From Aureispira sp. CCB-E (GTDB lineage Bacteria > Bacteroidota > Bacteroidia > Chitinophagales > Saprospiraceae), in the NCBI RefSeq assembly GCF_031326345.1, contig NZ_CP133671.1, forward strand, positions 1,116,001 through 1,180,000: DNA of 64,000 nucleotides, given 5' to 3'. A model generated the notes under the pieces. It was given only the letters and a program-made list of their open reading frames with translations. It did no database searches and was not told the DNA's origin. This document shows, one piece after another, positions 1 to 64,000 of the stretch. The position numbers and the translations under genes are program-made. Position 1 is the first letter of the stretch, and every line of letters starts with the position of its first letter.

Positions 1-575
1 AGTTGCTTACACCCGAAGGAAACTACGAACTAGGAATTGACCACAACGACCCTAATGTGCCAATAGCGAATGAAACAGGAATGTCTTTTAGTATGGATGC
101 AGCGGCTTATTACAAACATCGTTTTTTTGAAATAGGAGTAGCTGCTATTAATCTGACCCAGCCTACATTAGATTTGGCAACAGATGCTTCTGTAACTTAC
201 AATAGAGGCTATTTCTTTAGTGCTGCTGGAAATATCAAGTTGACAGACAAGTTCTATTTGCACCCTTCTTTTCTCTTAAAAACAGATTTTATAAAATTTC
301 AACCAGAAATTGCCGTTATTTTAAAATGGAACAACAATATTTTTGGAGGAGTAGCGTTTAGAGGGTATGATAATACTTCGACAGATGCTGTTGTCTTTCT
401 TGTAGGAATGCAAATTACCAAAAATATAATGTTAGCCTACTCCTATGATTTGTCTGTAGGAAGTCTTCAATCTTACAACAGTGGATCTCATGAAGTAGTG
501 TTAAATTACAATCTTAATAAAAAAATTGGGAAAGAAATACCTTCAAAAATTATCTATAACCCTAGATTTTTATAA
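1..575 (+). CDS. PorP/SprF family type IX secretion membrane protein, C-terminal part
   Basis: The gene enters from the left edge, so only about 190 C-terminal residues are visible. The open frame reaches the window edge, and the TTG at position 3 is probably an internal codon. The sequence alternates polar and aromatic residues like an outer-membrane beta barrel and contains blocks typical of PorP/SprF proteins (FGGVAFRGYDNTSTDAVVFLVGMQ, split as FGGVAFRGYD and VVFLVGMQ; then IMLAYSYDLSVGSL and a final HEVVLNYNL). Family members are about 300-340 residues long and sit in the outer membrane as partners of the type IX translocon. A position just upstream of gldK is usual in Bacteroidota (porP/sprF then gldK). 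No strong terminator separates it from gldK, but gldK has its own promoter. Family assignment is firm; the exact partner is unknown. Confidence 0.85.
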   Translation, partial: LLTPEGNYELGIDHNDPNVPIANETGMSFSMDAAAYYKHRFFEIGVAAINLTQPTLDLATDASVTYNRGYFFSAAGNIKLTDKFYLHPSFLLKTDFIKFQPEIAVILKWNNNIFGGVAFRGYDNTSTDAVVFLVGMQITKNIMLAYSYDLSVGSLQSYNSGSHEVVLNYNLNKKIGKEIPSKIIYNPRFL

Positions 576-705
576 TTTCACAAAAAAAACTTTGAAAGTT
601 TACGAAAGTAGATAATAAGAAGACCATTATTACCGTTAGTAATCAAAACACGTTTCTAATATTATCATCAGATGTTGCCTTGTCTGATAAGAAACAAGCC
701 TTTTA

Positions 706-737
706 TTTGATAACTAACTTTTTTACAGCTATATTTG
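706..737 (+). promoter_or_regulatory. Bacteroidota-type promoter of gldK
   Basis: TTTG at 706-709 and TATATTTG at 730-737 are separated by 20 bases. This matches the housekeeping Bacteroidota consensus TTTG-N19-21-TAnnTTTG. The predicted transcript starts near 744, about 60 bases before the gldK start codon. Confidence 0.7.
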
Positions 738-806
738 CGGTCGCCTTTCCAATAAAATATAGTTAGTGCTTTTTTAAGAAAAACGGTTTTAAACTCGGGT
801 GCGAAC

Positions 807-2069
807 ATGAAAAAACAAATTTTAGCTATTTTATTCATCACTTTACTTTTTGCTTCATGTGCAAAAGTAGAATCTGGTCAATTGACGGGGATATTAGAAC
901 GACCAACATGGAAGCCTATCCAACCTTATGGTATGCAGTATGTTCCTTCTGGAACTTTACATATAGGACCAAGTGATCAAGATGTAAATTCTTCTTTAGT
1001 ACAACGTCCAAAACAAATCTCTATTCAAGGATTTTTTATGGATGATACCGAAATTACAAACAATGAGTATCGTCAATTTGTAGAATGGGTACGCGATTCT
1101 ATTGCTCACATTCAATTGGGTCATACTAGAGATTATCCTGGAGGAATCCAAGGAGTAGATTGGGAACAAGAGTTAGATTATTCTGCTGGTGGAGAACTAG
1201 ACGGAATGTTCTATCAAGGAGATGAACAATTTGGTAGCTCTCGTAACTTAGATATTCGTCAATTGGTATTTGATTACCAATGGTACGATTGGAAAGGAGC
1301 GGCACAAGATTTCTCTTGGTCTGATGACTATAACAGACATTCTAAAGAAAAACACAATCGTTCAGATTATATCAAAAAAGATGCAACAAGAATTTATCCA
1401 GATACCTTAGTATGGATTCGCGATTTCTCTTACTCTTATAATGAGCCAATGACGCGTAACTACTTCTGGCATCCTGCTTTTGATGATTATCCTGTTGTAG
1501 GTATTGCATGGAAACAAGCAAATGCTTTCTCTTACTGGAGAACAAACCTTTGGAACAACTTTGAAGAAGTAAATACAGAAGATTTCCGTTTGCCAACAGA
1601 GCATGAGTGGGAATACGCTGCAAGAGGTGGGCATGATATGGCACCTTACCCATGGGGAGGTTACTATGTGCGTAATGCCAAAGGATGTTTGTTAGCTAAC
1701 TTCAAACCAGGTCGTGGAGATTATCCTGCAGATGGTGGATTGTACACAGTACGTGCAGATGCTTACTTTGCAAACGATTATGGATTATACAATATGTCTG
1801 GAAACGTAGCAGAGTGGACTTCTTCTGCTTATTATGAGAATGCTTATGCTTTCTTGCACGATTTGCAACCAGATATTCGTTTTGATGCTCAAGAAGAAGA
1901 TCCTACAGCTTGGAAACGTAAAGTAATTCGCGGTGGTTCTTGGAAAGATATTATGTACTACATTCAAACAGGAACTCGTCACTGGGAATTCCAAGATACA
2001 ACAAAATCATACATCGGTTTCCGTAATGTATTGACATTCTTGGGACGTTCAATGAATGATTTTAACTAA
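807..2069 (+). CDS. gldK: GldK, type IX secretion outer-membrane-associated lipoprotein
   Basis: A 420-residue lipoprotein with a short N-terminal signal ending in a lipobox (LLFASC, acylated Cys18). The rest is a formylglycine-generating-enzyme (SUMF1) fold: FMDDTEITNNEYRQFV near residue 75, RLPTEHEWEYAARGG near 265, NMSGNVAEWTSSAYY near 335, and KVIRGGSWKD plus YIGFRNV near the end. In the known system GldK/PorK forms a periplasmic ring with GldN/PorN under the outer membrane and is not an enzyme. The start at 807 follows a good promoter. A very strong terminator directly behind the gene means gldK is transcribed apart from gldL-M-N here. Confidence 0.96.
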   Translation: MKKQILAILFITLLFASCAKVESGQLTGILERPTWKPIQPYGMQYVPSGTLHIGPSDQDVNSSLVQRPKQISIQGFFMDDTEITNNEYRQFVEWVRDSIAHIQLGHTRDYPGGIQGVDWEQELDYSAGGELDGMFYQGDEQFGSSRNLDIRQLVFDYQWYDWKGAAQDFSWSDDYNRHSKEKHNRSDYIKKDATRIYPDTLVWIRDFSYSYNEPMTRNYFWHPAFDDYPVVGIAWKQANAFSYWRTNLWNNFEEVNTEDFRLPTEHEWEYAARGGHDMAPYPWGGYYVRNAKGCLLANFKPGRGDYPADGGLYTVRADAYFANDYGLYNMSGNVAEWTSSAYYENAYAFLHDLQPDIRFDAQEEDPTAWKRKVIRGGSWKDIMYYIQTGTRHWEFQDTTKSYIGFRNVLTFLGRSMNDFN

Positions 2070-2091
2070 ACTAGTCCGTTTGATTCTAATA

Positions 2092-2133
2092 AAAAAGTCG
2101 TATTGCTCACGAATGAGTAATACGACTTTTTCT
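2092..2133 (+). terminator. Rho-independent terminator after gldK
   Basis: A perfect 18-bp inverted repeat (2092-2109 and 2114-2131) with a four-base CGAA loop ends in a T run, 22 bases after the gldK stop. The A run on its left side makes it usable from both directions. Confidence 0.93.
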
Positions 2134-2728
2134 ATTCTATGAAGGTTACTTACAGGTCAAATTTATATTGCTCTTGTATGTTTATTTAGTAATCTAGAGT
2201 AGGAATTATTGTTGCTAGTTGTTTCGATTCTTTAGACACAAAATCTTGCCTTTTATAAATAAATTTCCTCGTCTGAATCCAAAATAGGAGAAATGCCAAA
2301 ATTTAGAAATAGCATTTTATGTCAAAAATTTGACAAAATAGTCGAAAAAATAGAATTTCCTTTTTTTATCAAAATAAAAGGTTAGAAACATGTCTTTTAG
2401 CAAAGACCAAATAAGATTTTAATTGCAATCGTTTGATGTACATTCTTATCGTTTCAAAAAAAATAAAAGTAAGTGTTCTACTTCAAAAAAAATAATTTTA
2501 AAAATCAAAATGTTTATGTGTATTTTGTTGATTAGCTTATTGTTGTAGGAGGTGCTAAAAATAGCATTTGATAAAACAAAAAACAGGCAAATAGAAAGGA
2601 AACTTTGAGGATGAAAAAAAAGACAAAATTTAGTTTGGATAAATTGCTTTATCTGTTTATGAATCGAAGGTGTAAACTGTTTAAGACGCATTTTTTTTGA
2701 AAAAAAAAACTTTTTTTTTTTCAAAAAG
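2134..2728. other. Long AT-rich spacer between gldK and gldL, no gene seen
   Basis: About 600 bases of very AT-rich DNA with homopolymer A and T tracts (for example near 2690-2722). The only long open frame, on the minus strand, is low-complexity Lys/Phe and looks like a composition artefact. No RNA gene or repeat was recognised. The gldL promoter motif lies at its right end. Confidence 0.5.
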
Positions 2729-2764
2729 TGTAACCTTTATATAAAATAGTGTTATACTTACGAA
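2729..2764 (+). promoter_or_regulatory. Putative alternative-sigma promoter of gldL (shared motif, copy 1)
   Basis: TGTAACCTTT at 2729-2738, then 13 bases, then TTAT at 2752-2755 followed by ACTTAC. The same TGTAAC...TTAT block with identical 13-base spacing is found before gldM, the second gldM and the second gldN. Spacing and GTAAC-type left box resemble ECF-sigma promoters. It would give a leader of roughly 110 bases before gldL. Confidence 0.6.
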
Positions 2765-2872
2765 AGTTTTTGGAAAGTGATGTTTTGCTTTATCAACAAA
2801 AACACCATCCGAATTCTTTCTAGAGACCCTTTATTTTATATTTTATATAACCTTTTTAAACTTTTTTAAATC

Positions 2873-3481
2873 ATGAGTTTCATACATTCTTCAACGTTTG
2901 CTTATGTAAAGAATCTTATCATCGGTGTGGGTGCAGCTGTTGTACTTGTCGGTGCTCTTTTTAAGATTCAAAGTTGGCCTTTTGCATCTGAGATGTTAAC
3001 TGTTGGGCTAATTACAGAGGCATGCCTATTCTTAATGCTAGGAGTACTTCCTCCACACAAAGATTACTACTGGGAGCAATTGTACCCAGGGTTGGATAAA
3101 GCAGGTGTAGATATTAGCGACCAAGCTGGTAACGGTGGTGGTGGATCTGCAAATCCAGAAGCTTTAATTGAGGCAATGAACGGAATGAAAACTGCTGTTA
3201 CTCCATTGGAGTCTCAACAAAGCCAAATGGTAGCAGAGCTACAAACTATGTCTAAAACTATGAAGAGCTTGGATATCTTTGCTGGTCTTGATTTTGACGA
3301 TGTAGGAAAATTAACTAAAGAGACTGGTAAATTTGTATCTGTTCTTTCTAACGCTATTCAAAATGTTGCGGATTCTGCTGAAGACGTAAATGTTTACAGA
3401 GAAGAGCTTAAGAAATTAAATGGTAACTTATCTAGCATGAACAAAGTATACGGTGGTATGCTAACTGCTATGAAAGGATAA
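2873..3481 (+). CDS. gldL: GldL, inner-membrane motor stator of the type IX secretion system
   Basis: A 202-residue protein with two N-terminal membrane helices (residues about 13-30 and 38-58) and a cytoplasmic, partly coiled-coil tail. In the studied F. johnsoniae motor, GldL forms a pentamer around two GldM helices and couples proton flow to rotation through Glu49. Here a Glu also falls exactly at position 49 (VGLITEACLF), inside the second helix. The conserved GVLPPHKDYYWEQLYPGLD block (about residues 57-75) follows. It is the only gldL in the window although there are two full gldM genes. The ATG at 2873 gives the usual short cytoplasmic N-terminus. Confidence 0.96.
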   Translation: MSFIHSSTFAYVKNLIIGVGAAVVLVGALFKIQSWPFASEMLTVGLITEACLFLMLGVLPPHKDYYWEQLYPGLDKAGVDISDQAGNGGGGSANPEALIEAMNGMKTAVTPLESQQSQMVAELQTMSKTMKSLDIFAGLDFDDVGKLTKETGKFVSVLSNAIQNVADSAEDVNVYREELKKLNGNLSSMNKVYGGMLTAMKG

Positions 3482-3509
3482 TATCTTTCTTTTTTAAGAG
3501 GCAAAAAAC

Positions 3510-3545
3510 TGTAACTTTAATAGATTGATGCGTTATAACCATAGT
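3510..3545 (+). promoter_or_regulatory. Putative alternative-sigma promoter of gldM (shared motif, copy 2)
   Basis: TGTAACTTTA at 3510-3519, 13 bases, TTAT at 3533-3536. It lies in the 143-base gap between gldL and gldM, so gldM probably has its own promoter about 90 bases ahead of its start. Confidence 0.55.
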
Positions 3546-3624
3546 TGATTTCAGTATGGAAACCATTTAATCTGATTGGAGAAAACAGAAGAAAAAACAT
3601 TAATTAGACAAAAAAAAAAGAAGC

Positions 3625-5262
3625 ATGTCAATTCCTAAGGAACCAAGACAGCTGATGATTAACCTGATGTATCTGGTTTTGACAGCTATGTTAGCGTTGA
3701 ATGTATCAGCTGAAATCATAAATGCGTTTTTTATGCTCGATAAGGGTATAAAGAAAAATAATCAAATTGTAGAGGCCTCCGTAACCAGTGTTATTGAGAG
3801 TATGGCGGAAACTGCAAAAACTAAAACACAATACCAACCTTTAGTAGAAAAAGCAAAAGAGGCTAAAAATATTACTGTTGGATTCAATACTTTCGTTACT
3901 GGTTTGAGAGAGCGTATGGTAGAAGAGTCTGGTGGAGCTTATACTGCTGAAGAGGCTGAGTCACAAGGTCATCCTGAATTGGCAGGAAAACCTATTGGTA
4001 AAAAAGATAAAGATACTCCTCAACGTATCTTTGTATCTGGAGACTATGGTAGTGAGAAAAAAGAACCTCAAGGTCAAATTCTTGCTGCTGAAATTAAAAA
4101 GCTAAAACAAGCTTATCTTGATTTCGTAGGTGGTCTTTGGGACAATGGTGGTATCAAAGGAACTATCTTTGCTGATAAAAACAAAAAAGACGAAACATTG
4201 AAGCGTTTGGAGTCTGAAATGACTTTAGTTGCAGACGAAAAATATAATCCAGAACAACACGAAGGTAAATCATGGGAAGAATTTACTTTTGGGCACATGC
4301 CAGTAGCTGCGATTTATCCAATGTTGCGTAAATTCCAAAACGATGCAAGAACTTCTGAGGCTGCTGTGATTAACTTCTTGGCTAGTCAAATGGGTAAAAT
4401 GGAGTTGACTTATGATAAGTTTGACGTATTTTCTCAGTCTTCTAAGCCTTACATCTTATTAGGTGAAAAGTACGAATCAGAAATTGCATTGGGAGCGTAC
4501 TCTTCTCAAGCTGATTTCTCTGTTTCTGTTGGTGGTAGCAGATTAAATGTAGTAGATGGTAAAGCAAAGTATACAGCTTCTGGATCTAGTGTAGGTGAGA
4601 AGAAATATACAGCTACTATCTCTGTAAAAAATCCACAAACAGGTGAGGTAGAAACATTCAAAAAAGAATTCTCTTACGAAGTAGGTCAACCTTCTGTGAA
4701 CGTTGCTGCTGACAAGATGAATGTATTCTATGTTGGTGTTGACAACCCAGTAACAGTTGCTGCTGCTGGTATCACAACTTCAGCTATGAAAGTTTCTATG
4801 ACTGGTGGTACTTTGAAATCTAAAGGAAAAACTAGCTATATCGTAACAGCTAAAAAACCAGGTGAAGCAACAATTACTGTAACTGATACTAAAAACGGTA
4901 AGAAGTTTCCATTTAAGTTCCGTGTTAAACGTATTCCAGATCCTATCGTAAAATTAGGTAAGAAAGTGGATGGTTTAATGGGATCTGGTGAGTTCAAAGC
5001 TCAACCAGGTTTGGCTGCATGGTTAGAAAACTTTGACTTTGATGCGAGATGTCAAGTGCAATCATATACTATGTACTATACACGTAAACGTCAAGATGCA
5101 GTAGAACTAAAAGGAAAAGGAGGTCGTTTCTCTGGTCAAATTGCTTCTGCTGTTAGACAAGCAAAACCAGGTGATCAATATGCATTTACAGACGTAAAAG
5201 CTAGATGTCCAGGTGATAGTGCTGGTCGTCGTGTAAACGGTTTGACTTTCAAGATTAGATAA
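3625..5262 (+). CDS. gldM: GldM, motor/periplasmic shaft of the type IX secretion system (primary copy)
   Basis: A 545-residue protein with one N-terminal inner-membrane helix (about residues 11-33, MINLMYLVLTAMLALNVSAE) and four periplasmic domains: D1 about 36-240, D2 about 245-345, D3 about 352-435, D4 about 445-545. The basic residue that precedes the helix in the motor (Arg9 in F. johnsoniae) is present as Arg8. GldM dimers cross the periplasm and carry motor energy to the GldK/GldN ring through D4. D4 contains the block YTRKRQDAVELKGKGG and two conserved cysteines. Length and order match the family. This copy is taken as the core gene because it follows gldL directly and precedes the first gldN. 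Confidence 0.97.
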   Translation: MSIPKEPRQLMINLMYLVLTAMLALNVSAEIINAFFMLDKGIKKNNQIVEASVTSVIESMAETAKTKTQYQPLVEKAKEAKNITVGFNTFVTGLRERMVEESGGAYTAEEAESQGHPELAGKPIGKKDKDTPQRIFVSGDYGSEKKEPQGQILAAEIKKLKQAYLDFVGGLWDNGGIKGTIFADKNKKDETLKRLESEMTLVADEKYNPEQHEGKSWEEFTFGHMPVAAIYPMLRKFQNDARTSEAAVINFLASQMGKMELTYDKFDVFSQSSKPYILLGEKYESEIALGAYSSQADFSVSVGGSRLNVVDGKAKYTASGSSVGEKKYTATISVKNPQTGEVETFKKEFSYEVGQPSVNVAADKMNVFYVGVDNPVTVAAAGITTSAMKVSMTGGTLKSKGKTSYIVTAKKPGEATITVTDTKNGKKFPFKFRVKRIPDPIVKLGKKVDGLMGSGEFKAQPGLAAWLENFDFDARCQVQSYTMYYTRKRQDAVELKGKGGRFSGQIASAVRQAKPGDQYAFTDVKARCPGDSAGRRVNGLTFKIR

Positions 5263-5292
5263 TTTCAAATTTTTTTGAGATTGATAAAATAC

Positions 5293-5337
5293 AAGTTGGT
5301 TGTTTTGCGTTATTAATAACGTAAGCAACCAACTTTT
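5293..5337 (+). terminator. Terminator between gldM and gldN
   Basis: AAGTTGGTTG at 5293-5302 pairs with CAACCAACTT at 5325-5334. An inner self-complementary block (CGTTATTAATAACG) lies in the loop, and TTTTT follows. It sits only 45 bases before gldN, so it may attenuate rather than fully separate gldN from gldM. Confidence 0.8.
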
Positions 5338-5378
5338 TGTAATTTTATTATTCGGTAATACTCAAAACGATTAAACTA

Positions 5379-6260
5379 ATGAATGTGAATCATAAATTTT
5401 TACGATTCTTCGTTTTAGGACTGGTTCTAACAGTGATAACGCCTGCATTTGTTTGGGCTCAACCTGAAAACAATCCTAATGTAACAGAATCTGGTAACAC
5501 AGATCAAGTTAAACCAAGAGATAATTTCTACGACAGATATTTATATACAGAGAAACAAGTTATCCCTTATGATTTCATCCACGAAAAAGATGTATTCTGG
5601 GAAAGAAGAATTTGGCGTCTGATAGATATTCGTGAGAAAATGAATCATCCTTTCAAAAATGAGAAGGAGCCATTTATTAACATCCTTCTACAACATGCCA
5701 AAACAGGAGATATTACGCTTTATCATACTTTTGATGATGAGTTCTCTCAAGCTATGACACAAGAAGAAATGCAAAACTTGGGTAGCTCAGTAGATACAAT
5801 CATTACCTTTGACCCTGAAACATTCGAAGAAATTGTACAGGTAGTAGTAAATGATTTGAACCCAGAGGATATCAAAAAATATCGTATCAAAGAGGTGTAC
5901 TTCTTTGATGAAGAAACCTCTACATTGGATGTACGTATTTTAGGTTTAGCGCCAATTATTGATCGTGTTGATAATAATGGTAACTTCTTAAATTCAGGAC
6001 CAATGTTCTGGGCTTATTATCCTGAGTTGCGTAGTATCCTAGCGCGTCATGAGGCATTTAATCCTCATAATGATGCTGCACGTATGAGTTGGGAAAATAT
6101 TTTTGAAGCGAGAATGTTTGCTTCTTATATTATCAAAGAATCTAACGTGTATGATAGAAGAATCAAGGATTACAAAACAAATCCGATGGATATGTTATTA
6201 GAATCTGATAAACTTAAAGAACAAATCTTCCATTTTGAGCATGATCTTTGGTCTTATTAA
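5379..6260 (+). CDS. gldN: GldN, type IX secretion periplasmic ring protein (first copy)
   Basis: A 293-residue exported protein with a signal peptide (about residues 1-27, ending FVWAQ). The GldN family core is clear: DNFYDRYLYTEKQVIPYDFIHEKD, FWERRIWRLIDIREKMNHPF, YRIKEVYFFDEETSTLDVRILGLAPI, FWAYYPELR and ARMSWENIFEARMFASYI (each written here in parts of 20 residues or fewer in the source: DNFYDRYLY, VIPYDFIHEKD, WRLIDIREKMNHPF, YFFDEETSTLDVRI, FWAYYPELR). GldN/PorN binds GldK/PorK to form the periplasmic ring contacted by GldM D4. It follows gldM after a terminator hairpin and ends in its own terminator. A close paralog lies at 14631. Confidence 0.95.
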   Translation: MNVNHKFLRFFVLGLVLTVITPAFVWAQPENNPNVTESGNTDQVKPRDNFYDRYLYTEKQVIPYDFIHEKDVFWERRIWRLIDIREKMNHPFKNEKEPFINILLQHAKTGDITLYHTFDDEFSQAMTQEEMQNLGSSVDTIITFDPETFEEIVQVVVNDLNPEDIKKYRIKEVYFFDEETSTLDVRILGLAPIIDRVDNNGNFLNSGPMFWAYYPELRSILARHEAFNPHNDAARMSWENIFEARMFASYIIKESNVYDRRIKDYKTNPMDMLLESDKLKEQIFHFEHDLWSY

Positions 6261-6298
6261 AATCGGATAAAGTACTCTTTAAGAGTTGATATTGATGA

Positions 6299-6336
6299 AA
6301 ATTGCCAATCTGCGTAGCGGGTTGGCAATTTTTTTT
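6299..6336 (+). terminator. Terminator after gldN
   Basis: A 10-bp perfect stem (AAATTGCCAA at 6299-6308 and TTGGCAATTT at 6322-6331) with a GC-rich loop and a T run ends the gldN transcript about 40 bases after its stop. Confidence 0.92.
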
Positions 6337-6364
6337 ATAAAAATACAATTATGCTGTTCCAAAC

Positions 6365-6403
6365 TGTAACCTTTCGTGAAAGTAGAATTATAAGGATATA
6401 CAA
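6365..6403 (+). promoter_or_regulatory. Putative alternative-sigma promoter of the second gldM (shared motif, copy 3)
   Basis: TGTAACCTTT at 6365-6374, 13 bases, TTAT at 6388-6391. It follows the gldN terminator directly. It would give a long leader of about 280 bases before the second gldM; the rest of that leader (6404-6670) shows no gene. Confidence 0.58.
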
Positions 6404-6670
6404 GTTATTCATCATTGCTCTTTAACAATAATTTTGTAGTATAACCCCCTACCGTTATCCTGCTAATTATTGCATTTAGTGATTGGTTAAAATAGATCCT
6501 ATTGACTTGATAATTACTATTTATGTTTAGTGTCAAGTATAACATCATGTATCTGTTTCATTAAAATGATGGATTAACAAAAAAGCAATAGATATGCCTA
6601 CAAAAGGTGGGTTGTATAAAGAAAAATTTAGCTGTCATGGGTTTATTTATTAATTAGAAAAAATAAAACT

Positions 6671-8284
6671 ATGTCAATACCTAAAGAACCGAGACAGTTA
6701 ATGATTAATTTGATGTACTTAGTGTTAACGGCTATGTTAGCTTTAAATGTTTCTGCGGAGATTATTAATGCTTTTTTTGCCTTAGATAAAGGAAATCAGG
6801 ACTCTATGAATATTGTTAATAAGCAATTGGATGCGACCGCAAAGGGTTTAGAGGAATTGTTAGCAGATGAATCAAAGCAGAACTTTAAACCAATTGTACC
6901 TGCTGTAAAAGACATTCGAAACACTACCAAAGCTTTGATTACCTATATTGAAGAAATCAGAGATCAATTGATTGATGAAGGTGGAAATATAAATGGTCAA
7001 AAAGATGATGGAGACTTTATAGAGAGCCATGGGGAAATGGTTCCTAAAGGCAAAAAAAATAAAGACATCACCACTCGAATTTTAGTAGACGGTGGGAAAG
7101 GCAATGAGTTGGAGCAAAAGATTATAACATCCAAACAGCATTTGTTGGAGTTATATACCAATTTATTGCGAGAGCATGGAAAAGCATTTGATCTCAAAGA
7201 AGAAGAAATAGAGCTGAAAATTAAAGGCTTAGAAAAAAACATAACGCTTAATATTGACGATGAGTGGACACATAGTGATAAGAAAAGTTGGGCAGATTTT
7301 AAATTTAGACAAATGCCTTTGGCTGCTGTGTTGCCTTTGTTGAGCCAAATTCAATCTAATGCCCGAAGTGCAGAAGCTACCATGGTTAATGATTTGACAG
7401 CGATTGCAGGAGGCAAAACGATCGTAATTGATCAGTTTTTTCCTGTTATCAATGCCGAAAAATCTTATGTCATAAAAGGAGAACCTTTTAAAGCAGAAAT
7501 TTCATTGGGATCTTATAGTTCTCAATTGGATCCTGCCAATATACAACTTACCGTTAATGGTTCTCCGTTGAAAATTGGAGCAGATGGAAAGGCTATTCTA
7601 ACTCAAAACACCACTTCTGCAGGTAGTAAAAAACTTACTTTGGGTTGTAAAGTTAGAAATCCTTTGACAGGTGAAGTGAAAACAGGAACGAGTACATTTG
7701 AGTATGAGGTTGGGATGCGTTCGGCAACGGTTTCGGCAGATCAAATGAATGTGTTTTATGTAGGAGTGGAAAATCCAATTACTGTTACGGCAGCAGGGGT
7801 GCCATCTTCTCAGCTAAAAGTAACCAGTACTGGGGTTACAATGAAGGGCTCAGGTGCAAAACGTATAGTGACGGCTAAAAGAACTGGAATGGCTAAAATC
7901 ACACTTTCTGGAGGTGGTTTGGCAAAAACAGATTTTGAGTTTAGAGTAAAACGAATTCCTGATCCTGTGGTTAAATGTGCTGGCAAGGTAGATGGTCCCA
8001 TTAAATCTGGAACGTTTAAAGCTCAATTAGGATTGATACCTAATTTAGAAAACTTTGATTTTAATGCTAAGTGTACTATTCAAAGTTACAAATTGTACTA
8101 TACTAGAAAGCGTCAAGATCCAGTTGAAATAATAGGTTCTGGAACTAGATTTTCAGGACAAGTGCTTCAAGTAGTGCGCCAAGCAAAGCCTGGTGATACC
8201 TATATGTTTACAGAAGTAAAAGCAAAATGTCCTGGAGATACTGTGGGGCGCCGTGTGAATGGTTTGTCGTTTACAATTCGATAA
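6671..8284 (+). CDS. Second full-length GldM paralog with inner-membrane anchor
   Basis: A 537-residue GldM homolog. The first 36 residues are identical to the primary GldM, including Arg8 and the whole membrane helix; the next residue then differs (FFALDKG versus FFMLDKG). It can therefore in principle enter the GldL pentamer. D1 (about 37-235) is strongly diverged, with a Lys/Asp-rich insertion near residues 110-140. D2, D3 (ATVSADQMNVFYVGVENPI) and D4 (YTRKRQDPVEII, ending RRVNGLSFTIR) are well kept. No second gldL is present, so this copy would share the single GldL. Its own promoter-like motif and the two GldM fragments behind it suggest a separately controlled accessory unit. It could form alternative homo- or heterodimeric motors. 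Confidence 0.93.
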   Translation: MSIPKEPRQLMINLMYLVLTAMLALNVSAEIINAFFALDKGNQDSMNIVNKQLDATAKGLEELLADESKQNFKPIVPAVKDIRNTTKALITYIEEIRDQLIDEGGNINGQKDDGDFIESHGEMVPKGKKNKDITTRILVDGGKGNELEQKIITSKQHLLELYTNLLREHGKAFDLKEEEIELKIKGLEKNITLNIDDEWTHSDKKSWADFKFRQMPLAAVLPLLSQIQSNARSAEATMVNDLTAIAGGKTIVIDQFFPVINAEKSYVIKGEPFKAEISLGSYSSQLDPANIQLTVNGSPLKIGADGKAILTQNTTSAGSKKLTLGCKVRNPLTGEVKTGTSTFEYEVGMRSATVSADQMNVFYVGVENPITVTAAGVPSSQLKVTSTGVTMKGSGAKRIVTAKRTGMAKITLSGGGLAKTDFEFRVKRIPDPVVKCAGKVDGPIKSGTFKAQLGLIPNLENFDFNAKCTIQSYKLYYTRKRQDPVEIIGSGTRFSGQVLQVVRQAKPGDTYMFTEVKAKCPGDTVGRRVNGLSFTIR

Positions 8285-8349
8285 TAAAAGATTGTTACTT
8301 ATTCCAATTGGGGAGTTCATTCTGCCCACCCTTTAAATAATGAATCGAG

Positions 8350-8388
8350 AGAAGGTTGTGCTGCCCAAAACAGCATAGCCCTTCTTTT
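8350..8388 (+). terminator. Hairpin after the second gldM (weak terminator or processing site)
   Basis: AGAAGG plus TGCTG (8350-8363) pairs with CAGCA and CCTTCT (8371-8385) with a small internal loop, followed by TTT. It lies between the second gldM and the D4-only gene and could partly reduce downstream transcription. Confidence 0.55.
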
Positions 8389-8405
8389 GCCTAAACTGAA
8401 AAATT

Positions 8406-8801
8406 ATGATATTCACAAAAAGAAGGATGCTTTTACCTTTGGTGGTATTGAGCACTGTATTGATGTCTAGCACGAGTACTGTACCTGCTACTGCAAATTT
8501 TAATAAAACTGGAAATATTACTGCGGCTGAATTTAAGGCACAACTTGGTTTAATTGCTTGGCTAGATAACTTTGATTTTGATGCCAAATGCCTTATTGAT
8601 TCTTATACTTTGTATTATACAGCAAAAAGAAAAGATCCCATTGTTCTAAAAGCGAAAGGAGGAAAATTCAAAGGGATGGTGAACAAAATTATCAAACAAG
8701 CTGCTTCGGGTGACCAATATACCTTTACCGATGTAAAAGTAAAATGCCCAGGCGATACGGTTGGGCGTCCTGCCAATAGCCTATATTTCAAAATACGATA
8801 A
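8406..8801 (+). CDS. Secreted protein consisting of a single GldM D4 domain
   Basis: A 131-residue protein with an N-terminal signal peptide (KRR start, hydrophobic LLPLVVLSTVLM, likely cleavage near TVPATA, residues 25-30). What follows is one GldM D4 domain: EFKAQLGLIAWLDNFDFDA, LYYTAKRKDP, QAASGDQYTFTDVKVKCPGD, ending in LYFKIR. Both conserved D4 cysteines are present. The membrane helix and D1-D3 are absent. In the known machine D4 touches the GldK/GldN ring, so a free periplasmic D4 could occupy or cap the ring. It is not a decayed fragment: it has its own start, export signal and intact frame. Only 12 bases separate it from the next GldM-derived gene. Confidence 0.85.
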   Translation: MIFTKRRMLLPLVVLSTVLMSSTSTVPATANFNKTGNITAAEFKAQLGLIAWLDNFDFDAKCLIDSYTLYYTAKRKDPIVLKAKGGKFKGMVNKIIKQAASGDQYTFTDVKVKCPGDTVGRPANSLYFKIR

Positions 8802-8813
8802 AATGATTTGTTT

Positions 8814-9545
8814 ATGAACACAATCAAATCAATAGGGGTTACAGCTTTTTTTATGATTTTGCTTGCTAGTAATTTAAGTGTTTTTATGGAGGGGCTATTG
8901 TGCGTCTTTCCGCCTAGTAATGATTATAGTTTTATAGGGAAAACTAGTGTGCAAGACCCTAATTCAGGAATAGGAACATTAGCGGTAGCAGCAGACAAGA
9001 TGAATGTATTTTATATCGGTGTTGAAAACCCTATTACGGTAGCTGCATCAGGATTGGATAATAATAATTTATCTATCAAATCAGAAGGAGCGATAATTAC
9101 CCAACAAGGAAACGGGCATTATACCGTAACTTGTCAGAAGCCTGGGCAAGCAACCATAACCGTTACTAATAAAAGTACTGGTCAGTCTCAAACCGCTAAT
9201 TTCAGAGTAAAACGAATCCCTGATCCTGTTGTTGTTTTAGCAAATAAAATGAATGGCTTAATTGGGTCGGGCGAATTTAAAGCTCAACCAGGTTTGGTAG
9301 CAAGGTTGAATAATTTTGATATGGACCTAAGATGTGCCATACAATCCTATACGTTGTATTACGCTTGTAAAAGTTGTGATGTGCTGGAATATAAAGGGAT
9401 TGGCGGACGTTTTACGGGAACTATTGCAGATGTAATCAAAAAAGCCAAACCAGGAGATCAATACGCGTTTGCAGATATAAAAGTACGTTGCCCTGGAGAT
9501 ATTATTGGGAGAAAAATCAATGGCTTGGCATTTCAGATTAAATAG
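8814..9545 (+). CDS. Secreted protein consisting of GldM D3 and D4 domains
   Basis: About 243 residues. The ATG at 8814 is preferred over a TTG six bases upstream. A hydrophobic N-terminus (about residues 5-25) should export it, perhaps remaining as an anchor. D3 starts near residue 60 (LAVAADKMNVFYIGVENPI) and ends at the family hinge FRVKRIPDPVV; D4 follows from about 148 (GSGEFKAQPGL) to the end (KINGLAFQIK). D1 and D2 are missing. Two extra cysteines (YACKSCD) sit where the family has YTRKRQD. It lies 12 bases behind the D4-only gene and ahead of a two-way terminator, so the two are probably co-transcribed. Confidence 0.85.
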   Translation: MNTIKSIGVTAFFMILLASNLSVFMEGLLCVFPPSNDYSFIGKTSVQDPNSGIGTLAVAADKMNVFYIGVENPITVAASGLDNNNLSIKSEGAIITQQGNGHYTVTCQKPGQATITVTNKSTGQSQTANFRVKRIPDPVVVLANKMNGLIGSGEFKAQPGLVARLNNFDMDLRCAIQSYTLYYACKSCDVLEYKGIGGRFTGTIADVIKKAKPGDQYAFADIKVRCPGDIIGRKINGLAFQIK

Positions 9546-9587
9546 CAGAAGCTGACAAAACTTAATACGCTGTCGATATTTTTACAA

Positions 9588-9636
9588 AAGAAATATCTTT
9601 ATAATAATCAATCAAATGCTTCTCAAAAAATGAATG
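9588..9636 (-). pseudogene. Remnant of a DASH-type photolyase coding sequence
   Basis: On the minus strand this stretch reads SFFEKHLIDYYKDIS. The intact DASH gene contains SFFEKHLIDYDIS. At the DNA level 9608-9636 matches 9841-9869 at 27 of 29 bases, with flanking GAAATATC also shared and a six-base insertion. It is a short duplicated or leftover piece just downstream of the intact gene and is not translated in any gene here. Confidence 0.65.
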
Positions 9637-9643
9637 ATACTAC

Positions 9644-9676
9644 TTTTGAATGCCCATTGTAGTAGGGCATTCAAAA
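9644..9676. terminator. Two-way terminator between the GldM-fragment genes and the photolyase operon
   Basis: A perfect 12-bp inverted repeat (9644-9655 and 9665-9676; TTTTGAATGCCC) with a nine-base loop has T-rich ends on both strands. The genes on either side converge. Confidence 0.88.
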
Positions 9677-9700
9677 TAGATTTTTGATCCTATAAATATA

Positions 9701-10975
9701 TTATTGATTCCACAAGTTGCAGTACGTACCATCTGGATCATAGCGTTCTTGCTGAAGGGTTGGATTAAATACTTTATTACGAGTATTATTACCCACACCT
9801 GCTACATACATCCAATTGCACCAATTGAGTGAAATATCATAATCAATCAAGTGTTTCTCAAAAAATGAAGCTCCCCAACGCCAATCAATTTTTAGATGGT
9901 GAACAAGATAGCTCGCCACATTTTGGCGTCCTCTATTACTCATATAGCCTGTAGCAACCAATTCTTTCATGTTAGCATTAATAAACGGGTGGTCGGTATT
10001 ACCTATACACCATTGCTCAAATTTCTTAATATCGTTGGAATAATTCTTAGGTTCCTTATCCTGAATTCCTTGGATAGAGTAAATTTTGGTGTGTCCTTGA
10101 AGAGCTACTAACAAGAAATATTCCCGCCAAAGCAATTCAAATAATAACCAATAGGTGCTATCATTTTTTTCTACTTGTGCCTCAAAGTCTTTAATCGCAT
10201 AATATACTTGTACGGGAGATAAATTGCCTAAAGCCAAATAAGCCGAAAGTTTGGAGGAATAGTTTTCGCCAATCAATTCGTTTCGAGTCTCTTTATAATC
10301 CGTGATAGCTTTAGATTCCCACAAATAATAATTAAGTCGTTCATGAGCAGCCGTTTCTCCACCCATAAAAGGATAAGCAGAATTAGGGTGCTTGGGGTGT
10401 TGAATCAGTTCTAGGGTATCTGAAAATTTATGACTGTCTTTGAATTTTTTTAACAATGGTTTTTGAGTTTTGTCACGGATATCCAAGTTGGCTTCCATTT
10501 CTTTGCGAAAAGGGGTGAATACTTTGGGCAATTCTGTGAAAGGTAATTCTTCCATAGCAACCAAATTATCATCTTCACAAGTAAAAACAGCCGTGAACTC
10601 ACAGAAAGCCCCTAACAAGTTTCCTTCATAGGTTCCTCTAGGATAGGAAGTAACCGTATATTCTATGTCATAAGTTTTGCAAATAGTTTTGAGTCTAGAA
10701 ACTAGATTTTTATCTTCTTTTAGAATGATTAAATCAATCTTTTCTTTTGCCAGAGATGCTTTTAAATCGAGAGCAGCTTCTATTAAAAATTGCCGTCTAA
10801 ATGTGCCCATTTCTTGACCAATTTCATTCAAATGAGTATTTGCTTTTTCGGGAATAACAAGTACAGGGACTACATTCCAAAAATGGAAGTAGGCGTAGTA
10901 CAAAGATGGGTTATCTTGTAAACGCAAGTTGTTTTGAAAGAGGTATAGACAAGTATTTAGATTACAGTTGTTCAA
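9701..10975 (-). CDS. DASH-type cryptochrome/photolyase
   Basis: A 424-residue flavoprotein with an N-terminal antenna-binding alpha/beta domain (about 1-130, LYLFQNNLRLQDNPSL) and a C-terminal helical FAD domain (about 190-415) including YLALGNLSPVQVY, WRWGASFFEKHLIDYDIS and GVGNNTRNKVFNP, the latter typical of DASH proteins. DASH members repair cyclobutane pyrimidine dimers mainly in single-stranded DNA and may act in light sensing. The start is a TTG that overlaps the end of the upstream photolyase by 14 bases; no in-frame ATG lies nearby and a stop codon lies just upstream, so translational coupling is likely. It is the last gene of the four-gene operon. Confidence 0.9.
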   Translation of the reverse strand: MNNCNLNTCLYLFQNNLRLQDNPSLYYAYFHFWNVVPVLVIPEKANTHLNEIGQEMGTFRRQFLIEAALDLKASLAKEKIDLIILKEDKNLVSRLKTICKTYDIEYTVTSYPRGTYEGNLLGAFCEFTAVFTCEDDNLVAMEELPFTELPKVFTPFRKEMEANLDIRDKTQKPLLKKFKDSHKFSDTLELIQHPKHPNSAYPFMGGETAAHERLNYYLWESKAITDYKETRNELIGENYSSKLSAYLALGNLSPVQVYYAIKDFEAQVEKNDSTYWLLFELLWREYFLLVALQGHTKIYSIQGIQDKEPKNYSNDIKKFEQWCIGNTDHPFINANMKELVATGYMSNRGRQNVASYLVHHLKIDWRWGASFFEKHLIDYDISLNWCNWMYVAGVGNNTRNKVFNPTLQQERYDPDGTYCNLWNQ

Positions 10976-12500
10976 TGTTATTTAAATATTTAGAAGCTTG
11001 TTGTAATATAATATCCTGCTCTTTTGAGCCAAATTTTTCCCAGATATGATATACCATACTCATTCTAGGATTAGATTTTAGTAGGTTTTTGTGTTGATGA
11101 ATAAAGTTCCAGTACAAGGCGTTAAAAGGACAGGCTTTATCTCCTGTTTTTTCTTTTTTATTGTAATGACAATTTTGGCAATAATTGCTCATCTTGTTGA
11201 TATAATTAGCAGAAGCACAATACGGCTTGGTGCCAACAATACCACCATCAGCAAATTGACTCATTCCCCTAGTGTTGGTAATTTCTACCCACTCAAAAGC
11301 ATCCATATAAATACCTAAGTACCAATTGTCCACATCCGTAGGATTGATGCCAGAAATCAGGCAAAAGTTACCTGTTATCATCAACCTTTGAATATGATGA
11401 GCATATCCATAATCTAGGGATTGTTGAATCGCTTTTTGTAGGCAATTCATTTTTGTGTTGCCTGTCCAAAAAAAAGCTGGCAAATCCCTTTGAGCATCTA
11501 ATTTATTAAGCTGTTGATAGCCGGGCATTTCTCTCCAATAGATTCCTCGCATAAATTCTCTCCATCCTAATATTTGGCGAATAAAACCTTCTGCTTGAGC
11601 AATATCAACCACCTTGTTATGTCGATAAACTTTTTCTACAGCTACTATAACCTCTTTAGGCGAAATAAGTTTAATATTAAGTGAAAAAGATAATCGACTA
11701 TGGTACAAACTCCAATGTTCTTGATGCATTGCATCTTGGTAAAGACCAAAAAAAGGAAGCATTCGTTGTAGGAAATCGTCTAAAAGATTTAGGGCTTCTT
11801 GTCTATTTAAGGGCCATATAAATGCTTTGGGGACAATATGCCCAATATATTTTAAGTTAGCAGTTTGGATGTCTTTATAAATAGAACCAACATCATGCTT
11901 TAGCAGGTATGGTGCTTCGATAGAATGCTTTCGAGGGATTTTTTTGCGATTTTCTTTATCATAATTCCAAATTCCTCCAACGGGTTCGGTATCCTCCATT
12001 AAGATGTCGTGCTTTTTGCGCATGGCTCTATAAAAAGACTCCATAATGGTTGCTTTCTTCTGTTTGAAAAAGAGCGTTAAGTCTTCTCTTTGAGTATAAA
12101 AATGTTCGGAATCCACTGCTAGGGAGGTAATATTTAGTTGATTGCAATAAGTGCGAAGCAGTTGATCTAGACGATACTCATCAGGTAGTTGATATTCAAA
12201 ATGTTGAATTTGATATTGGTGTATTAATGTATCAACATTATCAGCAAACGATTGTTGGTTATTCTGATCAGATATTTTGTAATAACAGACAGCATGCCCG
12301 TTTGCCTTCAGCTGAGTATTGAATTGACGCATTGCTCCAAAAATGCCAACAATTTTCTGTATGTGATGGGTTACGTAAGCACTTTCGGGCTCAATTTCCA
12401 TCATGACATAAAGTACCTGATTATCTACTTGTCTGAACCATGAATGTTGTTCGTTCAGTTGATCACCTAATATTAACCGCAAAGTAGTATAAGTCCTCAT
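10962..12500 (-). CDS. Iron-sulfur bacterial cryptochrome / (6-4) photolyase family protein
   Basis: A 512-residue protein of the deoxyribodipyrimidine-photolyase-related (FeS-BCP) group. It starts with the characteristic LRLILGDQLNEQHSWF. The four cysteines expected to bind a [4Fe-4S] cluster are visible: one in TGNFCLISGINP and three in YCQNCHYNKKEKTGDKAC, with the C-x2-C-x12-C spacing of the characterised Agrobacterium PhrB. Members repair (6-4) photoproducts using FAD, a lumazine-type antenna and the cluster. The start lies 37 bases behind the DUF2805-like gene; its end overlaps the DASH gene. Substrate is inferred from family, not seen. Confidence 0.9.
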   Translation of the reverse strand: MRTYTTLRLILGDQLNEQHSWFRQVDNQVLYVMMEIEPESAYVTHHIQKIVGIFGAMRQFNTQLKANGHAVCYYKISDQNNQQSFADNVDTLIHQYQIQHFEYQLPDEYRLDQLLRTYCNQLNITSLAVDSEHFYTQREDLTLFFKQKKATIMESFYRAMRKKHDILMEDTEPVGGIWNYDKENRKKIPRKHSIEAPYLLKHDVGSIYKDIQTANLKYIGHIVPKAFIWPLNRQEALNLLDDFLQRMLPFFGLYQDAMHQEHWSLYHSRLSFSLNIKLISPKEVIVAVEKVYRHNKVVDIAQAEGFIRQILGWREFMRGIYWREMPGYQQLNKLDAQRDLPAFFWTGNTKMNCLQKAIQQSLDYGYAHHIQRLMITGNFCLISGINPTDVDNWYLGIYMDAFEWVEITNTRGMSQFADGGIVGTKPYCASANYINKMSNYCQNCHYNKKEKTGDKACPFNALYWNFIHQHKNLLKSNPRMSMVYHIWEKFGSKEQDIILQQASKYLNNIEQL

Positions 12501-12537
12501 GTATTATTTATTAGTAGCAGCACAGCTAACTATTGAT

Positions 12538-12834
12538 TTATCGTTTAGAAATTTTATTGTTGGAGACAGAGCGTTGCCGAGAACATTTAAAGCGTCCTGC
12601 TTCAAAGTTTCTTTTATTGGCATGTTTTGTTTTTCTACCAGAAACTCGTTTGCGCCACATTTTAAAACTAGAAGGCTTCATTTGTTGGCGCATCAATTGA
12701 ATAACTTGAGCTTCTGAGAGTCCAAACTGAAATTCAATTGCATCAAAAGTAGTGCGATCTTCCCAAGCCATTTCTATAATTCTATCCTTTTCTCTAGGAC
12801 TCAGTTCTTTTAGCTGTTTTTCTTGGATTTGCAT
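12538..12834 (-). CDS. Small DUF2805/TIGR03643-like protein in the photolyase operon
   Basis: A 98-residue basic protein. Residues about 9-70 (SPREKDRIIEMAWEDRTTFD, then LSEAQVIQLMRQQMKPSSFK and MWRKRVSGRKTKH) match the small TIGR03643 family of unknown function. The predicted helices and LSEAQVIQLMR look like a helix-turn-helix, so DNA binding is possible. The tail is Lys/Arg/Ser rich. Its start overlaps the preceding photolyase gene by 41 bases, so it is translated from the same message. Being locked between photolyase genes suggests a role in the light/repair response, but no function is established. Confidence 0.75.
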   Translation of the reverse strand: MQIQEKQLKELSPREKDRIIEMAWEDRTTFDAIEFQFGLSEAQVIQLMRQQMKPSSFKMWRKRVSGRKTKHANKRNFEAGRFKCSRQRSVSNNKISKR

Positions 12835-14290
12835 GAATTTTTAATATTCTTTTTGTTTCCTGTTTAACAATAGGGTCTTTTTTTATAGACCAAAATAAAT
12901 CTCTTGCTCGTTTGCCTGTTTGGGCGGTATCAACAATAGGCAGCGGATAATGCTTGCCGAGTACAAAGTTGATTCTAGATGCTTCTAAGGGAGGCAATGT
13001 CCAGGGCATATGAATGTACTCATGAGAAATGGATTGCAACTCAGGCACCCATTGTTTTATGAATAAACCTTTGGGGTCGTGTTCCAATGATTGTTTTATA
13101 GGATTGTATATGCGAACGATGTTAATTCCTGTAATGCTTGCTTGCATTTGAATTTGAGGGAAATGAATTCCTGGCTCAAAATCCAAAAACAATGCGCCTA
13201 AATATTCTGCTGCAATCTTCCAATCTTGCAAAAGATGTTGGGTGAAAAAGGAAACAAGCATGGCTCGCATTCTAAAATTAATATAACCTGTTCGAATCAA
13301 ACAACGCATACACGCATCTACTAAAGGATATCCTGTTTGACCTTCTTTCCAACGTTTTATGTAAGATGGATTATGGTCTATTGTTAGAGCAGTATAGCCT
13401 CGATTTAAAGGTAAAGACTCCATGGTAATTTCATCTTCAAACTTTTGAATAAAGTGACTTCTCCAAGTCAATCGATCTATAAAACCACGCAATAATTTTC
13501 CATTGGTATGTTGTGCTTGTCTTATTTTGGTTGCTTGATAAACTTTTCGGAGGCTGATATGTCCCCAAGCCAAATATGGCGATAACCTACTGCAACTTGT
13601 TCTGCTTTCTAGTGGTTTAGAAATATGCCACCTATAGTGCTCGTAACGCTTATCTAAAAAACTTTTCAAGATTTTTAATCCAAGTCGTTCACCGCCTATT
13701 TGAAAAGCTTGTTTTTTATTGATAGTAGGAAATTGTTTGGTAAAATGGGTAGCATCAAAAGTCGTTGATAAATTACTAGGCAGAGCTATAAATTCCGCTT
13801 GGGTATAATCTGTAACTGGAATGCTTGTTTCCATATAGATATACCAATCTTTAAACCAATTGTCTCGATTAAAAACGGCACGCCTAACGCCTTCTGTAGC
13901 ATAATCGTACCAAGGTATTTTTTTACTTTCTAAAAATTTTTTAATCCTCTTATCTCTGTCAAATGTCCATTGTATGCCTGATTCTTGACTAGAGTAGAGC
14001 GCTTTTATTCTAAAGTGTTTTTGACAAGCGATTAAAAAACGTAAAAAATCACCTTTAATAACTTGAAGGTTGTGTGGGTGTAGTGTTCTGAGTTGAAGGT
14101 GCAAGTCTCTAAGTCCTTCTACAACAAATTGCCAATGCCGTTGGCTGTATAAAGGCATATCTATTAATGGAGGTTCAAAACAATAGACCAACAGAATAGG
14201 AACCCCATCCAATATTGCATTGTGAAGTGGTAAGTGGTCGTGCAAACGAACGTCTCTTTTTAACCATACTATGTTAATTTCCTTTTTCAT
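12794..14290 (-). CDS. Cryptochrome/photolyase family protein (class distinct from DASH)
   Basis: About 498 residues from the ATG at 14290 (MKKEINIVWLKRD); an in-frame ATG at 14308 would add six residues, but the usual family start is close to the INIVWLKRD strand. The N-terminal domain binds the antenna cofactor. The C-terminal FAD domain shows SRLSPYLAWGHISLRKVY (about 235-250), GQTGYPLVDACMRCLIRTGY and NFRMRAMLVSFFTQHLLQDW, followed by an unusual long tail to RTES. It is the first gene of the operon and its 3' end overlaps the DUF2805-like gene. It resembles CPD photolyase/cryptochrome proteins common in marine Bacteroidota. Whether it repairs DNA or senses light cannot be told from sequence. 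Confidence 0.88.
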   Translation of the reverse strand: MKKEINIVWLKRDVRLHDHLPLHNAILDGVPILLVYCFEPPLIDMPLYSQRHWQFVVEGLRDLHLQLRTLHPHNLQVIKGDFLRFLIACQKHFRIKALYSSQESGIQWTFDRDKRIKKFLESKKIPWYDYATEGVRRAVFNRDNWFKDWYIYMETSIPVTDYTQAEFIALPSNLSTTFDATHFTKQFPTINKKQAFQIGGERLGLKILKSFLDKRYEHYRWHISKPLESRTSCSRLSPYLAWGHISLRKVYQATKIRQAQHTNGKLLRGFIDRLTWRSHFIQKFEDEITMESLPLNRGYTALTIDHNPSYIKRWKEGQTGYPLVDACMRCLIRTGYINFRMRAMLVSFFTQHLLQDWKIAAEYLGALFLDFEPGIHFPQIQMQASITGINIVRIYNPIKQSLEHDPKGLFIKQWVPELQSISHEYIHMPWTLPPLEASRINFVLGKHYPLPIVDTAQTGKRARDLFWSIKKDPIVKQETKRILKIHANPRKTAKRTES

Positions 14291-14308
14291 AAGTATAATT
14301 TTAACCAT

Positions 14309-14524
14309 TGTTGTACAATAATGTTCACACTAATTTTTTAATTACCGAATTAAAAATCAATCAATTTAAAGATGCTCATTGATTTTGATTATCACAATAC
14401 TATATATATGCCTATAAAGCTTTAATAGGTTAAGGCTTGAAGAAATAGAACGTATTCAGAATCAAGAAATAGAGTTGTCACTAAGCGTTTTATTTTAAAA
14501 ACTAAAAAAAATAAATTGAATAAT
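14309..14524. other. Divergent spacer between the photolyase operon and the second gldN
   Basis: AT-rich spacer that must hold the photolyase-operon promoter on the minus strand. No clear TTTG/TAnnTTTG pair or palindromic operator was recognised. Confidence 0.4.
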
Positions 14525-14561
14525 TGTAACCTTTTGAAGCTTGGTAATTATGACTACAAAG
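14525..14561 (+). promoter_or_regulatory. Putative alternative-sigma promoter of the second gldN (shared motif, copy 4)
   Basis: TGTAACCTTT at 14525-14534, 13 bases, TTAT at 14548-14551 followed by GACTAC. It lies about 80 bases before the second gldN. The TTATnnnTAC tail matches the gldL copy. Confidence 0.6.
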
Positions 14562-14630
14562 AGTGCTAACGAGTTTCTTTGCCTTTTACTCCAACACTTT
14601 TGATTAGTTAATAATTAAAATTGAAAAAAA

Positions 14631-15497
14631 ATGATGACGAAAAAAATAATGTCTGCTTTTGTATGGAGCTTTTGTTTTTTAGTTGGGACAACAACTTTTG
14701 CGCAGAATAACAATGTAACAGAATCAGGAAATATAGAAAAAGCAAGTCCTAGAGATGGTTTTTATGATCGTTACCTGCACAAAGAAAAACAAGTGTTGCC
14801 ATACGACTATATCCATGAAAAGGATGTATTTTGGGAAAAACGTGTTTGGAGATTGATTGATACACGTGAAAAGCGAAACCATATTTTTAGAAATGAACAA
14901 GCTCCATTTATCAATATCTTGATTGAAGCAGGAAAATCAGGAGACATCACCTTGTATCACCATTCTTTTGGTAGTGAATTTTCTACACCAATGACTCAAG
15001 CCGAAGCAGAAACAATAGGCGTTTCTATTGATACAACAATTATTTTTAGACCAGAAGATTTTACAGAAGAAACCGTAATTGTTCGCAATGAATTAAATTG
15101 GGAAGACATCACGAAATATCGTATCAAGGAAGTTTATTTCTTTGATGAAGAAACCTCAAGTATGGATGTTCGCATTTTGGGAATTGCTCCAATTATAGAT
15201 CGTAGAGATGACAATGGAAACTATTTAAATTCAGGACCTATGTTTTGGGCATACTACCCAGAATTAAGAGAGACCTTAGCACGCACAGAGGCGTTTAATA
15301 CAGAAAATGACGCTGCTCGTATGAGTTGGGAAGATATTTTTGAAGCTCGTATGTTCTCAGGCTACATTACCAAAGAGTCTAACGTATACGATCGTAGAAT
15401 TAAAGATTATAAGAACGAACCAATGGCTGTATTATTGGAGTCTGATAAAATAAAAGAAGGGATTTTTCATTTTGAACACGATCTTTGGACGTACTAA
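14631..15497 (+). CDS. Second GldN paralog
   Basis: A 288-residue exported GldN homolog with a signal peptide (about 1-24, ending TTTFAQ). It is very close to the first copy through DGFYDRYLHKEKQVLPYDYI, HEKDVFWEKRVWRLID, EVYFFDEETSSMDVRILGIA, SGPMFWAYYPELRETLAR and the final DKIKEGIFHFEHDLW. An alternative ATG is three bases downstream. It has its own copy of the promoter-like motif. With the second gldM it forms an apparent second gldM-gldN set, now split by the photolyase operon. It may build alternative GldK/N rings or replace the first GldN under other conditions. Confidence 0.93.
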   Translation: MMTKKIMSAFVWSFCFLVGTTTFAQNNNVTESGNIEKASPRDGFYDRYLHKEKQVLPYDYIHEKDVFWEKRVWRLIDTREKRNHIFRNEQAPFINILIEAGKSGDITLYHHSFGSEFSTPMTQAEAETIGVSIDTTIIFRPEDFTEETVIVRNELNWEDITKYRIKEVYFFDEETSSMDVRILGIAPIIDRRDDNGNYLNSGPMFWAYYPELRETLARTEAFNTENDAARMSWEDIFEARMFSGYITKESNVYDRRIKDYKNEPMAVLLESDKIKEGIFHFEHDLWTY

Positions 15498-15547
15498 AAG
15501 TAAAATAACCTCTTACATAAAAATTAGCGTTTTTATTATTAAACATG

Positions 15548-15583
15548 AGTCATCCCGAATTTTTCGGCGATGACTTTTTTTTT
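15548..15583 (+). terminator. Terminator formed by the left end of the insertion sequence
   Basis: AGTCATC-CCG (15548-15557) pairs with CGG-CGATGACT (15565-15575) with one bulge, followed by a T run. The left arm is part of the inverted repeat of the insertion sequence. It stops incoming transcription from the second gldN and shields the transposase gene. Confidence 0.78.
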
Positions 15584-15638
15584 GGAAAAAAGATAGGAAT
15601 CTACTAGATTTAATTACCACAAAAAATTAGAGATTCCT

Positions 15639-17003
15639 ATGTATTATAATAAACTACAAGATACAGAAAATATCAATAAAGAGAATGGAGCAGGATGGAC
15701 AATTTTACATCGCTCACATCAATACTTGTCTAAATTACTCTTAAAACTAGATGAAGATTTAGATAAACGTTTGGTGCGTACATTTTATAATGTATTTATA
15801 GCAGTTTTAATGTCAAGAAATCGTTCAGATGCCTTGCTATTGACCGAGTTAGGCGCCTTAGTTCTTGGTCCTAAAAAAGCTAAAGCAGGAGTAAAACGTG
15901 TGAGTAATTTATTTCGCAGTAAGAAATGGGATTACCAAATAATAGATCAACATTTAGAAGAAGAGTTTGTTGCTAGATTGGAAGATAAGCAAGAATTAGG
16001 AAAAAGTTGGTTGATGCTCTGGGATGATAGTGTACTAGAAAAGCCCGAAAGTTGGTTTAGTGAAGGGCTAAGCCCAGTACACAGTAAGAAGAGTCAACGG
16101 TTAACACGAATAAAACCAGGTTATTATGATAAGCATAAACGTATTTGTGTTCCTGGATTTGAGTGGTCGGGTGCAGTTTTAACCTCCTTGCATGCGAAGG
16201 AAGTTCCTCAAATATCTAAAATGCGTTGGTTTGCCACAAGAGGTAAACATAAAGAGGAAAGTTCGGAGATATTTTATCGGATGTTTAATGCTCTAAATAA
16301 ACGTGTAGCATCTACACAAGCGGATGTGCTTCATGTCTTTGATAGAGGTTATGCCAATGGTGTTTTTGTAGAACGTATGCTCAACTTTAAAGCAAAGTTT
16401 CTAGTTCGTTGGAAAAAGCTTAATAATTTGATTGATGAAAATGGAGTGAAGAAAAATACCTATCGTCTTTCTCTGGGACAAAAAGCTAAGGATCATCGCC
16501 TAATATGGGATAATATTCGGAAAGAAACGAGAAGCGTCAAAATACTCTACCGAAAAGTAGCTCATCCATGGTTTCCCCAAACAGATTTATACCTCGTTAT
16601 TGTTCGTGATAAACGCAAAGGCACTTCTCCTATGTACTTGCTAACCAATGAAGTAATTGACACTTGTGGCAAAGCATGGGAAATGTTCTATTCTTATATG
16701 AAACGATGGGATATTGAACAGGTTTTTAGATATGGAAAATCAGAGTTGGGTATGGAGTCTCCTAGGCTTTGGTTCTTTGAAAATCGTCTTAAAATGTTGA
16801 TGTTAGTTACTTTGGTAATGGATTTTTTGTTTCGGATGTTGAGGAACTTTAGAGCAACTATGACTACTATCATTAATATTTGGTGTCCTAGAACAGGAAA
16901 TCGGCACCGAAAGACTTCGATGCCGATTTACAGACTTAGAAAAGCCATCCATTTTATCTTAACATTTTTATTTTGTCAATGTGCTTTAGAAAATTCGGGA
17001 TGA
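15639..17003 (+). CDS. IS4-family DDE transposase
   Basis: A 454-residue transposase. The catalytic triad is visible: Asp129 or Asp130 in MLWDDSVLEKPES, Asp235 in HVFDRGYANG and Glu360 in WDIEQVFRYGK. The YREK signature of IS4 (Y-x2-R-x3-E-x6-K) is exact in YMKRWDIEQVFRYGK. The frame is uninterrupted and the stop lies inside the right inverted repeat region, so the element could still be active. It starts 95 bases inside the left end. Confidence 0.95.
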   Translation: MYYNKLQDTENINKENGAGWTILHRSHQYLSKLLLKLDEDLDKRLVRTFYNVFIAVLMSRNRSDALLLTELGALVLGPKKAKAGVKRVSNLFRSKKWDYQIIDQHLEEEFVARLEDKQELGKSWLMLWDDSVLEKPESWFSEGLSPVHSKKSQRLTRIKPGYYDKHKRICVPGFEWSGAVLTSLHAKEVPQISKMRWFATRGKHKEESSEIFYRMFNALNKRVASTQADVLHVFDRGYANGVFVERMLNFKAKFLVRWKKLNNLIDENGVKKNTYRLSLGQKAKDHRLIWDNIRKETRSVKILYRKVAHPWFPQTDLYLVIVRDKRKGTSPMYLLTNEVIDTCGKAWEMFYSYMKRWDIEQVFRYGKSELGMESPRLWFFENRLKMLMLVTLVMDFLFRMLRNFRATMTTIINIWCPRTGNRHRKTSMPIYRLRKAIHFILTFLFCQCALENSG

Positions 17004-17209
17004 CTCATGTTTTTTTTAAAACAAGAAAGTGTTTTAATGAGGTAGTTGATAGATTTTTGTTTTTTTGTAAACAAAAAAGTTTTATTTTGTTGAATTTTGC
17101 ATCTTTTTGTTGAAACAAAATTTTTCAAAAAACGTATACTATACTAACAATAAACAAATAGAAATATTGGCAGAGATACTATCTATTACTACAAATAAAA
17201 ATCTTGACA

Positions 17210-17824
17210 ATGGAGACTCGTAAAATGGTTCAAAAAAGATTATGGAAAGAAAAAGAATTTAGATTAGATGATGGAATTCTACATTTTAAGGAGATGGGTT
17301 TATTGAGTGGTTATGAAGTAGAGTTGAGGTATGAAGATATTATTGGCGAACGAAGGACTAGGCGCCAACCTAATTATATTTTGTTTGTAGCGGCTTCTAT
17401 TTTGTTTTGGTTGTCTATGGCAAATTTTATAGGTTATGGAACAGGCAGCGTTACGAATCTTTTTGCACCAATTCTAGGAGTAGCTATGTCTAGTCTCTTA
17501 TTTTATATTGTTTATAGAAATGCACAAGAAATTTTATACTTAGATACGATAGAAAATGGCTCTATTGGCTTTTTTAGAGATGCCAATTATAAAAAACAAG
17601 CAGATGAATTTATTACTGAATTGTTAGAGCAACGCAAAATATTTTTAGTTGAAAAATATTGGGATTGCGTAGACTGTTACGACCAAAAAATGCATAATCT
17701 AGATTGGCTAAAGAACCAAAATATTGTGAACATAGATGAGTTTAAATACCTAAAGGACGAAATGTTTCAACAAGTTGAAACGGAAGTACTGCCCATTGGA
17801 TTTCACAATAGAAAGTGTTCTTGA
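17210..17824 (+). CDS. Membrane protein of unknown function
   Basis: About 204 residues from the ATG at 17210 (a TTG at 17204 is in frame but less likely). A soluble N-terminus (LDDGILHFKEMGLLSGYEVE, then LRYEDIIGERRTRRQP) resembles the strand pattern of a small PH-like or DUF-type domain. It precedes two membrane helices at about 63-82 and 89-108. A cytoplasmic tail follows with an acidic, Cys-containing stretch (KYWDCVDCYDQKMHNLDWL) and ends in HNRKCS. No family was recognised. It stands alone, with a two-arm terminator behind it. Confidence 0.6.
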   Translation: METRKMVQKRLWKEKEFRLDDGILHFKEMGLLSGYEVELRYEDIIGERRTRRQPNYILFVAASILFWLSMANFIGYGTGSVTNLFAPILGVAMSSLLFYIVYRNAQEILYLDTIENGSIGFFRDANYKKQADEFITELLEQRKIFLVEKYWDCVDCYDQKMHNLDWLKNQNIVNIDEFKYLKDEMFQQVETEVLPIGFHNRKCS

Positions 17825-17857
17825 TAGTATGCTATAGTATACTAACGGAATAAGACT

Positions 17858-17914
17858 AAAATGGTCAACAGTTATTAATTTTCCGTGCTACTTTGCTAAC
17901 TGTTAGCCATTTTT
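17858..17914 (+). terminator. Terminator after the 17210 membrane-protein gene
   Basis: A long stem (17858-17874 with 17897-17913; 15 of 17 positions pair) with a 22-base loop has A's on the left and T's on the right arm. Confidence 0.75.
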
Positions 17915-17956
17915 ACTTACTTCTCTACTAAAAATGATCTATTAACCCAGTTAAAT

Positions 17957-17992
17957 GGCGCAAGTTAAGGAGGCTTGCGCCTTTGTTATTTT
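17957..17992 (+). terminator. Second terminator-like hairpin
   Basis: GGCGCAAG at 17957-17964 pairs perfectly with CTTGCGCC at 17974-17981, followed by TTTGTTATTTT. No gene lies between it and the previous terminator, so it is either a back-up terminator or the end of an unseen small RNA. Confidence 0.6.
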
Positions 17993-18330
17993 AATAGCTT
18001 CAACTTATTTTTGAGGCATTGGAAGGTTAGTTCTTTGATGAATTAGACAACAGTCTATAATCAGAATACTCAAAAATAGAAACTTGATTGGAGAATGAAG
18101 TAGGATTGTTTACCTTCATGTTTGGCAAATGTGATGTATAGAGGTTTGAGAAACATTCTTCAAACTGTTTGGAGAAGTTAACAGCTAAAGTACAAGTTAT
18201 TTGTGCTTAAATTTATTGGGTGTTTCTAGTTGTAATACTCCGTTGATTTTTTAATGGAGTAATGTAGTTGGATAAGAATCAAAAGACTTTTGTTTTGTAG
18301 TCTAATGAAATGAGTCTATTGATATTAACA

Positions 18331-18530
18331 ATAGTTCGTTGAAACCACGCAGTAGCAGCGAAGCTAAACTTTATTAGTTTGATAATCAGCAAGTTGTGTC
18401 TTTGTTGTGTTTTATGTTAAAATTTTGATTATCAAACTAATATAAATGTGCTTTTTTATCTTTTTGGTAAAAAAGTAAACAACTAAGCGATAGCGATCTC
18501 ACGACCGCAGGGAGCTAATCAACGAACTAC
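18331..18530. repeat. Palindromic intergenic repeat (large copy with nested hairpin)
   Basis: Outer arms AGTTCGTTGA (18333-18342) and TCAACGAACT (18519-18528) enclose a nested perfect 16-bp inverted repeat (18373-18388 and 18426-18441). The left side holds the AGTAGCAGCG..GCTAA module; the right side shares a run of about 34 bases (from ACTAATATAAATGTGC) with 33696-33728 and a block GCGATCTCACGA with 33738. The rest of the 17993-18611 spacer shows an ACTCCGTTG/TAATGGAGT hairpin near 18237-18260 and nothing else. Confidence 0.75.
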
Positions 18531-18611
18531 TATATTAAGTAATCGTTCAAAAACAATAAACATTCAATTAGAATTAAACGTGATTTCGGCAGATTAGAGT
18601 AAATATTCAAC

Positions 18612-21479
18612 ATGATTATACAATTTGGATTAGAAATAGAGGAAAGAACCTTTCCAACTTATATCAAAATACCGGAAGAGGTCGACTTGTGTTGTAATAG
18701 TAATAGTCTAATTACTTATCTAGAAAAACATTTAGGAATTAGTTATCCAGAACGTCACGACTATTTGAGGTATGAGCAATATCGCCAAATATTGACGGTG
18801 CATCTGGAATTAAACCCAAATGCTTTTTACCGAGCTTCTTTTGAAGCAGATAATATGGCAACAGCCATTGCTTTGTTGCAACGGCGGGATGAATTATTGA
18901 TAAATGGGTGGAACTTTGCATATCAAAAAGATATGCCCACTCGACTTCGGACATTAGTGGAGATTGAAAACTTAGTCCAAAATGGAGAGCCAACGGCTCT
19001 TTTTGATGGTTTCGCAGAGCGTTTTCGTCGAGTTTTACATTTTGTAAATATACTGCCTTTGCCTGTGGATAAAATTTACTTGAATGAACCGTTGTACTTG
19101 TTGCCGCCACATTTGCAAGAACTGTTGGGAACACTGCAAAATACAGGCATTGATTTAATAGAGTTAAAGCATTCAATAGCAAAAGAGGCAGGTGATTTAC
19201 AAACCTTTCAAAAAGCTTTATTAAAAGAACCTTACCAGCGAAATCAGGTAAAAGCAGATGGCTCTTTAATTATTATTCAAGCCAAGCGAGAAACATATGC
19301 CGCAGAATATTGGGCGAAAGTCTTTGTTGAAAATCCTTCTTATCGACCTGTTTGTTTGATTCCAGATAAAAATAGAACCTTAGACAATACTTTGGTTGAA
19401 GAAGGGCTACCAAGTTTGGGGATTTTATCTGCTTCTATTGCACGACCAACTTTGCAAATTTTAAAATTAGTAAGCACCTTCTTGTGGCGTCCAATTAATC
19501 CCTACAAAATATTGGAGTTCGTCTCTTTGCCCAATACACCTATTCACCCTGCTTTAGCAAGAGGTATTGCTAAAATTATGGCTCAAAAACCAGGTTTATT
19601 TAGTGGGGCATGGAATGCCATGGTGCGTCAATTTTTTGATTATTATGATGAAAAAATACAAGAAAATCCAGAAAATCGAGCGGCTTTAGAGGAAGAAAAA
19701 GAAAAAGCGCAAGAGGAGTATCGCTTTTGGTTTACTAGACGACGCTACGACACGACTAAAGCTGTTCCCAAATCAGAGGTAATTGATTTGTACCGATATG
19801 TGTCTATTTGGGCGAGAAAGCAGGAAGATGAACACAAAAAATTGATCGAAAGCCTTCAAAAAAAACTAGATAGTCCTAGTACTCCCCACAATAAAATTCA
19901 AGAAATTGAGCGTTACAAGGAAGATTTACAGAATGGACTACCTGCCTTGGAAGGCTTGCGAATTCAATCAAATAATATCGTACAGGTATTGGAAGCTTTA
20001 CCTGAGAATGATACGCATTTATCCAATCTAAGATTGGAACGCTTGGTCAGAACAATTAACGAACCGGCCGCTATTCGATTTCGATCAGAAGAAATTGGGC
20101 ATTTGCCTTATGTTTACAAGGGGAGTGCCATTGTTCGACCGGCAGAAGATGTGTTTTGGTGGAATTTTGTAGATATAGAACGGGAAACAGGTTTTGCACG
20201 ATGGTATCGAAAGGAACGCACGTATTTGGAAAAGGAAGATGTGCCAATCGAAACGCCATCGGAAGAAAATCTTAGGTTGCTTTGGCAACGCATGCAGGTC
20301 GTGTTGCGAACACAAAGGCGGTTGATTTTGGTAATGCCTCAATATATAGAAGGTAAAGAACAACTACCACACCCTTTGTGGGGAGATTTGTGTGCTGCTT
20401 TGGGTGAAAACGACTTGAGTCGAATCATTGTTAACTTAGACACACAAGAGAATATTCAATTTTTAGGACAGTTTTATACTTTACCTGGATTTATTTCTTT
20501 GATGCCAAATGTATTAGGGCATCCCAAGCCTTATTTTTATATCCCAAGTGATAAAAACATTCAACAAACCGAAACGGAATCCTACTCTAGCTTAGATTCT
20601 TTGCTGTATTATCCTTATCAATGGATTTTTCGCTATCAAGTGAAGTTCAAAAAGTCATCCATGCTTAGCGTTGTCAAAGATCGTATCTTAAAAGGAAATA
20701 TAGCACACAGCGTTTTTGAAGGGCTTTTTAATACCATCAAAACTTCAGAAAAAACTTGGTCAAAAGAGGAAGTGGTAGAGTGGGTAGAAGGGCATATATC
20801 CGACTTGTTTGAACGAGAAGGAGCGGTCTTATTAATGTATGGGCAAGAGGCAGAGCGAATTGGTTTGACCAATCGGATTAAGCAAGCTGCTTGGGCTTTG
20901 GTTTTTGCTATTCAAGAAAATGGTTGGACAATAGTAGATACAGAACTTCCAATTAGTGGCAAAGTAGCTACACAAGAATTAAAAGGTGTGGTTGATTTGG
21001 TGTTGCAACGAAAAAAAGGAACGTCTTACGAGAAGGCAATTGTTGATTTGAAGTGGGGTGGAGCAACCTATCGAAAAGAACAGTTGAGAAATGGGGAGGA
21101 TTTGCAATTGGTTATTTATTCAAAATTGTTGGAACGACACGAAGGATGGGCGCATACCGCCTATTTTATTATCGAGTCTGGAAAAATCATTGCTAGGAAT
21201 AACATAGCTTTTAAGAATGCAGAAGTAGTTGCACAAGACGTAGATTTTAGAGAGGTTCATAAAACGATTTGGGATCGCATCGAGAAAACATACCAGTGGC
21301 GAATGAAGCAAATTGCAGCAGGCGAAATTGAAGTTCGAACCGAACTAACACATGAAGAATTGGAAGAGTTAATTAGCCAAAATGCAATGGATCCTTCTGA
21401 ATTTATGGATCTTTTGGAAATGAAGGGCGGAAATGCAAAATACGATGATTATCAAGTGTTGATTAATTTGGTTCGGTAG
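18612..21479 (+). CDS. AddB-like PD-(D/E)XK nuclease protein
   Basis: A 955-residue protein with a C-terminal RecB-type nuclease domain (about 690-930): ILKGNIAHSVFEGLFN supplies the leading motif, Asp795 in GVVDLVLQ and Asp812-Leu-Lys814 in IVDLKWGG form the metal site, and EDLQLVIYSKLLE is the following helix. The middle part (RPAEDVFWWNFVDIE) resembles the inactive-helicase region of AddB. No Walker A motif is seen, as expected for AddB. The four-cysteine iron-sulfur staple of classical AddB is missing. AddB works with the helicase-nuclease AddA in break repair, but no AddA-like gene is adjacent. The long upstream spacer suggests it is transcribed alone. Confidence 0.8.
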   Translation: MIIQFGLEIEERTFPTYIKIPEEVDLCCNSNSLITYLEKHLGISYPERHDYLRYEQYRQILTVHLELNPNAFYRASFEADNMATAIALLQRRDELLINGWNFAYQKDMPTRLRTLVEIENLVQNGEPTALFDGFAERFRRVLHFVNILPLPVDKIYLNEPLYLLPPHLQELLGTLQNTGIDLIELKHSIAKEAGDLQTFQKALLKEPYQRNQVKADGSLIIIQAKRETYAAEYWAKVFVENPSYRPVCLIPDKNRTLDNTLVEEGLPSLGILSASIARPTLQILKLVSTFLWRPINPYKILEFVSLPNTPIHPALARGIAKIMAQKPGLFSGAWNAMVRQFFDYYDEKIQENPENRAALEEEKEKAQEEYRFWFTRRRYDTTKAVPKSEVIDLYRYVSIWARKQEDEHKKLIESLQKKLDSPSTPHNKIQEIERYKEDLQNGLPALEGLRIQSNNIVQVLEALPENDTHLSNLRLERLVRTINEPAAIRFRSEEIGHLPYVYKGSAIVRPAEDVFWWNFVDIERETGFARWYRKERTYLEKEDVPIETPSEENLRLLWQRMQVVLRTQRRLILVMPQYIEGKEQLPHPLWGDLCAALGENDLSRIIVNLDTQENIQFLGQFYTLPGFISLMPNVLGHPKPYFYIPSDKNIQQTETESYSSLDSLLYYPYQWIFRYQVKFKKSSMLSVVKDRILKGNIAHSVFEGLFNTIKTSEKTWSKEEVVEWVEGHISDLFEREGAVLLMYGQEAERIGLTNRIKQAAWALVFAIQENGWTIVDTELPISGKVATQELKGVVDLVLQRKKGTSYEKAIVDLKWGGATYRKEQLRNGEDLQLVIYSKLLERHEGWAHTAYFIIESGKIIARNNIAFKNAEVVAQDVDFREVHKTIWDRIEKTYQWRMKQIAAGEIEVRTELTHEELEELISQNAMDPSEFMDLLEMKGGNAKYDDYQVLINLVR

Positions 21480-21756
21480 ATCGAAATCTAGTATAGTGAT
21501 TCTAAAATAATTGATAAGCAATCGAAAATTACTTTTATCAGAAGAGCAATCAAGGACTAGCTAGAATTAAATTTGCTTATAGATTAAAGCAATATCTTTG
21601 AATAGAGCCTCTGTTCTTTTTCGTAAAGAATGGACTGTAAATTAATAGCGTCTTTGCTTACTTTTTTTGTACTTTTGCTAAAATTTAAAAACGTTAAGTT
21701 TCATCCTATTAAGGACACGGAATAGATTACGGCAACAAAAAAATGCCTATATTTTT

Positions 21757-24543
21757 ATGAAAAAATTATTTTTACTAGATGCTTTTGCATTAATATACCG
21801 AGCTCATTTTGCATTTATTAGCAGACCATTGATCAACTCAAAAGGTTTGAATGTTTCCGCTATTACGGGATTTACAAATACATTGTGGGATGTGCTCAAA
21901 AAAGAAAAACCAAGTCATATTGCAGTGGTCTTTGATTTGCCTGGTCCTACATTTAGACATGAAATGTATGTAGAATACAAAGCCAATCGAGAAAAGCAAC
22001 CTGAAGATATTACAACAGCTATTCCTTATATCAAAAAAATTATAGAGGCTTTTAATATTCCTGTGGCATTCTGTGAAGGGTACGAGGCAGACGATGTAAT
22101 TGGGACGTTGGCCAAACAGGCTGAAAAGGAGGATTTTGAAGTGTACATGATGACGCCAGATAAGGATTATGCCCAATTGGTATCGGACAAGGTGTTTTTG
22201 TACAAACCTGCCAGAATGGGGAATGCTGTGAGTGTTTTAGGCGAAAAAGAAGTCTTGGAAAAATGGCAAATCAAACGAGTGGATCAAGTTATTGATATCT
22301 TGGGATTGCAAGGAGATGCTGTGGATAATATTCCAGGTATTAAAGGTGTTGGGGCTAAAACTGCCGTGAAACTACTCGCAGAATTTGATTCTATTGAAGG
22401 TATCTTAGCCAATACAGATAAATTAAAAGGAAAACAAAAAGAAAAAGTAGAGGCAGGGAGAGAAGATGCTTTATTGTCTAAGCAATTGGCAACTATTGAC
22501 ACGAATTGTCCCATTCAATTTGATGCGGAACGATACAAAGTAGAAGACTTTAATAGAGATGCTCTAAAAGAACTATTCGCTGAATTGGAATTTAGAACAT
22601 TGATGAAGCGTATTATTGGAGCCTCTGCTTCGAGTACAGAAGGAAAACAAACGGATCTTTTTGGAAATGTAGTAGCTAAAAAATCATCTACAAAAAAAGC
22701 ACCTGCGAAAGTTGGCAGTATCGCTGATAAGCATATTGCTAATGTAGAACATCAATATCACTTGGTTGAAACAGCTGAACAGCGCGCTGCATTAATTGCT
22801 TTGCTTGGAACGGAAAAAGGGTTTTGTTTCGATACAGAAACAACAGGATTGAATGTGAGTGAAGCAGAATTAGTGGGAATTGCTTTTGCGGTTAAACCTC
22901 ATGAAGCGTATTATGTACCTATTCCTGAAAATCAAGAGGAAGCGAGAGGCATTATTGCTGAGTTTAAAATCCTTTTTGAAAATCCTGAAATTGATAAGAT
23001 AGGACAAAATATCAAATACGATGTTTTGATGTTGAAATGGTACGGGGTAGAGGTGAAAGGAAAGTACTGGGATACAATGTTGATGCACTATGTATTGGAA
23101 CCAGAAAATAGACACAACCTAACGTATTTGTCAGAAACGTACTTAAATTATTCTCCTGTAGCAATTGAGACATTGATCGGTAAAAAAGGCAAAAATCAGT
23201 TGTCTATGCGTGATGTCGCACCCGAAAAAATTAAAGAATATGCTGGAGAGGATGCTGATATTACCCTACAAATCAAATTGGAGTTGGATAAGTTGTTGGA
23301 AGGAGACTTGCTTCAGCTGTACAACGAAATAGAAGAGCCATTAATTGATGTTTTGGTTGAAATCGAGTACAATGGTGTGAATTTGGATGTCGCATTTTTA
23401 AAAGATTACTCCAAAGTATTAGATCAAGAAATTGCTGATATTAAGAAGAAAATATTTGATGCGGCGGGGCTCAATACATTTAATCTAGATTCTCCCAAAC
23501 AAGTAGGAGAGGTTTTGTTTGGTAAGTTGGAAATTCCTTACCGTTGGAAGAAAACAAAAACAGGACAGTTTTCAACCAATGAGGAAAAATTGTCTGAACT
23601 AGCACAAGAACATGAAATTGTTGCTGATTTGTTGACTTATCGATCTATGGCAAAACTAAAATCTACTTATGTAGATGCGTTGCCGAAATTAGTGAGCAAG
23701 AAAACAGGGCGGATACACAGTTCGTTCAATCAAGCTTTGACCGCAACGGGGCGATTGAGCTCACAAAACCCCAACTTACAAAATATTCCAATTCGTTCTG
23801 AACGAGGAAGAGAGGTGCGAAAAGCATTTATTCCTAAAGATCAGCAACATATTTTATTGGCAGCGGATTATTCTCAAATTGAATTGCGTTTAGTTGCCGA
23901 AATTAGTGGCGATAAGGCTATGATTCAAGCTTTTCAAGATGGTTTGGACATTCATCAAGCTACTGCTGCTAGAATTTATGATGTGTCATTGGATGAGGTA
24001 ACCAAAGAGCAGCGTTACAATGCCAAAACAGTTAACTTTAGTATCATTTATGGTGCAGGAGCAACGAACTTGTCTAAAAATTTAGGCATCAAACGCTCCG
24101 AGGCACAGGCTTTGATTAGTCAGTATTTTAATGAGTACGAAGGGCTGAAAAATTATATGGAAAACGTCGTGGCTCAAGCTAGAATAGACGGTTATGTAAC
24201 AACGTTAAAAGGTAGACGCCGTACCTTGAGAGACTTGAATTCTCAAAATTCTATGATGCGTTCTCATGCCGAACGAAATGCTATTAATACGCCAATTCAA
24301 GGATCTGCGGCAGATATGATTAAATTGGCAATGATCAAAATTCATAAAGCAATACAAGATGCAGGTTTAAAAACTAAGATGACCTCACAAGTACACGATG
24401 AGTTGATTTTTGATGTTCCACTCAACGAGTTAGAGCAAGCCAAAGCCTTGATTGATGAGCATATGAAAAATGCATTGCCAGGATTAGAAGTACCTATTTT
24501 GGTTGGAATGGATACTGGTGCCAATTGGCTTGAAGCGCATTAA
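21757..24543 (+). CDS. polA: DNA polymerase I
   Basis: A 928-residue three-domain polymerase. The 5' nuclease domain (1-290) includes YEADDVIGTLA and GDAVDNIPGIKGVGAKTA. The 3'-5' exonuclease domain (about 330-510) has all motifs intact: FDTETTGLN (Asp359), IGQNIKYDVLM and YAGEDADITL, so proofreading should work. The polymerase domain (about 540-928) shows TATGRLSSQNPNLQNIPIR, LLAADYSQIELRL (Asp near 704), RYNAKTVNFSIIYG and VHDELIFDVP. It fills gaps in repair and replaces Okazaki RNA primers. A TACTTTTG box at 21670-21677 is a plausible -7 element. It converges on the unknown gene at 24583. Confidence 0.98.
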   Translation: MKKLFLLDAFALIYRAHFAFISRPLINSKGLNVSAITGFTNTLWDVLKKEKPSHIAVVFDLPGPTFRHEMYVEYKANREKQPEDITTAIPYIKKIIEAFNIPVAFCEGYEADDVIGTLAKQAEKEDFEVYMMTPDKDYAQLVSDKVFLYKPARMGNAVSVLGEKEVLEKWQIKRVDQVIDILGLQGDAVDNIPGIKGVGAKTAVKLLAEFDSIEGILANTDKLKGKQKEKVEAGREDALLSKQLATIDTNCPIQFDAERYKVEDFNRDALKELFAELEFRTLMKRIIGASASSTEGKQTDLFGNVVAKKSSTKKAPAKVGSIADKHIANVEHQYHLVETAEQRAALIALLGTEKGFCFDTETTGLNVSEAELVGIAFAVKPHEAYYVPIPENQEEARGIIAEFKILFENPEIDKIGQNIKYDVLMLKWYGVEVKGKYWDTMLMHYVLEPENRHNLTYLSETYLNYSPVAIETLIGKKGKNQLSMRDVAPEKIKEYAGEDADITLQIKLELDKLLEGDLLQLYNEIEEPLIDVLVEIEYNGVNLDVAFLKDYSKVLDQEIADIKKKIFDAAGLNTFNLDSPKQVGEVLFGKLEIPYRWKKTKTGQFSTNEEKLSELAQEHEIVADLLTYRSMAKLKSTYVDALPKLVSKKTGRIHSSFNQALTATGRLSSQNPNLQNIPIRSERGREVRKAFIPKDQQHILLAADYSQIELRLVAEISGDKAMIQAFQDGLDIHQATAARIYDVSLDEVTKEQRYNAKTVNFSIIYGAGATNLSKNLGIKRSEAQALISQYFNEYEGLKNYMENVVAQARIDGYVTTLKGRRRTLRDLNSQNSMMRSHAERNAINTPIQGSAADMIKLAMIKIHKAIQDAGLKTKMTSQVHDELIFDVPLNELEQAKALIDEHMKNALPGLEVPILVGMDTGANWLEAH

Positions 24544-24565
24544 TCCAATAAAAGAGAACAAAACA

Positions 24566-24608
24566 AAATGCTTATAAAGTTATCATAAAAATAACTTTGT
24601 AAGCATTT
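24566..24608. terminator. Two-way terminator between polA and the 24583 gene
   Basis: AAATGCTTA plus AAAGTTAT (24566-24583) pairs with ATAACTTT plus AAGCATTT (24591-24608) with small bulges. The last codons of the minus-strand gene lie inside the hairpin, so the two convergent genes share it. Confidence 0.75.
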
Positions 24609-26055
24609 CTAATTCATTAAAGTGGGTCAAGAGTGTACGAGGATATACTTCTTTTTTCTTTGCCTTGATCTTGAGTAAGAAGCTATGAAGTCCTCGTTTG
24701 TCATCTGCTTCAGCCAAATTTAACAACTCAACAGTACGCAAGTCTTTAGGAATTTTTGCTTGGAATTCTAATAATAATGGATGTTCCAGATAATACCTGC
24801 TTTGTTCAAAAAAGCCATATACTAAGGCAAAAGAACCGACAGCTTCATACATCCATACGCAACTTTGGTCACTTTTTTTAAGAAATTTGCCCCCCAAGGC
24901 AATCAATTTTAGAGGATTGGTATGTTTCTTTTTAGGATATAAGCCAGTATACGCCATCATTTCATAAATATAATAGGGCATCTCTCGTTCAATAGAGGAG
25001 TTGATGGATTGAAATGTTTTTAACTCTTGAGCGTATTTTAAAACAGCGTTGTACTCTTTGGCTCCCCAACAACAGAGCAGAATATTGTGAAATTCGTTGA
25101 CGGTATTCCTAATGTAAACATCGGGGTGCTGGTCAATTAGTTGCTCATATTGGAGAATAGATTCATAACTTTTAGTAGAATTTCCTTTTTGATACCAGTA
25201 AACAGCACGATTAATAAGAATAGAATTGAGGCTATATACTCGATGGTTGGGAATATAACTGACGATGGGCATATGAGGATGTTGTGCAAGCAGCTTTTCC
25301 AATTGGTTCAAATGACGAGAGAGCACATTACCTGTTTTGTAAACGATATTGTATAGTTGACTACCAACAAGAAATCCAGTATAATGATAAATTAAATTAA
25401 ACCTAGCATATGGTTTTAGTAGGTTTGCTTTGCGTCGCATTTTATTAATAATAGAAGAATAATGTGTTGCGAGTTCTTCATAATTATTGGCAGTTATTGT
25501 TTGTAATCGAAATGTATTAATATAATTTTTGAACTTATGGAGAGCAGAAAGTAGATCATTGGCCTGATCTAGTTTTTCTATATAAGCAGCTATCTTTTTG
25601 GTGTTTTCAGGTTGATAAAAATGCAAGGCAGAAATAATGAGATTTAGTAAATCTGGTAATAACTCAAAGAGGTTATCTTCCCAACACTTTTTTTCTAATT
25701 TTTGGGCTCTTTCTAAAAGGTAAGCATGCTCATTTTTTTGTGATAACAATTGCAAAAACTTTAACTCTATCTCTTCATCTGTCGAACTTTTTAAATTGTT
25801 TTGGCAGACTTGAAGCAAGTGCAGGTGCAAATTTCGCCTCAATTTGTAGAAACGATTCATTAAGGTTGCATCATCAATATGCCTTGTATCGTCCGAGTAA
25901 ATCAGCTGTATGGCTTTTTGAGTGGAAACATAACCTAAATCATCCAAAGCTTGGATATAACGAAGCATTCTAGGTGACTTTTTGAATGTAAGTTGCAGTG
26001 CTTCTTTGTGAGCAGGGGTAAGTTCTTGGTAGAGGTGTTTTATTTCTTTGTTCAT
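24583..26055 (-). CDS. Helical-repeat protein of unknown function
   Basis: A 490-residue, probably soluble protein with no signal peptide. It is almost entirely alpha-helical with regularly spaced aromatic/leucine pairs, like TPR or other solenoid repeats (for example RAQKLEKKCWEDNLFELLPD, ANNYEELATHYSSIINKM, AVYWYQKGNSTKSYESILQY). The N-terminus (HLYQELTPAHKEALQLTFKK) has a short helix-turn-helix look. No catalytic motif is visible. I do not recognise a named family; proteins of this general type are common as lineage-specific sets in Saprospiria, which is an inference from style. It is separated from rsmG by a spacer with a 9-bp hairpin. Confidence 0.6.
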   Translation of the reverse strand: MNKEIKHLYQELTPAHKEALQLTFKKSPRMLRYIQALDDLGYVSTQKAIQLIYSDDTRHIDDATLMNRFYKLRRNLHLHLLQVCQNNLKSSTDEEIELKFLQLLSQKNEHAYLLERAQKLEKKCWEDNLFELLPDLLNLIISALHFYQPENTKKIAAYIEKLDQANDLLSALHKFKNYINTFRLQTITANNYEELATHYSSIINKMRRKANLLKPYARFNLIYHYTGFLVGSQLYNIVYKTGNVLSRHLNQLEKLLAQHPHMPIVSYIPNHRVYSLNSILINRAVYWYQKGNSTKSYESILQYEQLIDQHPDVYIRNTVNEFHNILLCCWGAKEYNAVLKYAQELKTFQSINSSIEREMPYYIYEMMAYTGLYPKKKHTNPLKLIALGGKFLKKSDQSCVWMYEAVGSFALVYGFFEQSRYYLEHPLLLEFQAKIPKDLRTVELLNLAEADDKRGLHSFLLKIKAKKKEVYPRTLLTHFNELEMLTKLFL

Positions 26056-26143
26056 GTCGATCTTCCATTCTGTCGTATCCTTTTATGACGAGTAGGTCTA
26101 TAAAATGGATGTTTATCTAATCAAGCGTAAATGAAACCTTGGA

Positions 26144-26172
26144 GTTTGGCAGAAGGTATGTCGCTGCCAAAC
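26144..26172. other. Stem-loop in the spacer between rsmG and the 24583 gene
   Basis: GTTTGGCAG (26144-26152) pairs perfectly with CTGCCAAAC (26164-26172). No T run follows on either side, so it is not a clear terminator. Confidence 0.4.
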
Positions 26173-26292
26173 AAAGTTCGCAAAAAATAAAAGTCTCCGA
26201 TGATGTTACTATACAACTGGCAAGACAACTAAAATCGGGGGAATAGACCATTACGTTTTACAATAGTCCGCTAGAAAGGCACGAAACTATAT

Positions 26293-26922
26293 TTACTTTT
26301 GAGTATAGATTACACATTTTGTTCCAAAAAATTCCTCATCAAAAAAATCACTCATTGGATATATTTCTGTGTAAGCACCTTTTCCCAATGCTTTTGCTTC
26401 TTCAGTCGCACGATCAATCCCTTTGAGTGCCCAAATTCCATTCGGTACGCCATGTTGGTGTTTGTCACTAATTATTCGACGTGTCCATGCGACCAATTTA
26501 GGTAATACTGCTACGGCACGCGTAACGACAAAGTCAAATTTTTCTTTTAGTTCTTCAGCTCTAGCTTGTTGAGTGCGTACATTTTCCAAGCCAATCGCAT
26601 CTGCAACTTCTTGTGTCACACGAACCTTTTTACCAATAGAATCAACTAATAAGAAATCGACCTTTGGAAATAGGATAGCTAAAGGGATACCAGGAAAACC
26701 ACCACCAGTACCCAAGTCCATCACTTTGCTACCATCTTTGAATTGAAAAACCTTGGCTAAGCCCATAGAATGTAAGACATGATGTGGGTAAATATTCTCA
26801 ATATCTTTGCGAGAAATAACATTAATTTTGCTATTCCAGTCGGTATACAAATCTCCTAATTGGCTCAACTGTTCAATTTGAGTAGGGCTTAAATCAGGAA
26901 AGTACTTTAAAATAGTATCCAT
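26293..26922 (-). CDS. rsmG: 16S rRNA (guanine-527-N7)-methyltransferase RsmG
   Basis: A 209-residue Rossmann methyltransferase of normal family length. The S-adenosylmethionine loop VMDLGTGGGFPGIPLAILFP lies near residues 68-87. The family markers WNSKINVISRKD, FDFVVTRAVAVLPKLVAWT and the C-terminal EIYPMSDFF-type strand are present. It methylates G527 of 16S rRNA; loss gives low-level streptomycin resistance in studied bacteria. It is the last gene of the hemC-hemD-phhB-rsmG operon, four bases behind phhB. Confidence 0.96.
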   Translation of the reverse strand: MDTILKYFPDLSPTQIEQLSQLGDLYTDWNSKINVISRKDIENIYPHHVLHSMGLAKVFQFKDGSKVMDLGTGGGFPGIPLAILFPKVDFLLVDSIGKKVRVTQEVADAIGLENVRTQQARAEELKEKFDFVVTRAVAVLPKLVAWTRRIISDKHQHGVPNGIWALKGIDRATEEAKALGKGAYTEIYPMSDFFDEEFFGTKCVIYTQK

Positions 26923-26926
26923 ATAT

Positions 26927-27172
26927 TTAGTTATATTTTTCGTAAAGTTGAGCTATTTTTTTAGCTAACTGATGGTCTTTTTCTGTAACCGTATTGCCTG
27001 CGTCATGTGTCGTCAATTCAATCTCAACTGTATCATAAACATTACTCCAGTTAGGATGGTGGGCTTGTTTTTCTGCCCAAAAGGCAACTTCTGTCATGAA
27101 AGAAAAAGCAGTAATAAAATCATTAAATTTAAAACTAGCTTTTAAGCAATTATTTTCTTCTTTAAACATCAT
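26927..27172 (-). CDS. phhB: Pterin-4a-carbinolamine dehydratase
   Basis: About 81 residues from the ATG at 27172, whose ATGA overlaps the hemD stop codon. A TTG start at 27196 is possible but lies deep inside hemD. The signature [20 protein letters not shown] followed by [13 protein letters not shown] holds the paired His residues and the conserved Trp of the active site. The enzyme dehydrates 4a-hydroxy-tetrahydrobiopterin, recycling the cofactor of phenylalanine hydroxylase, which is encoded at 37639 in this window. It may also serve another pterin pathway. Its place inside a haem operon is probably a convenience of transcription. Confidence 0.92.
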
Positions 27173-27855
27173 TTTTGTTGGATAGCTTGTAAGCAAGCAA
27201 CTGCCAAAGCACGTTCGTTGGGCGCTGTTGCTATGGTGAAAGTCGTAATTCCAATTGCCTTTAGTGCTTTGGCTGTAACACGACCAATACTAATTATTTT
27301 TTGCGAAGTATGATAAGTGTATTGGTCAAAATAAGCTTTTACATTTAAAGGACTTGTAAAAACCAATACATCAACAGGAGGGAGTTTGAAGTCAATTTTT
27401 ACCTCGTTTTGATACGTTATCATATTATAACAAATAACATTTTTATCCAACAATTGTTGTACAGACTGGTTAGAATGTAATGCTTGTGCAAATACAACCT
27501 TCTTGCCCTGTACCAATTTTGAAAAAGCTAGAGCCGTTTCTTCTGGATGTCCTGTTCCTACAAACTGGGCTTGAATTTGATATTTGGAGTACAGGAAATC
27601 AGCAGAAGCTTGTCCAATCACACCAATAGGTGGGAGTGACGCTTTCTCCTCTAGCTGAGATAAACAATAATGAATCCCTTTTTTACTATAAAAAAACAAC
27701 CAATCACAAGTAGGTAACTTATCAAAATGTACCGCTTTAAATTCGATGAGAGAGCTCCCAATAATTGTTGCCTTGGGAGCAACGTATTGGGCGAAAACAC
27801 TGTCTTGCTCTAAATCTCTAGAGATAAAAATGGTTGGTTGTTCGGTCGGTTGCAT
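27169..27855 (-). CDS. hemD: Uroporphyrinogen-III synthase
   Basis: A 228-residue protein with the two-lobe HemD pattern: [32 protein letters not shown] in the first and [31 protein letters not shown] in the second lobe. HemD cyclises hydroxymethylbilane to uroporphyrinogen III. The family is poorly conserved, but position directly after hemC settles the call. Its ATG shares one base with the hemC stop codon, so translation is coupled. Confidence 0.93.
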
Positions 27856-28760
27856 TATAAGTTTACTCCTTGCTTCAATTGCTCAAAAATAGTTTCCGCC
27901 AAATTATTAGTTGTACTAGAAGAAAGATTGACAACATTTAGTTCTTGATCCAAACCTCCAGAAAGAATCGCAGAAACATGATAGTAGCCCATATCATCTG
28001 TTTCACAATATACGCCCAGTGGTAAGTGGCAACCTCCATCTAATAATTTTAAAACTTTGCGTTCTACATTGGTACATTGCAACACGTCAGAACGATGAAT
28101 TTTACGCAAAATTCTACGTACTTCCATGTTGTCTGTTTTCGTTTGCCATGTTAAGACCCCTTGTGCTGGAGCTGGGACAAATTCTTTAGGGTTTAAGCGA
28201 ATGGTTTCAAAGGCACTCATATCCAGCTGCAAACGTTTGATGCCAGCCATTGCTAATAGAATAGCGTCAAATTGACCTTCTTTTAGTTTTTGTAAGCGGG
28301 TAGGAACATTGCCTCGAATATCGTTGAGTACAACATCGGGGCGAATGGATTTGATCAACGCTTTGCGTCGGGCAGAAGAAGTACCAACTATGGGATTGTC
28401 TGGCAATTGAAGTATTTTACCTTGTGTAGCTGCGTCTTTGCGAATGACCAAACAGTCTGCGGGGTCTTCTCTGTAAGAGATTGCCGCCAAAGAAAGTCCT
28501 TCTGGTTGTGTTGTAGGCATATCTTTCATAGAATGTACTGCCAAATCAATTGTTCCTGCTAACAGTTCATCTTCAATCTCCTTTGTGAAAAAGCCCTTGC
28601 CTTCAATTTTGTCAAAGCTCAGGTGTTGAATTTTATCTCCTTTGGTTTTAATAATTTTCAACTCTGATTCAACGCCAATTTCTTTTAAACGGTCTTGAGT
28701 ATAGTATGCTTGCCAAAGAGCGAGTTTGCTCCCTCTAGTTCCTATGATTAGTTTATTCAT
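27855..28760 (-). CDS. hemC: Hydroxymethylbilane synthase (porphobilinogen deaminase)
   Basis: A 301-residue enzyme starting with IIGTRGSKLALWQAYYTQD. Conserved blocks include AVHSMKDMPT (substrate pocket), IVGTSSARRKA and NDIRGNVPTRLQKL. The dipyrromethane cofactor is carried by the Cys of LDGGCHLPLG (near residue 240). It joins four porphobilinogens into hydroxymethylbilane in haem synthesis. First gene of the operon; no earlier haem genes lie in the window. Confidence 0.97.
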   Translation of the reverse strand: MNKLIIGTRGSKLALWQAYYTQDRLKEIGVESELKIIKTKGDKIQHLSFDKIEGKGFFTKEIEDELLAGTIDLAVHSMKDMPTTQPEGLSLAAISYREDPADCLVIRKDAATQGKILQLPDNPIVGTSSARRKALIKSIRPDVVLNDIRGNVPTRLQKLKEGQFDAILLAMAGIKRLQLDMSAFETIRLNPKEFVPAPAQGVLTWQTKTDNMEVRRILRKIHRSDVLQCTNVERKVLKLLDGGCHLPLGVYCETDDMGYYHVSAILSGGLDQELNVVNLSSSTTNNLAETIFEQLKQGVNL

Positions 28761-28928
28761 TGTATAAAATCTGTCAAGTTGTAAAAAAGCAGTTGCTAAA
28801 TTTACAATTGCTATTGTATAATGGATGTTTCCACTACAAATTTATCTTTATTTCACGACTTCAAAGGAAAATTGATAGCTAAAAGTTTTTTTTCTTTATT
28901 TAATGGAAATTTGATGACATTTTGAGGG

Positions 28929-29960
28929 TTAAGGGATGACTTCAAAAGCAAAGTTTCGGTTCCAAGTTTCTTTTTCATTAGTTAATGGATTGGTCAAAAT
29001 AAAATGAACAGAATACCGATGCCAACCTACTTTAGAGGTTGGGATGTTATAATAGACGCTTCCATCAATAGCGGGAATTGTATCATTGTCAATAACGACT
29101 TGCATAGACGCTTTAGAAGCATAGGTGACCAGACTAATCTGAGCTTCATAGTGCTCTCCTAAGCGAGGATTAGGAGAGGTGCTTTGAGCAACAAGCTCAA
29201 ACTTATCGTAGACAAGAGCCCCATAAGTCGTCTGTTGTTTTAAAAAACGGACTATTGTATATTCAAAAATTTTAATACTATTTTGAATAGTAGTTAATGT
29301 TAGAAGAGCAGCAGCCATAGGTTGATTTTTGAAGCAAAATGTGTCCCAATTCTGAGCTTCTTGAGCACCATAAAAATGCAAATCTTGTGTCAAATAATGA
29401 ACCATACTATCCTTTTGACGGGCTTGAGTGAACACAGTATTAGGGAGACCTCCCCGTTCCCAACAGGACTCTAGTAAGTCAAGGTAAGAGTGCTGAACAT
29501 GTTGAATGGTTGAATCTAAAATGGTCGCCTGTGGTAATTGTGATGTTCCATTAAACAGGTTGCTGAAAAATAGTGCTTCTACAATAGCTTTGTCTTTAGC
29601 AAGTTGTAGTTGAGACATGGATATTTGTTGAGAGACAGATACTTTATCTTTTAAAAATAGATGGTTTGTTGGACCAAGTAAAGAGTCTTTCAGTTGTTCA
29701 ATGTATGTATCCAATGTTTTTCCTATTTCTAAAAATGCTTTAGCTTTGTCCTCCAAGGGTTTTAATTCCAAATTTTCTCTAGCCATTTCAGCAATGTCCC
29801 ACACTAATCGACGACTAGATTGCTCTAACAATGCATTGCTTTCTTCCATGCTCTGAGTAGAATCTAAATATTCGATAATTGTGTGATTGTCAAAAGAGGG
29901 TTGACAACCCGTTGTGAGCAAGCCTATTATAATTATTAAACTAAATGATAATGTTTTCAT
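28929..29960 (-). CDS. GldM-like lipoprotein, D1-D2 domains only (copy A)
   Basis: A 343-residue lipoprotein with signal and lipobox (GLLTTGC, Cys19). The mature part aligns with GldM D1 (residues about 30-235; SCWERGGLPNTVFTQARQKD corresponds to the family GGLWDNGGIKGTIFADKNKKD block) and D2 (about 240-343; YDKFELVAQSTSPNPRLGEH, LVTYASKASMQVVID). It ends EKETWNRNFAFEVIP, exactly where D2 meets D3 in full GldM. The inner-membrane helix and motor Arg are gone. It lies eight bases behind copy B in the same operon. Lipid anchoring, probably in the outer or inner membrane facing the periplasm, implies an adaptor role rather than a motor role. Confidence 0.82.
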   Translation of the reverse strand: MKTLSFSLIIIIGLLTTGCQPSFDNHTIIEYLDSTQSMEESNALLEQSSRRLVWDIAEMARENLELKPLEDKAKAFLEIGKTLDTYIEQLKDSLLGPTNHLFLKDKVSVSQQISMSQLQLAKDKAIVEALFFSNLFNGTSQLPQATILDSTIQHVQHSYLDLLESCWERGGLPNTVFTQARQKDSMVHYLTQDLHFYGAQEAQNWDTFCFKNQPMAAALLTLTTIQNSIKIFEYTIVRFLKQQTTYGALVYDKFELVAQSTSPNPRLGEHYEAQISLVTYASKASMQVVIDNDTIPAIDGSVYYNIPTSKVGWHRYSVHFILTNPLTNEKETWNRNFAFEVIP

Positions 29961-29968
29961 GATGGATA

Positions 29969-30988
29969 TTAGTGATTGGCATTAAAATAAAAGCTCTTTT
30001 CCAGACTATCAATCGTATTGGTGTAAGGATTTGAGAACGTCAAATTAACTTGATAAGTGTGCCCTCCAACATGAGTAACAGGGGTAGAATAGAGTACTTT
30101 GTTATTATCAATAGTTGTATGTTTTCCATTTATACGGGCAGATTTTATATCAACATTGGTAGGTATTCCACACAAAATCTTAGCATGATAGGTTTCGCCC
30201 AAACGGACACTTTGTTTAGCTGCTGAGATACAGCCAGGCAAGAAGGTGTAGTGATGCATATATGATATTTGAGCAGAAAAGAAGTTTGTAATATGATGTG
30301 CTTGAAGATAAATGTCGTTTTGAATGAGACTTAGCAGTGATAAAGCTGCTGCCAATGATTTGCCTTGAAGTTGTTGATCTAATTGATCGGGGATTGTTCT
30401 AACTTTATAAAGAAATGGACTATTTAATACTTTTTTTATGGATTGGCTAGAAGCCTCTTTTTTGGTAATGTCTGCAAAAATAGTCCCTTTAATACCTCCA
30501 TTTTTCCAAGAGTCGTTGAGCAAGTTTATACAGAACTGATAGAAGAATTGAATCTTACGAGTTATGATTTGAGTTGGAGCAACTTGCTGCTTATCGGTGA
30601 GCAGCATTTGCTGAACAATTTCTGTTGCTTGGGCATTTTTAGGAATTTTAGTTAACATCATAGGTAAGGGGGCGTCTGAGTTGGAATAACCTCCAGAAGA
30701 ATTAATGAGGTCTATTTTTAGATGGTCGATGTATTCTGAAAGACTGTCTGCTAATTGGCGAATTTCATAACATTTTGAATACAAAGGGCGACATTGTGTT
30801 TTATATTCAGTGATTTCTTGCAATGATTTTAACATGGAGGAGGTATTGTCTTGTATTATTAGCGTATTTTTTTGCCGATGCTTGTTTTGAAGCAACGTTT
30901 GTAGAATCATTGTATCGGAGGAACTTGTTTGGCAACTCATTGTACAACAGGCAAGAGTTATAAGAATATAAATCAAGGTGCTTTTCAT
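29969..30988 (-). CDS. GldM-like lipoprotein, D1-D2 domains only (copy B)
   Basis: A 339-residue lipoprotein. The signal is followed by two possible lipid-carrying cysteines (TLACC at 14-15 and TMSC at 19; Cys19 fits best). D1 keeps NDSWKNGGIKGTIFADITKK near residue 180 and SLAAALSLLSLIQNDIYLQA near 212; D2 includes SVRLGETYHAKILCGIP and ends NTIDSLEKSFYFNANH. D3 and D4 are absent, as in copy A, although the two copies are strongly diverged from each other. Ten bases upstream lies the decayed tail of another such gene, showing tandem duplication. Confidence 0.82.
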   Translation of the reverse strand: MKSTLIYILITLACCTMSCQTSSSDTMILQTLLQNKHRQKNTLIIQDNTSSMLKSLQEITEYKTQCRPLYSKCYEIRQLADSLSEYIDHLKIDLINSSGGYSNSDAPLPMMLTKIPKNAQATEIVQQMLLTDKQQVAPTQIITRKIQFFYQFCINLLNDSWKNGGIKGTIFADITKKEASSQSIKKVLNSPFLYKVRTIPDQLDQQLQGKSLAAALSLLSLIQNDIYLQAHHITNFFSAQISYMHHYTFLPGCISAAKQSVRLGETYHAKILCGIPTNVDIKSARINGKHTTIDNNKVLYSTPVTHVGGHTYQVNLTFSNPYTNTIDSLEKSFYFNANH

Positions 30989-30998
30989 AGAAATGGAA

Positions 30999-31070
30999 TT
31001 AAGGGATGACTTTAAAAGAAAGTTTTTTGTTAATGCTTGTACGTTCGCCTGTTATAAAGAAAATAAGATC
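30999..31070 (-). pseudogene. Remnant 3' end of a further GldM D2-type lipoprotein gene
   Basis: On the minus strand this reads FFITGERTSINKKLSFKVIP and then a stop. It corresponds to the end of copy A (LTNPLTNEKETWNRNFAFEVIP), including the terminal VIP-stop, and to the D2 end of GldM. The stop lies ten bases before the copy B start, the same spacing style as between copies B and A. Upstream coding sequence is lost at a terminator hairpin. Confidence 0.65.
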
Positions 31071-31111
31071 AAAAAAAATCGTAAAACATAATACAATTTA
31101 TGCTTTACGAT
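31070..31111 (-). terminator. Terminator after the D1-D4 GldM lipoprotein gene
   Basis: ATCGTAAAACATAA (31078-31091) pairs with TTATGCTTTACGAT (31098-31111) with one G-T wobble. The A run at 31071-31078 gives a T run on the minus strand, 45 bases after the stop of the 31156 gene. Confidence 0.85.
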
Positions 31112-31155
31112 CTCATAATGAAAAATTCTAAAAAGAATACAAGATGCTATATATA

Positions 31156-32856
31156 TTATTTGATAGCGAATGCTAGACCACTGATTCGACGAGTACTTTT
31201 GTCTCCAGAACAACGGACATGTACGTCTGTAAAAGCATACTGATCACCAGGTTTGGCTTGTTGAATCGCACTTTTAATTTGTCCAGATAAATGCCCTCCT
31301 TTTCCATTTAGTTCTACGGCATCTTGTCGTTTTCTAGTATACGTTAACCTAAAAGATTGAATGGTACATTGAGCATCGTAGTCAAAGTCTTCTAGTACAG
31401 CCATTAATTCAGTTTGTGCTTTGAAATCCTTTGAAGAAATCGTCCCATCGGTATAAGTACCATATTTAAGCACAGGATTGGGGATTTTTTTAGCGATAAA
31501 CTTAAATGGAAATGCACGTCCTTTTTGTATATCCTTTACTGTGATGATAACCTCTCCAGGTTTTTGAACCTGAGCGATGTATCCTGTAGTAGCGCTTGAT
31601 TTTTTTAAGAAAGCGCCAACAGCAGATATTTTTAGAGCTGAAGAAGCAACACCAGCTGCTGCAATCGTAATAGGATTGTCAACGCCAATGTATAGTATAT
31701 TTTGCTTGTCGGCAGAGGCAGTAAATGCAGGTTGACCGACTTCATATTTGAATGTTTTGTTGAAGGTTTCTGTTTCTCCTGTCAATGGATTTTGAACAGC
31801 TATTTTGGCAGTATACTTGTGTTCCCCAACCTTAGATGTAGGAGTAGAATAGATTGCTTTTCCATCTATGACAGAAAGACCACGTCCATCAACAGAAACC
31901 GCAAAATTGGCTTGAGAAGAATAGGCGCCTAGCATTATTTCACTCTCATAAGTTTCGCCTAACAAAACATAAGACTTCGAAGACTGTGTAAAGACATCAA
32001 ACCGATCGTAAGTAAGTTCTAATTTACCCATTTGCTCAGACAACGGTTTTAATACTGCTGCTGCCGATAAGTTAACCTGACTTTGCAATGAGGTTAGACT
32101 AAGATAAGCCTCTTGGAGCGTTTTGTTTTGAAAATTATCTTCCACCCAATTGGATGTGCCAAGGCTTTTATGAAAAGTATTTAATAAAATAGCTTCACTG
32201 ATACGTTTGACAAAGGCTTCTTTTTTGTAGGGATCAGCAAATATAGTTGCCCGAATACCACCGTCTTTCCAGAGATTACCAACAACATGTAGATAGTCTT
32301 TTATTAATTGATTTAACTTGTTGTAGAGAACAGGACCTTGTTGTTCCTGAGTGTTCACGCCGCCGTATTTTCCTGTGATAAAAACTTGCTCAACAACTTC
32401 TTTGTTCTCACCATCTTTTGGCATTCCAATAAGGTCAGAATTTGCTTTGGCTTCACTATCAAATTGTGTATAAACTCCTTTTGATTCTTGCGCCATCAAA
32501 TCCTTTAAAGCATAGATATATTGATGAAATTCGGTGGTTAAGCTTTGTATTTGAAAAGCAGTAGAAACCAGTGGTTGATATTGCTGTTTATGTACTACCG
32601 TTGCATCCATTGAACTGACCAATTGCTGATTAGACGATTCGATATAAGTATTAATTGCTTTTAAATTACGCATCGAACTTATAAAATCATTATAGGAGGT
32701 AGTCGAAGATAAAGGAGTGGTCTCTTCCCTTTTAGTAAGTACTTTTTCATCATCGGGAGAAGGGGAGTTTATTGGGTTTTGGGGTTGCTCACAGGAGCTG
32801 AAAATACTAGCAAGGCTAAGTACAAAAAAGGTCAGGTAAGTTAGTGTTAGTTTCAT
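31156..32856 (-). CDS. GldM-like lipoprotein with all four domains
   Basis: A 566-residue protein in which the GldM membrane helix is replaced by a lipoprotein signal (LASIFSSC, Cys22) and a Pro/Ser-rich linker to about residue 55. D1 (about 60-270) includes GNLWKDGGIRATIFADPYKK; D2 (about 275-372) includes MGKLELTYDRFDVFTQSSKS, nearly the same as in the primary GldM; D3 (about 375-455) and D4 (about 460-566) follow, with YTRKRQDAVELNGKGG and QAKPGDQYAFTDVHVRC. The mature part therefore closely follows the primary GldM and could reach the GldK/GldN ring without the motor. A terminator separates it from copies B and A. Confidence 0.88.
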   Translation of the reverse strand: MKLTLTYLTFFVLSLASIFSSCEQPQNPINSPSPDDEKVLTKREETTPLSSTTSYNDFISSMRNLKAINTYIESSNQQLVSSMDATVVHKQQYQPLVSTAFQIQSLTTEFHQYIYALKDLMAQESKGVYTQFDSEAKANSDLIGMPKDGENKEVVEQVFITGKYGGVNTQEQQGPVLYNKLNQLIKDYLHVVGNLWKDGGIRATIFADPYKKEAFVKRISEAILLNTFHKSLGTSNWVEDNFQNKTLQEAYLSLTSLQSQVNLSAAAVLKPLSEQMGKLELTYDRFDVFTQSSKSYVLLGETYESEIMLGAYSSQANFAVSVDGRGLSVIDGKAIYSTPTSKVGEHKYTAKIAVQNPLTGETETFNKTFKYEVGQPAFTASADKQNILYIGVDNPITIAAAGVASSALKISAVGAFLKKSSATTGYIAQVQKPGEVIITVKDIQKGRAFPFKFIAKKIPNPVLKYGTYTDGTISSKDFKAQTELMAVLEDFDYDAQCTIQSFRLTYTRKRQDAVELNGKGGHLSGQIKSAIQQAKPGDQYAFTDVHVRCSGDKSTRRISGLAFAIK

Positions 32857-32881
32857 GTCAATTGTTTTAAGGTTTTATGTT

Positions 32882-32935
32882 CAATAGTAGCAGCGTAGCT
32901 AACTACTAATGTTGTAGTTTCAACGAAGTGATGAT
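32882..32935. repeat. Palindromic intergenic repeat (short copy)
   Basis: AGTAGCAGCGTAGCTAACTA (32886-32905) is the common core of the repeat family and recurs exactly at 60367-60386. GTTTCAACGAAG follows. It lies just upstream of the GldM-like lipoprotein gene. Confidence 0.7.
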
Positions 32936-32966
32936 ATTGCGCCTAGGTTGAATGCATCAACTAAGT

Positions 32967-33629
32967 TCAATACCAAACAGAAACTTCTTCTAGTGGCTTG
33001 CGTTGAATATCTGGAACAACCGCTTCTTCTGACGGATAGCCGACAGGCAACAATAAGATAGCTCGTTCATTTTTAGGACGTTCTAAGATTTGTTCTAGAA
33101 AATTCATTGGGCTAGGTGTGTGCGTTAAGGAACACAAACCCGCTTGATGAATGGCTGCAATCAAAAAAACTGCGGCTAATCCAACCGATTCATTTACATA
33201 ATAATTCTTGCGTTTGCCTTCTGGATGAATGTCATAAGCTTTCTTAAAGACCGCAATTAAATAAGGAGCATCTTCCAAGAATGGTTTGTGTTCATCCGTG
33301 CCAAGGGGTTCTAAATCTCTAATCCATTCTTCAGACATTCTTCCATGATAATTTTCTTGCTCTTCTTTTTCTGCGGCAATTCGAATTTTGCGCTTCATGT
33401 CAGGAGAACTAATAATTGCAAATGTCCAAGGTTGTTTGTGTGCACCAGAAGGAGCCGTCGAAGCTGTCTTGATGATATTTTCAATCACCTCTTTGGGAAC
33501 AGGGCGACTAGAAAAATGTCGCACGGTACGACGAGTATCCATCTCTTCATAAAAAGTTTTAGAGTTTTCTAGCAGTTGCTCGTCAGAAAGGACGGGGCGA
33601 GAATGAGGGATAAATGGATACTTGCTCAT
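32967..33629 (-). CDS. Iodotyrosine deiodinase-like flavin nitroreductase
   Basis: A 220-residue FMN nitroreductase-fold protein. Phosphate/flavin contacts are visible in RRTVRHFSSRPVP (about 33-45) and APSGAHKQPW (59-68). The substrate-lid residues that define iodotyrosine deiodinases are all present with exact spacing: Glu90, Tyr94 and Lys115, equivalent to human Glu157, Tyr161 and Lys182. The enzyme reductively removes iodide from mono- or di-iodotyrosine; a homolog from the saprospirian Haliscomenobacter has been studied. Activity on other halotyrosines is possible. It is transcribed alone, with a palindromic repeat upstream. Confidence 0.85.
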   Translation of the reverse strand: MSKYPFIPHSRPVLSDEQLLENSKTFYEEMDTRRTVRHFSSRPVPKEVIENIIKTASTAPSGAHKQPWTFAIISSPDMKRKIRIAAEKEEQENYHGRMSEEWIRDLEPLGTDEHKPFLEDAPYLIAVFKKAYDIHPEGKRKNYYVNESVGLAAVFLIAAIHQAGLCSLTHTPSPMNFLEQILERPKNERAILLLPVGYPSEEAVVPDIQRKPLEEVSVWY

Positions 33630-33679
33630 TGGTGGTGTTTTTTATAGTTACAAGAATATTTTTAGCTTTTGATACAACA

Positions 33680-33788
33680 ATAGTTCGTTGAAAAACTAAT
33701 ATAAATGTGCTTTTTTATCTTTTTGGTAACTAAGCTTGCGATCTCACGAGCGCAGCGAGCTAAAAAAGTAAAAAATCAACGAACTACT
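33680..33788. repeat. Palindromic intergenic repeat (complete copy)
   Basis: Arms AGTTCGTTGA (33682-33691) and TCAACGAACT (33776-33785) enclose about 85 bases that share long blocks with the copy at 18331-18530 (ACTAATATAAATGTGC, CTTTTTTATCTTTTTGGTAA and GCGATCTCACGA). The nested hairpin found in that copy is absent here. Confidence 0.75.
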
Positions 33789-33791
33789 AAT

Positions 33792-33823
33792 ACAACAAAA
33801 CTCCGTTAATTTTTCAACGGAGT
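33792..33823 (-). terminator. Terminator after mtaB
   Basis: ACTCCGTT (33800-33807) pairs with AACGGAGT (33816-33823); on the minus strand TTTTGTTG follows. It lies 17 bases after the mtaB stop. The ACTCCGTT arm also occurs in the repeat copies near 18237 and 38852. Confidence 0.65.
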
Positions 33824-33839
33824 ACTACTTAATATAACA

Positions 33840-35180
33840 TTATAAAATAATAGCATCAACCATCAACTCCTCTTCTCGATGAGTCAGTTGGTTCAATTGT
33901 ACTGGAACTAATTGATTGATAAGTTTTTCATCATAATCAACAGCAACCTTAATATAGTTTTGAGTAAAGCCTGTCATTTTGCCCTCTACATTTTTACCCT
34001 CTAACAAAGCGACTTGCTGAGTGCCAATATATTGCTCATAAAAATGACGACGCTTCTTTTCAGATAAAATGCGCAACATTTCGTTTCGTTCTCTTCGAAT
34101 GTGGACGGGGACAACGTCATCCATTTCGGCAGCAGGGGTGTTAGCCCGTTCAGAATAGGTGAAAACGTGTAAATAAGAAATGTCTAGTTCTTGAATAAAT
34201 TGATAGGTCTCTTTAAAATCTTCATCGGTTTCGCCAGGAAAACCCACAATGACATCAACACCAATACAACAATGCGGCATATGCTGACGAATAGAAGCTA
34301 CTCGGTCGGCATATAATTCTCGTTTGTAACGGCGGCGCATGGCTCTCAATTGTTTGTTATTACCTGATTGCAACGGAATGTGAAAATGAGGTACAAAGCG
34401 GTTGGAGTTGGCTACAAACTCAATGATTTCATTCGTCAATAGATTGGGCTCAATTGAAGAAATTCTAAAACGCTCAATCCCTTCAACCAAATCTAAATCC
34501 TTGATTAAATCAATAAAAAGTGCCTCTTTTTTAGGCTTTAGCCCCTCAATAACTTCCGTACCATTGCCAAAATCTCCAATATTAACCCCTGTTAGTACAA
34601 TTTCTTTAATACCCATAGCTGCAATTTCTTGTGCATTTTGGACAATACTTTCAATGGTATTGCTTCGACTAGCACCTCTAGCTTGAGGAATCGTACAAAA
34701 AGAACATTTATAATTGCAACCATCTTGTACTTTCAAGAAAGAGCGGGTGCGATCGCCAAACGAAAAAGCATTGACAAACTCATTAGCTTCTTTGACGTCG
34801 CCTGCCTTTACCATTCCCTTGGAAGGAGCTTTGCTCAAGTCATCTACATAATCTAGAATTCTAAACTTTTGAGCAGCACCCAAGACTAGATCAACGCCTG
34901 GTATTTCTGCAATTTCATCTGGTTTTAATTGGGCATAACATCCAACCACTACTACAAAGGCATTAGGGGAATGGCGTAGTGCTTTTCGAACAGTTTTTCG
35001 ACATTTTCGATCTGCAAAATCTGTTACGGAGCAAGTATTAATTACATAAATATCAGCAGCTTCTTTAAATGCTACTTCATTATATCCTGCTTCTTCAAAT
35101 AAACGTCCAATACTGGAAGTTTCAGAATAATTTAATTTGCAGCCCAAGGTGTGAAAAGCTACGGTTTTTGGTGTTGCCAC
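33840..35180 (-). CDS. mtaB: tRNA t6A37 methylthiotransferase MtaB
   Basis: A 446-residue radical-SAM methylthiotransferase. The N-terminal UPF0004 domain binds one iron-sulfur cluster through Cys residues in TLGCKLNYSE, INTCSVTDFAD and VVGCYAQLKP. The radical-SAM CxxxCxxC motif is DGCNYKCSFCTIPQARG (about 153-170). The TGCKLN-type start and IPQARG distinguish MtaB from MiaB and RimO. It adds a methylthio group to t6A at position 37 of tRNAs. The start is GTG at 35180; no better ATG is near. Downstream end carries a TRAM-like domain. Confidence 0.93.
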   Translation of the reverse strand: MATPKTVAFHTLGCKLNYSETSSIGRLFEEAGYNEVAFKEAADIYVINTCSVTDFADRKCRKTVRKALRHSPNAFVVVVGCYAQLKPDEIAEIPGVDLVLGAAQKFRILDYVDDLSKAPSKGMVKAGDVKEANEFVNAFSFGDRTRSFLKVQDGCNYKCSFCTIPQARGASRSNTIESIVQNAQEIAAMGIKEIVLTGVNIGDFGNGTEVIEGLKPKKEALFIDLIKDLDLVEGIERFRISSIEPNLLTNEIIEFVANSNRFVPHFHIPLQSGNNKQLRAMRRRYKRELYADRVASIRQHMPHCCIGVDVIVGFPGETDEDFKETYQFIQELDISYLHVFTYSERANTPAAEMDDVVPVHIRRERNEMLRILSEKKRRHFYEQYIGTQQVALLEGKNVEGKMTGFTQNYIKVAVDYDEKLINQLVPVQLNQLTHREEELMVDAIIL

Positions 35181-35275
35181 AACAATTTATTTTTTATGAA
35201 AACAAAACACAAAAATATGCTTTTTTGTAGAACTCTCCTAATTTGTAATTACAGTATTGTTAGTAGATGGTCATA

Positions 35276-36355
35276 TTAGAAGTGATCTGTCCTCGCTAAT
35301 AAATAATAATCTATCAAAACTAGTGCTGCCATACTCTCTACAATCGGGACTGCTCTTGGTACCACACATGGATCGTGTCGACCTTTGCCCGTTACAGTAA
35401 CCGAATTGCCATTAACATCAACAGAAGGTTGAGGGCGCATGATAGTTGCAACAGGTTTGAAAGCAGTTCTAAAATAAATATCCATACCATTAGAAATACC
35501 ACCCTGAATCCCGCCAGAGTAATTACTAGTGGTTTTAATTGTACCATTATCATTGATAAAAATATCATTGTGTTCCGAACCTCTCATACAAACCCCGTCA
35601 AATCCAGAACCATATTGAAAGCCTTTGCAAGCATTGATACTTAACATAGCTTTGCCTAGTTCAGCATGCAAACGGTCAAAAATAGGTTCTCCCAATCCGA
35701 CTGGGCAACCTTGGATGACGCAACTAACGACACCGCCTGTTGTATCGCCTTCTTTTTTTATTTGCTTAATGTACGCCTCCATTTCTTTTGCTCTTGAAAT
35801 ATCTGGGCAACGTACAGGGGTTGCTTCAATTAGCGAAAAATCCAATTCTTCTTTAGGTTGCTGTATTTCCAAAGGACCAACTTGGCTGACATAAGCGGTA
35901 ATGACGATACCTTTTTGTTCCAAAATTTGTTGAGCGATGGCCCCTGCTGCTACTCTTGCTGCGGTCTCACGAGCAGAGGCACGACCACCACCACGGTAAT
36001 CTCTATTGACGTATTTTTGTCGATAAGTAAAGTCGGCATGAGAGGGACGAAGTTTATCTTTGATATGATCGTAATCCTTTGATTTATGATTGGTATTGGC
36101 AATGAATAGTGTTAAGGGGGTGCCCGTTGTTTTGCCTTCAAATACGCCCGATAGAATTTCAAATTCGTCTGCCTCTTTGCGTTGTGTGACGATTTTGGAT
36201 TGTCCTGGTTTGCGGCGATTGAGTTGGTGTTGAATATAAGCTAAATTTAATTCTATTCCTGCTGGACAGCCATCAATAACAACTCCAATACCTGTTCCAT
36301 GTGATTCTCCAAAGGTGGTAATTTTAAATATTTTTCCAAATGTGTTGCCTGCCAT
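35276..36355 (-). CDS. aroC: Chorismate synthase
   Basis: A 359-residue enzyme of normal length beginning [23 protein letters not shown] and substrate signatures [41 protein letters not shown] and [14 protein letters not shown] are present. It converts EPSP to chorismate, the last common step toward Phe, Tyr and Trp. It starts five bases behind aroB and is the last gene of that pair. Phenylalanine hydroxylase upstream links the group to aromatic amino-acid balance. Confidence 0.98.
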
Positions 36356-36360
36356 GATTT

Positions 36361-37416
36361 TTATAGATTATTATAATACGCTAAGGATTCTAAAATAAGT
36401 GCCTCAGAAGCATGTATGTTGATTTTGAATGCACCAATCTTATTCAATAAAGTGAAACAGATTTGTTGGTGTTCGTTTTTTTTATCTTGTTGAATGAGGG
36501 TGATAATATTGGTGGAATGAATTTTATGGAGGTCAAATTTAGCGTATAATGATTTTAAATATTGCCCAATCAAATCCAATTCATGTTGGGGCAAACCAAG
36601 TAGTTTGTAGCTCAAATAGCATTCTGCAATCATACCAATTGCAACGGCTTCTCCATGTAGTAAAGGTGCATCTGTTTCCCAGCTCAAACTTTCGATGGCA
36701 TGCCCAATGGTGTGCCCAAAGTTAAGGCTTTTGCGAATGTTTTCCTCGAAAGGGTCTTGTTCAACAATGGATTTCTTAATATACAAAGAATCTTTTACCA
36801 ACGATTCCCAATCAGAATGCTCTATGCAATCCATTTGATTGAGCTGTAGAAATGCCTCTTTATTCTGAATCAAAGTATGTTTGACAACTTCTGCATAACC
36901 ACTATACAGTTCGTTTTTGGGTAATGTTTTAAAAAAATCGGTATGCAAATAGACGGCTTGGGGATTGTTAAATAAACCAATACTATTTTTGACCAATTCA
37001 AAATCAACCCCTAACTTACCACCAATAGACGCATCTACTTGAGCTAACAATGTGGTTGGAATTTGTATAAAATCAATTCCACGCTTGAAAGTACTGGCGC
37101 AAAAGCCTCCCATGTCGCCAATAACACCACCTCCTAAGTTCAAAAGAACAGACTTTCGATCTGCTTTTTGTTGCATCAGAGCTTTCCAAATGAATTGGCA
37201 GGTTTCTATATTTTTGTGAATTTCTCCAGCTTGTATGGTAATAATATGCAACTCTATCCCTTCTAGAGCATTCTGAAGAATGGGCAAACAGTGTCGGTTG
37301 GTATTGCTGTCTACTAAGACAAAAATTTTAGAGTAAGCATTTGTTGTTAGTTGTTCTCTTAGGAGCGCAAAATTTTTATCTTGAAAATGAATAGAATAAT
37401 CCTGTAGTTGTATCAT
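36361..37416 (-). CDS. aroB: 3-dehydroquinate synthase
   Basis: A 351-residue NAD- and metal-dependent enzyme. The nucleotide loop [20 protein letters not shown] (about 91-110), [20 protein letters not shown], the metal ligands in [22 protein letters not shown] and [11 protein letters not shown] are all present. It closes DAHP to 3-dehydroquinate, the second shikimate step. Co-transcribed with aroC (five-base gap). The 222-base gap to phhA holds a 15-bp hairpin, so aroBC may have its own promoter or receive read-through. Confidence 0.98.
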
Positions 37417-37592
37417 ACGGTGTTTTTATTTCTCATAAAACCAATTCTTAGCGAGCAAGAAAGCAGAATTAGCTTAAATTATATTTTGTATTGGATTTTG
37501 AAGCAAGATTAACTCAAAAGGTTGGGAAAATGTGGAATAATAATTTTGAGTGCTTACTTAATTTTAAACAACGTCATTGTTACCAAATAACG

Positions 37593-37635
37593 AATCCGAT
37601 TACACTAGCATTTCATTAGATAGTGCAATCGGATT
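37593..37635 (-). terminator. Hairpin after phhA
   Basis: AATCCGATTACACTA (37593-37607) pairs with TAGTGCAATCGGATT (37621-37635) at 14 of 15 positions. The T run on the minus strand is weak, so read-through to aroB is possible. Confidence 0.6.
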
Positions 37636-37638
37636 ACT

Positions 37639-38421
37639 TTAGTTATTTATAGTGACGAGCAAATCTTCAAAATTAAATGCTTGACCATCTTCAACAACTA
37701 AATTGGACTCAACTGCTTGTTTGATTCGTTCTTTTAGTTGAGGCAAACTGTTGTATAGTTGTTGGTAAGATTCTGTAATGAAGTACTGTGCTTGAAACTT
37801 ATCTTTAATGTAAGGAGTACCTAATATTTTGTCCAAATCAAAAGCAAAATGCTCGGGTTGATCGCTTAGGGAGTAAACGGATTCACCAGGAGAGGATAAA
37901 ATACCTGCACCATAGATCTTAATCGTTTCCTCTTCCTTTATCAGTCCAAACTCAATCGTATACCAATAAATTCTCGCCATTAATTCAACCGCAGTGGGAG
38001 ATTCGATAAACTCTAGAGCTATTTGACTTAATCCGTTTAGAAATCCAGCAAAGTAGGGTTCACTCAATAGCGGAACATGACCAAAAACATCGTGAAACAT
38101 ATCTGGTTCTTCAATGTATTTTAGTTGTGCCAGACTCCGCATCCAAGTTGTAGCAGGAAATTGTTTTTGTGCTAATAATTCAAAGAAAGGCTTGTTGTCA
38201 ATAATTCCAGGAACAGCATAAACTTGCCAGCCTGTCAATGTCTTTAAGGCTTTATTTACTATCGTGAAACGCGGGATTTTGTCCTCTTCAAATTGAACTG
38301 TTTCGATGCCCTTAAGATAGGTTTTTGTAGCTCTAGATGTTAAAATATCCATTTGTTCTTGGTACATCAATGCCCATACTTGGTGGTGCTCGGCAGTGTA
38401 TTTATCATACTCTTGTCTCAT
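37639..38421 (-). CDS. phhA: Phenylalanine-4-hydroxylase
   Basis: A 260-residue monomeric bacterial aromatic amino-acid hydroxylase without a regulatory ACT domain. The iron ligands are visible as His110 and His115 in PDMFHDVFGHVPLL and Glu157 in WYTIEFGL. The pterin-contact region and GILSSPGESVYSL follow. It converts phenylalanine to tyrosine using tetrahydropterin and oxygen; the recycling enzyme phhB is at 26927. The gene is preceded by a 29-codon Tyr-rich leader ORF and a terminator, which suggests control by charged tRNA-Tyr. Confidence 0.96.
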   Translation of the reverse strand: MRQEYDKYTAEHHQVWALMYQEQMDILTSRATKTYLKGIETVQFEEDKIPRFTIVNKALKTLTGWQVYAVPGIIDNKPFFELLAQKQFPATTWMRSLAQLKYIEEPDMFHDVFGHVPLLSEPYFAGFLNGLSQIALEFIESPTAVELMARIYWYTIEFGLIKEEETIKIYGAGILSSPGESVYSLSDQPEHFAFDLDKILGTPYIKDKFQAQYFITESYQQLYNSLPQLKERIKQAVESNLVVEDGQAFNFEDLLVTINN

Positions 38422-38498
38422 GCTGTTTTGATTGTAATCTTTGAGTAATTATTAAATATCTTTTTACTCAAAAGTGAAGAAATATGGTTTGTTTAAAC

Positions 38499-38535
38499 AA
38501 AAAAAAATCCTAGCCCAAAAGTGGACTAGGATTTT
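38499..38535 (-). terminator. Attenuator terminator in the phhA leader
   Basis: AAAATCCTAG (38504-38513) pairs perfectly with CTAGGATTTT (38526-38535). The A run at 38499-38507 becomes a T run on the minus strand. No full gene ends here; the hairpin lies between the leader ORF and phhA, 78 bases before the phhA start. Its 5' arm can instead pair with AGTGGAC inside the leader ORF. Confidence 0.85.
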
Positions 38536-38560
38536 AAATTCTATATCGTTATCGTAGAAG

Positions 38561-38650
38561 TTACAAGCAACGGCATAAGACATCCTGTCCACTAAGTATA
38601 AAATACCAGTAGTAGTAAGATGTGTTAAAATATTTAGTTGCTGTACTCAT
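38561..38650 (-). CDS. Tyr/Phe/Trp-rich leader peptide of phhA
   Basis: A 29-codon ORF (ATG at 38650, TAA at 38561-38563) transcribed toward phhA. Residues 7-8 are Tyr-Phe and residues 12-17 are YYYWYF; in all five Tyr, two Phe and one Trp. Codons 20-24 (38583-38593 on the minus strand, AGTGGAC then GGAT) are complementary to the 5' arm of the terminator at 38526-38535 and its loop side (7 plus 4 base pairs). A ribosome stalled at the Tyr codons would leave this segment free to form an antiterminator. This is the classical attenuation layout; it fits an enzyme that makes tyrosine. Confidence 0.72.
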   Translation of the reverse strand: MSTATKYFNTSYYYWYFILSGQDVLCRCL

Positions 38651-38682
38651 TATTTGTTTTGTTCTTCAACGGAGTAATGCAA

Positions 38683-38713
38683 CGAATATAGGATAGCTAT
38701 ATTAAAAAAGCAA
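38683..38713 (-). promoter_or_regulatory. Possible promoter of the phhA leader transcript
   Basis: On the minus strand, TTGC (38710-38713) and TATATTCG (38683-38690) are 19 bases apart, close to the Bacteroidota consensus but with mismatches. The predicted start near 38676 would give a short lead of about 25 bases to the leader ORF. Confidence 0.4.
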
Positions 38714-38847
38714 GTTTTCATCGCATTATTATCAAAAGAGGAACAAAGTACTTGGCGATATTAAAATTTATACTAGTACGTATTAAACCTTTTCATTTCT
38801 TTCAACTCTAAGGAGGCAACAGGGTAATTTAAACACATTATTGTTTG

Positions 38848-39080
38848 ATAATACTCCGTTGATTATTGTTCGCTTTGTTACTCCCTTCGGTCGTGAGTTC
38901 GCTATGCTCGGTTCGCTCATGAGAGCGCAAGACTAGTTCCCTCTGGTCATGAACTTGGGCTTTTGTGCTAGTAGCACAAACCTACTCGGCAAGTTTAGTT
39001 TTCCTACGGAAAATATAAAAATCATCTTGCTGATAATTAGGTTAATACGATTTTTAAACGGGGTGATGGTTTAAGTAATT
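38848..39080. repeat. Composite palindromic intergenic repeat
   Basis: Starts with ATACTCCGTTGATT and carries two successive variants of the CTCCC..GGTC.TGA module (38881-38896 and 38938-38952), a GCTCGGTTCGCTCATGAG block and a TTTGTGCTAGTAGCACAAA hairpin (38962-38980). The module CTCCCTTCGGTCGTGAG recurs in variant form at 58857 and, inverted, at 18492 and 33740. Confidence 0.65.
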
Positions 39081-39122
39081 GTTCAAAAAATAAAATTAAA
39101 TATTCATAAAATAATAAATAAG

Positions 39123-40085
39123 ATGAAGCAAGTATTGTTAGTAATATTAGTAATAGGACTGGGTTTAAATGCCGTATGGGCGCAAGAAGGACATAAAAAA
39201 AGACATAAGCATCCTCAAAAATTAAATAAAGAAGCGCGAGCGGCTTTGCAAAAATTTCATAAGGAAGAAGTTTACCCAATCAAAAAGGCAGCACATGATC
39301 AATTTCTAGCAGCTTTGAAACAAGAGGATAGAGACTTTTTGGCACAAAAAAGAATAGAAGAAAAAGCCTTGCATACTGAAATGCGTTTACTACATAAGGA
39401 GATGAGAACATACAAAGAAACGGGTAAAAGTAGGGATGAAATCCGTGCAATGCGCCAAAGTAAGTTGGAGCCGTTAAGAGAAAAACGGAAAGCACTTATG
39501 GAATCTATGAAGCCTTTTATGGAGCGCAATAAGGATTTGATTAAAGAATCAATGGAACCTATGAAGGCAAATCATGAGGCGTGGAAAGCGAAGAAAGAAG
39601 CTATATTAGATAAATATTTATCGGAAGCAGAAAAAGCAAAACGAAAAGAATGTAAGGAGGAAAGAAAAAAAGGAGGAGCACACAAAACCTCAGAAGGACA
39701 TCCTAGAAAAGGAAAGCGGGCAGTTCGATTTGTTTTGTGGGATGGCGAAATGAAAGCACCCAAAGAACGCAAAGGCAACACTTCAATCAACTCAAAGACC
39801 AATATTGAAGAAGTGCAACAGCAGGGATTTACCTTGAATACATACCCTAATCCAGCTATTAGTCAAACTACAATTTTACTGAATTTAGCAGAGACCTCAA
39901 CAAAAGTAAAGGTAAGTTTGACCAATGCAGAAGGGCAACAAGTTTGGAGTAAAAACTACAATAAATTGGCAGCAGGCGAGCATCAAATTGATGTTAATCT
40001 CCAAAAAGTGGCAAGTGGACAATATTTTTGTACTGTAGAAGTTGGAGAAGAGCGTATGACAAAGCCATTGGTTGTCAATAAGTAG
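39123..40085 (+). CDS. Type IX-secreted, highly charged helical protein
   Basis: A 320-residue protein with a signal peptide (about 1-20, ending AVWAQ), a Lys/Glu-rich helical body (about 25-205) resembling periplasmic Spy/LTXXQ-type proteins in composition, a short linker, and a type A sorting domain (about 235-320; NTYPNPAISQTTILLNL, KVSLTNAEGQQVW, GEHQIDVNLQKVASGQYFC, KPLVVNK). It should be exported through the type IX system and anchored or released outside. The body is rich in Met and basic residues but shows no catalytic motif. Function unknown; metal or stress binding is only a guess from composition. Confidence 0.8.
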   Translation: MKQVLLVILVIGLGLNAVWAQEGHKKRHKHPQKLNKEARAALQKFHKEEVYPIKKAAHDQFLAALKQEDRDFLAQKRIEEKALHTEMRLLHKEMRTYKETGKSRDEIRAMRQSKLEPLREKRKALMESMKPFMERNKDLIKESMEPMKANHEAWKAKKEAILDKYLSEAEKAKRKECKEERKKGGAHKTSEGHPRKGKRAVRFVLWDGEMKAPKERKGNTSINSKTNIEEVQQQGFTLNTYPNPAISQTTILLNLAETSTKVKVSLTNAEGQQVWSKNYNKLAAGEHQIDVNLQKVASGQYFCTVEVGEERMTKPLVVNK

Positions 40086-40099
40086 ATTGTTTGACAAAG

Positions 40100-40161
40100 C
40101 AGTAGCTTGAAGTAGTCACAGGAACAATTGTCAGATAAGCTGTGTCTACTTCAAGCTACTG
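40100..40161. terminator. Two-way terminator between convergent genes
   Basis: A perfect 16-bp inverted repeat (CAGTAGCTTGAAGTAG at 40100-40115 and its complement at 40146-40161) with a 30-base loop lies between the 39123 gene and the 40163 regulator, which converge. Confidence 0.78.
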
Positions 40162-40162
40162 T

Positions 40163-41959
40163 TTATAAGCGTTCAATAAACGCAAATAAATCATCTTCCT
40201 TGCCTAGCTGTAATTTTTTCTTAATCCTGTAGCGAGACATTTGGACACTTTTGGGTGAAATTCCCATAATTCTGGCAATTTCCTTGCTATCCAATTTGAC
40301 CTTCATGTAAGTACAGTGTTTCAAGTCGTTTTGAGTCAAAGCATCGGAGGCAGCTAATAGTTTTTTATAAAAATCGGGGTGGACTTCCTCAAAGTGAATT
40401 TTAAATTCATTCCAGTCTTCCTCAATAGCAACCTGCTGTTTGAGTAATTTTTGGATAGGCTTGATAGAGACGGCTGCTTTTTGATTTTCTTGCGTGAGTA
40501 GGTGTAATTTTTCTTCTAATGAATCCAACATTTCATTCTTTTGTACCGCAGCTAGTGCCAAGTTGCTGAGTGCCCTATTTTTGTGTTCAAGATCTGCTTG
40601 CAACTGCTGACGCTCTAGTTCTGAAATTTTGTGCTGTTGTTGAAGGGCCGCCTCACGCGTTAAAAAAAGTTTTTTTCGAATTCTCATCCGATTAACAAGC
40701 AAGGCAACAAAGAGTAAGGCTATAAAAATACCAACAATAGATACATTTTGATAAATGCGTTGAATTTTTGCTTGCTGTTCCGCCAAAAGTCTTTTGTTTT
40801 GTTCTAGCTCTAAGTGATCATTTAATACAACAATTTGCTGTTCTTTTTTCTCGACATCGTATTGAATTTCTAAGCTTTCTACCAGTTTTATTCGTTCAGA
40901 AGTATACAAACTATCTTTGAGCATTTTTTCCTGAACAGTATACGCATATGCTTGAGCATAATGTCCAAGGGCAGCATAGGTTTCTCTTAACCAGCCCAGT
41001 GTAGCCAACAATTTTTTTTGACTTCCTACTGTGGAATTTAGTTTATAAGCATGATCTAAATGCTTTAGGGCTTGTTGGTAATCCTTTTTTTTGTAATAAA
41101 TTTCACCCAGTTGAGTATAATAAGATACGTCATTTTGAAAAAAATCTTCTTGTAACTGATAAGCCTTTTCTTGATAGTATAATGCGGAATCCAGTGTAAG
41201 TGTCTTGATATGTAAGGCGCCCATATTTAAATAAGTACTTGCCAAATCGTCTAACGATTGTATAGCACTAAATATAAAAGCTGCCTTTTGGTAGAAGTAT
41301 AGAGCCGTATCATTTTGATCTCGCAAATCGTATACAACTCCTAGATTTAAATAAATGCACCCTATCGTTATAGAGTCTTGCTTAGCGGTATGGTTTAAAG
41401 CTTTGTTATAATACTTTAGAGCGGTTTTAAAATCTTTTATTTTTTCATAAGTAATCCCAAGGTTATTGTATACCTGTGATATACGTAGCGTATCCTCAAT
41501 TGACTCAAAAAAACGCAAAGTATTGAGGTGCAAGGCAGCCGCTTGCTCATATAGTCCTAAGTCTCTATAAACTATTGCAAGATTATTTTCTGTCTGAGCA
41601 ATTTGCTTGGCTTCTTTTAGTTGTCCAAATAATTGAAGGGCATCGTAATAGAATGAAACAGACTTTTTGTATTGCTGTGTAAATGAATAGACAATACCTA
41701 TTGTTTTTAAGGCACAGGCTATTTGTAGACTATCTTGCTCTATTTTAGATTGTTCTAATGCTTTTTGGGCATAAAACAGGGCACTATCAGGATTGGTATA
41801 AAAGAACTTTTGGGATTGTTTTATTAATTGATTAGAAGGCGTTTGTGCATAGCTCTTTTTGCCTGTTATTAAAAAAATAACAAGTAGTAGACTAATCAGA
41901 GAGGGGGAATGTTTCAGAGTTGTGTTAAAATAGGTTTTAATTGGACTGATGTACGTCAT
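40163..41959 (-). CDS. TPR membrane protein with C-terminal LuxR-like DNA-binding domain
   Basis: A 598-residue signalling protein typical of Bacteroidota. It has an N-terminal signal/anchor (about 18-38), about seven tetratricopeptide repeats (45-330; ALQLFGQLKEAKQIAQTENN, ALKYYNKALNHTAK, ALKHLDHAYKLN), a coiled coil, a membrane helix (about 396-417, SIVGIFIALLFVALLV), a second coiled coil and a C-terminal helix-turn-helix (about 540-595; DSKEIARIMGISPKSVQMSR, YRIKKKLQL). The TPRs should face the periplasm and the DNA-binding domain the cytoplasm. Targets are unknown. It lies next to type IX cargo and machinery genes and could control them. Confidence 0.85.
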   Translation of the reverse strand: MTYISPIKTYFNTTLKHSPSLISLLLVIFLITGKKSYAQTPSNQLIKQSQKFFYTNPDSALFYAQKALEQSKIEQDSLQIACALKTIGIVYSFTQQYKKSVSFYYDALQLFGQLKEAKQIAQTENNLAIVYRDLGLYEQAAALHLNTLRFFESIEDTLRISQVYNNLGITYEKIKDFKTALKYYNKALNHTAKQDSITIGCIYLNLGVVYDLRDQNDTALYFYQKAAFIFSAIQSLDDLASTYLNMGALHIKTLTLDSALYYQEKAYQLQEDFFQNDVSYYTQLGEIYYKKKDYQQALKHLDHAYKLNSTVGSQKKLLATLGWLRETYAALGHYAQAYAYTVQEKMLKDSLYTSERIKLVESLEIQYDVEKKEQQIVVLNDHLELEQNKRLLAEQQAKIQRIYQNVSIVGIFIALLFVALLVNRMRIRKKLFLTREAALQQQHKISELERQQLQADLEHKNRALSNLALAAVQKNEMLDSLEEKLHLLTQENQKAAVSIKPIQKLLKQQVAIEEDWNEFKIHFEEVHPDFYKKLLAASDALTQNDLKHCTYMKVKLDSKEIARIMGISPKSVQMSRYRIKKKLQLGKEDDLFAFIERL

Positions 41960-41999
41960 CTTTTATGGTTATGTACTTTGTTTGGCTATTGGAAATATC

Positions 42000-42047
42000 A
42001 GTAGTTTGTTGAAACCATGCAGTAGCAGAGCAACTAATCAACGAACT
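42000..42047. repeat. Palindromic intergenic repeat (short copy)
   Basis: AGTTTGTTGAAACCATGC (42004-42020 region) is followed by AGTAGCAGAGCAACTA and TCAACGAACTG. It combines left arm, core and right arm of the family in only 48 bases. The remaining spacer 42048-42235 shows nothing else. Confidence 0.7.
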
Positions 42048-42235
42048 GTTAGAATATCAAAAGTAAATAAAAATGGTTTGTTTCTCATAGACTTATTCGG
42101 TTTTATATCATAAGAAATAGACTGATATAGAAACAACTAGGATGTTTGGGAGGAAGTTAGGTTTATAGAGCATCTCTTTTTAAGATAGTTCTAACGACAA
42201 AAATAATTGATCCAACAAGTTGGCAAGGGAATAAA

Positions 42236-42267
42236 CAAAAAAAAAGACTACGCCCTAAGACGTAGCC
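42236..42267 (-). terminator. Terminator after the PorP-OmpA gene
   Basis: GACTACG (42246-42252) pairs with CGTAGCC (42261-42267, one wobble); the A run 42237-42245 gives a T run on the minus strand. It lies about 30 bases after the stop of the 42297 gene. Confidence 0.83.
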
Positions 42268-42296
42268 TCTATGTATGAATTTGAAAGTAAAAAGGT

Positions 42297-43904
42297 TTAT
42301 AATCTACCTTTTGGTTTTTTCTCTGTAAAAATAATATCTACGCGTCGATCTTTCGAGTCACCATTTGTATTCGCTTTGGTACCATCGGTAGGATCTTCTT
42401 CTCCCATCGGAATGAGCGTAACAGCATCACCATCCAACCCTTTGTTAACTAGATATTGACGAACAGCAGTTGCGCGACGCATGGACAATTCCATGTTTCG
42501 TTTGGCATTACCATCAGTACTAGCATTGCCTTTGATGTAAACACGAATTTCGTTTCCTCTAGCCTTGGCTTGGTCTAATGCTTGTTTTACCGCATCTAGA
42601 TTGGCTTCTGAAGTAGCCCCTAATTTAGTAGAGCCATTATTAAAAAATACTTCACCAATTTTTTTGTATTTCAACGGTTGATTTTCAAGCATTTTTCTAA
42701 GTTCATTAATTTCATCTTGATTCTTTTTGATAGCAGAATCATGTTTTTGAATTTTAGAACTATTCTCTTTGATCGTGTTCCCTTGTTGCTCAATAGACTT
42801 AGTGTTTTTCTCAATAACCGAATTGGTTTCTTTGAGAACAGTTTGCAACGAATCAACTGTTTTTCGATTATTTTCAATATTCAACTGCAAAGCTTGATTT
42901 TTAGCTTCCATTTCCTTCATGCTGTTTTCCAATTGCTTGATCTTTTTGTTTTCACCAAAACGATAAGCCAGCATCATCTCATGCTGCGTCCCCATACTAG
43001 CATTCATATTGGCATCTACACCAATTCCAAACGTGTAGGCAAAAATAAATTGGCGTTTGATTTCAACTCCTAGGGTTACATCAATAGAAGAGGTTGCAGT
43101 CGTATTATTACTAGAACGGTAACCAATACCAAGCCATCCCATTCCATCTAAACCAACAATTACATTAGCTTCAGCTTGAAAAGGAATGTCTTCTATGATT
43201 CTACCCATAAAAATTGGTTGCAAATACACTCGATGTTTTTTGTCTTCAGGTCCAAACAAATGCTTATAGCTTGCCGAGACCAACCATTGACGGGTATTGA
43301 TGTACCTAAGATCGCTTTGACTGCCATTTAACAATCGAAGACCAGTATTTAGACCTTGAAGCATAGAAACTCCAACGTGTAACTCCTTCCATTGATAATC
43401 TAAGCCAGCACTGAAATCAAAAGACGTCCCACTACTTTCAGAAGGCAATAATTGATTGTCATTAGGATTTTCTACGGTAGCATCAGGGTAATTAAATCGT
43501 TGGTGGACAAAACCCAAAGAAAGTCCAGCACTCAGACCATGCTTAAAATCAATCTCTTTTTGAAACGGGATATGATAAGCATAGGTGGCCATCCCTCCAA
43601 CATTAGTAGTAATGTGTAATTGGTCAACGTACAACATTCCTCCAAGTCCCATGTTCCCTAATTTCTCTGTTTTGATAGGCGATTCTACACTAACAACGCC
43701 ACTAAAAGGAGAGCTAGGTAAAGAGGTCCATTGCTTTTTAAAATGCAAACTTGCTGTTCCAAAGTCATTTTGACCTGTACGAGCAGGATTGTACAGATAT
43801 GGATTGTAAATGTAATGATTGAGCAAAGGTAGTTGTTGTGCTTGAAGATGAAAGGCACTAAACAACAAGGCTGCTCCTATACATTTTTGAATTATTTTTA
43901 TCAT
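42297..43904 (-). CDS. PorP/SprF barrel fused to an OmpA peptidoglycan-binding domain
   Basis: About 535 residues from the ATG at 43904 (a TTG at 43916 would add four). A signal peptide ends at LQAQQ (about residue 22). A PorP/SprF barrel (about 25-318) begins with the family block LPLLNHYIYNPYLYNPARTG. A coiled coil (about 320-400; repeated Lys/Asn/Glu heptads) leads to an OmpA-like domain (about 405-530; GEVFFNNGSTKLGATSEANL, AKRNMELSMRRATAVRQYLV, SKDRRVDIIFTE). Barrels of this kind escort type IX substrates; OmpA domains hold peptidoglycan. The gene follows a giant type B cargo gene by 75 bases, like sprF after sprB. Confidence 0.9.
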   Translation of the reverse strand: MIKIIQKCIGAALLFSAFHLQAQQLPLLNHYIYNPYLYNPARTGQNDFGTASLHFKKQWTSLPSSPFSGVVSVESPIKTEKLGNMGLGGMLYVDQLHITTNVGGMATYAYHIPFQKEIDFKHGLSAGLSLGFVHQRFNYPDATVENPNDNQLLPSESSGTSFDFSAGLDYQWKELHVGVSMLQGLNTGLRLLNGSQSDLRYINTRQWLVSASYKHLFGPEDKKHRVYLQPIFMGRIIEDIPFQAEANVIVGLDGMGWLGIGYRSSNNTTATSSIDVTLGVEIKRQFIFAYTFGIGVDANMNASMGTQHEMMLAYRFGENKKIKQLENSMKEMEAKNQALQLNIENNRKTVDSLQTVLKETNSVIEKNTKSIEQQGNTIKENSSKIQKHDSAIKKNQDEINELRKMLENQPLKYKKIGEVFFNNGSTKLGATSEANLDAVKQALDQAKARGNEIRVYIKGNASTDGNAKRNMELSMRRATAVRQYLVNKGLDGDAVTLIPMGEEDPTDGTKANTNGDSKDRRVDIIFTEKKPKGRL

Positions 43905-43924
43905 AATAATTTTCAATTTGAAAA

Positions 43925-43976
43925 CTTTCTTAGCTAGGAACTACTCCGCAGAGCAGTTCCATAGCAATAGAAAGTC
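43925..43976. other. Long intercistronic stem-loop between the giant cargo gene and porP-ompA
   Basis: ACTTTCT (43925-43931) pairs with AGAAAGT (43970-43976), and GGAACT-A-CTC (43938-43947) pairs with GAG-C-AGTTCC (43952-43961). It lacks a T run and lies in the 75-base gap of the two-gene unit. It may set the relative amounts of the two proteins by mRNA processing. Confidence 0.5.
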
Positions 43977-43979
43977 ATT

Positions 43980-46900
43980 TTATCGTTTAATAGTGACAGC
44001 ACCTTTGATAATCGTGTCATCATTTTCTAGACGAATAATGTACCAGTAGGTACCATCGGGCAAATCTTTACCATTATAAGTACCATACCAGTCATTTTGA
44101 TAATTTTGAGTGTTTAAAACTTCCATTCCGCCACGAGAGACAATTTGCAATGTATATGGTCCAATTGCAGGATCTTGCAAAAAGTCTACTGGCCAATAGT
44201 CGTTCACCCCATCGCCATTTGGTGTAAATAAGTCAACAATTTTTAAGTCTTCAACCGCTGGTTGTTCTACTGTAATCAAAAGTTTAGGAGACATACTAGA
44301 ACAGCCTAAAGCATTATATCCTTTTACAACATAGGTATACGTTCCCACACCAGGAGCTGTAAATATTGGATTTGGAATTGTTGCATTGTTTAAATGAGTA
44401 GCAGGTATCCATTCGTAAGTCACCCCACCTGTAACAGAAAGTTCTAGTAAGGTGCCTAATGTAATTGTTGTATCTGGCATCATTACAATAGATGGACTTG
44501 GAGCAATCTCTACCTCTGTGGTGTATGTGGAAGAGCAGTTGTTAACGGTTACAACGACAGAATACGTTCCTGTATCTCCAATAGTTGCATTGAAATTAGG
44601 CGTACGATTAGTCGAGGTGAAACCATTTGGACCTGTCCATGCATAAGTTGCACCAAATATTTCTGGAACTTGCAATTTAACTTCTTCTCCAACACAAACA
44701 GGACTATTGTTAGAAGCCATACCTGCGTCAGGAAGGGCTGTAATCATTACAAGCGTAGACAAAGGTAATGAAGCACAACCATTAGCATCTGTTGCAATTA
44801 ATGTATAAAATCCTTGATGATCTGTTTCAGAAACACTAGGTATATTAACATTCTGTGTAGTAGCAGCGAAACCATTTGGACCTGTCCAAGCATAGGTAGC
44901 ACCAGCAACAGGAGTCGTTGTGATGTCTAAAGCATCTAACTCACAAAGTGGGCTATTACTAGTTAATGGATTTAAAACAGGTCTAGGATTAACGGTGACA
45001 GTCGTAGGTGTACTGTTAGACGTACAGCCATTCAAGGTTACGGCTACATTATAGGTGCCTGCTTGAGCTGCCGTAACATTGTTGAGGCTAAAGTTTTGCA
45101 GTGTCGTACTAAATCCATTCGGACCTGTCCAGCTATAATTAGCCCCCACAATCGTATTGGCTTGCACAAAAACAGACTCGCCCTCACAAACAGGACTATC
45201 ATTAAATGCCGTAGGAGCAGCAGGGAGTTGACGTACTTCTACATTGATACTAGTTAGCGTAGAGATACAATCCCCCGCATCCTCAGCAACAAAATAGACA
45301 TAATTTCCAACAGCTAAAGGTCCAGCATTAAATGTCCCTGTTGCATTACCAGAAGACATGGTAAAACGTCCAATTTCTGTATTACTAGTATTATAAAAAA
45401 CAAGATCGCCCGTTCCAGAACCTGTTGCTGTTAAAATGACATCGGCTCCACTACAAATTACGATGTTAGAAGCACTAGGAGGATTCGGATTAGGATGAAC
45501 TACTACTGTTGCCATCCCCATACTACTAACACAGCCTGTTGTTGAATTGGTTTCATTTACATAGTAGGTTGTTGTTTGATTAACAATAGGCAAATTTAGT
45601 GTCGTACCTGTTGTTAATACAGTCATTCCCGTAGCATCGCTGTACCAGTTGATCGTTCCTCCGCTACCTGTAGCCATCAGAGTAGCTGCATTGCCTTCGC
45701 AAGTTGTGTCAGGCATTGTTGTGGGTATAGCTGGGAGTAGGTCAACTGTTACTGTTACTGTATCTGATAAACTCGTACAACCGTTGGCATCGACTGTAGT
45801 TGCATAGTAGTTGGTCGTTGTTGTTAGCGTACTTGTTGTAAATGTGTTGCTTGTTGCCAATAAATTACTCAAAGCAGCATCGCTATACCAATTTACGGTA
45901 CTACCAGCCGTTAAACTTGCTGTGGTACCTGCACAAATTGTTACGTCTGCAACAACAGGCGCTGTTGGGAGGGCATTAACACTCACTCCAATAGCAACCA
46001 AACCAGATGTGCAATTTGAATTATCTTCGGCAGCATAATAGACATAGTTGCCAGCAGCCAAAGCGCCAAGGTTAAAAGTGGCATTAGGATTACCAGCCAT
46101 AGTTACTCGACCGATTTCTGTATTGCTGTTGTTATAAAAAACAAGATCGCCTGATCCAGAACCTGTTGCTGATAAAATAACATCTTGCCCTTGGCAGACT
46201 GTAATCGTATTTGCGCTAGGTGTATTAGGCAATGCATTAACTTCAGCAGTTATGGCAGTTAGAGGGCTTAAGCAGCCGTCAGCAGAAACTTCCTGTGCAT
46301 AGTAAGTTGTTGATTGTGCAAGAACATTTGTCGTAAAGGAAGTACCCGTACCGATTTGAAGTGTAGCAGAAGCATCACTGTACCAATTTATAGTTCCTCC
46401 AGCACCAGAAGCCATCAGTGTTGCTGTAGCTCCTGCACATATTGTATCTGGTGTTCCTGTTGGTGCTGTCGGGTTAGAGTTAACAGTAACGGTCACTGTA
46501 GTTGCAGGGCTTTCGCATCCATTGTTATCTACTTGAGTGACATAGAAGTCTGTCGAAATATTCAAATTACCTGTTGGGTATACGGATCCTGTATGGATTA
46601 AATTAGTCAGAGCTGCATCGCTATACCAGTTTGCAGTTCCTGTAGTGTTGGCCATCAAGGTAGCATTATTACCAGAACAGATGCTTGTGCCCGCAGCAGT
46701 AGGTGCTGTAGGTAAGGCATTAACAGTAACACTAATTGCCGTAGCAGCAGATAAACAAGTGCCATTATCTTCCCGAACACTAAAGTTATAATTGCCTGTT
46801 GCTAGGGCACCAGCATTATAATTTGCTGTAGGAGCACCACTCATAGTAATGCGCCCAATTTCAGTAGGAGTATTGTCATAAAAAACAAGATCTCCTGTTC

Positions 46901-49900
46901 CAGACCCAACAGCTGTTAAAATAACATCCTCGCCAGCACAGACCATAACGGATGTTCCAGAGCTAGGCATTGTTGGCAATGGGTTGACGGTAACTACCAC
47001 CGCAGTTAAAGTGCTCATACAACCTGTAGTTGTATTCATTTCTTGCACGTAGTATGTGGTATTTTGGGTCAGAGTAGGTGTTGTAAATGAGGCACCATTT
47101 CCTAGAACAGTAGTACCTGTAGCATCGTTGTACCAAGTTAACATACCACCAGCGCCTGTTGCTGTTAGTGTAGCTGTGTTGCCAGAGCAAATAGCAGTAC
47201 CCGCAGCAGTAGGAGCAGTAGGACTTGGGGTGACAGTTACGGTAACAGTAGTCGCAGAACTTTCACAACTATTGGCATCCGCTTGAGTAACAAAATAAGA
47301 GGTTGTTGTCATTAAATTGCCCGTTGTATAAGTGCTACCTGTGGCTAATAAGTTGGTTAAAGCAGCATCGCTATACCAATTAATAGTCCCCGCAGCATTG
47401 GCTGACAAACTAACGGAATTACCTGCACAAATTGTAGTTCCTGTGGCAATAGGAGCCGTAGGCAAAGCATTGACGGTTACACCAATCAAATTCAATGGAG
47501 ATACACAAGTACCATTGTCTTCTCTTGTATAATAAGAATAAGAACCTACTGCTAATGGTCCAAGATTAAGGCTAGCATTAGGAACGGCTAAAGACATGGT
47601 TGTCCGCCCAACTTCATTCAAAGCGGCATCGTAAAACACTAAATCGCCAACACCAGACCCTGTAGCTGTCAACACAACATCTTCTCCTGAACAGACTTCA
47701 ATAGGAGTTGTACTTGGTTGATTCGGTAATTGATTGACAATAACTTCTGCTGAAGTCAATGGACCTAAACAAGAACCAATAGATTGTCCTGCATAAAAAA
47801 CGGTATTTTGATTAAGAATAGGAGTGTTTAGCGTTAAGGTGGGGGCGGGACCAGTAGCAATATTAACTTGTCCCAAAGCATCGCTAAACCAATTTAAAGT
47901 ACCAGAGCCTGTTACCGTGATGCTTGCTGACTCGCCTGCGCAAACTGTATCTAGTGTGACGCTAGGACCAGCAGATGTAGGAATCGCATCAAAATCAAAG
48001 TAGACGGGAGCAGACCAACCACAACAATCGTCTCTTACTCTTAAGCGTAAGTGATAATTAACAGTAGCCCCTGTTACAGGAGTAGGGAAGGAGGCTACTT
48101 TGGTATTGTAAATTCCAATAGGATTGGAAGTATTGTTTGCTCCTTCAAATAGAATCCACTCGTAAGCCGCAGCCGTTACAGGAGTGTTCATCGTAAATGT
48201 TTGCCCCTCGCAAATTGTTGGAGACATTGCTGGATCAAACGTTGGCAAAGCTCTAGTATCTCTGATATAAATAAAACTAGTATAGGTTACACCATCGACA
48301 ACTAGATCATAGTGTCCTGTGGCACCATAACTAACAATTGCCGTAGGAGAGTTGGTATTATAAGACGAAGTACTAGCCGTAAGGTCGTTGATAAATATAC
48401 TGTTAGGAGGACTTCCCCAAGTACCACCATCTTTAGTGATAACAATTTCAGAATTGGTACAACCACCAAACATGGAGGCAGTTATTTCACGAGGATTAGG
48501 GATAGTTGTTCCATTTCGGGTTGTTCCTTGTACAGGTACAGAGACCCCAGGACGACCTGCTTGCCCACGACCGCCACGACCACCGTTGCCGCCACGACCG
48601 CCAGTACCACCACAGCCAACTTCGCTACAATCACCACCAGAACCAGTTCCTCTAGCACCTCCAAGTCCACCAAGACCAGGAGCACCGCCAAGACCACGAG
48701 CGCCACCATTTCCAAAGGCACCAGTTGTAATAGCAATATCGTTTAGGTTGGGGTTGGTATTTCCCATTTGAGCATAGATGCCAAAAGAGCCACCACCGCC
48801 AAAGCCGCCAAAGCCACCTTGACCGCCTTGACCGCCGCCACCGCCACCGCCGCCACCAGCGCCAGAACCGTCATCTGCAAAACAACCAAAAGAGCCATCA
48901 TCTTCTTGACCGCCGCCACCACCAGCGCCACCGCCGCCGCCACCGCCAGCACCATCAGCTCCTTGTGGAGCTTGGGTAGCAGGGAGGAAAAATTGAGCAA
49001 AGGTCACCGCAGGAGGTGGAGTATTGGCATCCGCACCATTAGCTCCTACAGCACCATTCGCACCGCTACCTCCATTATTTCCAGCACAAGAAGAAGGGGT
49101 TGTTCCTCCATTACCATTATTTCCACCAGCAGCACCAGCGCCACCATTACCACCACGACCACCTGGACGCCCATCGGCACCACTATCGGTACCACCAGCA
49201 CCACCGCCACCGCCGCCACCACCGGCACGGAAAATACCACTATTAACACCAACACTACCATTAGTAGCGCCGTTACAAGTAACAGCTCCTGTACCTCCAT
49301 TACCGCCGCCACCAGCACCATTACCACCTTGTCCATCATCAACACCACCAGCACCACCACAAGAGGAACCATCATCATCTCCTCCATGACCACTACGACC
49401 ATTAGACCCATTGAGTCCTGCAGCCCCAGTAGCACCATTAGCCCCTGCGGACGCATCTCTAGTGGTAATATCTAAACGAGAAAAAAAGAAATTGGTCGAG
49501 TTGGCAACATGGATGCCATAGACCGTACGACCTCTATTTCCTGTTGTACCAGATGCGTTTCTAGTGTTTACAATTGAAATATCTTTGATGTAAACGTCTG
49601 TCACTCCATCCAAGCGGACTGCAATATAATGCCCAACTCCAGCAGAAGTGGTAAAAGGAGCATTAATATCAAGCCTAGTTAATAAAGAGCTATTCTTAAC
49701 CCACTCTCCAGCAACTATTTCATAGCCACCATCTAGCACAGCACTAGTAGGAATGTTTAATGTGTTAGAAAATGAGTAGATACCATTCAGCACCTTAATG
49801 TTATGCTTTGTTGGCGTAACCATTGTTAAGGCTGTTTCTAAATCAGTAGGGCTGCCAATAGTACCAGGGGCGGTACTTAGCCCAGTGGGCGACACATATA

Positions 49901-49991
49901 TAATGTCGCCACAGTTGGTTTGTGCTTGGGCGTGCTGAATCAGCAATCCCAACATTAAAACCAGAATAGGAATTCGTAATACCTTTCGCAT
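43980..49991 (-). CDS. Giant glycine-rich, Ig-repeat type IX cargo protein with type B C-terminal domain
   Basis: A 2003-residue secreted protein. A signal peptide (about 1-23, ending HAQAQ) is followed by a beta-helix-like N-terminus (25-180; DIIYVSPTGLSTAPGTIGSP). Residues about 183-483 are extremely Gly-rich with Ala/Asn/Asp (GGAGGTDSGADGRPGGRGGN style). From about 570 to 1900 a tandem series of Ig-like modules of roughly 80-90 residues alternates two types, one with NWYSDAALTNLLATG and one with SGTGDLVFYNNSNTEIGR; most contain one ICAG/ICSG cysteine. The end (from about 1915, VDLFTPNGDGVNDYWPVDFL) is the gliding-associated type B sorting domain. It should be displayed on the surface, probably as an adhesin, with the adjacent PorP-OmpA as its escort. 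Confidence 0.9.
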   Translation of the reverse strand: MRKVLRIPILVLMLGLLIQHAQAQTNCGDIIYVSPTGLSTAPGTIGSPTDLETALTMVTPTKHNIKVLNGIYSFSNTLNIPTSAVLDGGYEIVAGEWVKNSSLLTRLDINAPFTTSAGVGHYIAVRLDGVTDVYIKDISIVNTRNASGTTGNRGRTVYGIHVANSTNFFFSRLDITTRDASAGANGATGAAGLNGSNGRSGHGGDDDGSSCGGAGGVDDGQGGNGAGGGGNGGTGAVTCNGATNGSVGVNSGIFRAGGGGGGGGAGGTDSGADGRPGGRGGNGGAGAAGGNNGNGGTTPSSCAGNNGGSGANGAVGANGADANTPPPAVTFAQFFLPATQAPQGADGAGGGGGGGAGGGGGQEDDGSFGCFADDGSGAGGGGGGGGGQGGQGGFGGFGGGGSFGIYAQMGNTNPNLNDIAITTGAFGNGGARGLGGAPGLGGLGGARGTGSGGDCSEVGCGGTGGRGGNGGRGGRGQAGRPGVSVPVQGTTRNGTTIPNPREITASMFGGCTNSEIVITKDGGTWGSPPNSIFINDLTASTSSYNTNSPTAIVSYGATGHYDLVVDGVTYTSFIYIRDTRALPTFDPAMSPTICEGQTFTMNTPVTAAAYEWILFEGANNTSNPIGIYNTKVASFPTPVTGATVNYHLRLRVRDDCCGWSAPVYFDFDAIPTSAGPSVTLDTVCAGESASITVTGSGTLNWFSDALGQVNIATGPAPTLTLNTPILNQNTVFYAGQSIGSCLGPLTSAEVIVNQLPNQPSTTPIEVCSGEDVVLTATGSGVGDLVFYDAALNEVGRTTMSLAVPNASLNLGPLAVGSYSYYTREDNGTCVSPLNLIGVTVNALPTAPIATGTTICAGNSVSLSANAAGTINWYSDAALTNLLATGSTYTTGNLMTTTSYFVTQADANSCESSATTVTVTVTPSPTAPTAAGTAICSGNTATLTATGAGGMLTWYNDATGTTVLGNGASFTTPTLTQNTTYYVQEMNTTTGCMSTLTAVVVTVNPLPTMPSSGTSVMVCAGEDVILTAVGSGTGDLVFYDNTPTEIGRITMSGAPTANYNAGALATGNYNFSVREDNGTCLSAATAISVTVNALPTAPTAAGTSICSGNNATLMANTTGTANWYSDAALTNLIHTGSVYPTGNLNISTDFYVTQVDNNGCESPATTVTVTVNSNPTAPTGTPDTICAGATATLMASGAGGTINWYSDASATLQIGTGTSFTTNVLAQSTTYYAQEVSADGCLSPLTAITAEVNALPNTPSANTITVCQGQDVILSATGSGSGDLVFYNNSNTEIGRVTMAGNPNATFNLGALAAGNYVYYAAEDNSNCTSGLVAIGVSVNALPTAPVVADVTICAGTTASLTAGSTVNWYSDAALSNLLATSNTFTTSTLTTTTNYYATTVDANGCTSLSDTVTVTVDLLPAIPTTMPDTTCEGNAATLMATGSGGTINWYSDATGMTVLTTGTTLNLPIVNQTTTYYVNETNSTTGCVSSMGMATVVVHPNPNPPSASNIVICSGADVILTATGSGTGDLVFYNTSNTEIGRFTMSSGNATGTFNAGPLAVGNYVYFVAEDAGDCISTLTSINVEVRQLPAAPTAFNDSPVCEGESVFVQANTIVGANYSWTGPNGFSTTLQNFSLNNVTAAQAGTYNVAVTLNGCTSNSTPTTVTVNPRPVLNPLTSNSPLCELDALDITTTPVAGATYAWTGPNGFAATTQNVNIPSVSETDHQGFYTLIATDANGCASLPLSTLVMITALPDAGMASNNSPVCVGEEVKLQVPEIFGATYAWTGPNGFTSTNRTPNFNATIGDTGTYSVVVTVNNCSSTYTTEVEIAPSPSIVMMPDTTITLGTLLELSVTGGVTYEWIPATHLNNATIPNPIFTAPGVGTYTYVVKGYNALGCSSMSPKLLITVEQPAVEDLKIVDLFTPNGDGVNDYWPVDFLQDPAIGPYTLQIVSRGGMEVLNTQNYQNDWYGTYNGKDLPDGTYWYIIRLENDDTIIKGAVTIKR

Positions 49992-50184
49992 AGTTTTTTT
50001 GATTAGTAATAAAAGTAATGTAATTAACTGAGTGTTATATTGTTTCTTTTTACAGGCAAGTTTCTGTTTCTTTTTTCAGAAAGATAATTTGCTTACCTTT
50101 TTTGAAATTGAAAATAATGTTAACAAACTATTAAAACTATTATTTTTTTTTGTGATAGGCAATATATTTAAATAAAAATTTCAC

Positions 50185-52059
50185 CTATTTGCTTGTAAAA
50201 AGAATATTCTTTGTTTTGAGTGATCCGATTTTTAAGTAATAGAGACCAAAAGGTAGGTTTAAGGCTTCTAATGAGATAGTTAGCTCAGATTGAGCACAGT
50301 TTTTTCTTTGATAAACAGTGTTGCCTAAGACATTGCATAAGGAGATATCAAAAACAGAGGTTGGCACTTCTTGTAAGCGAATGTGTATTTGTTGAGCCGT
50401 TGGATTAGGATATACCTCTAATTGGTTGTTCTGTTTTTCTAAGCCTATATGTTGATTTATCTGACCTTCGACTAGTGTGTGTCGTTGGTTAATACTAATA
50501 TTATAAAAGGTCTGAGGGGCACTATTGGGCCAGTAAACGACAATAGAATCTACTTGGTGGATATTTTGAAGTCCAATATGTTGAATACTAGTGTTTTGAG
50601 AGGCGTGGCTAGAGCCACCATCAATTTCTCGTAAAAAGGTACGTCCTCCGGCATGGATGACAAGGTGTGCCCCAAAGGCATCTCTATTACTGAGGGTACC
50701 TTCTAATTTTAGTTGCACCCAATTATATGTATTCGTAGCTGAATTGTTTTGATAGAACAATGTATGAGGCATAGAATCAGAGGGAATAGCTTGATCGATG
50801 ACAACCGCTACGAAATCTATATCTCCGTCATTATCATAATCTGCATAAGCCATTCCATGAGCAATAGTAGGACTATTTAAGCCTAGATAAGTACTGGTGT
50901 CTGTAAATGTACCATCTCCATTATTGTGGTACAATTTATTGGGATCTTCAGGGTGCGTAGCACGAAATGTAGAAGGCATTGGAATCTGACCATTAGCAAC
51001 AAATAAATCCAGATAGCTATCGTTATTGTAATCAAAAAAGGCACAGCCCCAACCGGTACTAAGCAAGGTATCTACCCATCCATTCTCGACCCCTGCAAAA
51101 GCAGTTGTGTCCGTAAATGTCCCATCTCCATTGTTTTGTAACAATACATTAGCACCTAAATTAGTTACATAATAATCAAGGTGCAAATCCTCGTTATAAT
51201 CGCCTATCGCAATCCCCATCCCAAACAAACCGATATTGGCATTAGCGGAAATGCTAACGTCTGTGAATTGCGGATTAGGGTAGTTGTTTTGGTAAAGTGT
51301 ATTGGGAATATTCCATTCTCCAAAATCATTGGCGATATAGATATCCACATCTGTATCATTATCATAATCTGTTGCCGCTACAGCTAAGCCACATCCCATA
51401 TCCATAACATGGGAGCCATTGGCGCTTTGCGTAAATGTTCCATCCCCATTATTGATGTAATAGTAATTGGCAAATCCTTGTGCCATGATACCTATAAGAT
51501 TGCCTGAAGAGTCTTGAATTGGACCATCGTGATCTAAGTAGTTGGCTACATAAATATCTAAAAAGCCATCTTTGTTAAAATCACCAAATGTAGCGGCAAT
51601 ACTCATGGTGCTATCTGTAATTCCTGCCGCAGTAGATTGATCTAAAAAGGTACCATTGCCTTGATTGACAAATAATTTGTTGTTCACAAAATAATCGTTG
51701 CCCAAGGAATCTGTATCCATAAAAGTCGTTAAGAAAAGGTCTCTGTCGCCATCATTGTCAATGTCACCAGTTGTAACGCCAAAGGTTTGATAGTTACTTG
51801 TAGACGCTAAACCTGCTGCAATTCCAACTTCTGAGAACGTACCGTTTCCGTTATTTCTATACAGATAATCTCGATCATTGCCACCTGACAAATACAAATC
51901 TTCGTAGCCATCATTGTTATAATCAAAAAAAGCACACCCTCCGCCCATTCTATTGAGATCCTTGTGGGCATGATGAATACCTATGGATTGTGCGACTTCT
52001 GTATAAATTTGAGCATTAGTAACTAGGGGGATTAATAATAATAGTAGTAGTAGGTTCAT
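50185..52059 (-). CDS. FG-GAP/CRTAC1-like secreted protein with type IX sorting tail
   Basis: A 624-residue exported protein. A signal peptide (about 1-16) precedes about seven FG-GAP/VCBS blades with calcium-binding DxDxDG-type loops (FDYNNDGYEDLYLSGG, GDIDNDGDRDLFLTT, GDFNKDGFLDIYVANY, TDYDNDTDVDIYIAND, FDYNNDSYLDLFVANG, ADYDNDGDIDFVAVV). An ASPIC/UnbV domain follows (about 455-525; FLREIDGGSSHASQNTSIQH, DSIVVYWPNSAPQTF). The last 80 residues are a type A sorting domain (LEVYPNPTAQQIHIRL). This architecture matches CRTAC1-like proteins, thought to be calcium-dependent propeller adhesins. It lies 21 bases behind the membrane gene at 52081 and is probably co-transcribed. Confidence 0.9.
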   Translation of the reverse strand: MNLLLLLLLIPLVTNAQIYTEVAQSIGIHHAHKDLNRMGGGCAFFDYNNDGYEDLYLSGGNDRDYLYRNNGNGTFSEVGIAAGLASTSNYQTFGVTTGDIDNDGDRDLFLTTFMDTDSLGNDYFVNNKLFVNQGNGTFLDQSTAAGITDSTMSIAATFGDFNKDGFLDIYVANYLDHDGPIQDSSGNLIGIMAQGFANYYYINNGDGTFTQSANGSHVMDMGCGLAVAATDYDNDTDVDIYIANDFGEWNIPNTLYQNNYPNPQFTDVSISANANIGLFGMGIAIGDYNEDLHLDYYVTNLGANVLLQNNGDGTFTDTTAFAGVENGWVDTLLSTGWGCAFFDYNNDSYLDLFVANGQIPMPSTFRATHPEDPNKLYHNNGDGTFTDTSTYLGLNSPTIAHGMAYADYDNDGDIDFVAVVIDQAIPSDSMPHTLFYQNNSATNTYNWVQLKLEGTLSNRDAFGAHLVIHAGGRTFLREIDGGSSHASQNTSIQHIGLQNIHQVDSIVVYWPNSAPQTFYNISINQRHTLVEGQINQHIGLEKQNNQLEVYPNPTAQQIHIRLQEVPTSVFDISLCNVLGNTVYQRKNCAQSELTISLEALNLPFGLYYLKIGSLKTKNILFTSK

Positions 52060-52080
52060 TTTTTAAGGGATTGTGGAGGG

Positions 52081-53613
52081 TCACTCCGTATTGGGAATAA
52101 TCTCGTATTGACGAATCAATGCTTGATTTTTTTCATTGCGTTTAACTAAAATAACTTCATAATCTTTTTTATAATAAATCATTGCCCACTGCCCATTGCC
52201 TAGCAAATTACCCATAAATTCCAGTTGAGGAATGGATTCATTGTGCAATCTAAATAGGATGGCATTGAACTGATATTTATCGTGAATGCTTTTCCATGAA
52301 ACAGGATCTAAAATCTGAGGGAAATATTGTTGTGTTAGAAAACTTGTTGGGTGTGCCAATGCTTGACTAGAAACATAGAGGGGTTGTGTTTCTTTTAGTC
52401 GATAAGCCATCAATCCGCTGATTGCCGTATTGTGAAAAAACGGACCTTGAACACCAACTTGGTTGATAAAGTCAACGGCTTCTGTTTCGTTCTCTCTCAA
52501 TCCATATCCAAAGTTGTGAATAGGTTGATAAAAACCAGCCACTAAAAAGGTGGGAATTAAAAGATAAAGAGATAAAACAGGAGGATTGTATTGTAAAAAA
52601 AAGTCTTTTATATTTTTTTCAACTTGTTTTTGTTGGTAATAATTTGCAATTGGAAAGGAAACAATAAGCCAAGCGATGCCTGCTAATAAAATGAGTTGAT
52701 TGTTCCAAAAAGCGAAAAAAAGAAAGAGTGCCACCGAGCTTAATGAGAAAAATGGAAGGGGAATAGTTTTAATTTTACTGCCCAATAGGATACCACCCAA
52801 TAACACAAGAGTACCAAGAATAAGTGCATACAATAAAATATATGAATGACTAAGCCAATAAGCATCTAATGTGGTACGTTCCCATATTGGTAAAATCTCA
52901 CTAGATGAGAAAGCAACTCTAAAGGCTCCTATCATACCATTGATAAACTGAGGATGTACCAAGGAAGTAAGCAAAGAAAGAAGGGTGACGATGAGTAAAG
53001 GGGACGACTTTTCTTTTTGATAGATGAAGGTTTGTATAAAACCCAAGAATAGTACTATCGAACCAATAAAAAAGTAAGTATGCGAATTAACCCAAATAAT
53101 TTGTAGGAAAGGTAATGAATATAGCCAAGAACTGTTTTTTTGACCACTTAAATATTGGTACACTATGGTAAAATAGAGCATCGAAAATAGATGTGAAAAT
53201 AAAACAGGGTCTACAATATTATGCGTCGCAAATAGTGGAATTGCTAGCCCGCCAATTAAGAGGCTTACGAGATAGTAAACTGTTGTTACAGATAAAGTTT
53301 GAAATAGAAAAACAAAAAGTATGACATAAAGTAGGGCAACGAGTAGGTGTAAGCCTGCAAAACCAATTGCTTGATGAATACTATAAAAAATAGCTGCTGC
53401 CAACCAATGATTGTTTTGTATGGGGTGTTCTGGAGTCGTATAACTCAAACTATTAGATAATAAAACGTCGCCTTGTTGCCAAAAGATGGCGCCTTCTCTA
53501 AGAAAATAGCCTAATTGCCCCTCCGCAACAGAAATGTGATTGGATAAGGCTATTAATAAATAGAGACCTAATCCTAAGAGTATCCACGAACGATATGATT
53601 GTTGTTTTTCCAA
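52081..53613 (-). CDS. Polytopic membrane protein, possibly GT-C glycosyltransferase-like
   Basis: A 510-residue protein with about 11-12 membrane helices and a C-terminal soluble part from about residue 375. The first outside loop (EGAIFWQQGDVLLSNSLSYT followed by PEHPIQNNHWLAA) has the acidic and His residues often found in loop 1 of GT-C glycosyltransferases, but sequence alone does not prove that fold. The start is TTG at 53613; no ATG lies close and a stop codon is just upstream in frame. It is upstream of, and probably coupled to, the FG-GAP gene, and divergent from the HTTM gene (75-base gap). A role in modifying the secreted neighbour is an inference. Confidence 0.65.
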   Translation of the reverse strand: MEKQQSYRSWILLGLGLYLLIALSNHISVAEGQLGYFLREGAIFWQQGDVLLSNSLSYTTPEHPIQNNHWLAAAIFYSIHQAIGFAGLHLLVALLYVILFVFLFQTLSVTTVYYLVSLLIGGLAIPLFATHNIVDPVLFSHLFSMLYFTIVYQYLSGQKNSSWLYSLPFLQIIWVNSHTYFFIGSIVLFLGFIQTFIYQKEKSSPLLIVTLLSLLTSLVHPQFINGMIGAFRVAFSSSEILPIWERTTLDAYWLSHSYILLYALILGTLVLLGGILLGSKIKTIPLPFFSLSSVALFLFFAFWNNQLILLAGIAWLIVSFPIANYYQQKQVEKNIKDFFLQYNPPVLSLYLLIPTFLVAGFYQPIHNFGYGLRENETEAVDFINQVGVQGPFFHNTAISGLMAYRLKETQPLYVSSQALAHPTSFLTQQYFPQILDPVSWKSIHDKYQFNAILFRLHNESIPQLEFMGNLLGNGQWAMIYYKKDYEVILVKRNEKNQALIRQYEIIPNTE

Positions 53614-53688
53614 AATTGTATCTGTTTTTATATCTCCAAATTAGCTAAAGTTTTATTTTTATACAATAAAATATTAGTTTTATAACCT

Positions 53689-55248
53689 ATGAAACTACCA
53701 GATACCTCCATATTATTCAAAGAAGTAAGTGCCTCATCTCTAGGGATACTAAGGCTTTTGTTTGGTTTTATTTTATTGGAAGATTTTGTGAATTTTCACG
53801 AATATTTTGTCAATTATTTAGAACCATCGGAATTTTACAACACCTATGATTTTTTTCATTGGATACATCTTATGCCACGTTATTGGTTAGATGTGTTCTT
53901 TTATGGAGCCATAGGTTCCTGTATTTTATTTGCTTTGGGTATTCATTATCGACTCAATGCAATGCTAACTTTTTTGAGTTGGACCTACATTTTTTTGGTA
54001 GATAAGGGACACTATAACAATCACTTTTATTTAGTATCTATATTTTTGTTCTTTTTCTGTATTGTAGATGCAGATCGGTGGGGAGCCGTTTCTACAAAAG
54101 AAGAACGGACAGTTCCTTATTGGCAAGTTTTGATTTTTCGTTGGCAAATAGCGATTGTTTATTTTTATGGAGGAATCGCTAAATTGCATTACGATTGGTT
54201 GGCAGGTTTCCCTATGCAGTATTGGTTGGTGGATGCCTCAACTTTTTACCCGACTTCCTTACAACCATTGATGCGGTCAACAGAAATGGCCTATTTTATT
54301 TCTTATGCAGGTTTAGTTTTTGATTTAACCATTGCTTTTTTCCTTTTGTCAAAGCGTTGGAGGAGATGGGCTTTGCTGCCTGTTGTTGCCTTTCATACCA
54401 TGAATGATTTTACTTGGTCTATTGGCGATTTTCCGACTATTATGTTAGCAAGCACACCTATATTTTTTGCCCCTAATTGGGCAGAAAAGTTGTATGAGCA
54501 TTATCACAAAAATCAACTTATTAAGGCAGTACTGGCAGTTGGTTTGATGTTAGGAATTGGGTATGGTCTATTTATTTCGGATTTATTTAAAGGGACCAAT
54601 TTATACATCAAACTAATTTCTTACCCAATTTTAGTACATTTGTTTTTTAGAGGGAATGGATTTCAGGAATTGTCAGATCGAAACAAGACCATATTTAGCC
54701 CAAAGAAAGCAAGTCTTATTTTTCTAAGTATTTGGTTTGCTTTTCAATTGACGTTGCCGTTTCGACATTTTCTATACAAGGGAGATCCTTCATGGACAGG
54801 AGAAGGGCATTTATTTGCTTGGAGAATGATGTTAATTGATACCGTTGATGCTTGGAGAATGAAGGTTGTGGTGCCAGAAACAGGAGAAGAATTGCCAATT
54901 GCTTTGGATCAATACATCAACTATCGGCAATATCGAAAAATGCGTCGTACGCCTAAGTCCTTTTTGCGATTTGCGCATTTTATTAGAGATCGAGTGCAAG
55001 AAGGTGGTGTACAAAATCCAATTATTAAAATGGAAGTATGGAAGTCTGTGAACAATCGAGCGCCTCAACTTGTCAATGATACGACACTAAATTACGCTTT
55101 AGTGCCTTATTCTGCAACCGCTCCAGTAACTTGGATTACGGATTGGTCGTATAGTGATGAACTGCCTGTCTATTCAGAAGATCGGTTTAAGATGTGGCGA
55201 GATTTTTTGGAAAAAGATGGCGTAGATGCTACCAGTAATTGGCGTTAA
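53689..55248 (+). CDS. HTTM-domain protein (vitamin-K-dependent gamma-carboxylase-like)
   Basis: A 519-residue protein with about eight to nine membrane helices over residues 15-355 forming the HTTM domain: LGILRLLFGFILLEDFVNF, DKGHYNNHFYLVSIFLFF and RWQIAIVYFYGGIAKLHYDW are the characteristic blocks shared with vertebrate gamma-glutamyl carboxylase. A soluble C-terminal part (about 360-519) with HLFAWRMMLIDTVDAWRMKV follows. Bacterial members may carboxylate glutamate or oxidise quinones; activity here is unproven. It diverges from the FG-GAP/membrane pair, whose calcium-loop protein would be a conceivable client. Confidence 0.82.
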   Translation: MKLPDTSILFKEVSASSLGILRLLFGFILLEDFVNFHEYFVNYLEPSEFYNTYDFFHWIHLMPRYWLDVFFYGAIGSCILFALGIHYRLNAMLTFLSWTYIFLVDKGHYNNHFYLVSIFLFFFCIVDADRWGAVSTKEERTVPYWQVLIFRWQIAIVYFYGGIAKLHYDWLAGFPMQYWLVDASTFYPTSLQPLMRSTEMAYFISYAGLVFDLTIAFFLLSKRWRRWALLPVVAFHTMNDFTWSIGDFPTIMLASTPIFFAPNWAEKLYEHYHKNQLIKAVLAVGLMLGIGYGLFISDLFKGTNLYIKLISYPILVHLFFRGNGFQELSDRNKTIFSPKKASLIFLSIWFAFQLTLPFRHFLYKGDPSWTGEGHLFAWRMMLIDTVDAWRMKVVVPETGEELPIALDQYINYRQYRKMRRTPKSFLRFAHFIRDRVQEGGVQNPIIKMEVWKSVNNRAPQLVNDTTLNYALVPYSATAPVTWITDWSYSDELPVYSEDRFKMWRDFLEKDGVDATSNWR

Positions 55249-55372
55249 ATAAGGTTGAGAAAAGAAAGCTCAATGAATGGAAATGGGATTGTACTAGTTG
55301 TAACTGCTCCTTGTTTTAGTAGTAGTTAGAGATTGAAATTGATAATTTATTAACACATAAAAAAATAAGATT

Positions 55373-55675
55373 ATGTTTGGAGGAATGGAGGAAATGAAAA
55401 AGCAAATGCAAGATGCTTTAACAGCTATTATTGTTGAAGGAGAAGCAGGTGGCGGAATGATAAAAATTAAGGCGAATGCTGCTCGCCAAATACTAGATGT
55501 AAGCATTGACCCTTCTTTGGATTTAACAGATAAAGAGCAATTGGAAGATTTAATTCTAGAAGCAACTAATCGAGTTATTGCCGCTGCTGCTGTTAAGGAA
55601 CAAGAGGAGTCTAAAGCAATGATGGCTAAGTTGTTGCCTCCTGGTATGGGCGATTTGGGAGGTTTGTTTGGATAA
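55373..55675 (+). CDS. YbaB/EbfC family nucleoid-associated protein
   Basis: A 100-residue protein of normal length. MFGGMEEMKKQMQDALTAII starts the family's long helix; GEAGGGMIKIKANAARQILD is its beta sheet; DLILEATNRVIAAAAVKEQE is the second helix; and a Met/Gly-rich tail (LPPGMGDLGGLFG) ends it. YbaB dimers bind DNA with little sequence preference. In many genomes the gene sits beside dnaX-recR; here it does not. It is followed by a 14-bp hairpin. Confidence 0.93.
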   Translation: MFGGMEEMKKQMQDALTAIIVEGEAGGGMIKIKANAARQILDVSIDPSLDLTDKEQLEDLILEATNRVIAAAAVKEQEESKAMMAKLLPPGMGDLGGLFG

Positions 55676-55719
55676 AAAATAAATGTAATTGGGCTTTGTT
55701 GCACAGACAGAGCATCTTT

Positions 55720-55758
55720 GTATCAGTTTAATTGTCCTGTAGATAATTAAACTGATAC
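55720..55758. other. Hairpin after the ybaB-like gene
   Basis: A perfect 14-bp inverted repeat (GTATCAGTTTAATT at 55720-55733 and its complement at 55745-55758) with an 11-base loop and no T run. It could be a weak terminator or a processing signal. Confidence 0.45.
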
Positions 55759-55892
55759 GATTTACTTAGTTTGCAGCGCTAGTTCTCATAAAGTAATGGT
55801 GATTTGAGCACTGCAACTTTATCGAATATTATTTGGGTATATTGGGGCGAAGATTAGAAAACAAACGTTGATTTATTTAGAAGGAAATTCTT

Positions 55893-56981
55893 ATGGCAAT
55901 ACATGTAGGTAGATGGGATTGTACAACTTGTGGTTATAAAGGTGTGTTAGGACCTAAAACAGAGTGTCCGAACTGCGGAGCAGACCGCCCTAAGAATGTG
56001 AAATTCTATATGGCGGCAGAAAAAGATATTGTTCAAGATCCTGAAGTTATCCGCCGAGCAAAGGCAGGTGCTGATTGGCGTTGTTCTTTTTGTGGTCAAA
56101 ATAACCCTAATGATGTTCAGGTTTGTAAAGATTGTGGAAATCCTCGCTCCGAGGCAGACAAGCAATTAGCTGTAAAAACCTATACCACAGCAGATGTACC
56201 CCGCTCAGGAGATGGTACAAAAGACTTCTCAAAACTCAAAGAAAAAGAAGCAATAGCGACACCACCTACAAGTAAAAAAGGATGTTTCATTGGTTTGGGA
56301 ATTATTGTTGGGATTGTGGGGCTATTGGTTTTGTTGGCACTTAATAAAACCGTAGAGGTTACGGTAAAGGGCTTTGAGTGGGAACAAAGTATCTTAGTAG
56401 AAGAAAAACGAAATGTTCAAGAAGAGGATTGGTCTATTCCTAATGGCGGAAAAATAATTAGCTCTTTTCAGGCGATTCATCATTATGACCAAGTATTAGA
56501 TCATTATGAAACTAGAACGAGAACAGAGCAACGTGCCGTGGGAAGTGAGGAGTATGTTTGTGGGCAAAAAGATTTGGGCAATGGCTATTTTGAAGATCAA
56601 TACTGTACTCGAACTATTTATGAAGATTATCAGGTAGAATACGAAGAACCTACCTACCGAGATGAGCCTGTCTATCAAACCAAATATCGATATTCAATTG
56701 ATCGCTGGTTTTCGATTAGTCCTATCGTTACACAAGATAAAAACCACAGCCCTACGTGGGGAAATGCCATGCATATAAGAACCAGTTCATCTTTGAGAGA
56801 AGCTGGACGTACGGGGACTTACACTGTCATTGTTCAAGATGAAAAAAACGAAGAACATATTGAGGAAATTCCTTTGTCTTGGTGGCAGCAATTAGAAATC
56901 GGAGATAACATAAAAGCAAAACGAGGAAGAATTACTGGTGGTTATCGAGGTTTGTACAAAGAAGAAGAACAATCCAACTAA
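55893..56981 (+). CDS. Double zinc-ribbon membrane protein of unknown function
   Basis: A 362-residue protein. Two N-terminal zinc-binding modules are visible: CTTCGYKG...CPNCGADRP (about 9-32) and CSFCGQNNPNDVQVCKDCGN (about 69-88), both of the CxxC...CxxC type seen in RanBP2-like ribbons. One membrane helix (about 131-151, IGLGIIVGIVGLLVLLAL) follows, then a large outside domain with acidic, Tyr-rich strands (YEDYQVEYEEPTYRDEPVYQ). The zinc ribbons should lie in the cytoplasm and the C-terminal domain in the periplasm. No catalytic motif. The next gene, also a membrane protein, starts 170 bases later in the same direction. Confidence 0.72.
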   Translation: MAIHVGRWDCTTCGYKGVLGPKTECPNCGADRPKNVKFYMAAEKDIVQDPEVIRRAKAGADWRCSFCGQNNPNDVQVCKDCGNPRSEADKQLAVKTYTTADVPRSGDGTKDFSKLKEKEAIATPPTSKKGCFIGLGIIVGIVGLLVLLALNKTVEVTVKGFEWEQSILVEEKRNVQEEDWSIPNGGKIISSFQAIHHYDQVLDHYETRTRTEQRAVGSEEYVCGQKDLGNGYFEDQYCTRTIYEDYQVEYEEPTYRDEPVYQTKYRYSIDRWFSISPIVTQDKNHSPTWGNAMHIRTSSSLREAGRTGTYTVIVQDEKNEEHIEEIPLSWWQQLEIGDNIKAKRGRITGGYRGLYKEEEQSN

Positions 56982-57153
56982 AATTTTTTCGAATAGCACT
57001 ATATCCAATTCTAAGCAGTTCAATACCAATGGACTTTATTTTTCAAAGAATGGAAATTATTATTTAAAACGGGAACTAGATTTATTTTTTTAAGGTTTTG
57101 ATAATATTACTATCTTAAAAAGAAGTTTTACTTTTAAATAAATCCTTTGCTTT

Positions 57154-58518
57154 ATGAATATTGGTCAAAAAATACTTGCAGGAATTGGTGTATTTGGTTT
57201 GATGCTGTTAACACCAGTTATATTTTATACTTTTGGAAACACTGCTCCTATTGATTTTTTAGGCAGCCAAATCGGTGCTTTGGGCGATCCATCTGTTTTA
57301 ACTTTTATTGCTTTTTGCATGATTGGTTTAATGGCAGTCTTGGGAGGAGGAAAGAATTTTAGTGCTACCTTCACAAGTTTTATAATTGGTGGTTTATTGA
57401 TTTCTACAGCTGTAGAAATTGGCTTTTTGAATTGGTTTCAAACCTTAGCATCTAAGGTTGATTTTTTATCCAATTTAAAACTGAACTTACTAGCAGGCGT
57501 ATTTGTATTGTTAGTTGGAATGGTACTTTCCTTTGTTGAAAAGATTAATTTTAAGGTTGAATTACTAGTTTTGTTAATACTACCATTAGGCTTTTTAATA
57601 GGAAGCAATCATGTTGGGCTTTTTCCGAATAACAGTACATTCAATATCTCCATGAATCAAGGTATGGAGTCCTTACGAGGAATGATTGATGCCAAATATA
57701 TGCAACAAGAAAATGTTCAAAAGTATGTGGAAGAGGTAGAAGATGATCAGAGTTTGACAGAAGAAGAGAAGATTGCAAAAATGGAAGACCTGCAAGAAAA
57801 AATTAATAAATTAGAAAGCGAGGAGGAGGTGTTAGAAAAGCTGAAAGCGCAAAACGAGCAATACAAGCAGCTGATTGAAGCGCAAGAAGCGGAATTAAAA
57901 GAATATGAGTGGTGTGCAGGATCTAGGGACAGTGGCTCGCAAGTAAAGTCTATCCCAGCAGCAGTAGTTCCTAATCAACCTTGTGTACGAGATTTTGCCG
58001 TTTCATTGGTAAAAGAGAAGCAAGGGGCTTACTATGATAGAATGATGGCATTACCAGGTAAAGAAGGGCTTCAACAAATATGTGCTATGCACAAGTATCT
58101 GGCAAGCAGTTGGAAATACATTAGTGACCCAACCATGATCCGAAACGATTACTATTCCCCTGCCAACCGAACCATTGCATTGGGATTAGCTGGAGACTGT
58201 GATGATTTCTCCATTTTAAATGCTTCTTGTGTTGAGGCGATAGGGGGGATTTCTAGAATTATGGGTGGTTTTTGTAGCGGTGGTGGTCATGCGTGGGCTG
58301 AGGTTTTGATTGGAGGAAAGCCAGAGTGGGAGCGTGCTGTTAAGATCATTCGTCAAGAGTATAACGATCAATATAAAAAACTAGAACCAAATATAGATGA
58401 AGAAGGATTGTATTGGCTTTCTTTGGATTGGCACATGGGGGAGTTTACCTGCAATGACCGACCAAGTAAAATGATGACTTTGTACACCTCGAAAGATCAA
58501 TTCAAAAAACCACTTTAA
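57154..58518 (+). CDS. Membrane protein with coiled coil and transglutaminase-like domain
   Basis: A 454-residue protein with four to five N-terminal membrane helices (residues about 8-150), an acidic coiled coil (about 185-250; EDLQEKINKLESEEEVLEKL) and a transglutaminase-like domain (about 275-440). The catalytic triad can be placed: Cys in LAGDCDDFSILNAS, His in GGGHAWAEVLIGG and Asp in LSLDWHMGEF. Such domains are usually cysteine peptidases or amidases acting in the periplasm. It follows the zinc-ribbon gene and may work with it. Substrate unknown. A clear terminator lies 120 bases downstream. Confidence 0.8.
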   Translation: MNIGQKILAGIGVFGLMLLTPVIFYTFGNTAPIDFLGSQIGALGDPSVLTFIAFCMIGLMAVLGGGKNFSATFTSFIIGGLLISTAVEIGFLNWFQTLASKVDFLSNLKLNLLAGVFVLLVGMVLSFVEKINFKVELLVLLILPLGFLIGSNHVGLFPNNSTFNISMNQGMESLRGMIDAKYMQQENVQKYVEEVEDDQSLTEEEKIAKMEDLQEKINKLESEEEVLEKLKAQNEQYKQLIEAQEAELKEYEWCAGSRDSGSQVKSIPAAVVPNQPCVRDFAVSLVKEKQGAYYDRMMALPGKEGLQQICAMHKYLASSWKYISDPTMIRNDYYSPANRTIALGLAGDCDDFSILNASCVEAIGGISRIMGGFCSGGGHAWAEVLIGGKPEWERAVKIIRQEYNDQYKKLEPNIDEEGLYWLSLDWHMGEFTCNDRPSKMMTLYTSKDQFKKPL

Positions 58519-58634
58519 TGACTTGGTAGCGAGTGTTAAAGGAAGGTGTGTGATCTGTTAAATATATTAAAAAAAATATTGTCTAAATTTTTGTTAATCA
58601 AAAATGGATGGGGCGATAAGTGAAACTATTTTAA

Positions 58635-58676
58635 AAATAGACTGTTCTTATATAAAGGAACAGTCTATTTCTTTTA
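58635..58676 (+). terminator. Terminator after the transglutaminase-like gene
   Basis: A perfect 13-bp stem (AAATAGACTGTTC at 58635-58647 and GAACAGTCTATTT at 58658-58670) with a ten-base loop and CTTTT behind it. Confidence 0.88.
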
Positions 58677-58808
58677 TGAATTCTCTGTATTTTGTACTCT
58701 TTCATTCTTAATCGTGTTATTTTACAGAGCACTTAAGAACTTGAAGGAGGAAGTAGCTTGTTTTTGTAAGCGGATTTCTATTATAATAGGTCTTTTAGTT
58801 TTGTACTT

Positions 58809-58925
58809 AGCTTTGTTATTTCCTGCGGTTGTGAGCCAGCAAGCTGGATTTGTTACTCCCTGTGGTCATGAGCTCGCATAGTTCGGTTCGTTGCTACTTT
58901 ATGGGAACCACGGAGTAAAGTTAGT
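58809..58925. repeat. Palindromic intergenic repeat (variant copy)
   Basis: TTGTTACTCCCTGTGGTCAT (58850-58869) with GAGCTCGCATAGTTCGGTTC after it closely matches the 38875-38915 copy. A degenerate version (TCCTGCGGTTGTGAGCCAGC) lies at 58820-58839. The rest of the 58677-58973 spacer shows no gene. Confidence 0.6.
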
Positions 58926-58973
58926 TTTTAATTGGATATTTTGTCTGCCACAATTACGATCAATATTATAAAA

Positions 58974-59903
58974 ATGACGACAACATTACATACCAAAACA
59001 CCTTTGTTTTATGCCCACCGCTTGAGTAGCCAATTGAATAAAAAAATTTATTTTAAAATGGATTGCCATCAACCAACGGGATCATTTAAAATACGAGGGA
59101 TAGGAAAGCGTTGTCAAGAAGCCGTAGAGGAAGGCTACGAGCATTTGGTAATAGCTTCGGGAGGCAATGCAGGATTGGCAACAGCGTATGCAGGTTGGAA
59201 AATGGGAATAAAAACAACCGTTGTTGTGCCAACAACCACAAAAATGTCTATGCAAACCAAAATTTCGAGTTTAGGAGCAACCGTCAGGGTATTTGGTGAC
59301 GTTTGGAATGATGCCAACGTTTTTGCACAGAGTTTGGTAAAAAAAGAAAAGGCAATTTATATCCCACCTTTTGATCATCCAACCATTTGGGCTGGACACG
59401 CATCTGTTATTGATGAATGCGATAGCCAAATGGCACCACCCGATGCCGTTGTTGTGGCTGTAGGAGGTGGAGGTTATTTTTGTGGGGTGATGGAAGGAGT
59501 GTTACGCAATAATTGGAATGCTACTCAAGTTATTACTGCTGAAACTCATGGCGCTGCTTCTATGAAAAAATCATTGGAGCAACAACAATTGGTTACATTG
59601 GATGAGATAGCGTCTATTGCTTCTTCTTTGGGAGCCAAACGGGTTGCCAAACGAGCACTTGAATATGGATTGGCGCACGACGTAATTCCTTGTGCGGTTA
59701 GTGATAAACAGGCACTAGAAGCTTGTCGTTCATTTTTGAACGATACAGGGAGTTTGGTAGAGCCTGCTTGTGGTGCAGCTCTGTCGGCAGTGTACCATAA
59801 TTTAGATGTGATTCAAAACCTAGATACTATCTTGGTTTTAGTTTGTGGAGGATCTGGGCTGAATTTAGAGCAGTTTAATGCTTATTTGGAAGCTTATTTA
59901 TAA
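58974..59903 (+). CDS. PLP-dependent serine/threonine dehydratase-like enzyme
   Basis: About 309 residues from the ATG at 58974; a TTG 42 bases upstream is in frame but would add a low-complexity extension. The fold-type II PLP site is clear: the cofactor lysine in HQPTGSFKIRGIGKR (about residue 39), the substrate loop ASGGNAGLATAYAG, the phosphate loop VVAVGGGGYFCGVMEG and CGGSGLN near the end. It resembles single-domain L-serine/L-threonine deaminases (serine to pyruvate, threonine to 2-oxobutyrate). A related racemase or other lyase cannot be excluded. It stands alone between two repeat-bearing spacers. Confidence 0.85.
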   Translation: MTTTLHTKTPLFYAHRLSSQLNKKIYFKMDCHQPTGSFKIRGIGKRCQEAVEEGYEHLVIASGGNAGLATAYAGWKMGIKTTVVVPTTTKMSMQTKISSLGATVRVFGDVWNDANVFAQSLVKKEKAIYIPPFDHPTIWAGHASVIDECDSQMAPPDAVVVAVGGGGYFCGVMEGVLRNNWNATQVITAETHGAASMKKSLEQQQLVTLDEIASIASSLGAKRVAKRALEYGLAHDVIPCAVSDKQALEACRSFLNDTGSLVEPACGAALSAVYHNLDVIQNLDTILVLVCGGSGLNLEQFNAYLEAYL

Positions 59904-59999
59904 CAATTATTTGCTTCTAGTTGTAGAGAAATAGCTCTTTTGATATAAGGTGCTTTTTTATATTTTTTATAAAAGAAGTATAAAATTAGAGAACTTCTA

Positions 60000-60221
60000 T
60001 TGCGAGACATTGAACTAATAAAATCAACGATTTATACAACCATTGATGGTTATAATCGTATACAACTAAAGCAAGAACTTGACCCTAAAGTCAGTTGCTT
60101 TCATATTTTTTGTGCATATTGTATCCAAAATTTTGGCATTGGCAAACAACGGTATCTTAATAACTCATATGAGTTTTTATTAAAAAATAAAGGATTCTAT
60201 ATCAGTTTTTTAATTCGCTAG
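60000..60221 (+). CDS. Doubtful small ORF
   Basis: A 73-codon frame starting with TTG, without homology I recognise, no signal peptide, and rich in Ile/Tyr/Phe/Lys as expected from AT-rich DNA. It lies in the 545-base spacer 59904-60448. That spacer otherwise holds a palindromic repeat near 60347. It may be non-coding. Confidence 0.2.
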   Translation: MRDIELIKSTIYTTIDGYNRIQLKQELDPKVSCFHIFCAYCIQNFGIGKQRYLNNSYEFLLKNKGFYISFLIR

Positions 60222-60344
60222 CGAGCAATTCTATGAAGCGCATTTAGATACTTTGGGATGTATGTGTTAGAAGGGGAACATTTTTAGAAGAGTAATAACG
60301 CATTTATTTGCGGTGCCCAATATTTATGTATTTGTTATTAATTT

Positions 60345-60390
60345 CAATAGTTTGTTGAAACCACGAAGTAGCAGCGTAGCTAACTACTAT
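60345..60390. repeat. Palindromic intergenic repeat (short copy)
   Basis: ATAGTTTGTTGAAACCACG (60347-60365) is followed by the core AGTAGCAGCGTAGCTAACTA at 60367-60386, identical to the core at 32886. It lies about 60 bases before the LysE-family gene. Confidence 0.7.
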
Positions 60391-60448
60391 AATTTTATAG
60401 TAACAAAGTATTAGATGGACTATTATAAAAGAGAATCAAAACAAAAAA

Positions 60449-61108
60449 ATGATAGTAAGTGCAATATTGGAGGGAGCATTAGCAGGGCTGATATTAAGTG
60501 TATTTGTAGGACCAATATTTTTTACCATGCTACAATTAGGAGTTGAGCATGGCTTTAAGGCAGCATTTGCATTAGCCCTTGGTCAATGGGTGAGTGATTT
60601 GCTGTATATTTTTCTAGCTTTTTGGGGAGCAATTTGGGTAGAGGAGATTATTGCAGATGAGGTTAAACAAGCGACCTTTGTGTGGTATAGTGGAACAATA
60701 GGAGGATGCTTATTGTTGTTGTTTGGAGCAGGTTTGTTGTTGACAAAATCTGTGTCTACCAAAGGGTTAGATGATGTAGAGATTGTAGATTACAAAGTAT
60801 CTAAGAAAGCCTATTTTGCTTACTTTTTGCAAGGCTTTTTGATTAATACCATTAATCCAACACCACTGCTTTTTTGGATGGGGTTGATGGCCTTTGCAAT
60901 TAATAGCAATTATATAGGAGGAGCAACGGCAGCATTGTACATTGCTGTGATGTCAGTAGTAATTTTGACGGATTGTTTAAAAATCTACTTGGCCAAAACC
61001 ATTCGCAATAAATTGCAGGCACATCACTTCTTATATGTTAGAAGACTAGCAGGTTTGGTTTTAGGTGGGTTTGGTTTGGTATTACTTTTGAAAGTAACTG
61101 TTTTGTAA
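60449..61108 (+). CDS. LysE/RhtB family amino-acid exporter
   Basis: A 219-residue inner-membrane protein with six predicted helices. The family N-terminal block LAGLILSVFVGPIFFTMLQL (about 11-30) with GFKAAFALALGQWVSDLLYI after it, and INTINPTPLLFWMGLMAF in the middle, are typical of LysE-type translocators. They export amino acids such as lysine, homoserine or threonine; the substrate here is not predictable. Transcribed alone. Confidence 0.88.
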   Translation: MIVSAILEGALAGLILSVFVGPIFFTMLQLGVEHGFKAAFALALGQWVSDLLYIFLAFWGAIWVEEIIADEVKQATFVWYSGTIGGCLLLLFGAGLLLTKSVSTKGLDDVEIVDYKVSKKAYFAYFLQGFLINTINPTPLLFWMGLMAFAINSNYIGGATAALYIAVMSVVILTDCLKIYLAKTIRNKLQAHHFLYVRRLAGLVLGGFGLVLLLKVTVL

Positions 61109-61251
61109 ACAGTAGATTATAAGTGATAATTTTAATCGACATTATAGTATGAAAAAATCTTGCCTAAGGCTTAACAAATTATAACAAGACAATAGATAGA
61201 ACAATTGTAAATACATTATTGTATCAATTTATTTAACCCAATAGTTTACTT

Positions 61252-62592
61252 ATGAAAATTACGTATTATACTTACACGTTTTTACTTTTGCTATTGACAA
61301 CAGCTGTAACGTATGCACAATCTTCTGTGTACTTCTTTTATGATCCAGCTTGTATGCAAAAATTTGATTATGAACGTGTAAATACTTTTCACGATATTGC
61401 TTATACCGATTATTATATTTCGATTAATGATGCCACAAAAGCAATATTTAGAGTACAGAAAGATCCGTTAAATTTAAATAAAAAAGTTGTGAATGAGATT
61501 CCTGTGAAACCGTTTATGTGCGAAGATCGTACTAAGATATCGGCAGTCTTAATGGATGCAATCAATTCCAACCAAAAGATGGCTTATATGGTGGTAGAAA
61601 AGGGATCAAAGTATGTTTTATACGAAATTCGTTCTGTATCCACTTTGACAGAAAACCAATCAGGTATTGTTTATGATGATCCTACTTATGGTTTTAAATA
61701 CGATTACTTAGTATCCAAACCAGGAGAAATTTTAAATAAACAAACCAATAAAGAACGGAATGTGTTTTTTGAGAAGAAAGGTACCAACTCTTGTTTGGCT
61801 AGTTATCAATTCAAAATTGTTAGTCGCCATGTAGAAACACCAATCAAACATTTAAGTGTTGTTTCTACCGTAGGGGTCGATAGAATTTACACTTCTCAAG
61901 GAGAATTGGCATTACAGCGTATCAATGATATTCCTTTGTCAACATTTGTTGCACAGCGTTGCAATACACCTGTTGTCACAACAGTACCTACCGTTGTTGA
62001 AGTTCCTGTGGCGACAAGCCGACCTATTATTGAAGATACTGTAGGAATGTCTGATGTAGAGAAAAGGTTGTGGTTGTCAAAGAAATTAGGAGGTTTTACG
62101 GCACGCTCTATTGAGCCAATATCGAAGCCAGTTGCTCCAACTGCTAAAGAGCCAATGAATCCTACGGAATCAAGAAATACAACTAATGCAGCGAGTACGG
62201 CTTTGGCTAACGAACTGTTACCTGGTGGAATTTACTTGGTAAAAGAAAAAGAAAACTTATATACTATTTCAGAGAAGTTCAACATTTCGATACAGCGTTT
62301 AGTGGCTATTAATAATCTAGAAGGATATGCTTTAGGCTTGAATCAAGCCTTAAAGGTTGTTGATGATGGATCAGTTCCTAGCAAAAGTAAAAATCCTTTG
62401 ATTAAAATGGATCCTGTTGCCAATACCAAAACAACCATTCATGTAGTGGAACAAGGAGAGACATTGTATGAAATTTCTAAATTATACGGTTTAGAATTAA
62501 AAGATTTGTATGCTTTGAATAAGCAATTGACGGATTCTCAAATAGATATTAACCAACAGTTGGTTGTAGGTTATGAGCAATTAAACAAATAG
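61252..62592 (+). CDS. Exported protein with two LysM domains
   Basis: A 446-residue protein with a signal peptide (about 1-22, ending VTYAQ), an unrecognised N-terminal domain (about 25-230), a Pro/Thr linker and two LysM peptidoglycan-binding modules: about 325-368 (IYLVKEKENLYTISEKFNIS) and about 396-442 (IHVVEQGETLYEISKLYGLE). It should be tethered to peptidoglycan in the periplasm. No hydrolase motif is seen in the N-terminal part, which holds a few cysteines. A very strong terminator follows. Confidence 0.87.
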   Translation: MKITYYTYTFLLLLLTTAVTYAQSSVYFFYDPACMQKFDYERVNTFHDIAYTDYYISINDATKAIFRVQKDPLNLNKKVVNEIPVKPFMCEDRTKISAVLMDAINSNQKMAYMVVEKGSKYVLYEIRSVSTLTENQSGIVYDDPTYGFKYDYLVSKPGEILNKQTNKERNVFFEKKGTNSCLASYQFKIVSRHVETPIKHLSVVSTVGVDRIYTSQGELALQRINDIPLSTFVAQRCNTPVVTTVPTVVEVPVATSRPIIEDTVGMSDVEKRLWLSKKLGGFTARSIEPISKPVAPTAKEPMNPTESRNTTNAASTALANELLPGGIYLVKEKENLYTISEKFNISIQRLVAINNLEGYALGLNQALKVVDDGSVPSKSKNPLIKMDPVANTKTTIHVVEQGETLYEISKLYGLELKDLYALNKQLTDSQIDINQQLVVGYEQLNK

Positions 62593-62629
62593 TTTTTCAA
62601 TATTTATTGCTTCCGTTGAGAGCAATTGG

Positions 62630-62668
62630 CAAGAGGTTTTTTCTTTTAGAAAAAACCTCTTGTTTTTT
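62630..62668 (+). terminator. Terminator after the LysM gene
   Basis: A perfect 14-bp stem (CAAGAGGTTTTTTC at 62630-62643 and GAAAAAACCTCTTG at 62649-62662) with a five-base loop and a T run. Confidence 0.94.
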
Positions 62669-62734
62669 TAGGCTCAGTTAATTGCATCCCAAGGAGTATC
62701 GTTATTTATTTGCTCAAGAGTTTTGAAATATTTG

Positions 62735-62766
62735 ACAATATTTTTAGATTTGTCTAAAAATATTGT
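62735..62766. promoter_or_regulatory. Palindromic operator candidate before zupT
   Basis: ACAATATTTTTAGA (62735-62748) and TCTAAAAATATTGT (62753-62766) form a perfect 14-bp inverted repeat around TTTG, ending 29 bases before the zupT ATG. No T run follows, so it is not a terminator. The TTTAGA-N4-TCTAAA centre resembles sites of DtxR/MntR-type metal repressors, which fits a metal importer. Confidence 0.55.
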
Positions 62767-62795
62767 TAGTTAAATCTAATTGTCTTGTGTGATCT

Positions 62796-63617
62796 ATGGA
62801 AGAAAACGTACAAATCGCCTTTATGCTAACTATCTTAGCTGGATTGGCAACAGGAATTGGTAGTGCCATTGCTTTTTTTGTAAAAGATAAAAGCACCAAA
62901 TTATTAACTTTTGCAATGGGATTTGCAGCAGGAGTGATGCTATATGTTTCTTTTATAGAAATTTTGCCAGAAGCGATTATCAAATTAACAGAAGCTTATC
63001 ATAATGATGAAAAATTAGGAACTACCTACGGAGTGATTGCTTTTTTTGTAGGAATGTTGGTGGTTGCGATTATTGATAAACTGATTCCTGAGGCAGAAAA
63101 TCCACATGAATTTTCTACAGGGCTAAAGGAAAAAGAATTGGTAGAAGAAGGTGCGCCAGATCCCAAAAAATTAATGCGTATAGGGGTTTTAACGGCACTA
63201 GCTTTAGCTATTCATAACTTTCCAGAAGGAATAGCGACTTTTGTAACCGCTTTAGACGATCCAGAATTAGGGTTGACAATAGCGATAGCCATTGCGATTC
63301 ATAATATTCCAGAAGGAATAGCTGTCTCTATGCCCATTTATTTCGCAACAGGGAATCGCAAACAAGCTTTTGGTTATTCTTTCTTGTCAGGAGTTGTAGA
63401 GCCTTTAGGGGCAATCTTAGGTTACTTTATTTTGATGCCTTATCTGAATGAAACTTTAATGGGAGTTCTCTTGTCGGGGGTTGCGGGAATTATGGTTTTT
63501 ATTTCTTTAGATCAATTATTACCTGCAGCAGAAGAGTATGGAGAACATCATTTGTCGATATATGGTGTTGTTTTGGGAATGGTCGTAATGGCGGGAAGTT
63601 TGATTTTGATGATATAG
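62796..63617 (+). CDS. zupT: ZIP-family divalent metal transporter ZupT
   Basis: A 273-residue protein with eight predicted helices. It follows E. coli ZupT closely along its length: LTILAGLATGIGSAIAFFV, FAMGFAAGVMLYVSF, then the two metal-site helices LAIHNFPEGIATFVTA and IAIHNIPEGIAVSMPI with the HNxPEG pairs. A charged cytoplasmic loop (about 100-130) lacks the His cluster of some ZIPs. It imports zinc and possibly iron, manganese or cobalt. The palindrome upstream suggests metal-dependent repression. Confidence 0.93.
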   Translation: MEENVQIAFMLTILAGLATGIGSAIAFFVKDKSTKLLTFAMGFAAGVMLYVSFIEILPEAIIKLTEAYHNDEKLGTTYGVIAFFVGMLVVAIIDKLIPEAENPHEFSTGLKEKELVEEGAPDPKKLMRIGVLTALALAIHNFPEGIATFVTALDDPELGLTIAIAIAIHNIPEGIAVSMPIYFATGNRKQAFGYSFLSGVVEPLGAILGYFILMPYLNETLMGVLLSGVAGIMVFISLDQLLPAAEEYGEHHLSIYGVVLGMVVMAGSLILMI

Positions 63618-63624
63618 AAAACTA

Positions 63625-63673
63625 TAGGAAAAAAATATTGAATGCTTCAAGGTCAAAAGAAGCATTCAATATT
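63625..63673 (-). terminator. Terminator after guaC (and possibly zupT)
   Basis: A perfect 15-bp stem (AATATTGAATGCTTC at 63634-63648 and its complement at 63659-63673) with a ten-base loop. The A run at 63628-63634 gives a T run on the minus strand, so it mainly ends guaC; the two genes converge. Confidence 0.85.
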
Positions 63674-63716
63674 GGAACGAGTTAGAACTTCATATTCTGA
63701 AGTTAGCATAAAACAA

Positions 63717-64000
63717 CTACTTGGAGAAAATAGTATTGTGTTGTTCTTGTACTCGTATAAACGTGGTACGTTTGGTCAATTCTTTTAGCCTTCTGGCTCC
63801 GACATAAGTACAAGTAGAGCGTAAACTACCTAGAATATCTTGAACAGTCGCATTAACAGCACCACGATAAGGAATTTTGACTGTTTTTCCTTCAGAAGCT
63901 CGATATTCTGCTACACCACCCGAATGTTTGTTCATGGCAGTTTCCGAACTCATTCCATAAAACAATTTGAAAGATTTATTGGCTTCTGTAACCGTCTCGC
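63717..64000 (-). CDS. guaC: GMP reductase, C-terminal part
   Basis: The C-terminal 94 or so residues of a gene that continues past the right edge; the frame stays open to 64000 ([20 protein letters not shown]). The blocks [40 protein letters not shown] and [16 protein letters not shown] match GMP reductase (GuaC type) and not the C-terminus of IMP dehydrogenase. The enzyme reduces GMP to IMP with NADPH in purine interconversion. Confidence 0.93.

Follow-up and report, generated by a model that had tools for sequence, protein, structure and literature searches.

A probable tyrosine-responsive, ribosome-mediated attenuator in the leader of phhA from Aureispira and other Bacteroidota

The gene phhA of Aureispira sp. 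CCB-E (Bacteroidota, Saprospiraceae) lies on the minus strand of the window analysed here, by which we mean a stretch of 64,000 nucleotides of contig NZ_CP133671.1 (positions 1,116,001 to 1,180,000) from a genome of 7.39 Mb, with all coordinates counted from its first letter. This gene (37639..38421), presumed to be the regulated one, encodes a phenylalanine 4-monooxygenase of 260 aa which matches TIGR01267 with 275.4 bits, over the curated cut-off of 264.75, and PF00351 with 172.4 bits (cut-off 22.7), confirming the identity given to it in a preliminary description of this DNA. It is followed on the same strand, after 222 nt, by the 3-dehydroquinate synthase gene aroB (36361..37416) and, directly after it, by the chorismate synthase gene aroC (35276..36355). 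A terminator scan detected no terminator-like site between phhA and aroB, and co-regulation of phhA with aroB, and perhaps with aroC, is possible. A pterin-4a-carbinolamine dehydratase, which recycles the cofactor of PhhA, is encoded on the minus strand at 26948-27157, about 10 kb from phhA and not adjoining it. The PhhA of Aureispira sp. CCB-QB1 is the same, and about 4.2 kb of DNA surrounding its phhA match the window with 99.1% identity.

Upstream of phhA, and also on the minus strand, there is an open reading frame of 29 codons plus TAA, MSTATKYFNTSYYYWYFILSGQDVLCRCL (38561..38650), with similar tyrosine-rich or aromatic leaders at the phhA genes of relatives. Its codons 12-17 (38600..38617), Tyr Tyr Tyr Trp Tyr Phe, are written TAC TAC TAC TGG TAT TTT, and both the frame and its YYYWYF run are present as first described. 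The frame is followed by an intrinsic terminator (38504..38535), a hairpin of 14 pairs with a loop of 4, and by its T-rich tail, TTTTTGTTTA, so that the observation itself, a tyrosine-rich reading frame, then a terminator, then phhA, is real. The hairpin had been called a perfect 10-bp terminator; its core, ATCCTAGTCC/GGGCTAGGAT, does contain ten pairs, one of which is a G-U wobble. Among the 10 Rfam matches listed for 37400-39300, no T-box or other cis-regulatory RNA reached its gathering score, the best being rnk_pseudo with 24.6 bits against 55.

The leader can be divided into four minus-strand regions, numbered as in classical attenuators. Region 1 (38608..38622) overlaps the Tyr codons and, in the minimum free energy fold of the free full-length leader, pairs with region 2, with 9.8 expected pairs. 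Region 2, AGTGGACAGGAT (38582..38593), forms the 5' side of an antiterminator whose other side is region 3, ATCCTAGTCCACT (38520..38532), common to antiterminator and terminator, and region 4, GGGCTAGGAT (38507..38516), is the 3' side of the terminator. The competing pairing between regions 2 and 3 had been predicted as 11 pairs with a small internal loop; the competition stands, and the helix found has 12 pairs, one more, with a one-base bulge. Likewise, the Tyr codons do precede region 2, at a distance of 9 bases (after Tyr16) or 15 (after Tyr14) rather than the 20 or so first given. The 1:2 helix was absent from the preliminary description; since the stretch carrying the Tyr codons (38622-38608) pairs in the unconstrained fold with the 5' side of the antiterminator, the classical set of 1:2, 2:3 and 3:4 helices is complete.

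The fold of this leader is much more stable than expected from its composition (z = -5.1, none of 200 shuffles as low), and its 2:3 duplex was equalled by none of 300 shuffles of region 2. In an RNA ending before region 4, a ribosome placed on codons 12-16 leaves the 2:3 helix with 10.9-11.7 expected pairs, and one on codon 17 leaves it with 7.9. The same helix also forms in this RNA without a ribosome (11.6 pairs) and with the ribosome at the stop codon (11.7). In this cut RNA of the window leader the 2:3 helix beats the 1:2 helix, and once region 4 is included the terminator is present at all ribosome positions tried. Since the 2:3 helix forms whether or not the ribosome stalls, equilibrium folding is not decisive for stalling, and on this model the choice between structures must be kinetic, like that in the trp leader of Escherichia coli.

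The leader recurs before phhA in relatives. The 110 loci with a PhhA match were reduced to 90 distinct ones by dropping 20 (same contig or species, 5; identical upstream region, 3; weak match or other hydroxylase, 9; N-terminus missing, 1; less than 300 nt upstream, 2), L032 being one of those left out as a strain of the same species. Among these 90, which are the nearest relatives of the query and thus an uneven sample, 29 have upstream of phhA an ATG-initiated reading frame with at least four Tyr in seven codons, and such runs occur in loci from several Bacteroidota families. By the same rule, runs of other amino acids were found in four loci for Asn, three for Ala, two for Ser, and one each for Pro, Ile and Thr, all others giving none, and the reverse strand gave no Tyr run in any of the 90. 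Upstream regions of other genes in the same loci that are free of neighbouring genes contain a Tyr run in 1 of 161 cases, against 11 for Leu and 5 each for Lys and Phe. That such a frame would simply have arisen by chance next to an unrelated terminator, in regions that look AT-rich and where the Tyr codons TAT and TAC should be common, has a vanishingly small probability: dinucleotide-shuffled upstream regions yield 5 Tyr-run frames in 1800, against 29 in 90, and the other amino acids with AT-rich codons, Asn, Ile, Lys and Phe, form runs in only 4, 1, 0 and 0 of the 90 loci.

Looser aromatic leaders were recognised at seven more loci (L005, L006, L017, L028, L097, L105 and L111), chosen by eye because a terminator follows, which raises the count to 36 of 90 and leaves 54 with neither kind of leader. 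A hairpin before a T run follows all 36 leaders, including the seven picked for having one, and is poor in one (L092). In an even sample of the phylum, 68 of the 392 Bacteroidota genomes drawn have a PhhA match at 1e-30; the strict leader is present in 4 of them (the host locus, L116, L127 and L142) and a strict or looser one in 7 (adding L130, L139 and the weak L119), the other 61 being without. A quickly built PhhA tree with 155 rows requires 15 changes in leader presence, 7 of these changes being forced by well-supported branches and one being false, as L116 was scored as having none and yet carries the same leader as L056 (L028 is not in the tree). These changes indicate that the leader was gained or lost several times; a divergent clade of 41 PhhA rows on this tree has no leader.

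Several neighbouring observations should be recorded here. Four loci (L120, L121, L123 and L103) have before phhA a short leader with the conserved peptide PTPRTY[VI]HHS[YH] and no Tyr run, again followed by a terminator, and the conserved wording of this peptide hints at selection on the peptide itself. Three loci of one family (L129, L134 and L187, family f28) have a leader-like frame without a Tyr run and a strong terminator about 20 nt before phhA; L129 and L134 share KCF and N.RP-like stretches in it, and in L129 a stretch inside the frame matches, by eye, an arm of the terminator. Locus L053 is on a metagenome-assembled contig titled Thalassovita (Pseudomonadota), its phhA groups among the Bacteroidota on the tree, and the contig is possibly mis-binned.

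What recurs in these leaders is the architecture. The gap from the last aromatic codon to the 2:3 pairing is 5-18 nt in 32 of the 36 leaders, and the 2:3 duplex is equalled by no more than 15 of 300 region-2 shuffles in 20 of them, L017 being scored on another frame, L004 on a shorter run, and L102 and L106 from longer starts. Over 41 leaders, with L017, L102 and L106 now entered with their proper peptides, the native 2:3 duplex has a mean of -13.3 kcal/mol, against -9.6 when region 2 is swapped between clades and -9.5 when region 3 is swapped; over 20 clade means, of clades drawn by hand and not fully independent, the native pairing is the stronger (one-sided Wilcoxon p = 1.3e-4). Compared with the swaps, the native duplex ranks among the top 10% in 23 of the 41 leaders when region 2 is exchanged and in 18 when region 3 is. 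The shared-arm antiterminator therefore holds for the relatives as a set, with six of the 41 being no better or hardly better than swaps: in L040, L078, L106, L119 and L127 the native pairing is weaker than that of region-2 swaps on average, and in L107 it is roughly equal. Six others (L012, L017, L049, L050, L057 and L079) are only marginally better. One Aureispira leader, L040, has a YYCYYY run and a strong terminator of unrelated sequence, without a good antiterminator partner.

Within the six Aureispira leaders, five of them distinct, 60 of 60 cells are paired in the terminator and 66 of 72 in the antiterminator, and changes on both sides are found at 4 of 10 terminator pairs and 3 of 12 antiterminator pairs, in cores picked by hand, which leans towards pairing. 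Positions 9 (in L006) and 10 (in L005) of region 3 change along with both of their partners, and such joint change would be expected of two competing helices on one shared arm. The conservation in relatives on which the preliminary description had staked its reading was thus found, with Tyr runs recurring and antiterminator and terminator covarying. The peptides differ across clades outside the aromatic run, whereas the run, its spacing to region 2 and much of the pairing recur, which argues against the frame being an independent small protein, with the hairpin as its own terminator and phhA transcribed from a promoter further downstream. We find this alternative very improbable. A small gene would also look like a frame plus a terminator, and promoter-like matches on the minus strand at 38628-38600 and 38566-38538 lie in the leader region, although matches of this kind are no commoner in the scan than in shuffles; however, the Bacteroidota-type promoter boxes precede the leader frame, and the amino acid of the run fits the product of the enzyme at each of the four genes of the host genome described below.

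A scan for E. coli-type promoters was uninformative (6 sites, against 8.2 in shuffles), and the Bacteroidota -7 box was used instead. Its consensus, TAnnTTTG, is reported for Flavobacterium psychrophilum, where it occupies positions -12 to -5 relative to the transcription start (PMC9723704). In the window, a promoter-like stretch (38683..38713, minus strand) consists of a TTG at 38713-38711, 20 nt, and TATATTCG at 38690-38683, with one mismatch to the consensus, the TTG and its spacing having been read by eye; in three relatives (L004, L005 and L028) the box is exact, TACATTTG. Of 40 leaders, 26 have an exact TAnnTTTG at a distance of 8-39 nt before an ATG in frame with the leader; in 21 it begins 12-15 nt before the ATG, and in 15 at exactly 13 nt. 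The starts counted here include every in-frame Met that precedes the run, and several leaders come from close relatives. For 388 ATGs of long frames of the same loci, with one start per frame and unverified frames included, the box is at 12-15 nt in 5 and within 8-39 nt in 41. With the box 12-15 nt before the ATG, those leader peptides should begin at, or one base from, the end of the transcript, and many leader peptides may therefore be translated from the extreme 5' end of the mRNA. The Aureispira boxes lie 28-30 nt before the ATG where they are exact (in the same three relatives) and 40 nt before it, with one mismatch, in the window, so that a short 5' untranslated region is expected there.

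From this we tentatively propose, at a little under an even chance, a tyrosine-specific phhA attenuator in Bacteroidota which would often be leaderless: the transcript would begin at the start codon of the peptide, and the first ribosome would load on a bare 5' end and pace the polymerase from the first codon. The trpL transcript of Sinorhizobium meliloti begins with the leader ATG (PMC7298713), and roughly half of the phhA leaders are predicted to resemble it; unlike these, trpL is a Trp leader of an alphaproteobacterium. If the proposal is true, phhA would serve specifically in tyrosine biosynthesis and be controlled directly by Tyr-tRNA, as one case of a common scheme that places a Trp, His, Phe or Tyr run before the gene concerned with that amino acid.

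Attenuator-like leaders are also found at other amino acid biosynthesis genes of the host genome. A trpE-like gene, which scores 415 bits with TIGR00564 and falls short of its cut-off (517.7), has the leader ALVAWWWTTSLRWRE with the run AWWWTT; the hisG leader contains HTHHIHHLLH; and pheA has two tandem leaders, TTTYFFFFSLSN and NLYYFFFFRKG, the second read from a hand-chosen internal ATG, with the runs YFFFF and YYFFFF, each of these leaders being followed by a terminator. Their 2:3 pairing is equalled by 1 (trpE-like), 13 (hisG), and 6 and 52 (pheA) of 300 mononucleotide shuffles, so that the pairing of the second pheA leader is weak. The pheA gene in question is the prephenate dehydratase gene at 1382045-1382587 of contig C1 (locus L144); tandem Phe-rich leaders, each with a terminator of its own, are also seen before pheA in genome G003 (see also L146). 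At all four genes examined (trpE-like, hisG, pheA and phhA), the amino acid of the run is the product of the enzyme, and the run before phhA accordingly points to tyrosine. A reading through queuosine-containing tRNAs, considered for the frequent Tyr, His and Asn in several leaders, was dropped, as the leaders of pheA and of the trpE-like gene are built on Phe and Trp codons, respectively.

Tyrosine control of phhA also fits the physiology predicted from the genome. The prephenate/arogenate dehydrogenase family of TyrA, PF02153, was searched for in 60 relatives, 8 of them Aureispira, and none of these 8 gave a match over its cut-off (the one in G007 lies below it), with a match in 13 of 14 control genomes; PhhA was found in 7 of the same 8. 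The host genome encodes prephenate dehydratase (PheA), pterin carbinolamine dehydratase and 4-hydroxyphenylpyruvate dioxygenase. The host therefore probably makes its own phenylalanine and, with PheA present and TyrA not detected, PhhA, the only tyrosine route found, is probably its source of tyrosine; the dioxygenase points to tyrosine degradation as well. Loss of TyrA as the reason for having the leader showed no clear link across relatives, in genomes of unstated completeness: of 27 genomes with the leader, 19 had no PF02153 match above 100 bits and 18 none over the curated cut-off, the corresponding numbers being 16 and 10 for the 23 genomes without it. Within Aureispira, a PF00800 match is absent from 6 of 9 genomes (G001, G002 and G004-G007), five of which have a PhhA match and four the leader, and a hisG match is absent from 4 of 9, which suggests amino acid auxotrophies in these genomes.

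Several sequence features by which ribosome-mediated attenuators are recognised were found here: a short leader frame with a codon run for the amino acid made downstream, an intrinsic terminator between this frame and the structural gene, an antiterminator sharing an arm of the terminator just after the control codons, a 1:2 helix involving these codons (in the window only, and in the free full-length fold), and compensatory change of the competing helices (in the swap test and the five distinct Aureispira leaders). Together with the recurrence in relatives, the lack of a detected TyrA and the cognate leaders at the trpE-like gene, hisG and pheA, these features support the tyrosine-sensing attenuator originally suggested, and we consider it very likely that phhA is under a classical attenuator of this type and depends on charged tyrosyl-tRNA or, possibly, in Aureispira, on charged aromatic tRNAs in general.

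We infer the following course of events. Transcription would begin upstream of the leader frame, as the promoter-like boxes before the leaders suggest. When charged Tyr-tRNA is ample, the ribosome would pass the Tyr codons, region 2 would be covered or paired with region 1, and regions 3 and 4 would form the terminator, leaving phhA untranscribed. Upon shortage of Tyr-tRNA, the ribosome would stall on the Tyr run and cover region 1, and the exposed region 2, just downstream of the ribosome, would pair with region 3 while region 4 is still to be transcribed. The polymerase would then read through into phhA, and possibly into aroB and aroC, and PhhA would convert phenylalanine to tyrosine. This mechanism needs a ribosome close behind the polymerase, and a widespread group of such leaders, many of them apparently at the 5' end of the mRNA, would allow both the coupling of transcription to translation and leaderless initiation to be studied in Bacteroidota.

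The signal itself can be read in another way. Since the Aureispira runs mix Tyr, Trp and Phe (YYYWYF, YFYWFF, YFYWFY and YYW), they may sense aromatic shortage more broadly, and a real attenuator could thus respond to a general aromatic shortage, or mainly to that of Trp or Phe, and tune a phhA-aroB-aroC operon, a reading that overlaps with the tyrosine one and differs from it in the signal alone. The position of aroB and aroC downstream on the same strand agrees with it, as does the aroR leader of Corynebacterium glutamicum, which has a Phe-Tyr-Phe sequence and whose operon is unaffected by Tyr availability (PMC11802643). However, many runs outside Aureispira are pure Tyr or Tyr plus His (YYYYYY, YYYYYYY, YYYHYY), the pheA gene of the same genome has Phe runs, so that codon choice follows the gene, and the 222 nt between phhA and aroB make the operon uncertain. 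On balance we regard this broader signal as rather unlikely, and keep tyrosine as the preferred one.

A switch responding to tyrosine starvation before a phenylalanine hydroxylase would imply a biosynthetic role of this enzyme in these bacteria, against its usual catabolic reading, and the Tyr-run leader is a sequence mark that could separate biosynthetic from catabolic hydroxylases in genomes. Bacterial phenylalanine hydroxylases are usually described as catabolic, and an anabolic role is reported from mutant data for Dyella japonica, Legionella pneumophila and Echinicola vietnamensis (PMC7311316). The route in these three species has the same role in tyrosine biosynthesis as that proposed here, and the accessible part of that account does not mention regulation of the hydroxylase; E. 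vietnamensis belongs to the Bacteroidota like the host, but has TyrA (PMC7311316). In Pseudomonas aeruginosa, phhA is under the activator PhhR (PMC1173090). In the accessible text of the open-access literature, we found no description of a tyrosine-specific leader, of a tyrosine-specific ribosome-mediated attenuator or of a phhA attenuator, which agrees with the preliminary remark that none was known for this gene in Bacteroidota.

Ribosome-mediated attenuators of the E. coli trpL type are known for trp, his, phe, leu, ilv and thr operons. The phhA leader shares with them the cognate-codon leader frame, the alternative 1:2, 2:3 and 3:4 helices, the intrinsic terminator and the biosynthetic gene downstream, and differs in the amino acid, tyrosine, and in the gene. 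The aroR leader of aroF in C. glutamicum is similar in that its peptide has Tyr and Phe codons and precedes a gene of the aromatic pathway, but has only Phe-Tyr-Phe, answers Phe and not Tyr limitation, and concerns another gene in another phylum (PMC11802643). Within the same phylum, "strong clues" for leader-peptide attenuation before amino acid biosynthesis operons, and a conserved 5' element at pheA, are described for F. psychrophilum, in a study whose main text does not contain the words tyrosine or phenylalanine (PMC9723704). For Bacteroides thetaiotaomicron, short frames "reminiscent of leader peptides" are reported (PMC7366714), and attenuation of pheA-tyrA is predicted in a database (PMC1173090). 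The mechanism is therefore known, and reported also in Bacteroidota, while phhA as its target, tyrosine as its signal and the breadth of its distribution appear new as far as the open-access literature goes, the unusual features being the tyrosine signal and, probably, a leaderless leader in many species.
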